A stretch of 36,469 bases of DNA, taken from assembly GCA_003162245.1 (NCBI GenBank), contig PMMM01000109.1, forward strand, positions 1 to 36,469. The letters run 5' to 3'. Numbering within the stretch: the first letter of the stretch is position 1; each line of letters opens with the position of its first letter. Shown in pieces: positions 1-36,469 of the stretch. Position numbers and translations under genes: made by a program. A model generated the notes under the pieces. It saw only the letters and a list, made by a program, of their open reading frames with translations. It searched no databases and was not told the origin of the DNA. This DNA comes from Phycisphaerales bacterium (GTDB taxonomy: Bacteria > Planctomycetota > Phycisphaerae > UBA1845 > Fen-1342).

Positions 1-71
1 GGCGTGGCCAAAGCAGCGGCTGAAAGCGTTGCCAAAAGCGTGATCGTCGTCAGGGTCAGACGTGCTCGCAT
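1..71 (-). CDS. Exported protein, N-terminal fragment (signal peptide only)
   Basis: An ATG at 71-69 on the minus strand follows a GGAGAAAG ribosome-binding site about 3 bases upstream. The 23 readable residues run MRARLTLTT then ITLLATLSAAALAT: two arginines, then a hydrophobic stretch ending in small residues. This is a typical Sec signal peptide. The rest of the gene lies beyond the left edge, so the mature protein and its function cannot be judged. A plausible sigma-70-like promoter lies upstream at 141-170, which supports a real gene start. It is divergent from the dehydrogenase gene at 646. Confidence 0.6.
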   Translation of the reverse strand, partial: MRARLTLTTITLLATLSAAALAT

Positions 72-645
72 ATCTTTCTCCATTCCTTCTGCAGGTCCGT
101 ACGGACAGAACCTAGAGAGATTCCTCATCGTCTCCTGGCCAGTATACCATCGGCCACACACCGGACCCAAGTTTTCCAGCACATTTTTCGGGGCTGGGAG
201 CGGAGCCCGCAGGCCGTTTCGTAGATTCACACGCGGAGGGCAATGGGTTGCGAGGCCAGCACACCGGTCGCGTCGCACGCGTGCAGTTGGTGGTCGCCGG
301 GACGTCGCCAACTCAGGCCTGGGCGGGGCGTGGGGGTGCGAGAGAGAATTCTCACACTGGCGGTCGCACCAGCGGGTCGCCCGGGCGGCCTGTCGGGCAC
401 GCGGTCGCGGCCGCCGGAGAAAACGCCGAAGTGCGTTGCGGAATCGGCGCCGCGACAGTTGTTATCGGTCCAAGGTACGAAGAGGTTACCTGATCGCGGC
501 TGGCGAATGCCGCCGGTAGAATGCACAGGACGCCGCCGGCCCGGTCGAGGCGGGCGGCAGGACGCCCCGGGGCCGAGCCGTGGCCAGACCGGCGGGCGCA
601 GATGGCGACCAAGCAGCGGCGGCGGCCGGCCCCCACGTTGGGTTT
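72..645. other. Divergent intergenic region
   Basis: No convincing gene is present; the reading frames here lack family features. It holds the leftward promoter at 141-170, and a perfect 12-base palindrome GTCCGTACGGAC at 95-106 in the 5' leader of the leftward gene, flanked by TTCT and AGAA. A TAGAAT hexamer at 517-522 could be a -10 box for the rightward dehydrogenase, but no good -35 accompanies it. Confidence 0.5.
141..170 (-). promoter_or_regulatory. Promoter of the leftward exported-protein gene
   Basis: Read on the minus strand, TTGGGT (170-165) is followed after 18 bases by TATACT (146-141), close to the -35/-10 consensus. Transcription would begin near 134, giving a leader of about 60 bases that includes the 12-base palindrome at 95-106, a possible operator or hairpin. 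Confidence 0.45.
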
Positions 646-3540
646 ATGGACTCTTCGACTCACGCACGCGCAGCACCGTTTGACGAGCTGGCTTCGGCCA
701 TCGCGGGCGAGCTTCGCACGGATACGTTGGCGCGGGTGCTCTACGCCACGGACGCCAGCATCTATGAGATGCGACCGGACGCGGTCGTGCTGCCGTGGTC
801 GATCGCAGACGTGGTCGCGACGGTACAATGGTGCGGCCGGCATGGGGTTCCGCTTACGCCGCGTGGAGCAGGCACGGGCCTTTCGGGCGGGGCGGTGAAC
901 CGGGGGGTGCAGCTTGATTGTTCGCGTCATCTGAACCGCATTTTGCAGATCGACCCGCAGCGGCGAATCGCGCGGGTGGAGCCCGGGGTTGTGCTCGACG
1001 AGCTCAACGCGGAGTTGAAGCCACACGGGTTGCATTTTTCCCCCGACGTAGCCACGTCGAATCGGGCGACGATCGGTGGGATGATCGGCAACAACTCGGC
1101 AGGCGCGCACTCGATCATCATGGGGCGGACGAGCGACCACGTGCTGGGCGTGGATGTCGTCCTGTCCGACGGGTCGCTGGCATCGTGGGGAACTGAGGCG
1201 CATGAGGGGGCGGCGAGAGGCGCGGCCGAGAACCCACTTGCCCGCCGTTGCGAGGACGCACTGGCCGCCATCTCCCGGGAATACGCGGGCGAGATTGCGG
1301 CGCGCTTCCCGAAGGTCTTCCGACGTAACGGCGGTTATGCGCTCGACCGGCTGCGGGTCGGCGACGAGCGGATCAACGTCGAGCAGGTGTTGGTCGGGGG
1401 CGAGGGTACGCTGGGGATCGTGGTCGGCGCCACGCTGAACGTGCTGCCGCTGCCGCGCTACAAGGGCTTGGTCGTCGTCCACTACGACGACCTGCTCAAG
1501 GCGCTCAAGTCCGTGCCGGTGCTCTTGCAGCATCGCCCAGCCGCGGTCGAGCTGGTGGACAAGCTGATTCTCGACGGGACGAAGGACAATCCGGCGATGC
1601 GGCGGCGGCGATGGTTTCTGGACGGCGATCCGGCCGCGGTACTTATCGTCGAGCTTTACGAGGAGGATGCGGCGGCGCTGGAGCGACGTCTGCACGACCT
1701 GGTGGCCGACCTGCGAGCGCAGTCGATCGGCTATGCGTGGCCGATCGTGGTCGAGCCGGAGCGCCAGGCGGACATCTGGGAGGTGCGCAAGGCGGGCACG
1801 GGGCTGCTGATGTCGCGGCCGGGCGACACGCAGCCATACGACTTCGTGGACGACTGTGCCGTCGATCCGGCGCGGCTGCACGATTACATCGTGCGGCTGC
1901 ACGAGATCCTGGCGGCGGAGGAGGTGCCGCGGACGGGGTATTACGCGCACGCCAGCGTCGGGCTGCTGCACGTGCGGCCGGCCTTGAACCTGAAGACGCG
2001 CGCGGGGGTCGAGAAGCTGCGGCGCATCGCGGACCGCGTCAGCCTGCTCGTGCGCGAATTCGAGGGGGCGATGACCGGCGAGCACGGCGAGGGGCTGGTG
2101 CGGTCCGAGTGGATCGAGCGGATGTTCGGCCCGGTGCTGGTCGAGGCCTTCCGAAAGGTGAAGACCGCGTTCGACCCGCACAACGTGCTCAATCCCGGCA
2201 AGATCGTCGAGCCGCTGCCGATGGACGCCAACTTGCGCTACGGCGAGGGGTTCGAGTCGCAGAAGCCGGCCACGCTACTGGATTTCTCGGCGTACGGCGG
2301 CATGGCGGGGCTGGCGGAGATGTGCAGTGGGCTGGGCGAATGCCGCAAGCGCCTGGTGGGGACGATGTGCCCATCGTACATGGCGACCGGCGACGAGACG
2401 CACACGACGCGGGCGCGGGCGAACGCGCTGCGGGCGGCGCTGTCGAATCGCGGGCTGCTCGAGGGGCTGTCCGACCCCGCGCTCGACGAGGTCATGGACC
2501 TGTGCCTAGCGTGCAAAGCCTGCAAGACCGAGTGCCCGACCGGCACCGACATGGCCCGGCTCAAGGCGGAGTGGCTGCACCATCGCAACGAACGAGAGGG
2601 CGTGCCGCGGCGGAGCCGGCTGATCGCGTCGTCGGTCGAGATGGCCCCGTGGGGGTGCCACTTCGCACCGCTGAGCAACTGGGTCATGCAGGCGAAGGTG
2701 ACGCGGGCGATCATGGAGCATCTGTACGGGTTGGATCGCCGGGTGCCGCCGCCGCGGTTTGCGCGGCAGACTTTCCGGCGGTGGTTCGCGCAGCGTGCAG
2801 CGCGGACGGCTAACTCGGGGGCGCCCCGGCAAGTCGTGTATTTCGTCGACACGTGGACGAACTTCTACCAGCCGCAGGTCGGCCAGGCGACGGTGAAGGT
2901 GCTGGAAGCACTCGGGTACGAAGTGGTGGTGCCGGCGACGAAATGTTGTGGGCGGCCGCTGATCAGCAAGGGCCTGCTAGCCGAGGCGCGGCAACTCGGC
3001 GAGGCGAACGTGGCGGTGCTGGGGCCCTACGCCGAGCGTGGCGTGGCGATTGTGGGGACGGAGCCGAGCTGCGTCTCGGTTTTTCTGGATGAGTTGCCGC
3101 AGCTCGTGCGGGTGCCAGCGGCGCGGCGGATCGCGGAATGTGCGGTGACGGTCGAGGGTTTCGTGGCCGCGGAGCTGCGGCAGAACGCGGGCGCGTTGCG
3201 ATTCAAGGACGGCGCGGCGACGCTGCTTTACCACGGCCACTGCCACCAGAAGGCCATGCTCGGCACGGCCGATGCGCTGGCCGTGTTGATGGCGTGCACG
3301 CGCGGGCGGGCGACGGAGATCAACAGCGGCTGCTGCGGGATGGCCGGCGCGTTCGGACATGAGGTCGAGCACTACGACGTCGCCCAGGCGGTCGGCGAGC
3401 AACGCTTGTTCCCGGCGATTCGGGCGCGCGGCGAAGCGCAGGTCGCGGTGTCGGGCTTCAGTTGTCGCCACCACATTCTTCAGCACACGGGGGTCCGGGC
3501 GCGACACGTGGTTGAGCATCTGGCGGACATGCTGGCGTGA
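646..3540 (+). CDS. FAD/Fe-S 2-hydroxyacid dehydrogenase, YdiJ type
   Basis: A 964-residue fusion of a GlcD-like FAD oxidase and a GlcF-like iron-sulfur/CCG module, as in E. coli YdiJ (about 1018 residues, D-2-hydroxyglutarate dehydrogenase). The FAD-binding loop PRGAGTGLSGG lies at residues 72-82. The FAD-oxidase C-terminal domain ends near residue 530 with GEHGEG and NPGK motifs. Ferredoxin-type cysteines follow: C560, C566 and C574, then C620-x2-C623-x2-C626-x3-C630. Two CCG motifs are present, KCCGRP near 767 and SGCCGMAG near 896. ATG 646 was chosen over GTG 580 because the extra 22 residues are low-complexity and the remaining N-terminus fits the family. It probably oxidises a D-2-hydroxyacid and passes electrons through Fe-S clusters to an acceptor. 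The exact substrate (2-hydroxyglutarate, lactate or glycolate) cannot be told from sequence. It stands alone and is convergent with the glycosyltransferases. Confidence 0.85.
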   Translation: MDSSTHARAAPFDELASAIAGELRTDTLARVLYATDASIYEMRPDAVVLPWSIADVVATVQWCGRHGVPLTPRGAGTGLSGGAVNRGVQLDCSRHLNRILQIDPQRRIARVEPGVVLDELNAELKPHGLHFSPDVATSNRATIGGMIGNNSAGAHSIIMGRTSDHVLGVDVVLSDGSLASWGTEAHEGAARGAAENPLARRCEDALAAISREYAGEIAARFPKVFRRNGGYALDRLRVGDERINVEQVLVGGEGTLGIVVGATLNVLPLPRYKGLVVVHYDDLLKALKSVPVLLQHRPAAVELVDKLILDGTKDNPAMRRRRWFLDGDPAAVLIVELYEEDAAALERRLHDLVADLRAQSIGYAWPIVVEPERQADIWEVRKAGTGLLMSRPGDTQPYDFVDDCAVDPARLHDYIVRLHEILAAEEVPRTGYYAHASVGLLHVRPALNLKTRAGVEKLRRIADRVSLLVREFEGAMTGEHGEGLVRSEWIERMFGPVLVEAFRKVKTAFDPHNVLNPGKIVEPLPMDANLRYGEGFESQKPATLLDFSAYGGMAGLAEMCSGLGECRKRLVGTMCPSYMATGDETHTTRARANALRAALSNRGLLEGLSDPALDEVMDLCLACKACKTECPTGTDMARLKAEWLHHRNEREGVPRRSRLIASSVEMAPWGCHFAPLSNWVMQAKVTRAIMEHLYGLDRRVPPPRFARQTFRRWFAQRAARTANSGAPRQVVYFVDTWTNFYQPQVGQATVKVLEALGYEVVVPATKCCGRPLISKGLLAEARQLGEANVAVLGPYAERGVAIVGTEPSCVSVFLDELPQLVRVPAARRIAECAVTVEGFVAAELRQNAGALRFKDGAATLLYHGHCHQKAMLGTADALAVLMACTRGRATEINSGCCGMAGAFGHEVEHYDVAQAVGEQRLFPAIRARGEAQVAVSGFSCRHHILQHTGVRARHVVEHLADMLA

Positions 3541-3724
3541 GGCGCTGGCAGCCGGTCGCCCGGGTGGCGGGGGTGGTTTGGCCCACAGCCCGATAAGGAC
3601 GGTAAACGTCTCTGGCCGGGGAAGTTACCGCGAGCGCCGGGTCCGGTACGGCTGGGTTTGGTTGTCGCGGCGGGTGGAGAGCGGGAACTTTTTTCGCGCG
3701 CCCCCTCGTAGACGGCCAAAAGCG

Positions 3725-3733
3725 TGCTAGACT
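3725..3733 (+). promoter_or_regulatory. Extended -10 promoter candidate for the 3739-3809 RNA
   Basis: TGC followed by TAGACT (3728-3733) forms an extended -10 element (TGnTAGACT). No good -35 is visible 17 bases upstream, which extended -10 promoters can tolerate. Predicted initiation near 3739-3741 falls exactly at the start of the terminal stem of the RNA candidate. Confidence 0.35.
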
Positions 3734-3738
3734 AACAG

Positions 3739-3809
3739 GTGTCTGAGCGGTGCGCGGCACGCACAGGTTTCCCCCCGGCCTGTCGGCCCCCTGCTCAGAC
3801 ACTTTTTTT
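3739..3809 (+). ncRNA. Candidate small RNA with closed terminal stem
   Basis: A 71-base unit between convergent genes. GTGTCTGAGC (3739-3748) pairs perfectly with GCTCAGACAC (3793-3802) and is followed directly by seven T residues. Inside the stem are a small hairpin GTGCG/CGCAC (3750-3754/3760-3764), a competing AGG/CCT pairing around a C-rich loop (CCCCCC 3771-3776), and a second C-rich stretch near 3786-3791. An extended -10 box would start transcription at the stem base. C-rich single-stranded loops are a known way for sRNAs to bind G-rich ribosome-binding sites. Alternatively this is only a terminator. Confidence 0.35.
3739..3809 (+). terminator. Rho-independent terminator (10-bp stem, T7)
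   Basis: Perfect 10-base inverted repeat (3739-3748 with 3793-3802) followed by TTTTTTT at 3803-3809. The 44-base loop is long for a simple terminator but has internal pairing. It would end rightward transcription from the dehydrogenase 200 bases upstream, or of the sRNA candidate. There is no T-run on the other strand, so it is one-directional. Confidence 0.65.
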
Positions 3810-3829
3810 GCGCCCACCCGACGCGGGGG

Positions 3830-5152
3830 TCACCGACAATCTGTGGCCACGTTGCGCTGGCCGGCGCGCGAGGCCGCGTACACTTCCAGCGTCTGAGCGA
3901 CCATCTCGTCCGCGGTGCGCACGGGCGTTGCGGGGGGTGGATTCCGCGGGGCGGCGGTCCAGTCGGCCAGGCAGCGGGCGAGGCTGGGCGCGGAGCCAAC
4001 ATCGAAGAGCAACGTGGCGTCCGAAATGACTTCGCTGATCCCGTCTACGCGGCTGGCGACCACTGGAACGCCGACCGCCTGCGCTTCCAACACGGTCTGC
4101 GGCAGATTCTCCGGCCAGATGCTCGGCACAACGAGCAAGTCGAGCCCGGCCAGTAACGCTGGAACCTGCTCGGACGGCACACGTCCGAGCCACTCGACGT
4201 TGAGCCCCTCCGCCAGCGCCCGCAGCCGGCGCCCGTACCGCGCGTCCGTGCCGCCGCCGGCCAGCCGCACGCGCGTCGCGGTCCAGCCCAGTTGTCGCAC
4301 GGCCTCGAGCAACAAGTGCGGCCCCTTGTGCTCCGCCAGCGCCCCGACAAAGCCGAGCGTGAGCTTCGCCGGGTCGCGCGGCGCAAGGTCCCAGGCGGCG
4401 GAGCGTTGCGCGCCGAACCAGCGCGGCTCGAGGCCTACGACGATCGTGTGCAGGCGTGGACGGCTCAGCCGCGGGGCCAGCCGCGCGCGGGCCCCCTGCG
4501 ACAGACAAATGACGGCGTTCGCACTATTCAGAGCCGCCGTCAGGAACCGTTGCCGGCGCGTCCAGCGGATGATCTCCGCCGGCGACGATCCGCCAAGCAG
4601 CGCGCGGGCAAAGTACAGCGTGGAGATGACCGTTTCGCGCAGTCCCGGGACGTGGGCCACGGTACGCAGCCAACGGCGTCGGTCGGATGCGCCGGTACAA
4701 CGAATGCACTCCAGCCACGGGACGTTTCCGTCGCAAATCCCGCCGCGGTAGTGCAGGAGCGTGTGCTTGGGGCACAGCCACCAGTAGTCCATGATCGTCA
4801 CGACGACGGGCACCGCGCGCGTCCGCGCGGCCTGCATCAGACCCACGCCGATGTGGCCGGGGTTCGCGACGTGTACGACGTCCGGCTGCTGACGCTCCAG
4901 AATCGGCATCAGCCGGCGCGGCGCGAGGCCCTGCACGCTCAGGCGGCCGCGCGTCGGGTAGTAGAGCGTGCGCGGCTCATGCTCGAATTCTGTGCCGAGC
5001 GGCAGCGCAGGTCCGCGACGTTCCGGGTCGCCCGCCAGAATGACCACGTCGTGCCCGCGCCGCCGGAGCCCGTCGGCCAGCATGGCGACGTAGCGCTCGG
5101 TGCCCTGCCCGTAGCCCCGCCCGAACTGCATGGTGGCCAGGAGGACTTTCAT
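3830..5152 (-). CDS. GT4-family glycosyltransferase (first of a coupled pair, downstream gene)
   Basis: A 440-residue GT-B fold enzyme. The N-terminus MKVLLATMQFGRGYGQGTERY is the usual first strand and glycine-rich loop of family 4. The C-terminal donor-binding half has GFVGALAEHKGPHLLLEA, then WPENLPQTVLEAQAVGVPVV with the E-x7-E-type glutamates. A cysteine-rich insert in the N-terminal domain (WLCPKH, then CDGNVPWLECIRC) is seen in a subset of these enzymes. It likely transfers a sugar from a nucleotide donor during polysaccharide or glycolipid synthesis on the cytoplasmic side; donor and acceptor are unknown. An alternative start at 5173 (MRYDRPR added) overlaps the upstream stop as TGATG and would give tight coupling. 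I chose 5152 because the family N-terminus begins there. Confidence 0.85.
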   Translation of the reverse strand: MKVLLATMQFGRGYGQGTERYVAMLADGLRRRGHDVVILAGDPERRGPALPLGTEFEHEPRTLYYPTRGRLSVQGLAPRRLMPILERQQPDVVHVANPGHIGVGLMQAARTRAVPVVVTIMDYWWLCPKHTLLHYRGGICDGNVPWLECIRCTGASDRRRWLRTVAHVPGLRETVISTLYFARALLGGSSPAEIIRWTRRQRFLTAALNSANAVICLSQGARARLAPRLSRPRLHTIVVGLEPRWFGAQRSAAWDLAPRDPAKLTLGFVGALAEHKGPHLLLEAVRQLGWTATRVRLAGGGTDARYGRRLRALAEGLNVEWLGRVPSEQVPALLAGLDLLVVPSIWPENLPQTVLEAQAVGVPVVASRVDGISEVISDATLLFDVGSAPSLARCLADWTAAPRNPPPATPVRTADEMVAQTLEVYAASRAGQRNVATDCR

Positions 5153-5172
5153 GCGGGGGCGATCATACCGCA

Positions 5173-6336
5173 TCACGGTGCGCCGAGCGCGCGATGATAG
5201 CAGGCGATCGTCTCGCGGGCGCAGCGTTGCCAGGAAAACGTCGCGGCGCGCCGAAGGCCGCGCTGTCGCCACTGCTCCCGCCAGTCCGCGTCTTCGACCA
5301 TGCGGCGCAGCGCGTTGGTCCAGGCGGGCTCGTCGCGCGGGTCGAGCAGGACGCCGGCATCGCCGACGACTTCGGGCAGCGACGCCGCGTTCGAGACGAT
5401 CACGGGGCAGGCGCACGCCATCGCCTCCAGCGGCGGCAGGCCGAAGCCCTCGTAGAAGGTGGGCCAGACGAGGGCGGTGCAGGCCGAGTACAGCGCCGCG
5501 AGGGCGTCGTCGGGCAGGTAGCCGGCCAGACGGACCTCGCCGCCGATGTCGTGGGCGTGGAGGGAGTCCGCGAGCGCGTTGGTTTGCCAGCCCCAGTCGC
5601 CGGCCAGGACCAGCGGGTTCTGCTCGCGTAACCCGCGCGGCAGGGCCGCGAAGGCCGCGAGCAGGCCGGGCACATTCTTGCGCGGCTCGAGCGTGCCGAC
5701 GAACAGGAAGAAGCGCGCGGGCAGCCCGAGCTGGCGGCAGATGCGTCGTGCGGCGTCCGCATCGGCGGGACGGAAAGCCGGACGCGGGGCCTGATAGGTG
5801 ACGTCGATCACGTCCGGCGACAGCCCGAGGTGCTGGATCATTTCCCGCTTCGTGAACTCCGAGGCGGCGATGAAACGGCGGGTTTGTCGCACGCCGGCGG
5901 CGAATTCGCGCTCGTACCAGCGGACGCGGTCGGCGGGGTGCCACGTGGGGTGCAAGAGCACGGAAAGGTCGTGGATCGTCGTGACGGTCGGGACGCCGCA
6001 GCGGATCGGGATGTGGTTCGGCTCGTGGTACAGGTCGTAACCGCAGGCTCGTGCGCGAAACGCGGTTCGGTAGGCACCCTGCAACACGCGGCGCAGCCAC
6101 CAGCTACTACGCGCGCGCTGGACCAGCGACGGCTTAGCCGGCCGGTGCGTGGTGCCGCGATATGCCTTCATGCGAGGCTTGGGAGCGGGCAGGAACGCGG
6201 CCAGGAACGGCTCGACCGCGACCGCGTCCCTTTCCCGCGGCAGCGCGCCGAGCAACTGCGCGACATAATGCCCCACGCCGGTCAGCGGCCGGTAGAGGAC
6301 ACGGTCGTTCAGGATGACACGTGGCCGGTCGATCAG
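5173..6336 (-). CDS. GT4-family glycosyltransferase, probable CTG start
   Basis: A GT-B glycosyltransferase of about 387 residues. Seen motifs: [12 protein letters not shown] near the N-terminus, [27 protein letters not shown], and [24 protein letters not shown], the donor-binding EGFGLPxLE(A/M) signature of mannosyltransferase-like family 4 enzymes. The first ATG/GTG/TTG in frame is GTG 6276, inside the conserved GVGHYV loop, so it is too late. Upstream the frame continues as [19 protein letters not shown] and stops at 6342-6340. The only suitable start is CTG at 6336-6334, with GGAG 7 bases upstream. Its 3' end overlaps a possible ATG of the next glycosyltransferase (TGATG), so the two are likely one operon making a glycan. 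The acceptor is unknown. Confidence 0.8.
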
Positions 6337-6374
6337 CTTCTAACTCCGCGAGGCAGCGCGCTACGGCGCGCCCG

Positions 6375-6380
6375 ATTATG
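6375..6380 (-). promoter_or_regulatory. Possible -10 box for the glycosyltransferase operon
   Basis: CATAAT on the minus strand (plus-strand ATTATG) lies about 40 bases upstream of the glycosyltransferase start at 6336. No clear -35 accompanies it. It is the best AT-rich hexamer in the divergent gap 6337-6541. Confidence 0.25.
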
Positions 6381-6459
6381 CGCGCCAACGGGCGATTCTC
6401 CCATGCCCCAGATGCACCACGGGGGCGCTTGGGGGAAGGACTCCGACGGGGCGGGCCGG

Positions 6460-6465
6460 TACAAT
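6460..6465 (+). promoter_or_regulatory. Possible -10 box for the hyp-hox operon
   Basis: TACAAT at 6460-6465 in a GC-rich background, about 75 bases upstream of hypC. A matching -35 is not evident, so an alternative sigma factor or activator could be involved. This is the only promoter-like element seen ahead of the hydrogenase block. Confidence 0.3.
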
Positions 6466-6541
6466 GTAACGGAGCCCGATTGCGGGATGGGGGCGGCGGT
6501 CACGCCGGCGGCGAGCCCGGGCGTGTCCAAGGGTGTCGTGC

Positions 6542-6826
6542 ATGTGCTTGGCGGTTCCAGGGAAAGTCATCGAGTGCCGCGGGGACGAGGCGGTCGTCGA
6601 CCTGCAAGGCAGCACGCTGCGGGTCAGCAGGGTCCTCACGCCGGAAGCGGATGTCGGCTCGTGGGTGCTGGTGCACGCCGGCTTCGCGATTGCGCAGCTT
6701 GACGAGCGGGAGGCGCTGGAGACCTGGGACTACCTCCGCCAGATATTGGCAACCGAGCCCGCCGACTCCGAACGTGAGACGCAAACGACGGACCAAGCCC
6801 CGCGCGGGGAGGGAAGCCCAGCTTGA
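6542..6826 (+). CDS. hypC: [NiFe] hydrogenase maturation chaperone HypC
   Basis: A 94-residue HypC/HupF family protein. It starts MCLAVPGKVIE, where Cys2 (N-terminal after Met removal) binds the Fe(CN)2CO precursor and the HypD/large-subunit partner. ATG 6542 was chosen because Cys must follow the first Met; the GTG three codons upstream would bury it. An AAGGG site lies 8 bases upstream. The core beta-barrel (AVVDLQGSTLRVSRVL, then GSWVLVHAGFAIAQLDEREA) is complete; the last 20 residues are polar and probably disordered. The stop overlaps the TTG start of hypD (TTGA), so translation is coupled. First gene of the hydrogenase block. Confidence 0.95.
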   Translation: MCLAVPGKVIECRGDEAVVDLQGSTLRVSRVLTPEADVGSWVLVHAGFAIAQLDEREALETWDYLRQILATEPADSERETQTTDQAPRGEGSPA

Positions 6827-7932
6827 CCGACCGCGTCGCCCAACTCGTCGATGAGCTGCACGGCCTCTGCCGCGACGTGGGCCGCCGCATCCAGGTTATG
6901 GAGGTGTGCGGGACGCACACGGTCGCGATCTTCCGCACGGGTATCCGGTCGCTGCTGCCTGCGAACCTGCGGCTGGTGAGCGGCCCGGGTTGCCCGGTGT
7001 GCGTAACCGCCCAGCGGCACATCGACGCGGCACTGGAACTGGCCGGGCGGCCGGGCGTGATCCTCGCGACGTACGGAGACATGCTGCGCGTGCCGGGGCG
7101 GTCGGGGAGCTTGGAGCGGTTGCGGGCGACCGGGGCGCAGGTGCAGGTCGTGAACTCGGCGCGAACCGCGCTCGACCTGGCCCGCGCGAACCCGCAGAGC
7201 CCGGTGGTGTTCCTCGGCGTGGGCTTCGAGACCACCGCACCGGCCACCGCGGCGACGGTCCTGGAGGCCGACCGCGACGGAGTCGAGAACTTCAGCGTCC
7301 TGATGTGCCACAAGCTGGTGGTGCCGGCGATGCAGGCGTTGCTGGACGCGGGCGACGTGCCGCTCGACGGATTCCTGGCGCCCGGTCACGTCAGCGTCAT
7401 CATCGGCGCGCAGGCGTATCAGCCGATCGTCGCAAAGCACCGCCGGCCGGTCGTCGTGGCGGGGTTCGAGCCGGAGCAGATCATGCGGGGGTTGCTGGCG
7501 CTGGTCCGGCAAGTGGCCGAGGGGCGGGCGGCGGTCGAGAACGTGTATCCGGGCGTGGTGACGGCGGACGGAAACCGCGTGGCGCTGGAGCTGCTGCGGC
7601 GCGTGTTCGTCGTCGCGGATGCGCCCTGGCGCGAGTTGGGCGTGATTCCGCAGAGCGGGCTGGAGTTGGCCGCGGTGTATCGGCGCTTCGATGCGCTGCA
7701 ACGGTTCGAGCTCGCGCTCGGAGAAGATGAGGGCCACCCGCTCTGCCGCTGTGGCGAGGTGATTACGGGCAAGGCGGAGCCGAGCGAATGCCCGGCGTTC
7801 GCCACCGCGTGCGATCCGCTCAATCCCATCGGGCCGTGCATGGTCAGCAGCGAGGGGACGTGCGCGGCGTGGTACAAATACAACAGGGTTCAGGGCCCTG
7901 GCGCACAGCGCGTGCCGGAGGGGCAGCGGTGA
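6823..7932 (+). CDS. hypD: Hydrogenase Fe-site assembly protein HypD
   Basis: A 369-residue HypD. With HypC it is the scaffold on which the Fe(CN)2CO unit is built. Seen motifs: MEVCGTHT with C29, and GPGCPVC with C57 and C60, the conserved cysteines for iron binding and thiol redox chemistry. C-terminal cysteines for the [4Fe-4S] cluster lie in LCRCGEVITGKAEPSECPAF, FATACDP and GPCMVSSEGTCAAWYKY. The start is TTG 6823, within the hypC stop, with GGGGAGGG upstream. The stop overlaps the GTG of hypE (GTGA). Length is normal for the family. Confidence 0.95.
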   Translation: MTDRVAQLVDELHGLCRDVGRRIQVMEVCGTHTVAIFRTGIRSLLPANLRLVSGPGCPVCVTAQRHIDAALELAGRPGVILATYGDMLRVPGRSGSLERLRATGAQVQVVNSARTALDLARANPQSPVVFLGVGFETTAPATAATVLEADRDGVENFSVLMCHKLVVPAMQALLDAGDVPLDGFLAPGHVSVIIGAQAYQPIVAKHRRPVVVAGFEPEQIMRGLLALVRQVAEGRAAVENVYPGVVTADGNRVALELLRRVFVVADAPWRELGVIPQSGLELAAVYRRFDALQRFELALGEDEGHPLCRCGEVITGKAEPSECPAFATACDPLNPIGPCMVSSEGTCAAWYKYNRVQGPGAQRVPEGQR

Positions 7933-8975
7933 CCGCCGTGAAGCCTGGCCTCGGCCACGACCGGATTGTGATCGCCCACGGCGGCGGCGGGGAGCTGATG
8001 GGGCGGCTCATTCGCGAGCACCTGCTGCCGCCGCTGCGGAATGAGCGGCTGGCGGCGCTGACGGACAGCGCGGTCTTGCCGTGGCCGGACGGCGAGCTGG
8101 TTTTCACGACGGACTCGTACGTCGTGACGCCGCTCGAGTTTCCGGGCGGGGATATCGGGCGGCTGGCGGTGGCGGGCACGGTGAACGATCTGGCGGTGAT
8201 GGGGGCGGAGCCGGTCGCGCTGTCGCTCGGGTTGATTCTCGAAGAGGGATTGCCGCTGGCCGTGCTCGACCGGATCGTCGCCTCGATCGCGGGGGCGGCG
8301 CGCGAGGCCGGCGTCGAGGTCGTCACGGGCGACACGAAGGTCATCGAGCGCGGCGCGGGCACGGCCGACTCGTCGCGCGGGCTGTTCATCAACACGGCCG
8401 GCGTCGGGCGAATGCGCCGCGGCGTGCAGCTCGGGCTGCGACGCGTCGCGGTCGGCGACGCAATCCTGGTGAACGGCCCGATCGCCGAGCATGGGCTGGC
8501 CGTAATGTCCGTGCGGAGCGGGATCGAATTCGAGTCGACGCTGCGGAGCGACGTGGCCCCGCTCAACGGCTTGATCCGGGACATTCTGGCCACTGGGGCG
8601 GACGTCAAGTTCCTGCGGGACGCGACGCGCGGCGGCATTGCGGGCGTACTGGCGGACATCTGCGAGGCGTCGCAGCGCAGCGTCGAAATCGTCGAGGCCC
8701 AGGTGCCGCTTTCAACCACCGCCCGCCATGCGGCCGAAATGCTCGGGCTGGACCCGCTGACCGTGGCGAACGAGGGCAAGTGCATCATGGTCGTAGCGGC
8801 CGGCGACGCCGAACGGGTCCTGGCGGCGTGTCGCGGCAACCCGTTGGGGCGCGGGGCGGCGTCGATCGGCCGGATCACGGACGCCGCACCGCCGCTGGTG
8901 GAGCTGATTACGCGTGTTGGCGGGCGGCGGGTCGTGCAGCGGCCGTATGGCGAGGAGTTGCCGCGGATATGCTGA
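7929..8975 (+). CDS. hypE: Hydrogenase maturation dehydratase HypE
   Basis: A 348-residue HypE of the PurM/AIR-synthase fold. It converts the thiocarbamate that HypF loads on its C-terminal Cys to thiocyanate, the CN ligand donor. The N-terminus has the glycine-rich IAHGGGGELMGRLI, followed by FTTDSYVVTPLEFPGGDIG and VTGDTKVIERG (ATP/Mg binding). The protein ends in the canonical PRIC, so the acceptor Cys348 is intact. GTG 7929 overlaps the hypD stop. HypF itself is not in this window and must be elsewhere if the enzyme is mature. Immediately downstream is a palindromic repeat element before hypA. Confidence 0.95.
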   Translation: MTAVKPGLGHDRIVIAHGGGGELMGRLIREHLLPPLRNERLAALTDSAVLPWPDGELVFTTDSYVVTPLEFPGGDIGRLAVAGTVNDLAVMGAEPVALSLGLILEEGLPLAVLDRIVASIAGAAREAGVEVVTGDTKVIERGAGTADSSRGLFINTAGVGRMRRGVQLGLRRVAVGDAILVNGPIAEHGLAVMSVRSGIEFESTLRSDVAPLNGLIRDILATGADVKFLRDATRGGIAGVLADICEASQRSVEIVEAQVPLSTTARHAAEMLGLDPLTVANEGKCIMVVAAGDAERVLAACRGNPLGRGAASIGRITDAAPPLVELITRVGGRRVVQRPYGEELPRIC

Positions 8976-8996
8976 AGGAAGCCGGATGGAAAGAGC

Positions 8997-9095
8997 GAAT
9001 TAAGAATTTGGGAATTAGGAATTGAGAATGAAACTAACGGCCCGGGGCGTCGCCGGCGCGTCTTTCTCAATTCTCAATCCTCAATTCTGAATTCC
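8997..9095. repeat. Intergenic inverted-repeat element, copy A (hypE|hypA)
   Basis: The left arm at 8997-9033 is built of GAATT/GAATG units (core GAATTAAGAAT at 8997-9007). The right arm at 9061-9095 has the complementary CTCAATTCTCAATCCTCAATTC pattern. A GC-rich spacer (9034-9060) forms the tip. It fills nearly the whole gap between hypE and hypA. Its base composition is much more AT-rich than the genes. It resembles copies B-D in sharing GANTTAAGANT. Confidence 0.6.
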
Positions 9096-9116
9096 TCAGC
9101 GGCACACGGGACTGAC

Positions 9117-9482
9117 ATGCACGAAATGTCGATCGCAATGGCGCTCGTGGAGCAGTTGCAGCGGATCGCCGCCGAGCAGCACGCCACGCGCATTACCGAG
9201 GTGGAGGTACGGTGCGGCGTGCTGCGGCAAGTCGTGCCGGAGGCGCTGGAGTTGGCGTTTTGTGCGGCCAGCGCCGAGACCCCGGCGGCGGGCGCCCTGC
9301 TCCGGGTAGTGGAAGAAGGGCTGCGGGCGCGTTGCCGGGCGTGCGGGCAGGAGTTTGAGGCGGCGATCGACAACTACCTGTGCCCGCAGTGCCGGATGGC
9401 GGACGTGGAGTTGCTCGCGGGCCGGGACGTCGTGTTGCAATCGGTGACGTGCGAGACCGAGGACAGGGACCGGGCACCATGA
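9117..9482 (+). CDS. hypA: Hydrogenase nickel metallochaperone HypA
   Basis: A 121-residue HypA. It starts MHEMSIA, with the nickel-binding His2 and Glu3 of the family. The zinc-binding loop has C73-x2-C76 and C89-x2-C92 (RCRACGQ, then LCPQCR). It passes Ni(II) with HypB to the hydrogenase large subunit. ATG 9117 follows the repeat element; no strong Shine-Dalgarno is visible. The stop overlaps the hypB ATG (ATGA). Confidence 0.95.
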   Translation: MHEMSIAMALVEQLQRIAAEQHATRITEVEVRCGVLRQVVPEALELAFCAASAETPAAGALLRVVEEGLRARCRACGQEFEAAIDNYLCPQCRMADVELLAGRDVVLQSVTCETEDRDRAP

Positions 9483-10147
9483 AGATCAAGGTCGTCGAGA
9501 GCGTGCTGAAGGCGAACGACGCGGTCGCGCGGGAGAACCGCAAGCGGCTGGACGCCGCGGGCGTGCTGGCCATTAATCTGATGAGTGCGCCGGGGAGCGG
9601 CAAGACGCTGCTGCTGGAGAAGACGATCCCGGCGCTCGCGCCGCGACGCTGCGCGGTGCTGGTCGGCGACTTGCAGACGACGCGCGACGCCGAGCGGCTG
9701 GGGTCGGTGGCAACCCAGGTGACGCAAATCAACACGGGGACGGGCTGTCACCTGACGGCCACGCAGGTCGCCGAGGGTCTGGACGGCCTGGAGCTCGAGG
9801 GGATGGATTACCTGTTTGTCGAGAATGTCGGGAACATGGTCTGCCCGGCGGCGTTCGACCTCGGGGAGCATCGGCGGGTCGCCCTGCTCAGCGTTCCGGA
9901 GGGCGACGACAAGGTGGCGAAGTACCCCACGCTCTTTCAGGCGGCGGACGCGATCGTGCTGACCAAGGTCGACCTGCTGGGCGTGCTTGACTACGAGCGT
10001 CAGCGGGTATATGAAGACCTCTCACGGATCAACACGCGTGCACCGCTACTGGAGCTTTCCTCCAAGACAGGTCAGGGCCTGGAGGGCTGGCTGACCTGGG
10101 TGCAGCAGCAGCGGCAGCGCCTTTGTCCGTCGCGGTCGCCGGGGTGA
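9479..10147 (+). CDS. hypB: Hydrogenase nickel-insertion GTPase HypB
   Basis: A 222-residue SIMIBI GTPase. The P-loop SAPGSGKT is at 36-43 and GDLQTTRDA is the switch I region. The metal-site residues of the G domain are present: C90-H91 (GTGCHL) and C122 (VGNMVCP). LTKVDLLG is the base-recognition motif. It lacks both the N-terminal CxxCGC high-affinity nickel motif and a His-rich stretch, so it is the minimal HypB form and does not store nickel. ATG 9479 lies inside the hypA stop, so HypA and HypB are made together. A 45-base gap separates it from hoxF. Confidence 0.95.
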   Translation: MKIKVVESVLKANDAVARENRKRLDAAGVLAINLMSAPGSGKTLLLEKTIPALAPRRCAVLVGDLQTTRDAERLGSVATQVTQINTGTGCHLTATQVAEGLDGLELEGMDYLFVENVGNMVCPAAFDLGEHRRVALLSVPEGDDKVAKYPTLFQAADAIVLTKVDLLGVLDYERQRVYEDLSRINTRAPLLELSSKTGQGLEGWLTWVQQQRQRLCPSRSPG

Positions 10148-10192
10148 GCTTCCGCGGCGTGGGGCGTCGCAATCGAACCAGCGAGGTATCTC

Positions 10193-12010
10193 ATGAGCGA
10201 CAATCTCGCAGCATCCGTCCGGGAAATCTGCAAGGCTAACGGCGGCGACCGCACGCGACTGATGGACATCGTCCGCGCGGTGCAGGCGAAGTTCGGCTGC
10301 GTGTCCGGGCCCGCCATGGAGATGATCGCCCAGGAGCTCAAGGTGCACCGCGTCGAGGTGCATGGCATGGTTTCCTTCTACTCGTTCCTCTCCGAGCAGC
10401 CCAAGGGCAAGGTGACTATCCGGCTGTGCAACGACCTGGTCGACCAGATGGCGGGGGCCGCGGAGGTCGGGCAGGCGTTCGAGGACGAGCTGGGCATCAA
10501 GGTCGGCCAGACCACGCCCGATGGCAAGATCGCCCTCGAATACACGGCGTGCATCGGCATGTGCGACCAGGCGCCGGCGGCGCTGGTCAACGACGTAGTG
10601 GTGACCGAGCTGTCGACCGATTCGGCGCGACGGATCGTCCGCGAACTCCGCAAGCACATGGACCCCGCCCGGCTCGTCACGCGGCTCGGCGACGGCAACA
10701 ACGCCCACGAGCTGGTGCACGCGATGGTGCTGAACAACATCCGCGTGAAGGGCTCCCTTATCTTCACGCCGACCAATCGCGGGGAGGCCATCCGCAAGGC
10801 GCTCGGCATCACGCCGGCTGAAGTAATCCGCGCGGTCAAGACTTCGCGCCTGCGCGGCCGCGGCGGGGCCGGCTTCCCCACCGGGCTCAAGTGGGAGTTC
10901 ACCCGCGCCGCTCCGGGCGAACGGCGCTACATCCTCTGCAACGCCGACGAGGGCGAGCCAGGGACCTTCAAAGACCGCGTGATCTTGACCGAGTTGCCCG
11001 ACCGCGTTTTCGCCGGCATGACGATCGCCGGGTACGCCGTGGGCGCCGAAGAGGGGATCGTCTACCTCCGCGGCGAGTACGCCTACCTGCGGAAATACCT
11101 GGAGCACACCCTCCAGGAGCGCCGGAAGGACAACCTGCTCGGCCGCAACATCCTCGGCAAGCAAGGCTTCAATTTCGACATTCGCATTCAAATGGGCGCC
11201 GGAGCGTACGTCTGCGGCGAGGAAACCGCCCTGATCAGCTCGTGCGAGGGACTGCGCGGCGACCCGAAGACCCGCCCCCCGTTCCCCGCTCAGAAGGGCT
11301 ACCTCGGCTGCCCGAGCGTCGTCAACAACGTCGAGACGTTCGCCTGCGTGACCAAGATCCTGGAGCAGGGGCCCGCCACGTTCTGCGAGATCGGCTCGCA
11401 AGGCAGCCCCGGCACAAAGCTGCTGAGCATCTCCGGCGATTGCAAGTCGCCGGGCGTGTTCGAGGTGCCGTTCGGCATCAAGCTGAGCGAGGTGCTCAAG
11501 CTGTGCGGCGCCGAGGACGCGATCGCGGTGCAGGTCGGCGGGGCCAGCGGCCAGATGGTGGCGCGCGAGGAGTTCGGGCGCACGATCTGTTACGACGACC
11601 TGGCGACCGGCGGCGCACTGATGGTCCTCGGCCCCGAGCGCAACGTGCTTGAGGCCGCCGAGAAGTTCATGGACTTCTTCGTCGAGGAGAGCTGCGGCTA
11701 CTGCACGCCCTGCCGCGTCGGGAACGTGCTGCTCAGGAACCGCCTGGCGCGGATTCTGGCGGGCGACGGCGAGCCGAGCGACCTCGACTACCTCAACGAC
11801 CTGGGGCAGACGGTCAAGATCATGAGCCGCTGCGGCCTCGGCCAAACCTCGGCCAACCCGATCCTGACCACGCTGAAGAACTTCCGCCCGGCCTATAACG
11901 CCCTGGTCAAGAAGCGAACTGACGGGCTCCAGCCGGCTTTTGACCTGCGGACAGCGGTGGCCGACGCGGAGCGCGTGATCGGCCGAAAGTCGGAACACGC
12001 ACACGCGTAG
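10193..12010 (+). CDS. hoxF: NAD-reducing hydrogenase diaphorase subunit HoxF (NuoE-NuoF fusion)
   Basis: A 605-residue flavoprotein that exchanges electrons between NAD(H) and the hydrogenase module. Residues 1-150 are a NuoE-like thioredoxin fold; 175-600 are NuoF-like. Seen: RGRGGAGFPTG at 221-231 (NADH/FMN), CNADEGEPGTFKDR at 249-262, GAGAYVCGEETALI at 335-348, and the [4Fe-4S] ligands C501, C504, C507 and C547 (ESCGYCTPCR, then RCGLGQ). In the NuoE-like part the [2Fe-2S] motif is C79, D84, C120, C124; the usual second Cys is Asp. GAGGT lies 5 bases before ATG 10193. Identification as HoxF rather than complex I rests on the following hoxU, hoxY and hoxH. Confidence 0.92.
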   Translation: MSDNLAASVREICKANGGDRTRLMDIVRAVQAKFGCVSGPAMEMIAQELKVHRVEVHGMVSFYSFLSEQPKGKVTIRLCNDLVDQMAGAAEVGQAFEDELGIKVGQTTPDGKIALEYTACIGMCDQAPAALVNDVVVTELSTDSARRIVRELRKHMDPARLVTRLGDGNNAHELVHAMVLNNIRVKGSLIFTPTNRGEAIRKALGITPAEVIRAVKTSRLRGRGGAGFPTGLKWEFTRAAPGERRYILCNADEGEPGTFKDRVILTELPDRVFAGMTIAGYAVGAEEGIVYLRGEYAYLRKYLEHTLQERRKDNLLGRNILGKQGFNFDIRIQMGAGAYVCGEETALISSCEGLRGDPKTRPPFPAQKGYLGCPSVVNNVETFACVTKILEQGPATFCEIGSQGSPGTKLLSISGDCKSPGVFEVPFGIKLSEVLKLCGAEDAIAVQVGGASGQMVAREEFGRTICYDDLATGGALMVLGPERNVLEAAEKFMDFFVEESCGYCTPCRVGNVLLRNRLARILAGDGEPSDLDYLNDLGQTVKIMSRCGLGQTSANPILTTLKNFRPAYNALVKKRTDGLQPAFDLRTAVADAERVIGRKSEHAHA

Positions 12011-12059
12011 CGGCCCGCAGGCACTGCTCAAGAGCAGTGGCACATGTAAGGGATATGAG

Positions 12060-12770
12060 ATGAGCGCAACGATCGAATTCACCATCGACGGCAAGGAAAT
12101 CAAGGGCCAGCCGGGACAGACGATCCTCGAGGCCGCCCAGCAGGCCGGCGTCTATATCCCCCGGCTCTGCTATATGAAGGGCCTCACCCCCTGGGGAAGC
12201 TGCCGCGTGTGCACGGTGCTCATCAACGGCCGGCCGCAGGCGGCGTGCACGCAGCCGATCGCCCCGGGGATGGTCGTCGAGAGCAGCACGGACAAGGTAA
12301 ATGCCCTGCGGCGGAACATCATCGACATGCTGTTCGTCGAGGGCAATCACTTCTGCATGTTCTGCGAGAAGAGCGGGAGCTGCGAATTGCAGGCGCTGGC
12401 CTACCGGTTGGGGATCGCCGCCCCGAAGTACCCGTTCATGTTCCCGAAACGCGAACTCGACATGTCGCACCCGGACGTGTTCATCGACCACAACCGTTGC
12501 ATCCAGTGTGCGCGGTGCGTGCGCGCGTCGCGCGACGTGGACGGCAAGCACGTGTTTGACTTCGCCGACCGCGGGGCGCACCGGCGGATCGCCGTCAATG
12601 CCGAGGCGTTCTTGAAGGACACGGACCTGGCCGTCACCGACAAGGCCGCCGAGGCCTGCCCCGTCGGTGCGATCGTCAAGAAGCGGACCGGCTACGCCGT
12701 GCCATTCGGGCAGCGGCTGTACGACAAGAAGCCGATTGGATCGGAGATCGAAGCTGGAGTTAAGAGTTAG
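12060..12770 (+). CDS. hoxU: NAD-reducing hydrogenase Fe-S subunit HoxU
   Basis: A 236-residue NuoG-like electron relay between HoxF and HoxY. The [2Fe-2S] domain has C37, C48, C51 and C63. The His-Cys [4Fe-4S] site is H97, C99, C102, C108, followed by a [4Fe-4S] site at C147, C150, C153 and C200. The short C-terminus after C200 and the absence of a molybdopterin-like domain distinguish it from NuoG. An AAGGGAT site precedes ATG 12060. The last codons (GGA GTT AAG AGT TAG) lie inside repeat element B, so the C-terminal residues GVKS appear to come from the repeat. Confidence 0.93.
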   Translation: MSATIEFTIDGKEIKGQPGQTILEAAQQAGVYIPRLCYMKGLTPWGSCRVCTVLINGRPQAACTQPIAPGMVVESSTDKVNALRRNIIDMLFVEGNHFCMFCEKSGSCELQALAYRLGIAAPKYPFMFPKRELDMSHPDVFIDHNRCIQCARCVRASRDVDGKHVFDFADRGAHRRIAVNAEAFLKDTDLAVTDKAAEACPVGAIVKKRTGYAVPFGQRLYDKKPIGSEIEAGVKS

Positions 12771-12835
12771 GTGTTATGAATGCAGAGTGAGGCGGCGTGG
12801 CCGCCGCTCATCATCCAGAACTCTGCACTCTACAC
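12757..12835. repeat. Intergenic inverted-repeat element, copy B (hoxU|hoxY)
   Basis: The core GAGTTAAGAGT (12757-12767) runs into the hoxU stop codon. TGCAGAGT (12781-12788) pairs with ACTCTGCA (12820-12827), and the tip is a tight hairpin TGAGGCGGC/GCCGCC-GCTCA around 12788-12810. It fills the gap before the hoxY ribosome-binding site AAGGA (12839-12843). Confidence 0.6.
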
Positions 12836-12851
12836 TCGAAGGAACTGAGCA

Positions 12852-13397
12852 ATGGCCAAACCCAAAGTCGCGACGACCTCGCTGGCCGGCTGTTTCGGCT
12901 GTCACATGTCCGTGCTGGACATCGATGACCGCATCCTGAAACTGATCGAGCTGGTCCAGTTCGACAAATCGCCGATCGACGATATCAAGAAATTCACGGG
13001 CCGCTGCGCGATCGGGCTGATTGAGGGCGGCTGCTGCAACGAGGAGAACGTGCGGGTGCTCCAGGACTTCCGGGCGCACTGCGACATTCTGATCTCGGTC
13101 GGCGACTGCGCGACGATGGGCGGCATTCCGGCCCTGCGGAACATGGTGCCGCTGCAGGAGTGCTACGAGGAGGCCTATCTCAAGGGTCCGACGGTGCACA
13201 ACCCCGCCCGGCAGATTCCGAACGACCCCGAGCTGCCGTTGCTCCTGGACAAGGTCTACCCCTGCGATGAGGTCGTCAAAATCGATTATCACTTGCCCGG
13301 CTGCCCCCCGTCCGCGGACACGATCTGGGAGGCGCTGGTCGCCCTGTTGACCGACAAGCCGGTGCAGTTGCCGTATGAGCTGGTGAAGTACGACTAG
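12852..13397 (+). CDS. hoxY: NAD-reducing [NiFe] hydrogenase small subunit HoxY
   Basis: A 181-residue small subunit that carries only the proximal [4Fe-4S] cluster. The ligands are C14 and C17 (AGCFGCHMS), C86 (GDCATMGG) and C151 (PGCPPSAD). It lacks the medial and distal cluster domain and any Tat signal, as expected for soluble group 3 enzymes. Length is typical for HoxY. AAGGA lies 8 bases upstream of ATG 12852. It sits between repeat elements B and C. Confidence 0.94.
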   Translation: MAKPKVATTSLAGCFGCHMSVLDIDDRILKLIELVQFDKSPIDDIKKFTGRCAIGLIEGGCCNEENVRVLQDFRAHCDILISVGDCATMGGIPALRNMVPLQECYEEAYLKGPTVHNPARQIPNDPELPLLLDKVYPCDEVVKIDYHLPGCPPSADTIWEALVALLTDKPVQLPYELVKYD

Positions 13398-13405
13398 GTA
13401 GTGAT

Positions 13406-13498
13406 GAGTAGCGACTTAAGAGTAACGAGTTGTCCGAGCGTGGCGCGAGCGCCGTCGGCTGCGCTTTCCATTCGTTACTCGCTATTCGGTACTCGCTG
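13406..13498. repeat. Intergenic inverted-repeat element, copy C (hoxY|hoxH)
   Basis: GAGTAACGA (13420-13428) pairs perfectly with TCGTTACTC (13472-13480). GAGTAGCGACTTAAG on the left and CGCTATTCGGTACTCGCT on the right extend the arms imperfectly. The GC-rich centre includes GGCGCGAGCGCC (13442-13453), itself nearly palindromic. The core GACTTAAGAGT is at 13413-13423. The element ends just before the hoxH site CGGAGGT. Confidence 0.65.
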
Positions 13499-13516
13499 TT
13501 CCCCGGAGGTCTCCCC

Positions 13517-14971
13517 GTGGTAGCGTCCACAATCGGTTTGAAGCGTGTCGTCATCGAGCCCGTGACCCGCGTCGAGGGGCATGGGAAGGTCACGATCCTG
13601 CTGGACGAGAAGCGGCAGGTGCGGCAGACGCGCCTGCACATCGTCGAGTTCCGCGGGTTCGAACGCTTCATCCAGGGCCGGCCGTTCTGGGAAGTGCCCG
13701 TGCTCGTCCAGCGCCTCTGCGGTATTTGCCCGGTCAGCCACCACCTGGCCGCCGCCAAGGCGATGGACCGCATCGTGGGCGGCGAGAAGCTGACCCCGAC
13801 CGCGGAGAAGATGCGGCGGCTGATGCACTACGGGCAGTTCTTCCAGTCGCACGCCCTGCACTTCTTCCACCTCGTCTCGCCCGACCTGCTGTTCGGCTTC
13901 GACGCCGACCCGGCGATCCGCAACGTGATCGGCGTGGCGCTGAAGTACCCCGAGCTGGCCGTCCAGGGCGTGATGATGCGCAAGTACGGCCAGGAGGTCA
14001 TCAAGCGCACCGCGGGCAAGAAGATTCACGGGACCGGCGCGATCCCGGGCGGCATCAACAAGAACCTGTCGATCCAGGAGCGCGACGAGCTGCTCAAGGA
14101 CTTGGAGCAGATGGTCATTTGGTCGCGGGCCGCGCTGAAGCTGTGCAAGGACTACACCGTCGAGCATCTGGAGAAACTCGCCCCGTTCGGCTCGTTCGAC
14201 TCCAACCACCTGTCCATCATCCGCCAGGACGGCGCGCTGGATATCTACAACGGCGGCCTGCGGGCGATCACCGCCGACGGCAAGAAGATCTTCGATCACG
14301 TGGACAACCAGAAGTACCTCGAGTACATCGCCGAGGAAGTCCGCCCGTGGTCGTACATGAAGTTCCCATTCATCAAGCCGCTGGGCCCCGAGACCGGCTG
14401 GTATCGCGTCGGCCCGCTGGCGCGGATCAACACCGCGGACTTCATCGACACGCCAGAGGCCGAGGCGGCTCGCAAAGAGTTCATGGCCCTCACCAAGGGC
14501 AAGCCCAACAACATCTCGATGGCCTACCACTGGGCCCGCTTGATCGAGCTGCTGCACGCGATCGAGAAGATCAAGGAGCTCCTGCACGACAAGGACCTGC
14601 AAGGCACGGACCTGGTTGTAAAGGGGTCGCGCCGCGACGAGGCGGTCGGCATCCTCGAAGCGCCGCGCGGCACGCTGTTCCACCATTACAAGGTGGACAA
14701 GAACGACCAGGTCGTGATGGCGAACCTGATCGTCTCAACGACGAACAACAACGAGCCCATGAACCGCGCGATCCAGAAGGTCGCGCAGGACGACCTCAGC
14801 GGGCACGAGCTCACCGAGGGTCTGCTGAATCACATTGAGGTCGCGATCCGCGCGTACGACCCGTGCCTGTCGTGTGCGACGCACGCGCTGGGGCAGATGC
14901 CGCTGGTGGTCGAAGTCGTTGATGTGGACGGAAACATCGTTGACCGGAAGGTGCGCGGGGTTTGCGAGTAG
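13517..14971 (+). CDS. hoxH: NAD-reducing [NiFe] hydrogenase large subunit HoxH
   Basis: A 484-residue catalytic subunit holding the NiFe site. The L1 motif RLCGICPVSHH gives C68 and C71; the L2 motif DPCLSCATH gives C450 and C453, so all four active-site cysteines are intact. VTRVEGHGKV near residue 16 is the usual N-terminal signature. A 28-residue tail after H456 is the peptide removed after nickel insertion, presumably by the protease encoded next. The motifs and partners indicate a group 3d bidirectional, cytoplasmic enzyme. GTG 13517 was chosen because CGGAGGT lies 6 bases upstream; earlier in-frame codons would translate the repeat element. The stop codon lies in repeat element D. Confidence 0.95.
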   Translation: MVASTIGLKRVVIEPVTRVEGHGKVTILLDEKRQVRQTRLHIVEFRGFERFIQGRPFWEVPVLVQRLCGICPVSHHLAAAKAMDRIVGGEKLTPTAEKMRRLMHYGQFFQSHALHFFHLVSPDLLFGFDADPAIRNVIGVALKYPELAVQGVMMRKYGQEVIKRTAGKKIHGTGAIPGGINKNLSIQERDELLKDLEQMVIWSRAALKLCKDYTVEHLEKLAPFGSFDSNHLSIIRQDGALDIYNGGLRAITADGKKIFDHVDNQKYLEYIAEEVRPWSYMKFPFIKPLGPETGWYRVGPLARINTADFIDTPEAEAARKEFMALTKGKPNNISMAYHWARLIELLHAIEKIKELLHDKDLQGTDLVVKGSRRDEAVGILEAPRGTLFHHYKVDKNDQVVMANLIVSTTNNNEPMNRAIQKVAQDDLSGHELTEGLLNHIEVAIRAYDPCLSCATHALGQMPLVVEVVDVDGNIVDRKVRGVCE

Positions 14972-15047
14972 CGAATAGCGAGTAACGATTTCAGAAGAAA
15001 CGGCCGGCGCCCATTCCACTCGTTACTCTTAACTCGCTGCTCTGAAC
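14964..15047. repeat. Intergenic inverted-repeat element, copy D (hoxH|hoxW)
   Basis: GAGTAACGA (14980-14988) pairs perfectly with TCGTTACTC (15020-15028), the same 9-base arms as copy C. The left arm also has GCGAGTAGCGAATAGC and provides the hoxH stop codon (TAG 14969-14971). The right arm reads ACTCTTAACTC at 15025-15035, the reverse complement of the core in copy B. The spacer is CGGCCGGCGC-rich. Confidence 0.65.
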
Positions 15048-15058
15048 GGCTTGAATCG

Positions 15059-15577
15059 ATGCCTGATAACGGACGAATCCTGGTCCTCGGCTACGGCAAC
15101 CCCGGCCGGCGCGACGACGGCCTCGGGCCCGCCCTGGCCGCCGCGCTGGAGGAGCTGTTCCTCCCCGGCGTGACGGTCGAGTCGGACTACCAGCTCACGG
15201 TGGAAGATGCCGCGGACGTCGCCGGGCACGACGTGGTGGTGTTCGCGGATGCGGACGCCGTCGGCGCGGAGCCGTTCTCGTTCCGGCGGATTGAGGCGGG
15301 CAACGGGTCCACGTTCAGCACGCACAGCGTCTCGCCGGAGGGCGTGCTCGGGCTGGCGCGGGACCTGTTCGGCGCGCGGACGGAGGGATATCTGCTGGGG
15401 GTTCGCGGTTACGAGTTCAACGAGTTCGGGGAATCGCTTTCGCCGGCGGCCCGGGAGAACCTCGCCCGGGCGGTCGAGTTTCTGGCGGGCACGTTGCGTG
15501 CCCACAGCTTCCGCGAAGTCGCGGCCCAATTCCGCGCCCCCGCGCCGTTGGCCGCCACTTCGCAAGGGGAACTTTGA
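15059..15577 (+). CDS. hoxW: [NiFe] hydrogenase maturation endopeptidase HoxW
   Basis: A 172-residue HyaD/HycI-family protease that trims the HoxH C-terminal tail after nickel insertion. It starts with GRILVLGYGNPGRRDDGLGP, the family GxGNxxxxDDGxG motif, in which the Asp-Asp region binds nickel. FADADAVG (second acidic ligand) and STHSVSPEG (metal-binding His) follow. The C-terminal 25 residues are Ala/Pro-rich and likely disordered. Its position right after hoxH supports assignment to this hydrogenase. The TGA overlaps the ATG of the response regulator (TGATG). Confidence 0.9.
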   Translation: MPDNGRILVLGYGNPGRRDDGLGPALAAALEELFLPGVTVESDYQLTVEDAADVAGHDVVVFADADAVGAEPFSFRRIEAGNGSTFSTHSVSPEGVLGLARDLFGARTEGYLLGVRGYEFNEFGESLSPAARENLARAVEFLAGTLRAHSFREVAAQFRAPAPLAATSQGEL

Positions 15578-15954
15578 TGCAAGACGGAAAATTCGTGATC
15601 TTGTGTGTCGACGACGACCAGGACCTGCTCGACGCCCTGCGGCTGGTGCTGGAGAAGAACGGCTACGCGATGGTCGAAGCCCGCAGTGCCGAGGTGGGGC
15701 TGAAGAAGTACAAGCAGTCCAACCCCGACCTGGTCATCATCGACCTGATGATGGAGGAAGTGGACGCCGGCACCAGCCTCGTCCGCGACCTCAAGGCCGA
15801 GGGCAACACCAAGCCCGTCTACATGCTCAGCTCGGTCGGCGACAACCTGAACACGACGATCGACTATACCGAGTTGGGGCTGGCGGGCGTTTTTCAGAAA
15901 CCGATCAACAACCAGCAACTGCTGACGGTGCTGAAGACGAAGCTCAAGAAGTAG
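15577..15954 (+). CDS. Single-domain response regulator (CheY-like receiver)
   Basis: A 125-residue receiver domain with no output domain. Key residues are present: D12-D14 acidic pocket, D56 phospho-acceptor (VIIDLMM), S85/S86 and K108-P109 (FQKP). The start is ATG 15577 with AAGGGGA upstream; it overlaps the hoxW stop as TGATG, so it is translated with the hydrogenase operon. The partner kinase is not in the window. It could signal redox or H2 status to a distant partner or act as a phosphate sink. The link to hydrogenase is inferred only from coupling. Confidence 0.85.
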   Translation: MQDGKFVILCVDDDQDLLDALRLVLEKNGYAMVEARSAEVGLKKYKQSNPDLVIIDLMMEEVDAGTSLVRDLKAEGNTKPVYMLSSVGDNLNTTIDYTELGLAGVFQKPINNQQLLTVLKTKLKK

Positions 15955-15975
15955 CCGGCCGTCTGCGCCGCGTGA

Positions 15976-16053
15976 TTCACCATGAGCGGCACAGAGTCAC
16001 AGAAAGAGCGAAGGGCGTCGTCTGCTCTGTGGCACGGTCCCTCCGTGGTTAAC
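15976..16053. repeat. Palindromic intergenic element (CACAGAG/CTCTGTG)
   Basis: CACAGAG (15990-15996) pairs with CTCTGTG (16025-16031). The outer arms are TTCACCATGAG on the left and CTCCGTGGTTAAC on the right, giving an imperfect long stem. A partial relative (CGCAAAGCCACGAAGAAACG) appears at 16897-16916. It differs from elements A-D. Confidence 0.45.
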
Positions 16054-16180
16054 TCCTCCGGGCATAGCGAGTTGCGCTGAAAAGGCCCTGGTGGGCACCG
16101 CCGGGCGCACCCGCGCACGGTCGCGGCGCGGGCCGGTCTTTGCGTGGCTGCGTGAATTCCGCAGGGCCCGGCCGCGTCTA

Positions 16181-16209
16181 TTGGAAAAGGAACGCTTCCC
16201 GGATATTAC
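16181..16209 (+). promoter_or_regulatory. Promoter of the PepSY-like protein gene
   Basis: TTGGAA (16181-16186), 17-base spacer, TATTAC (16204-16209). Initiation near 16216 would give a leader of about 60 bases before ATG 16278. This is one of the better sigma-70-like matches in the window. Confidence 0.5.
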
Positions 16210-16277
16210 ACAGGCATTCGGCAAAATCGCGGCGGCGAGTGACCGACCGCTAAGGACCGAAGCATGGAGAGATTCAG

Positions 16278-16877
16278 ATGAAACTGGGACGGAACGTTGG
16301 CTGGTTGGTTCTGCCTGCTGTCGCGCTGGGGCTGCTGGTGGCGCCCGCGGCGCGCGCGGGCCACGATGAGGACGCCCTCAAGCTGATGCAGGAGCACAAG
16401 CTGACGCTGGCCAAGGCGGTCGAGACCGCTGAGGCGGCGAGCAAGGGCGTGGCCATCGGCGTGCAGGTCAAGATCGATGGCAAGAAGGGGCAGGTCATCG
16501 TGCATTGCTTCGTCAAGGACGAATGCATGGCCGTGCCCGTGGACATCAAGACGGGCAAGGCTGAGAAGGCGAGCAAGGCCACCGCCGCCGAGGAGAAGGA
16601 CACCCACATCGGTCAGCCCAAGGACATCGCCAAGGCTCTCGCCGACGACAAGACGACGCTCGTAAAGGTGGTCGAAGCCGTCGAAAAGGCGCACGGCGAC
16701 GCCGTGTCCGTCGCGAGCAAGCTTGAGGGCACCAAGCTCGAGTTCGCGGTGCATGTCGTGAAGGGCGGAAAGGCCTCGACCGTGACGGTTGACGCAAAGG
16801 GTAACGCGGTCAAGGGCGACGAGAGCAAGAAGCCGGAGCCGAAACCCACGCCGAAACCCGAGCCGAAGAAGCCGTAA
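16278..16877 (+). CDS. Exported protein with two PepSY-like repeats
   Basis: A 199-residue protein with a signal peptide (KLGRN then VGWLVLPAVALGLLVAPAARAG, cleavage near residue 28). Two related units follow, about residues 42-98 and 124-180. Each begins TL(A/V)KxVExxE, then a beta segment (IGVQVKIDGKKGQVIVHCFV; ASKLEGTKLEFAVHVV) and a VDxKxGxAxK end. This resembles a PepSY-type helix plus beta sheet. The first unit has a possible disulfide pair (HCFVKDEC). A Lys/Pro tail KPEPKPTPKPEPKKP closes the protein and could contact the cell surface. GGAGAG precedes the ATG. PepSY domains often inhibit proteases or bind metal, but no function can be claimed here. Confidence 0.7.
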   Translation: MKLGRNVGWLVLPAVALGLLVAPAARAGHDEDALKLMQEHKLTLAKAVETAEAASKGVAIGVQVKIDGKKGQVIVHCFVKDECMAVPVDIKTGKAEKASKATAAEEKDTHIGQPKDIAKALADDKTTLVKVVEAVEKAHGDAVSVASKLEGTKLEFAVHVVKGGKASTVTVDAKGNAVKGDESKKPEPKPTPKPEPKKP

Positions 16878-16919
16878 CACCGGACTCGCGCGAAGGCGCA
16901 AAGCCACGAAGAAACGCGG

Positions 16920-16966
16920 AACGGACACCGGGCCCCTGGTTGCGGGGTCGGCGTCCGTTCTGTTTT
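16920..16966 (+). terminator. Rho-independent terminator
   Basis: AACGGAC (16920-16926) pairs with GTCCGTT (16953-16959). The stem is extended inward by CC/GG and an inner CCCC/GGGG pairing, and is followed by CTGTTTTG and later ATTTTTCC. It ends transcription of the PepSY-like gene and lies between convergent genes. Confidence 0.6.
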
Positions 16967-17012
16967 GCTGTGATTTTTCCGGCCGGCGTCCTGGTGCCTT
17001 TTCGCGACCTCT

Positions 17013-19241
17013 TCACGCCGGGTGCTTGGAACGGAGCAGCTTTTCGCCGCCGACGAAGATCAGGAACACCGCCAGCAGAGCGAAAGGTAGCATGGCAAAG
17101 CCGTCGCTGTCGGCGTGCGCCCGGAGCCACGCGGGCCCCGTATTCACCATTGCCTTGGCCATCCTCTCGTTCAGGCCGAGGAGTGCAGCCACGACGCCGG
17201 CGATCGTTCCACCGGCAATCAACCCGCTGGACAGCAGCACGCCGGGGCTCATTTCGCTTTCGGGCTGTCCGCGGCGGAGCCACTTGTCGACGATCCACCG
17301 CACGACGCCGCCGATGAAGATCGGACTCGACGCCGACAGCGGCAGATAGACACCGACCGCGAACGGCAACGCCGGGATGCCGGCCAGCTCGAGGGCCAGC
17401 GCGATCGCGACGCCGAGCAAGACCAGCGACCAGGGCATTTGCCGCGACAGGATGCCGTCGATGATGAACGACATCAGAGCAGTCTGGGGGGCAGCGTACT
17501 TCGTCACCGGCGTGCCATCATCCTGCTTACGCAGCTTTCCGCTGACGCCGGGGTCCACGAGGTAGTGAATTTGGCCCGCCTGGTCGACGAGGTACTTGCC
17601 GGCCGGCACGCCTGCCACGTCTCCCACGCGCACGCGCACGGCGTAGTACGCGGTGCCGTCTTCCTTGGCGTGGGGGCCGCGTACCGACTCCTTGAACTCG
17701 TTGCCCTTCAGAGGCAGCGTCACCGCCGGCAGGTCCTTGTTGGAGTACACGGTCGCGCCCTCGTTGAGCCATAGCAGCGTGACGCCGATGACGAGGGCCG
17801 ACGTCAGCGCCCCGACCAGAATCGCGAGCTGCATGGCCCGCGGCGTACCGCCCACCAGAAAGCCCGTCTTCAGGTCCTGCGAGGTCGTGCCGCCGTTGGA
17901 CGCCGCGATGCACACGATGGCGGCGATGGAGAGCGCCGTGAGCTTGTGCTCGGCGGTGGTCCAGCCGAGGACGAGGAAGATGAGGCAGGTCATGAGCAGG
18001 GTGGCGACGGTCATGCCGGAGATCGGGTTGGAAGACGAGCCGATCTCGCCGGTCAGGCGCGAGGAAACCGTGACGAAGAGGAAACCGAAGACCACGATGC
18101 ACAGGGCGCCGACGATGTTCATGTGGAAGGTCGATTGGGCCGCCAGAATGGCCACGACGATCGCGAGGCTGCCCAACAGCACGACCTTCATCGACATGTC
18201 GCGCTCGGTGCGCGGAACGGCAGTGCCGGTGCCCGCGCGCGTGTTGGCCCCCTTGGCCGCGAGGTCGCGCAGCCCGGAGCGCACCGAGCTGACGATCATC
18301 GGCATGGCCCGCAACATGCTGATGATGCCGCCGGTGGCGACGGCCCCGGCGCCGATGTACAGCACGTAAGCCTGGCGAATCTCGTCGGGCGTCATGTCGC
18401 GGATCAGCTTCAAGCCCGGGAAGAGCGGTGCGCTCAGGCCCTGGCCGAAGAAGACGATCGCGGGCGTCAGCACCAACGCAGCCACGACGCCGCCGCCGAC
18501 CATGATGCACGAGATGCGCGTGCCGATGACGTATCCGACGCCGAGCAAGTGCGGCGCGATCTCGCCGGACAGCACGGCCCCCTTGAAGCCCACCGCCTTG
18601 TCGCCGACCTGCTTCCAGAGCGGCCATTCGGGGATGTCTTTCCACAGCTTCAGGCCAACGTTAAGGAAGTAATAGACGAACGCGAGAGTGAACCCGACGA
18701 AGACCTTGACGGCCGACGTGCCGCCTTTCTCGCCGACGATCAGCACGTCCGCGCACGCGGTGCCCTCGGGATAGATGAGCTTGCCGTGCTGCTTCACGAT
18801 GAACGCCCGCCGCAACGGGATCATCATCAGGATGCCGAGCAGGCCGCCGAGGACGGCGACGAGCGCCACGCGCATGTATTCCAGGCCGTAGCCCCACATG
18901 AGCAGCACGGGCACGGTCACGCCGACGCCGAAGGCGATCGACTCGCCCGCCGAGCCCGTCGTCTGCACGATGTTGTTCTCGAGGATCGTCGCGTTGCGGC
19001 CAAACAGTGGCGAGAAGACGCGGAAGAGCGTGATCGAGAGGACGGCGATCGGGATTGACGCGGAGACGGTCATGCCGACCTTCAGCACGAGGTACAGCGA
19101 CGACATGCCGAAGACGATGCCCAGAACCGCGCCGACCAGCACCGCCGACCACGTGAATTCGGCCATGACGGTCTCGGCCGAAACATAGGGCTTGTGGGCC
19201 GGGGGCTCAGCAGCCGGGGCCGCGGGAGATTGACCTGCCAT
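17013..19241 (-). CDS. OPT-family oligopeptide/metal-chelate transporter
   Basis: A 742-residue polytopic membrane protein with about 14-16 hydrophobic segments. Family signatures: a first helix region ending GIVFGMSSLYLVLKVGMTVSASIP, then ENNIVQTTGSAGES, equivalent to the NIVQT motif of OPT proteins. A hydrophilic loop of about 90 residues (roughly 535-625: VTLPLKGNEFKESVRG to TPVTKYAAPQ) interrupts the C-terminal half. It probably imports peptides or metal-peptide complexes by proton coupling; the substrate is unknown. The start is ATG 19241 with AGGAGAG 7 bases upstream. The longer frame to 19382 lacks a start signal. It is convergent with the PepSY-like gene. Confidence 0.9.
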   Translation of the reverse strand: MAGQSPAAPAAEPPAHKPYVSAETVMAEFTWSAVLVGAVLGIVFGMSSLYLVLKVGMTVSASIPIAVLSITLFRVFSPLFGRNATILENNIVQTTGSAGESIAFGVGVTVPVLLMWGYGLEYMRVALVAVLGGLLGILMMIPLRRAFIVKQHGKLIYPEGTACADVLIVGEKGGTSAVKVFVGFTLAFVYYFLNVGLKLWKDIPEWPLWKQVGDKAVGFKGAVLSGEIAPHLLGVGYVIGTRISCIMVGGGVVAALVLTPAIVFFGQGLSAPLFPGLKLIRDMTPDEIRQAYVLYIGAGAVATGGIISMLRAMPMIVSSVRSGLRDLAAKGANTRAGTGTAVPRTERDMSMKVVLLGSLAIVVAILAAQSTFHMNIVGALCIVVFGFLFVTVSSRLTGEIGSSSNPISGMTVATLLMTCLIFLVLGWTTAEHKLTALSIAAIVCIAASNGGTTSQDLKTGFLVGGTPRAMQLAILVGALTSALVIGVTLLWLNEGATVYSNKDLPAVTLPLKGNEFKESVRGPHAKEDGTAYYAVRVRVGDVAGVPAGKYLVDQAGQIHYLVDPGVSGKLRKQDDGTPVTKYAAPQTALMSFIIDGILSRQMPWSLVLLGVAIALALELAGIPALPFAVGVYLPLSASSPIFIGGVVRWIVDKWLRRGQPESEMSPGVLLSSGLIAGGTIAGVVAALLGLNERMAKAMVNTGPAWLRAHADSDGFAMLPFALLAVFLIFVGGEKLLRSKHPA

Positions 19242-19556
19242 CAACGCTCTCCTGAGATGCCACGGGCGGCCGTCCGTCGTCGGGGCGGCGCGTGCGGGAA
19301 GTTTCGCCGCTGACGCGCGCGAACGCAATGTCTGCCCCGTCGGCCATTCGCCGCGCTCCCGGAGCGCACCCGGCGGCCGCATCGCCCCGTGCGGGTCATG
19401 GAGCGTTCCGGGTAGTGCCCCACGGCGCTTATGAGCGCCTTCGTTCCGCCGCCGCCAGGCCGAAGACCCTCACGACACTTGAATCAGTTTTCGGGCGGCG
19501 GGCCACAGGGGCTCAGCCAGTCAGGTGCGCGGTCGTGTTGCCTGGTCCCGTTCGAA
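19242..19556. other. Intergenic region upstream of the OPT gene
   Basis: No gene is supported. It contains a perfect short hairpin GGCGCT-TATG-AGCGCC (19424-19439). No good promoter match is seen on the minus strand for the OPT gene, and no T-tailed terminator is seen for the phosphoesterase gene that ends at 19557. Confidence 0.4.
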
Positions 19557-21020
19557 CTACCTTCCGAGCGTGTATTCGAAGGCGGTCTCGCCATTACGGA
19601 TGCCGTGGCGAGCCATGTCTGGCGTGGCGGCGCGGACGTAGGCAACGGTGACGCCGTCGGGGTCGACGTGCACTCTCAGGTGGCCGGAGCTTGGCAGGAA
19701 ATCGCCGGTTTTGTAGCCATATTCGGCTACTGAGTGCTTCTGGGAGCTCCAGTGCGCCGGCTGCGGCACGAGTTGGTAGACAACCCCGTCGCGTTCCTGG
19801 TGGGCGAAGAAATGGTCGTGGCCGTGGAATACGATGTTCACGCCGGTCTCTACCAGCATCTCGCGAATGGGTCGTTCCCACCCGGGGCGACGCACGGCGA
19901 AGGTCCGCCGGCCGTCGAGCTCCTGTCCGCCCCACTCGAACAGCCCGGCCGCCTCGGCACCGCCGCGACCGCCCTGGTCGAGTCCGCCGACCAACTGATG
20001 GATGAAGATGAACTTGAACTTCGCACGAGACTGCCGCAGCGTGCGAGCAAGCCAATCGTACTGGTCTTTGCCGAGCGTCATGTTCCACGGCTCTCGGCCG
20101 CCGCGCGTGGAGCGCGACGTCCAGTACGGGTCGAGCACGACGAACAACGCGTCGCCCCAGGTCCAGGCGTAGTAGTCTTGCAGCAGTCCCGCGTATGGGT
20201 GCTCCGCCGTGTTCCCCGTGTAGAACGCATCCGGGACCGGGTTCGGGAAGAGCCGCTTGCGCTGCGTGCAGGACCAGACCGCCAACCCGTCGGCGCGGGT
20301 CGCATCCGAGTTCTTCGTCTCCTCGCCGTCGTGATTGCCGAGGACGAGAAACACCGGTGCGGCGTGGCCGATCAGGCCGAGGTAGTAGCGCTGCGCGGCG
20401 TACTGAAGCAACGCCGTTTCACGGCTCTCGTGCTTGCCGGTCATGAAGGTGTCGCCGAGGTCGATGTGGAAATCCGGTTGGTCGGCGAGCGCGTTCGCGA
20501 GGGTGGTGCGGTAGAGTTCCGGTAGGCAGCCTTCATCCAGGTGCGAATCGGCCTGCACGGTGAATGTGAACGCTGATCCGGGCGCGCGGGCGGTATGAAA
20601 GCACCCGTTCCCATCTGCGGGAAGGAGCGGTTCTCCGGATTCAGCGCTCAGGATTCGGTATTCATAGGCCGCGTTAGTGTCCAGACCTGCGAGCACGACT
20701 TCACGCGGTTCCCCGGCGTGCAACGTGAGAGCCGCCGCGCGACGATTCAGGGCCTGTCCACGTGGTCCGCAGGCAACACTGACGTCGGCGGCCTCGTGTA
20801 CCAGAATGCTGAGCGTAACGGAGCGATCGGTCGGACGGCCGAGCACCACGTTGCCCTTGTGGGCGGGGATCTCGGTCAAGAAGACCGCGGGCGCTCCTTG
20901 AGGGCGGCCGCGATCCGCGTTAGCGCCCGGCGCGCGTGGCTCGCCTTCCAAGCCGGCGCAAAGCGTCGCGAGCAACGGCAGCCATGCGACGACGACGCAA
21001 GACTTGCACGCAATTCTCAT
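19557..21020 (-). CDS. Exported calcineurin-like phosphoesterase
   Basis: A 487-residue protein with a signal-like N-terminus (CVVVAWLPLLATLCAG). A fibronectin-like beta domain spans about residues 55-145 (TDRSVTLSILV and GLDTNAAYEYRIL), as in purple acid phosphatases. The metallophosphoesterase domain has QADSH (D158, H160), LGD (D190), GNHD (N229-H230-D231), HQL near 345 and GHDHFF near 395, the full metal-binding set. It probably hydrolyses a phosphoester outside the cytoplasm; the substrate is unknown. Its ATG overlaps the stop of the upstream gene (ATGA), so the two are co-translated. Confidence 0.82.
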   Translation of the reverse strand: MRIACKSCVVVAWLPLLATLCAGLEGEPRAPGANADRGRPQGAPAVFLTEIPAHKGNVVLGRPTDRSVTLSILVHEAADVSVACGPRGQALNRRAAALTLHAGEPREVVLAGLDTNAAYEYRILSAESGEPLLPADGNGCFHTARAPGSAFTFTVQADSHLDEGCLPELYRTTLANALADQPDFHIDLGDTFMTGKHESRETALLQYAAQRYYLGLIGHAAPVFLVLGNHDGEETKNSDATRADGLAVWSCTQRKRLFPNPVPDAFYTGNTAEHPYAGLLQDYYAWTWGDALFVVLDPYWTSRSTRGGREPWNMTLGKDQYDWLARTLRQSRAKFKFIFIHQLVGGLDQGGRGGAEAAGLFEWGGQELDGRRTFAVRRPGWERPIREMLVETGVNIVFHGHDHFFAHQERDGVVYQLVPQPAHWSSQKHSVAEYGYKTGDFLPSSGHLRVHVDPDGVTVAYVRAATPDMARHGIRNGETAFEYTLGR

Positions 21021-22363
21021 TCATGGCCCCCAACCGCCTTTTTCGGCGGATGAAAAAAGTGGTCCGTGTCAGGGAGCGTGACTTCGTTCCGAACCGGTTC
21101 GGAGTAGACATAAGCGGGCGCGCTCGTGTATCCGTCAAGGTTACGCAATTTGATCAATGTCTTGCGCTGCTCCGCAGACAGCGTCCGGTTCACCTGCGCG
21201 AACGCGGTCGCATAGTAATACGACAGCTCCCCGTCCAGCTCGCCGTAGCGGCGGCCGAGCGCAAGCACCTTGTCCTTGTCCGCTTGTTCGCCTTTGAGGA
21301 AGCGGCGCAGCGTGGTTGCGATGGTGCGGCGAAGATCGACGATTTCCCGCAGCGCCTTGCGCTGCCGATCGGGAAGGGCGGTGACGTGCTTTCGCTGCTG
21401 CTCGTTGAGGGTGTTGAGGAACTCCTTGCCGCTGTCGCCGGTCACGGATGTGCTGATGTCGTAATCGCGCTGGCCCATCGCCGGCATGTCCTTCATATAG
21501 AACCCACCGAAGTAGGTGCCGTGGCGCTCGGGGCAGAAGTACGTGTCGGCCTCGATTGAGCCGGCATACCAACTGAAGAACTCGCTCGCATAGGTCATGT
21601 AGGCCACGTTGACGAGCTTGTCCGTGCCGCGGGGCAGCTTGTACTTGTCCATGTCGACTTCGGGCCAGGTGTTGAAGTCGCCGAACTTCATCTGGGCGAG
21701 GAAGGCCCTCTGCTCGGGAGACAAGGACGCGGCGATGTTGCCAAAGGCTTCGGCCCGCGTGTAGCTCAGCTCTGTGTCGAAAGCGAAGATGTCGCCGACA
21801 TACTGGACCACGGCGTCTTTGTTCAGCCCTTGGCTTCCGGCAGGGATCTCGCCATTAAGTTCGCGGTAAAACGCCTTGACGAGCGGCCAGCGCTTTTCCG
21901 CCAGTTCCTGGAATCGTGGCGCTTGCTGGCGCGCCAGCGCCTCGAACTTCGCCCGTTGCTCGTCCGTCAGGGCTTGCAGCACATTGCCGGCCACGCGGTT
22001 GAGGAACATGGGGTTGTGTCCCTTCTCGGCCGCGTCGATGTCGCGCATGTACTGGAAGCCGAAGAAGTCACAGACCTTGCCCGGCGGCAAGAAGGTGGCC
22101 GCGCCGAAGTCCCCGGTAATGAAGGCGAGCCCGTTGAAGGCGATGGTGTGGAGTTGGGCTTGGTCGGAGATCGCCTGCTCGATGGAGTACTGTTGCGGGC
22201 CGCCGCGTTGGCCGCGTTCGCCCCGGCGATCCTGCTGCTCATTGCGCGGCGGTCGCGCGCGCTGATTCCCCTGGCGCTCCTGGCCGAAGGCGTGATGTCC
22301 CGCGAGGCACAAGCCGACGACGAACGGCAATCCGACGGTCAGGCGGTGACGCGGAATACACAT
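21017..22363 (-). CDS. Uncharacterised exported protein with repeated LxxEQR motifs
   Basis: A 448-residue protein I do not recognise. A signal peptide (LTVGLPFVVGLCLAGHHAFG) is followed by an Arg/Gln/Gly-rich linker of about 35 residues and then a mostly helical body. Four similar segments occur: LTDEQRAKFEALARQ, LSPEQRAFLAQMK, LNEQQRKHVTALPDRQ and LSAEQRKTLIKLR. They resemble the LTxxQ helices of Spy/CpxP periplasmic chaperones, though the protein is about three times longer. Cysteines are few (GKVCDFFGF, TYFCPERHG). GGAGAGG precedes ATG 22363. The coupled phosphoesterase gene downstream suggests a shared job outside the cytoplasm. Confidence 0.65.
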   Translation of the reverse strand: MCIPRHRLTVGLPFVVGLCLAGHHAFGQERQGNQRARPPRNEQQDRRGERGQRGGPQQYSIEQAISDQAQLHTIAFNGLAFITGDFGAATFLPPGKVCDFFGFQYMRDIDAAEKGHNPMFLNRVAGNVLQALTDEQRAKFEALARQQAPRFQELAEKRWPLVKAFYRELNGEIPAGSQGLNKDAVVQYVGDIFAFDTELSYTRAEAFGNIAASLSPEQRAFLAQMKFGDFNTWPEVDMDKYKLPRGTDKLVNVAYMTYASEFFSWYAGSIEADTYFCPERHGTYFGGFYMKDMPAMGQRDYDISTSVTGDSGKEFLNTLNEQQRKHVTALPDRQRKALREIVDLRRTIATTLRRFLKGEQADKDKVLALGRRYGELDGELSYYYATAFAQVNRTLSAEQRKTLIKLRNLDGYTSAPAYVYSEPVRNEVTLPDTDHFFHPPKKAVGGHE

Positions 22364-22856
22364 GGGCCTCTCCTTAGGTAAACCGCCGCTCGATCCGGCA
22401 ATTTGGCGCGAGCCGCGTTCCAACGGCTTGGCGCTTCGCTATGCCGGGATCGACGTCGCGATGTCGAGTGCTCCTACAGAAGTAACGGGCGGAGACGGAG
22501 AATATTGTCCCGAAATGCGACTGGTCGATCTGGCCGCCAGCGTCGGCATGGCACATGCACTCACGTCGCGCCGGCGTGAACCGGACCCGCGGGCCCTCTG
22601 AACGAGGCCGGAAAAGACCAGGGACTATCGGACGCGATAAACACCGGCCACGGAATCACGGGCCGGCCCCCCAAGCGCGCCTGTCGGTTACGCGGACAAG
22701 TATAGCCACATATCCATACGGCCGAAGGCTTTTTCCACAGCCCCGATCCTCCTCGATAGCAGAGAGGACGTTTTTGTCTCCCCCGGCAGCGTGGTCGCGG
22801 CCGCCCCGGACACGTACAATCCGCGCACCAATACAGAACCCTCCTGGAGCTTCCCG
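22364..22856. other. Divergent intergenic region
   Basis: About 490 bases between divergent genes. No gene is supported. TTACGC (22688-22693) and TATCCA (22711-22716), 17 bases apart, are a weak rightward promoter candidate. A bulged hairpin near 22747-22768 (TCCT with AGGA) followed by TTTTT could attenuate rightward transcription before the peptidase gene. CCGGCC/GGCCGG near 22642-22665 can also pair. Confidence 0.35.
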
Positions 22857-24539
22857 ATGCGTCGCCTGCTGCCGCTGATCGTGATCCTGACCGCCGTGCT
22901 CGTCCCGACCCGGGCCCAAGACGCGTCCGCCGCGGAGCGCGAGTTTCGGGCGCTGTGCGACGCCTACGTCGCCCACTACAAGCCACTCTTTTTGGAATCG
23001 CAGGCCGCGTGGTGGGAGGCGAACATCACCGGGACGGACGCCGCCTACACGCACAAGAAGACCGTCGAGAAGACGATCGTCGATCTGCACAGCGACCCCA
23101 ACACGTTCGCCCGGCTCAAAGCACTCAAGGAGCAGGACGCCGTGCGCGATCCGGTGCTCCGCCGCGAGCTGGACGAGCTGTACCGCACGTTTCTCGCCGG
23201 CCAGGCCGACCCGCAGCTCCAGAAGCAGATCGTCGATCTCGAGAGCGACGTGGAGCAGGTCTTCAACACGTTCCGCAGCCGCGTCGGCGACAAGACGCTG
23301 ACCGAAAACGACGTGCGGGACATCCTGGCGAACAACACGGACTCGGCCGCGGTCGAGGCGGCCTGGAAGGGGTACATGGAGGTCGGAGCGCAGGCCGCGC
23401 CGAAGCTGGCCCAGCTCGTCCGGCTGCGCAACGAGGAGGCCAAGCAACTCGGCTTCAAGAACTTCTTCAACATGGCGCTTGCGCTCCAGGAGATCGACGA
23501 GGCCAAGCTGCTGACGCTGTTCGACGAGCTGGACACGCTGACGCGCGCGCCGTTCGCGAAGCTGAAGACGGAGATCGACGCGGCCCGGGCCGCCCGGTTC
23601 CACACCAAGGTCGAGGAATTGCGGCCGTGGCACTTCGGCGACCTGTTCTTCCAGGAAGCACCGCAGGCCCCCGGCGCCAATCTGGACGAGCTGTTCAAGG
23701 ACGCCGATCTGGTGGCGCTGGCCCGGAAGTACTACGCGGGGATCGGGCTGCCCGCCGACGACATCCTGGACCACAGCGATCTCTACGAGAAGCCCGGCAA
23801 ATGTCCGCACGCGTTCTGCTGCGACATGGACCACGCCGGCGACGCGCGGGTGCTCGCCAACGTGAAGCCGAACCTCTACTGGGCCGACACGATCCTGCAC
23901 GAGCTGGGTCACGGCGTGTACGACAAGTACATCCGCGCAGACGTGCCGTTCGTGCTGCATGACGCGGCCCACGCGATGACGACCGAAGGCATGGCGCTCA
24001 TGTTCGGCGCGATGGTCAAGAACGAGGACTGGCTGACGAAAGTCCTTGGCGTGCCGCCGGAGCAGGCGGCGCGCGTCGGCCAGGCCGCCCGCGAGTCGCT
24101 CCGCACGGAGCGGCTGATGTTCAGTCCCTGGGCGCAGGTGATGATGCGCTTCGAGCAAGGCATGTACTCAGACCCCAACCAAGACCTCGGAAAACTGTGG
24201 TGGGACTTGAAGCGGCGCTACCAGCTTCTGAATCCGCCGGAGCCGGGCAGCCGCCCTGACTACGCGGCGAAAGTGCACATTCTGACGAACCCGGTCTATT
24301 ACCACAGCTACATGATGGGCGAGCTGTTCGCGGCGCAGGTGCGGCACTTCATCGCGCGCGAAGTGCTCAAGTCCGACGCGGCCCGCAGCTCGTGCTACTT
24401 CGGCCACCCGGAGGCCGGCACGTACCTGCGCGACAAGGTCTTCGGTCCCGGCGACCTGTACAGTTGGAACGAGCTCACGAAGTTCGCGACCGGCGAGCCG
24501 CTGACGGCGAAGTCCTTCGCGGAGGACATCGCGCCGTAG
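22857..24539 (+). CDS. Exported gluzincin zinc metallopeptidase, M2-like
   Basis: A 560-residue protein with a signal peptide (LLPLIVILTAVLVPTRAQ). The zinc site is H348-E349-L-G-H352 in TILHELGHGVYDKY, with E377 (MTTEG) as the likely third ligand, a spacing close to that of ACE. The surrounding all-helical sequence fits peptidyl-dipeptidase families M2 or M3. It probably removes dipeptides or cleaves oligopeptides in the periplasm. M2 seems the better fit, but M3 cannot be excluded by eye. ATG 22857 was chosen for GGAG 7 bases upstream and the signal peptide; the longer frame from 22791 adds unrelated residues. It is transcribed divergently from the exported protein at 21017-22363. Confidence 0.75.
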   Translation: MRRLLPLIVILTAVLVPTRAQDASAAEREFRALCDAYVAHYKPLFLESQAAWWEANITGTDAAYTHKKTVEKTIVDLHSDPNTFARLKALKEQDAVRDPVLRRELDELYRTFLAGQADPQLQKQIVDLESDVEQVFNTFRSRVGDKTLTENDVRDILANNTDSAAVEAAWKGYMEVGAQAAPKLAQLVRLRNEEAKQLGFKNFFNMALALQEIDEAKLLTLFDELDTLTRAPFAKLKTEIDAARAARFHTKVEELRPWHFGDLFFQEAPQAPGANLDELFKDADLVALARKYYAGIGLPADDILDHSDLYEKPGKCPHAFCCDMDHAGDARVLANVKPNLYWADTILHELGHGVYDKYIRADVPFVLHDAAHAMTTEGMALMFGAMVKNEDWLTKVLGVPPEQAARVGQAARESLRTERLMFSPWAQVMMRFEQGMYSDPNQDLGKLWWDLKRRYQLLNPPEPGSRPDYAAKVHILTNPVYYHSYMMGELFAAQVRHFIAREVLKSDAARSSCYFGHPEAGTYLRDKVFGPGDLYSWNELTKFATGEPLTAKSFAEDIAP

Positions 24540-24542
24540 CCG

Positions 24543-24560
24543 GCGCCCGGACTCGGGCGC
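24543..24560 (+). terminator. GC hairpin after the peptidase gene (no T-run)
   Basis: GCGCCCG (24543-24549) pairs with CGGGCGC (24554-24560) around GACT, 3 bases after the stop codon. No U-tract follows, so this could be a weak terminator or a 3'-end stabiliser. Confidence 0.35.
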
Positions 24561-24613
24561 GGTCGCGCTACAAGCTCGGACGCCACGTAGCGCGGCCTTC
24601 CGACGATGCTGAA

Positions 24614-24641
24614 TTGACTCCCCGCCGCGCGGTTCTACACT
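24614..24641 (+). promoter_or_regulatory. Promoter of the Nramp-USP gene (near-leaderless)
   Basis: TTGACT (24614-24619), 16-base spacer, TACACT (24636-24641). Initiation would fall near 24648, only a few bases before ATG 24652, and no Shine-Dalgarno is visible. The transcript would be leaderless or nearly so. Confidence 0.5.
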
Positions 24642-24651
24642 ACTTCTCGAC

Positions 24652-26598
24652 ATGCGTCGGCCGAAGCAGCCTTCACTGCCCGAAGTCCACGGCAGCGTTG
24701 CCGTCCAACGCTCCTCCACCTTCTGGCGCCGCCTGTTCACCTTTACCGGGCCCGCGTTTCTCGTCTCCGTCGGCTACATGGACCCCGGCAACTGGGCCAC
24801 GGACCTGGCCGCCGGGTCGCAGTACGGCTACCGCCTGCTGTGGGTGATCCTGCTTTCAAACCTGATGGCCATCCACTTGCAGACGCTCGCGGCCCGGCTC
24901 GGGCTCGTGACGCGCCGGGACCTGGCCCAGGCCTGCCGTGACCATTACCCGCTGCCCGTCGTCTGGGTGCTTTGGATCATCTGCGAGATCGCCATCGCCG
25001 CCTGCGACCTCGCGGAGGTGCTCGGGGCCGGCATCGCGCTTCGCCTCCTCTTCGGAATTCCCCTCCTGTGGGGCGTCATCATCACGGCTTTCGACGTGCT
25101 CCTGCTGCTGGCGCTCCAGTCCTACGGCATGCGCAAGATCGAAGCGGTCATCGTCTGCATGGTCGCCACGATCGGCGCCTGCTTTGCCGTCGAGATGTTC
25201 CTTTCGCGGCCCGAGATCGGGCCGATTTTCCGGGGACTGGCCCCGGGGTGGGTGCGCGGCGGCGAATTGTACCTCGCGATCGGCATCATCGGCGCGACCG
25301 TGATGCCCCACAACCTCTACCTGCACTCGGCCCTCGTGCAGTCGCGCGCCGTCGAGCGCACCGAGTTCGGCCTGCGCGAAGGAGTACGCTTCAACTTCTT
25401 CGACTCGGTGATCGCCCTGAACGGCGCGTTCCTCGTGAACGCGGCGATCCTCGTGCTCGCGGCCGCCGCCTTCTTCCGCAGCGGCCACCACGAAGTGGCC
25501 TCCTTGGAGGACGCGCATTCGCTCCTGGAGCCGCTGCTCGGCACGGTGATCGCCCCGATCGCCTTCGCCGTCGCACTGCTGGCGTCCGGCCAGTCCTCGA
25601 CCATTACCGGCACGCTCGCCGGGCAGATCGTGGTTGAGGGGTTCGTCGCGCTCCGGATGCGGCCCTGGCTGCGGCGGCTGTTGACGCGCCTGATCGCCAT
25701 CGTGCCCGCCGTCCTCGTCATTCTCTGGGCCGGCGATCGCGGCGCGGACGCCCTGCTTATTTTCTCCCAGGTGATCCTCTCGCTTCAACTCCCGTTCGCG
25801 GTCGTCCCGCTCGTGCACTTCACGAACGATCGCCGCAAGATGGGGATTTTCGCCACGCCGCTCTGGGGCCGGGTCCTCGCCTGGGTCGTGGCGGGCCTGA
25901 TCATCGTGCTCAACGTGAAGCTGGTGGCCGAGACGCTCTGGACCGGGTTCGCGCAGGGCAGCCTCGTCGTGCTCTGGGTCATGCTGCCGGCCACAGTCGT
26001 TCTGACCCCACTGATCGCCTGGATGATCGTCGAGCCACTCTGGCGCGGCTGGCGCGAGCGCCGACGGATGTACGTGCCCACGCCGGAGCTGCCCGCCCTC
26101 GAGGCCACGCTGCCGCGGCACTACCGGCGGGTCGCACTGGCCCTCGAGGCCACGCCGCGCGACGCCGGGATCCTCGCCGGCGTCATTCCGCTCGTACGCG
26201 CCGCCGGCGCCGAGCTGCTTCTCATCCACGTCGTCGAGAGCGCGACCGCGCGCTACGTCGGCGAGATCGTCGATGACGAGGAAGCCCGGCACGACACCGA
26301 CTACCTGGAGCGCGTCGCCGCGCGCCTCCGCGCGGCCGGACTGCCCTGCTCCACGCACATGGGCGCCGGCGATCCATCCGAAGAGATCGCCCGCATCGCC
26401 GAGCAGGAGCACGCGGACCTGATCGTCGCCGGCACCCACGGCCATCGCTGGCTCGGCGACCTGTTCCACGGCTCGACCGTGAGCGATCTGCGCCATACGA
26501 CGTCCATCCCAGTGCTCACGCTCCGCGCCCTCCCGCCCGCCGCCGCCGGGGAGGGCGAGGCTCCTGCCGAGCCGCCCGCACCAGCCGCCGCGACATAG
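24652..26598 (+). CDS. Nramp divalent-metal transporter fused to a universal stress protein domain
   Basis: A 648-residue protein. Residues 25-465 are an Nramp (MntH-like) transporter with the metal-binding signatures D44-P45-G46-N47 on helix 1 and M218-P219-H220-N221 on helix 6, so Mn2+/Fe2+ import driven by protons is expected. Residues 491-625 are a cytoplasmic UspA-like domain starting YRRVALALEAT. It ends with the ATP-binding motif G594-x2-G597-x9-G607-S608 and SIPVLTLR. An Ala/Pro/Glu tail closes it. The fused domain may let nucleotide binding or stress control transport. The gene is monocistronic by position. Clear membership in both families; the metal is inferred. Confidence 0.88.
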   Translation: MRRPKQPSLPEVHGSVAVQRSSTFWRRLFTFTGPAFLVSVGYMDPGNWATDLAAGSQYGYRLLWVILLSNLMAIHLQTLAARLGLVTRRDLAQACRDHYPLPVVWVLWIICEIAIAACDLAEVLGAGIALRLLFGIPLLWGVIITAFDVLLLLALQSYGMRKIEAVIVCMVATIGACFAVEMFLSRPEIGPIFRGLAPGWVRGGELYLAIGIIGATVMPHNLYLHSALVQSRAVERTEFGLREGVRFNFFDSVIALNGAFLVNAAILVLAAAAFFRSGHHEVASLEDAHSLLEPLLGTVIAPIAFAVALLASGQSSTITGTLAGQIVVEGFVALRMRPWLRRLLTRLIAIVPAVLVILWAGDRGADALLIFSQVILSLQLPFAVVPLVHFTNDRRKMGIFATPLWGRVLAWVVAGLIIVLNVKLVAETLWTGFAQGSLVVLWVMLPATVVLTPLIAWMIVEPLWRGWRERRRMYVPTPELPALEATLPRHYRRVALALEATPRDAGILAGVIPLVRAAGAELLLIHVVESATARYVGEIVDDEEARHDTDYLERVAARLRAAGLPCSTHMGAGDPSEEIARIAEQEHADLIVAGTHGHRWLGDLFHGSTVSDLRHTTSIPVLTLRALPPAAAGEGEAPAEPPAPAAAT

Positions 26599-26627
26599 GT
26601 TGCGTCGGGCACACCCGCCCTTCGCAA

Positions 26628-26657
26628 TTGCGGCCGGCGTGTCAGAATTGGTAGACT
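26628..26657 (+). promoter_or_regulatory. Promoter candidate of the outer-membrane protein gene
   Basis: TTGCGG (26628-26633), 18-base spacer, TAGACT (26652-26657). The same bases resemble a tRNA-Leu 5' half (see findings), so the hexamers may be coincidental. Confidence 0.3.
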
Positions 26658-26696
26658 CACGCGCACGAAAGCGAGGAACACGTAGGCTCGGTCGAC

Positions 26697-27671
26697 ATGG
26701 TCTCCGCCGACAACAAACTCCGCACCGACCCGGCCGGCACTCAAGCGCTCACCGTTCCGCTGCCGTCGACTCCGCGCAGTGCGGCGCGGCTCACTCCGGC
26801 TGCGGCGTCCATGCTGCTGGCGGTGTGCGTGGCGCTGCCGGCCGATGAAGCTGCCTTCGCGCAGGAGCAACCGACATCGGAGCCCGACGCGCGGGAAGTC
26901 GACAAATCCAGGTTCACGTTGTTCAATCCGGCGCCGAAGGAGGCGTTGCGCGAGTTCAACTCCGATCGGCCCGACGTCACGGAATCCCCGTACACGCTCG
27001 ATGCCGGGCATTTCCAGTATGAGGCCGGCCTGTTCAGCTTCACGCGTGCTGGCGCGCGGGGCGAGCGAACCGACACGAGCCAGGTATTGCCGTCCAACCT
27101 CAAGCTCGGCCTGCTCAACAACGTGGACCTGCAACTCGTCGCTGAGCCCTACGACAACGCGCTCACGAAAACGAGGCACAAGGCGACCCGCGGGCAGGGG
27201 TGCGGCCCGACCGAGCTGCGCCTCAAGGCCAACCTCTTCGGCAATGACGGCGGGAACGTCGCCGTCGGCCTGCTCCCCTTCATCCGGTTTCCCACCGGCG
27301 GCGGCCGCTTCAGCAGCGGCCACATCGAGGGCGGCTTCATCGTCCCCGTCGCTTTCAAGCTGCCCGCCGGCTTCGACCTCGGCACCGAAGTCGCCTTCGA
27401 TTTCGTCCGAAACCAAGCGAACGACGGGTACGGCGTCGAATTCACGCATACGCTGACGCTCGAACACGACATCGTCGGCAAGCTGGCCGGTTACGTCGAA
27501 TACGTCGGCGTGTCCCCGTACCGTACGGGGCAAACCTACGCCCCGTCGATCGGCACCGGCCTGCTCTACGCCCTGACCGAAAACGTCCAGCTCGACGGTG
27601 GCGTCAACGTCGGGCTTTCGGACGACGCCGACGACGTCACCGTGTTCCTCGGCCTCTCGTTCCGGCTCTGA
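26697..27671 (+). CDS. Outer-membrane beta-barrel protein, MetA-pathway/transporter type
   Basis: A 324-residue protein. A long N-region of about 35 residues precedes a hydrophobic stretch (AAASMLLAVCVALPA) and an AFAQ cleavage site. The mature part carries NSDRPDVTESPYTLDAGHFQYEAG, the characteristic opening of proteins annotated as 'MetA-pathway of phenol degradation' outer-membrane proteins. Alternating amphipathic strands follow (NLKLGLLNNVDLQLVAEP, FIVPVAFKLPAGFDLGTEVA) and the protein ends in FLGLSFRL, with a terminal hydrophobic strand typical of barrels. It implies a Gram-negative outer membrane. The substrate is unknown and a phenol role should not be assumed. ATG 26697 is the only start giving a signal peptide, but a shorter start is possible. 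Confidence 0.75.
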   Translation: MVSADNKLRTDPAGTQALTVPLPSTPRSAARLTPAAASMLLAVCVALPADEAAFAQEQPTSEPDAREVDKSRFTLFNPAPKEALREFNSDRPDVTESPYTLDAGHFQYEAGLFSFTRAGARGERTDTSQVLPSNLKLGLLNNVDLQLVAEPYDNALTKTRHKATRGQGCGPTELRLKANLFGNDGGNVAVGLLPFIRFPTGGGRFSSGHIEGGFIVPVAFKLPAGFDLGTEVAFDFVRNQANDGYGVEFTHTLTLEHDIVGKLAGYVEYVGVSPYRTGQTYAPSIGTGLLYALTENVQLDGGVNVGLSDDADDVTVFLGLSFRL

Positions 27672-27755
27672 TGCTCTCGGCCCCCCGACGACCGGACATT
27701 CCGCAGACTCGCGGCGCCGTTCGCCTCCACGCTCGCGAGCCGCCCGTACCGCTCG

Positions 27756-27761
27756 TATAAT
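27756..27761 (+). promoter_or_regulatory. -10 box of the coiled-coil protein gene
   Basis: A perfect TATAAT at 27756-27761, about 55 bases upstream of ATG 27817. The -35 position 17 bases upstream (TCGCGA) is poor, so activation or an alternative contact may be used. Confidence 0.45.
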
Positions 27762-27816
27762 CCGGCCAGCACCGCGACATGGGGATCCGGGCGCGCGGAC
27801 CAGGAGGTGTGCGGCG

Positions 27817-28578
27817 ATGGCCAAGGCGGGTTCGTTATGGCAACGGGTGGGTGGAATCTTCCGTACCAATCATCCGCCGGCAGAGCTCTGGAGCGACACG
27901 ACCACCCGCACGCTGGCGGGCAGGACGCCCGAGTCGCTGAACGGGCGGCCGCGGGCGCTCGCACCGGCGGCCGAGCCGGCGCGGGTTTCCTGGTGGCAGC
28001 GCCGACAGGCCCGGCAGATGCAGGTGCGCCAGGCCTCGCAGCGCGTCGTCCAGCTCGCCGATGAGCTGGAACGGTACTTCCGCCGGCAGGATGAGCGCGC
28101 CGCGGAGCTAACCGGCTCGCTGGGACACGTCGGCGGCGTGCTCGAGCAGTTGGCCGAGACGCAGCGCACGCACAGCGAATGCCTGCGGGGGATCGCGCAG
28201 CACACTGAGGCGGGGGTCAAGCACTCCGCCATGCTCACCGAGACCCTGGGACGTTTGCCGGACTCGCTGGTGACGCAGGCGGAGGCGATCCGGGCGGTGG
28301 CCCGCCAGCTTCAGGTCGGGCAGGAGTCGGACACGCAGCTCACGCAGTCGCTGCAGCAGTTCGGACGGGCCGTCGACACGCTCGGGTCCGCCGGGACCTC
28401 CCAGGTCGAGATGCTCCAGCGGCTCAACGCCGCCCAACGCGAGCAGCACGAGGCGCTCGTGACCCTGGTGCGCGAGCAGAGCCGGCGGTTCATGCTGATC
28501 CTGGTGGTGGGAGCGATTCTGGCCGTCGCAGCACTGGCGGCGCTGGCGCTGCCCTTCGCGCTGCAGTGGCTGCGGTAG
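27817..28578 (+). CDS. Tail-anchored coiled-coil membrane protein
   Basis: A 253-residue protein of unknown function. The N-terminal 60 residues are basic and proline-containing. About residues 65-220 are long helices rich in Gln/Glu/Leu with heptad-like spacing (VVQLADELERYFRRQDER, LEQLAETQRTHSECLRGIAQ, NAAQREQHEALVTLVREQSRR). One strongly hydrophobic helix ends the protein (FMLILVVGAILAVAALAALALPF), leaving only QWLR after it. There is no signal peptide, so the coiled coil should face the cytoplasm. GGAGGTG 7 bases upstream fixes ATG 27817. The layout recalls chemoreceptor-like or scaffolding coiled coils, but no family motif is visible. Confidence 0.7.
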   Translation: MAKAGSLWQRVGGIFRTNHPPAELWSDTTTRTLAGRTPESLNGRPRALAPAAEPARVSWWQRRQARQMQVRQASQRVVQLADELERYFRRQDERAAELTGSLGHVGGVLEQLAETQRTHSECLRGIAQHTEAGVKHSAMLTETLGRLPDSLVTQAEAIRAVARQLQVGQESDTQLTQSLQQFGRAVDTLGSAGTSQVEMLQRLNAAQREQHEALVTLVREQSRRFMLILVVGAILAVAALAALALPFALQWLR

Positions 28579-28613
28579 ACCGCTTCGAACCGCCTCGTTG
28601 ACCTGGTGCCGCC

Positions 28614-30257
28614 GTGCGGGTCGCGCTGGTCCAAACCAATCCGACCATCGGGGACATCGACGGGAATGCTGCGCGAATCCTGGACGGCATGCACCGTGCC
28701 GCCGACGCGGGCGCCCAACTCGCCGTGTTTCCGGAACAGACGATCATCGGCTATCCGGCGAAGGACCTGCTGCTCCGCCGCGAGGTCATCGACCGCAACT
28801 TGGAAGCGCTCGCGCGGATCGCCGCCGGCGCGACGAGGCTGGCGGTCATCGTGGGCTTCGCCGAGCGGACCGACCAGAGCTCCGGCCGGCCGCTGTATAA
28901 CGCGGTGGCCCTCGTCCACCAGGGGCGCATCCTGGCGCGCTGGCGCAAGCGGCTGCTGCCGACCTACGACGTGTTCGACGAAGTGCGTTATTTCGAGCCT
29001 GCCGGGCCGCAGCCCACGGCCGAATTCGGCGGCATCCGGCTCGGCGTCACCGTGTGCGAGGACATGTGGTCCCGCGAGGAGATGCTCGGCCAGCCGCTGT
29101 ACGTCTGCGACCCCATCCACGACCTCGCCGCGGCCGGCGCGCAGGTTATCTTCAACGTCTCCGCGTCGCCGTACTTCCTGGACAAGCACGGCACGCGGCT
29201 GGAACTGATGGCCGAGCACGCTCGCCACAACCGCGTCCCGCTCCTGTTCGTCAACCAGGTCGGCGGCAACGACGAGCTGCTCTTCGACGGTTGCAGCAGC
29301 GTTGTGGATGCCGCCGGGACGCCCGTCGGACAGGCGCTGGCCTTCGCCGAGGATTTACTGCTCGTCGATCTCGATAACTTGGCGGCCACCCGGCGCGAGC
29401 ATCACCCGCTGGGGCCGGCGGGTCTACACGCCGCCCTCGTGCTCGGCGTGCGGGATTACGTCCGCAAGTGCGGCTTTCGCTCGGCCGTGGTCGGCTTGTC
29501 GGGCGGGATCGACTCGGCCGTGGTCGCGTGCCTGGCCACCGCGGCGCTGGGTCCGAAGAACGTCCACGGCGTCGCGATGCCGAGCCGGTTCAGCAGCGGT
29601 CATAGCGTCGCCGATGCCCAGGCCCTCGCCAAGAACCTCGGCATCCCGTTCTCGATCATCCCGATCGAGCCCATGCACGCGGCATTTGAGGCCACGCTGC
29701 GGCCGCACTTCGGCAACCGGCCCCCGGATGTCGCGGAAGAGAACATACAGGCCCGCTGCCGGGGCGTAATCCTCATGGCCCTCTCGAACAAACTCGGCAG
29801 CTTGCTGCTAACGACCGGCAACAAGAGCGAGTTGGCGGTCGGATACTGCACGTTGTACGGCGACATGGCGGGCGGGTTGGCGGTGATTAGCGACGTGCCG
29901 AAGACGTTGATCTATCCGTTGGCGCGGTACATTAATGAGCACGCGGGGCGCGAGATCATCCCACAGGGGACCCTGACCAAGCCGCCGTCGGCCGAGCTGC
30001 GCCCCAACCAGACCGATCAGGACACGCTGCCCCCGTACGACGTGCTCGACGCGATACTCGAACGCTACGAGGTGCGGCTGGAGAGTCCGGCGGTTATCGT
30101 GGCCGCGGGTTTCGACGCTGCGACGGTCGCCGACGTGGTGCGCAAGATCCAAACGAGCGAGTACAAGCGCCAGCAGGCGGCCCCGGGGCTGAAGGTGACC
30201 TCGCGGGCCTTCGGTTTCGGCCGGCGGATGCCGATTGCGGCGCGACATCCGCGTTAG
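28614..30257 (+). CDS. nadE: Glutamine-dependent NAD+ synthetase
   Basis: A 547-residue enzyme making NAD+ from nicotinic acid adenine dinucleotide, ATP and glutamine. The N-terminal nitrilase-type glutaminase has the catalytic triad E41 (FPEQ), K112 (RKRLLP) and C148 (TVCEDMW). The C-terminal synthetase has the ATP P-loop LSGGIDS at 295-301 and TTGNKSELAVGY. A GTG start at 28614 is used because the first residues MRVALVQTNPTIGDIDGN match the family N-terminus. It precedes truD and dnaA in the same direction. Supplying NAD+ also suits the hydrogenase encoded nearby, but that is incidental. Confidence 0.95.
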   Translation: MRVALVQTNPTIGDIDGNAARILDGMHRAADAGAQLAVFPEQTIIGYPAKDLLLRREVIDRNLEALARIAAGATRLAVIVGFAERTDQSSGRPLYNAVALVHQGRILARWRKRLLPTYDVFDEVRYFEPAGPQPTAEFGGIRLGVTVCEDMWSREEMLGQPLYVCDPIHDLAAAGAQVIFNVSASPYFLDKHGTRLELMAEHARHNRVPLLFVNQVGGNDELLFDGCSSVVDAAGTPVGQALAFAEDLLLVDLDNLAATRREHHPLGPAGLHAALVLGVRDYVRKCGFRSAVVGLSGGIDSAVVACLATAALGPKNVHGVAMPSRFSSGHSVADAQALAKNLGIPFSIIPIEPMHAAFEATLRPHFGNRPPDVAEENIQARCRGVILMALSNKLGSLLLTTGNKSELAVGYCTLYGDMAGGLAVISDVPKTLIYPLARYINEHAGREIIPQGTLTKPPSAELRPNQTDQDTLPPYDVLDAILERYEVRLESPAVIVAAGFDAATVADVVRKIQTSEYKRQQAAPGLKVTSRAFGFGRRMPIAARHPR

Positions 30258-30301
30258 GTCGGGATTGTCTATCGGGACAACCCACGCGCGCAGGAGCCAA
30301 T

Positions 30302-31558
30302 GTGCCTGAGCTACCGCGTTTACTGCCCGATTTCGTGCCCGTCGCCGGCGTGATCAAGGCGGACTACACGGACTTCCTCGTCGAGGAGGTTCCGCTCTAT
30401 CCCGCCGACGGCGCGGGCACCCACACGTATTTCCTGCTCGAAAAAGCCGGGCTGAGCACGCACCAGGCGGTGGGGGACATCGCCCACGCGCTCAACGTCC
30501 GCCGGCACGACATCGGCTTTGCCGGCCTGAAGGACGCCCGGGCCGTCACGCGCCAATGGATGTCCGTCGAGCACGTTGACCCCGACAAGCTCAACGCTCT
30601 GAACCTGCCGCGCATGCGGGTCCTCCAGACCACACGGCACACCAACAAGCTGCGCCTGGGGCACCTCCGCGGCAATCGCTTCCTTATCAAGATCCGCCAG
30701 AGCGAGCCCGCGCGCCTGGCCGAGCTGCAAGACGCGCTCGCGCAACTCGGGCGCCGCGGCGTCCCCAACTACTTTGGCGCGCAGCGTTTCGGCTATCGCG
30801 GCGACACCTGGCGCATCGGACGGGCCACCATCCGCGGCGAAATCGAGGAAGCCGTGAACCTGATTCTCGGCCGCCCCACCGACGACGACCACGGCGCCAT
30901 CCGCCACGCGCGGGAGCTGTTCGATCGCGGCCTGTACGCCGAGGCGGCCCGCGCCTGGCCGCACCTCTTCCGCACCGAGCGCCAAGCCCTCAAGGCCCTG
31001 GTGCAGCGCGGCGGAAAACTACGCCGCGCGTTCTCCGCCATCGACCGGAGCATCCGCAGCTTCTACGTGTCGGCATATCAATCGCACTTGTTCAACCAGG
31101 TGCTGGCCACACGGCTTCCGGCGGGCCTGGACCGACTTTGTGTGGGCGATCTGGCGTGGCTGCACGCGTCCGGCGCCGTCTTTCACGTCGAGGACCTGGC
31201 CGTGGACCAGCCCCGTGCCGATCGCTTCGAGATCAGCCCAACAGGTCCCTTGTTTGGATACCGCATGTCGCAGCCGGACGGCGAGCCCGGCGGCGCTGAA
31301 GCCCAGATTCTCGCCCGCGAGGAGCTGACCCTCGAGACGTTCCGTGCCCACCCGCTGCGGATCAAGGGCGGCCGCCGCCCGCTCCGCTTCCGCCCCGGCG
31401 AGCCGGAAGTTACGCTTGGCGCCGATGAACGGGGGCCCTATCTTGCGCTGCAGTTTGCATTACCGCGCGGCTGTTACGCCACGGCGCTGCTCCGCGAGCT
31501 GTTTCAACTCCAGGAGCCCGCGGACGCGCTGGCGGAGGACGAAGCCGAAGAGGACTGA
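30302..31558 (+). CDS. truD: tRNA pseudouridine(13) synthase TruD
   Basis: A 418-residue TruD that isomerises U13 in tRNA(Glu) and related tRNAs. The catalytic motif GFAGLKDARAVTRQW holds D78. RGNRFLIKIR, then GVPNYFGAQRFG and YVSAYQSHLFNQVLA are further family motifs. The C-terminal tail (ALAEDEAEED) is acidic. GTG 30302 follows AGGAG by 5 bases; the ATG two bases earlier is out of frame. Separated from nadE by 44 bases and from dnaA by 47 bases, so probably one transcript. Confidence 0.93.
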   Translation: MPELPRLLPDFVPVAGVIKADYTDFLVEEVPLYPADGAGTHTYFLLEKAGLSTHQAVGDIAHALNVRRHDIGFAGLKDARAVTRQWMSVEHVDPDKLNALNLPRMRVLQTTRHTNKLRLGHLRGNRFLIKIRQSEPARLAELQDALAQLGRRGVPNYFGAQRFGYRGDTWRIGRATIRGEIEEAVNLILGRPTDDDHGAIRHARELFDRGLYAEAARAWPHLFRTERQALKALVQRGGKLRRAFSAIDRSIRSFYVSAYQSHLFNQVLATRLPAGLDRLCVGDLAWLHASGAVFHVEDLAVDQPRADRFEISPTGPLFGYRMSQPDGEPGGAEAQILAREELTLETFRAHPLRIKGGRRPLRFRPGEPEVTLGADERGPYLALQFALPRGCYATALLRELFQLQEPADALAEDEAEED

Positions 31559-31605
31559 GGACGGCGGCAGGGGCCGTCGGTACCGCGCGGCTGGGCGAGG
31601 CGTGG

Positions 31606-32925
31606 ATGCCAATCGAGACGAGCCTGGACTGGGATCAGGTGCTGGAGACCGTGCGGACTGACACGCCGGAGTTCTACCGCGCCTGGTTCGCGTCGCTGCA
31701 CCCGACGCAACCCAAGGGGGGCGCGCTCCAAGTCCGCGTGAACGACCCGGCGCAGGCCCACTACCTCCGCGCCAACTGCCGCCACGCCTTTGCCGACGCG
31801 GCGATGAAGGTCAGCGGGCACCTCGTGACGGTCGAGTTCTCCAGCCCGCAGGAGTTGAACGGCGAGCCCCTCGCCACGAGCCAGCCGCCGGCACTGACGC
31901 GCATGCCGCTTAGCGCGGACTACACGTTCGAGCAGTTTGTCGTCGGGGCCTCGAATCGTCTGGCGCACGCCGCTTGCGGTGCCGTATGCAACCAACTCGG
32001 AAACTTGTACAACCCCTTGTTCATCCACGGGGCCTCCGGCCTGGGTAAGACCCACCTGCTTCAGGCGGTCTGCGCGGAAGTGACACGGGGAAACAACGAC
32101 TCCTGCGTGCTTTACACGCCATGCGAGACGTTCGTGAACGATTTCGTACGTGCGCTCGCGTCCGGACAATGGCAGCCGTTCCGGGAGTCGGTCCGGCGAG
32201 CGGACCTGCTCGTCATCGACGATGTGCAATTCCTGGCAAACCGCGAGTCGAGCCAGGAGGAGCTGTTTCACACGTTCAATACGCTGTACCAGGGCCGCAA
32301 GCAGATCATCCTCAGTGCCGACTCCGCCCCCAGCGATATTCCGACGCTGGAGGATCGCCTGGTCAGCCGCTTTAACTGGGGCCTCGTGGTCCAGATCGAC
32401 CCCCCCACGCGCGAAACCCGCCAGGCGATCCTGCACAAGAAGGCCCGCCTGCGCGGCGTCGAGGTCCCCGATGAAGTAATCGACTACATCGCCGAGCACG
32501 TGCCGGGGAACGTCCGGCTCCTCGAGGGGACACTGACCCGGCTGATCACCGAGACGCAGTTGGGCGGCAAGCCGCTGAACGTTCAAACGGCCCGGGAGCT
32601 GCTGGCGACGCACGTCAACCACAATCAGCGGCCGCTCCAAATCAGCGAGATCCTCGAGGCCGTGTCGAAGCACTTCGGCGTGCGCCTCCAAGAGCTCCTG
32701 GGCCGGAAGCGCAACCGCTCGGTCAGCCAGCCGCGGCAAATTACCATGTACCTCGCGCGCAAGCTGACGCCGCTGAGCCTGGAAGAGATCGGGATGCACT
32801 TTGGCGGGCGCGATCATTCGACCGTTCTGCACGCCGAGCGGACCATCGAGGCCGAGCGTGGTACCAACCCCGAGTTGGCCCAGACGCTGGCCCACCTGAC
32901 GCAGCTTCTCTTGACACGCGCGTGA
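31606..32925 (+). CDS. dnaA: Chromosomal replication initiator DnaA
   Basis: A 439-residue DnaA. Domain I spans about residues 1-78. Domain II is only about 25 residues, shorter than in E. coli. The AAA+ domain III has Walker A GASGLGKT at 142-149 and Walker B LVIDDVQFLA near 200. DNA-binding domain IV ends with GGRDHSTVLHA near 400, where the family usually has Thr or Ser before TV. It binds DnaA boxes at the origin and opens it. No strong Shine-Dalgarno is seen. It sits 47 bases after truD and is followed by a 436-base gap and dnaN. Confidence 0.96.
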   Translation: MPIETSLDWDQVLETVRTDTPEFYRAWFASLHPTQPKGGALQVRVNDPAQAHYLRANCRHAFADAAMKVSGHLVTVEFSSPQELNGEPLATSQPPALTRMPLSADYTFEQFVVGASNRLAHAACGAVCNQLGNLYNPLFIHGASGLGKTHLLQAVCAEVTRGNNDSCVLYTPCETFVNDFVRALASGQWQPFRESVRRADLLVIDDVQFLANRESSQEELFHTFNTLYQGRKQIILSADSAPSDIPTLEDRLVSRFNWGLVVQIDPPTRETRQAILHKKARLRGVEVPDEVIDYIAEHVPGNVRLLEGTLTRLITETQLGGKPLNVQTARELLATHVNHNQRPLQISEILEAVSKHFGVRLQELLGRKRNRSVSQPRQITMYLARKLTPLSLEEIGMHFGGRDHSTVLHAERTIEAERGTNPELAQTLAHLTQLLLTRA

Positions 32926-33361
32926 CACTACGCACGGATGTTGGCGGGTCGCGATCAACCTGGCTCGTGAAGGTTCTCGGCGCGCCGGGGGTCTGTTCGG
33001 TCCGGAGGAGTCCTGTCACCGCCGGTCGTGGTCGATCGACAGGCGGAGAATATGCGTAACAGATTGATTCACAACAAGTTACGGCGCTCTCGGCTCAAGC
33101 GTGCACAAGTTGACAATGCTGACTATCTAAGACGGTGATTAGATCCTCTGGAAACGGTCCTATAGGTAGCTGTGAGCACTGTCGTAAACTGTGGGACACG
33201 AGCCGGGCAGGCCGCAGAAGTTCCCAACAGCTAGTGGCGAAAAGGGGGCGGTTACGTTAAATATAGCGGTGCGCGCAGTGGGTCTGTAGCCCCTGGGGGC
33301 GAGCAGGAATCGGTTCTCGGGGGCGGCGCGCCGCGGTTCGTGGCCTTGTATGGGTGCGGAC
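32926..33361. other. Candidate replication origin (dnaA-dnaN gap)
   Basis: A 436-base non-coding gap between dnaA and dnaN with AT-richer patches (33050-33080, 33110-33145, 33250-33265) in a GC-rich genome. I found no perfect TTATCCACA box. Degenerate candidates are TTGTGCACG (minus, 33100-33108) and TTGTGAATC (minus, 33066-33074). GTTAC/GTAAC motifs recur near 33056, 33078 and 33250. A perfect palindrome GTCGATCGAC is at 33031-33040, inside a CCTGTC/GACAGG stem (33012-33017/33038-33043). TTGACA at 33110-33115 and TATAGC at 33262-33267 may belong to dnaN promoters. Confidence 0.5.
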
Positions 33362-34474
33362 ATGAAAACGAGACTGCCTCGTCAGGAGTTCGTCGATGCC
33401 CTTACAGCCGTTGCTGCGGTTGCCGGTGGGCGGACGACGAAACCGATTCTGAGTTGCGTGAAGGTCGCCACCGAGGCTGACTCGGTTGAGCTGAGCGCCA
33501 CGGACGGCGAGGCCGCCCTGCGTATCGGGGTGGGCAGCTTTTCGGTCGAGGAGCCGGGCGAGGCGGTCGTGCCGGCCGAGCGCCTGCTCGGCATCGTCCG
33601 CGAGATGCCCGACGCGGAGATTCGCCTCACCGCCGATCAGAAGTACTGCGTGGTCTGCGGCGCGGGCAGCGAATTCAAGATATTCGTCTTCCCGACCGCG
33701 GATTTCCCGGCCATCCCGACCTTTGGCGAAGGGCCCGACCTGGTGCTCGACGGCGCGCAGTTGGCGCGGATGATCAGCCTCACGATCTACGCCGCCGCAC
33801 GCGAGACGGGCCGCTATGCGATCAACGGCGTGCTGTGGCAGAAGCGTGGGCACAAGCTGTTCCTGGTGGCGACCGACGGGCGGCGGCTGGCCCGCGCGGG
33901 GGGGCAGATCCAGGAAGCCAACGGCGGCGATTTCGAGGTGATCGTGCCCGCCAAGGCCCTGCATGCGTTCGAGCGCGTCTTCGTCCCGACGCGGGAGCGT
34001 GGCGCCTGGACCGTGGACGTGAAGATCATGCCGAACCAGGTGCTGCTGCGAAGCGGCGACCGGATGCTGGCGACCGCGCTGGTCGAGGGGACGTTCCCGA
34101 AATACGAGGACGTGATCCCGAAGGACACCGATAAGCTGGCGCGCCTTTCGCGAGTGGAGCTGCACGGCGCTATCCGCCGCGCGGCGCTGTTGACCAGCGA
34201 TGAGGCGCGTGCGGTGCGCATGTCGTTTTCGCGCGAGCGGCTGGTCATCACGGCCCAGTCGCCGGAGCAGGGCGAGGCCCGCGTCGAGATGCCGATGGAG
34301 TATGAGGGCGAGCCGGTCGAGATCGGCTTCAACGCGGCCTTCGTGAACGACGCGCTGAAGGTCATCCCGTTCGACACAGTTTGCGTGGAGCTGAAGGAGA
34401 GCTTCCGGCCGGGCGTCGTGCGTGGCGAGGACCGGAACGAGTTTCTGTACGTGGTCATGCCGATCTCCCTGTGA
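33362..34474 (+). CDS. dnaN: DNA polymerase III beta sliding clamp
   Basis: A 370-residue beta clamp that encircles DNA and tethers the polymerase. Three repeated domains are recognisable. GRYAINGVLWQ is in the second. VATDGRRLARA forms part of the hydrophobic ligand-binding cleft. The C-terminus YVVMPISL is the conserved binding-pocket tail (usually MPMRL). ATG 33362 (MKTRLPRQEF) matches the family start better than ATG 33350, though only by four residues. The stop overlaps the GTG of the next gene (GTGA). Confidence 0.95.
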   Translation: MKTRLPRQEFVDALTAVAAVAGGRTTKPILSCVKVATEADSVELSATDGEAALRIGVGSFSVEEPGEAVVPAERLLGIVREMPDAEIRLTADQKYCVVCGAGSEFKIFVFPTADFPAIPTFGEGPDLVLDGAQLARMISLTIYAAARETGRYAINGVLWQKRGHKLFLVATDGRRLARAGGQIQEANGGDFEVIVPAKALHAFERVFVPTRERGAWTVDVKIMPNQVLLRSGDRMLATALVEGTFPKYEDVIPKDTDKLARLSRVELHGAIRRAALLTSDEARAVRMSFSRERLVITAQSPEQGEARVEMPMEYEGEPVEIGFNAAFVNDALKVIPFDTVCVELKESFRPGVVRGEDRNEFLYVVMPISL

Positions 34475-34917
34475 GCGTCGGGCGTGAGCCCGTCAGCCTG
34501 CCCATGAAGAGCGCAGCCGAGCAATACCAGTGCCTGCTCGAGAACCGGCGGCCACGTCGCCCGCTCGGCCTGGACGAGCCTACGCCACGCCGCCGACGGT
34601 GCCGCGCCGGGGGCCGGGAACTGCTCTCGCCGGTGGCCGGGATCCTGCGGGGCGCGGCCCGGCAACTCAAGTTGCGGGAGCGCGCGGTGCGGGCGTGGTC
34701 GGAGGTAGCGGACCCGGTCTGGCTGGCGGAGACGACCGTCGACGGCATCGACGGGCAGACGCTGGTCGTGCTCGTCGGGAATACGACGCTGGGCTACGAG
34801 TTGCGGCGGCGGGCACCCGCCCTGGGGCGCGCAATGTCGAGTCTGGTGAGCGGGATTCACGGGGTGCGGTTTGTCGTGGCCGGCTGTGGCGCGCCCGGGC
34901 CTGACGGTACGGAGTGA
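34471..34917 (+). CDS. DUF721/DciA-like protein
   Basis: A 148-residue protein. The C-terminal half (LKLRERAVRAWSEVAD, then GQTLVVLVGNTTLGYELRRRAP) matches the DUF721 pattern of helix-W-x-x-(V/I) followed by a beta strand and an EL-rich helix. DciA proteins load the replicative helicase in bacteria lacking DnaC/DnaI, and the position between dnaN and gyrB fits. The start could be GTG 34471, which overlaps the dnaN stop, or ATG 34504. The N-terminal 50 residues are Arg/Pro-rich and likely disordered. recF, often found here, is absent. Confidence 0.65.
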   Translation: MSVGREPVSLPMKSAAEQYQCLLENRRPRRPLGLDEPTPRRRRCRAGGRELLSPVAGILRGAARQLKLRERAVRAWSEVADPVWLAETTVDGIDGQTLVVLVGNTTLGYELRRRAPALGRAMSSLVSGIHGVRFVVAGCGAPGPDGTE

Positions 34918-34940
34918 TGGGCTAGCGGGGCGTGATGTGA

Positions 34941-36469
<1,529 letters not shown>

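Follow-up and report, generated by a model that had tools for sequence, protein, structure and literature searches.

We found that a short intergenic element in the window (the whole 36,469-nucleotide stretch analysed, a contig from a Phycisphaerales genome) belongs to an RNA family that recurs across the class Phycisphaerae. Homology, a conserved structure and loop, and promoter-like and terminator elements show, at the level of sequence, that this is a real RNA family. We propose, with a probability of roughly 0.6, that the element is a free-standing small RNA (sRNA) gene, one of five paralogues in its genome, and that its C-loop serves as a seed for pairing with mRNA G-tracts without Hfq.

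The candidate sRNA gene (positions 3738 to 3809, + strand) is about 70 nt long and carries the C-loop of the family, as judged from its copies, its fold, covariation, and the covariance model R3. The 289-bp gap that contains it is bounded upstream by an FAD-linked oxidase fused to an Fe-S/CCG domain (580 to 3540, +; stop codon, 3538 to 3540) and downstream by a family 4 glycosyltransferase (3830 to 5152, -; stop codon, 3830 to 3832). This confirms the convergent neighbours described in a first-pass annotation. Reading the sequence places an extended -10 promoter element, TGCTAGACT, at 3725 to 3733 (+), with TAGACT at 3728 to 3733 as the -10 box. The 5' arm of the terminator stem, GTGTCTGAGC (3739 to 3748, +), is the exact reverse complement of the 3' arm, GCTCAGACAC (3793 to 3802, +), with which it forms 10 perfect base pairs, and the stem runs into the U-tract of an intrinsic terminator, T7 (3803 to 3809, +). 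The extended -10 element, the stem, and T7 all stand exactly where the annotation had put them. T7 occurs once in the window, as does a perfect 10-bp stem followed by T7, and that combination was absent from 60 dinucleotide shuffles of the window. There is no A7 run in the window, and the minus strand has no T-run after the stem, which rules out a two-way terminator.

The 72-nt RNA has a predicted folding energy of -38.7 kcal/mol, against -23.3 ± 3.0 kcal/mol for shuffled sequences (z = -5.2). From position 3738, the RNA is predicted to form a single long hairpin. Its apical part, ACAGGUU-UC6-GGCCUGU (3763 to 3783, +), holds at the tip the loop U-CCCCCC (UC6, 3770 to 3776), closed by ACAGGUU and GGCCUGU; the six Cs (3771 to 3776, +) are conserved and predicted to be single stranded. 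The annotation had claimed two C-rich single-stranded stretches. The UC6 loop is the one that stood, whereas the second C-run (3787 to 3791, +) is predicted to pair with the G-rich 5' strand. The -35 box of the window copy is poor (degenerate CTCGTA at 3705 to 3710, +), and a strict sigma-70 scan of positions 1 to 10000 found no site. An automatic scan missed the element because it allowed loops of at most 8 and demanded a stricter promoter.

Other genes in the window were also recorded. The oxidase frame (580 to 3540, +) is a 986-aa single-frame fusion of GlcD-like FAD oxidase, Fer4, and CCG domains. Pfam identified the hydrogenase maturation genes HypC (6533 to 6826, +) and HypD (6823 to 7932, +), and a HypE-like frame after HypD was recognized by reading alone, so that the hyp region spans 6533 to 8975 (+). 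The organism therefore probably makes an [NiFe] hydrogenase.

Five copies of the element are present in its own genome: C175 (in the window), C92, C189, C206, and C11; C11 is followed by a weak T-run and sits close to where its contig ends. Two of the further copies in this genome are close ones. A DNA-similarity search of 41 genomes yielded 19 copies spread over 9 of them, and a first covariance model, R1, recovered 20 copies in 9 of the 27 genomes of the window's family, together with a single-copy relative in another family. A core-pattern scan of the collection matched 13 contigs, each with Phycisphaerae, Phycisphaerales, or planctomycete in its title. The second model, R2, was trained on 19 sequences, 18 from family f23 and L076 from f15, with none from the window's family. 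It detected relatives in 87 of the 397 class genomes searched and in 9 of 392 genomes of a phylum sample whose out-of-class share is not shown; all 9 belong to the class. R2 also weakly reached copies of the window's family in four genomes (G000, the element's own, G003, G014, and G016), at E-values of 0.002 to 0.008, which like all of the model E-values are rough. A broad model, R3, built from 75 R2 matches, matched 41 of the 114 genomes searched in the order, including 24 of the 27 in the window's family; the other 3 gave no match. Genomes of the window's family that carry the element have one to five copies each. R3 also found a second subfamily (CCGGGCCGG...GUGUC8GCAC...CCGGCCC) that was absent from its training set, at 24 loci in 22 genomes of the window's family (alignment A9). 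Alignments A6 to A8 were fitted to the structure of their model; A1 to A5 and A9 were not.

Some rows of these alignments deserve caution. We distrust L182, L198, L199, L201, and L202, which have only C5 and look like chance matches or another element, and we regard L200 as doubtful. All six are included in the R3 training alignment (A6), in the 75-row covariation set, and in the count of C-runs over 120 matches; L183 and L042 are the same locus, so the 75-row set has 74 distinct rows. Four of these elements (L198:1526-1611, L199:1494-1579, L201:1490-1570, and L202:1489-1572) have a terminator stem like GGCGAGG/CCUCGCC with a C5 loop, preceded by a shared stretch containing ACCACGGA, with two copies in genome G358. 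They are possibly another sRNA family. L200:301-400 (G183), on a short contig, has a hairpin with a C7 loop, a long T-run, and a stem unlike the others, and it is a possible divergent member. Genome G022 carries a close pair of copies, and two f25 genomes carry tandem sRNA gene pairs about 60 nt apart (L187:1554-1794 and L203:1544-1790), in which the 5' part of the second copy differs.

We then examined whether the predicted structure is maintained among the copies. In the 19 close copies, 99.3% of cells are paired, and 6 of 24 pairs show double changes, with 19 double-change cells against 4.0 in shuffles. In the 75 wider matches (74 distinct), double changes affect 24 of 25 pairs. In A7, an alignment of 63 wider matches fitted to its model, 92.5% of cells pair, 24 of 25 pairs are doubly changed, and double-change cells number 461 against 152.7 in shuffles. 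The compensatory changes whose lack would have counted against the annotation's proposal are therefore present in the close and the wider sets. Around the C-run, the 19 close copies share a nearly invariant core, and their flanks differ freely. An apical run of 6 to 10 Cs is found in 115 of the 120 model matches, the 5 exceptions being the distrusted C5 matches. The stem directly below the loop varies on both strands (CCGG/CCGG, CCGU/ACGG, GUGG/CCAC, ACGUG/CACGU, and GCGCG/CGCGC). In f21, f23, and f25, an additional 5' hairpin precedes the main hairpin and covaries independently. Each member that was read, the window copy included, has one C-loop, with L057 as the sole exception seen. L057:1475-1569 has two C7 stretches in loop-like positions and resembles the two-loop plan of the 6C RNAs.

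Promoter-like elements accompany these hairpins. A -10 box, TANANT, is present in all 19 close copies at a near-fixed distance from the stem despite differing flanks, in support of the annotation's sRNA reading, and TTG occupies the -35 place in 13 of the 19 (counted by eye). For synteny and promoter counts, we used 49 fetched R2 loci, namely matches scoring 54 bits or more, with a single match taken from each genome and weaker and second matches omitted. TTGAC-N15-19 followed by a -10-like box lies upstream of 38 of these 49 loci, and control windows of the same loci contained it in 89 of 4019 random and 151 of 3219 AT-rich cases. The element might instead do no more than terminate transcription of the upstream oxidase gene, its -10 box having arisen by chance. 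It does look like a textbook intrinsic terminator about 200 bp behind a same-strand gene, and its own -35 box is poor. However, its T7 lies about 260 bp past the oxidase stop codon, the upstream gene is oppositely directed at other loci, and a terminator needs neither an invariant loop of 6 to 10 Cs nor a class-wide core. Conservation extends beyond the stem and the U-tract to the C-loop and to TANANT, which none of the 19 close copies has lost, so we rejected the terminator reading as very unlikely.

Gene neighbourhoods point the same way. A yjbQ gene (UPF0047, by Pfam) lies downstream on the opposite strand near 39 of the 49 R2 loci. At 24 of 29 f23 loci, a motif search found a YggS-like upstream gene directed away from the RNA; the one f23 member checked with Pfam is Ala_racemase_N. 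In the window's family, six loci adjoin a gene that carries a VTT domain and faces away from the RNA (identified with Pfam at two), three of them with a SelB-like gene downstream (Pfam for one), and another group of three loci follows a DUF2961 gene (Pfam for one). At the six VTT loci and in f23, read-through from an upstream gene that points away cannot make the RNA. Loci of the second subfamily have neighbours common to up to 11 genomes. Conserved neighbours within clades indicate old, vertically inherited loci and not a mobile repeat. A REP- or MITE-like element spread by copying would account for several copies per genome and for the close pair in G022, but the loci are syntenic between genera, the copies are few (no more than five in any genome of the window's family), and they diverge in sequence yet retain base pairs and promoter. 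We rejected this explanation as highly improbable. A search of viral contigs for GGTTTCCCCCCCRGCC gave 15 stretches, none of which, by eye, had the pairing stem of the family, and it thus gave no phage link. The structured RNA with a terminator end could also suggest a cis-acting leader, a riboswitch or attenuator, of a downstream gene. Gene direction makes this extremely improbable, and we rejected it as well, since the next gene is convergent in the window, the downstream neighbour is convergent in f23 too, and downstream genes vary between groups. Therefore, we favor a free-standing sRNA gene. The element is intergenic and has its own promoter-like and intrinsic terminator sequence elements, as for a trans-acting sRNA, and the family, its covariation, and the promoter-like elements support the sRNA that the first-pass annotation had suspected.

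We compared the family with known RNAs. Rfam searches of the window at gathering score, and of the element and 13 loci at relaxed E-values, gave only chance matches at the element; mir-134, for instance, scored 17.8 bits against a cut-off of 68 and was dismissed as chance. The closest parallel in layout is 6C/B11 (RF01066; cgb_03605 in Corynebacterium). Like the RNA here, it is about 70 to 100 nt long and intergenic, with loop runs of at least 6 Cs and a C-loop on the terminator. This C-rich loop on an intrinsic terminator is present in the window copy. According to the available part of one study, the terminator C-loop of Mycobacterium marinum B11 pairs with G-tracts at ribosome-binding sites (RBSs) (PMC12395582). 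However, 6C RNAs, which the accessible source text says were named after two C-loops, have two such loops, whereas members here have one (L057 excepted). The 6C model (cut-off, 47 bits) scored above its cut-off in none of the 27 genomes of the window's family and gave nothing at an E-value of up to 10 in the element's own genome. By the cut-off score and the two-loop feature, the family is not a member of 6C, which is reported from Actinobacteria, although it may act in a similar way.

RepG of Helicobacter pylori is similar in layout. In the portion of the RepG paper available, a terminator-hairpin loop rich in C and U acts as the seed that recognizes G-repeats in the leaders of mRNAs, and Hfq is not mentioned (PMC8295292). 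RepG has a known G-repeat target, whereas the searches described below gave no conserved target for the Phycisphaerae RNA. A motif called Rhodopirellula-1, from Proteobacteria and Planctomycetes, is listed in a study whose accessible text does not give its details (PMC2864571). Parts of three other sources were also drawn on (PMC10470900, PMC4046766, and PMC9029176). Literature searches, with preprints and most subscription papers outside their coverage, and Rfam yielded no description of the family in print. Judged by sequence and published descriptions, we class the family as a new one, although sRNAs of its kind are already known. Short C-rich loop motifs, such as UCCC and CCUCCUCCC, pair with RBSs in LhrC, RsaE, and cuckoo/CcsR of Listeria, Staphylococcus, and Alphaproteobacteria. 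These sRNAs differ from the RNA here in loop sequence and host, and no Rfam family was matched here.

Because the layout matches B11/6C and RepG, pairing of the C-loop with mRNA G-tracts would, by analogy, most likely be the mode of action. In this mechanism, the RNA would be transcribed from its own promoter-like element and end at the intrinsic terminator, and its main hairpin would present an unpaired run of 6 to 10 Cs at the tip. The terminator C-loop would serve as the seed for G-tracts, mostly near RBSs, and pairing may lower translation. The tight, GC-rich hairpin may let the RNA act without Hfq. A search for Hfq (PF17209) was negative in all 25 genomes searched, with controls giving a signal in 5 of 14, and this absence makes an Hfq-free mode likely.

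We also looked for targets. G-runs of at least four at -20 to 0 of genes were not enriched, occurring at 14 of 286 and 14 of 287 genes in two genomes that carry the RNA and at 12 of 261 in one without a match. This and the other target tests looked at 400 kb of each genome, with simple gene calls limited to ATG starts and with perfect G-runs, and would therefore have missed a small number of targets. In six genomes, G7AAA was listed at 34 places (4 without a locus), and among the 24 non-sRNA loci read it matched an RBS once. That site, GGGGGGGAAA 4 bases before an ATG in L139:801-1510 (G247), is the only perfect loop complement at an RBS among the loci read in the six genomes; its gene, which we take to encode an exported PEP-CTERM-like protein, is a lone candidate target. 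G6 at the yjbQ RBS was seen only in two species of one genus. GGGGGG-N3-11-ATGR occurred 170 times in four congeneric genomes, against 96 for the reversed control, and most of the matches read lie inside genes. G7AAA, RBS G-runs, GGGGGG-N3-11-ATGR, and yjbQ leaders thus gave no conserved target. The pairing with G-rich RBSs suggested by the annotation is plausible by analogy, but the genome G-tract test gave no signal for it.

Alternatively, the exposed C-run might bind a protein or a single G-rich RNA, and the RNA would then work as a decoy or sponge instead of through an antisense seed. In favor of this, the C-run persists as the surrounding sequence changes, several paralogues per genome would fit titration, and the G-run test left no signature of mRNA targets. 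However, proven analogues of the same layout act by pairing, as far as the available accounts of them go, and we know of no poly-C-binding partner in Phycisphaerae. We consider a decoy or sponge rather unlikely and prefer the antisense seed. Possible, though doubtful, is a broader proposal that the RNA is an Hfq-free, class-wide core sRNA that has multiplied into paralogues in some families. Its exposed poly-C loop would be the one invariant element used for recognition, either controlling a network of G-tract mRNAs or docking a poly-C-binding partner. If true, planctomycetes would thereby gain their first widespread family of regulatory RNAs, which might have an RNA-binding protein of its own.

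Few regulatory RNAs have been described from planctomycetes; in one review table, the PVC group as a whole accounts for 8 sRNA families, compared with 345 in Proteobacteria. The family described here, conserved and multi-copy, with covarying stems and an invariant C-loop, offers a handle on RNA regulation in bacteria where Hfq was not found, and metatranscriptomes can be searched for it immediately with its covariance models. The family appears to be an independent case of the C-loop-on-terminator design known from Actinobacteria and Helicobacter.
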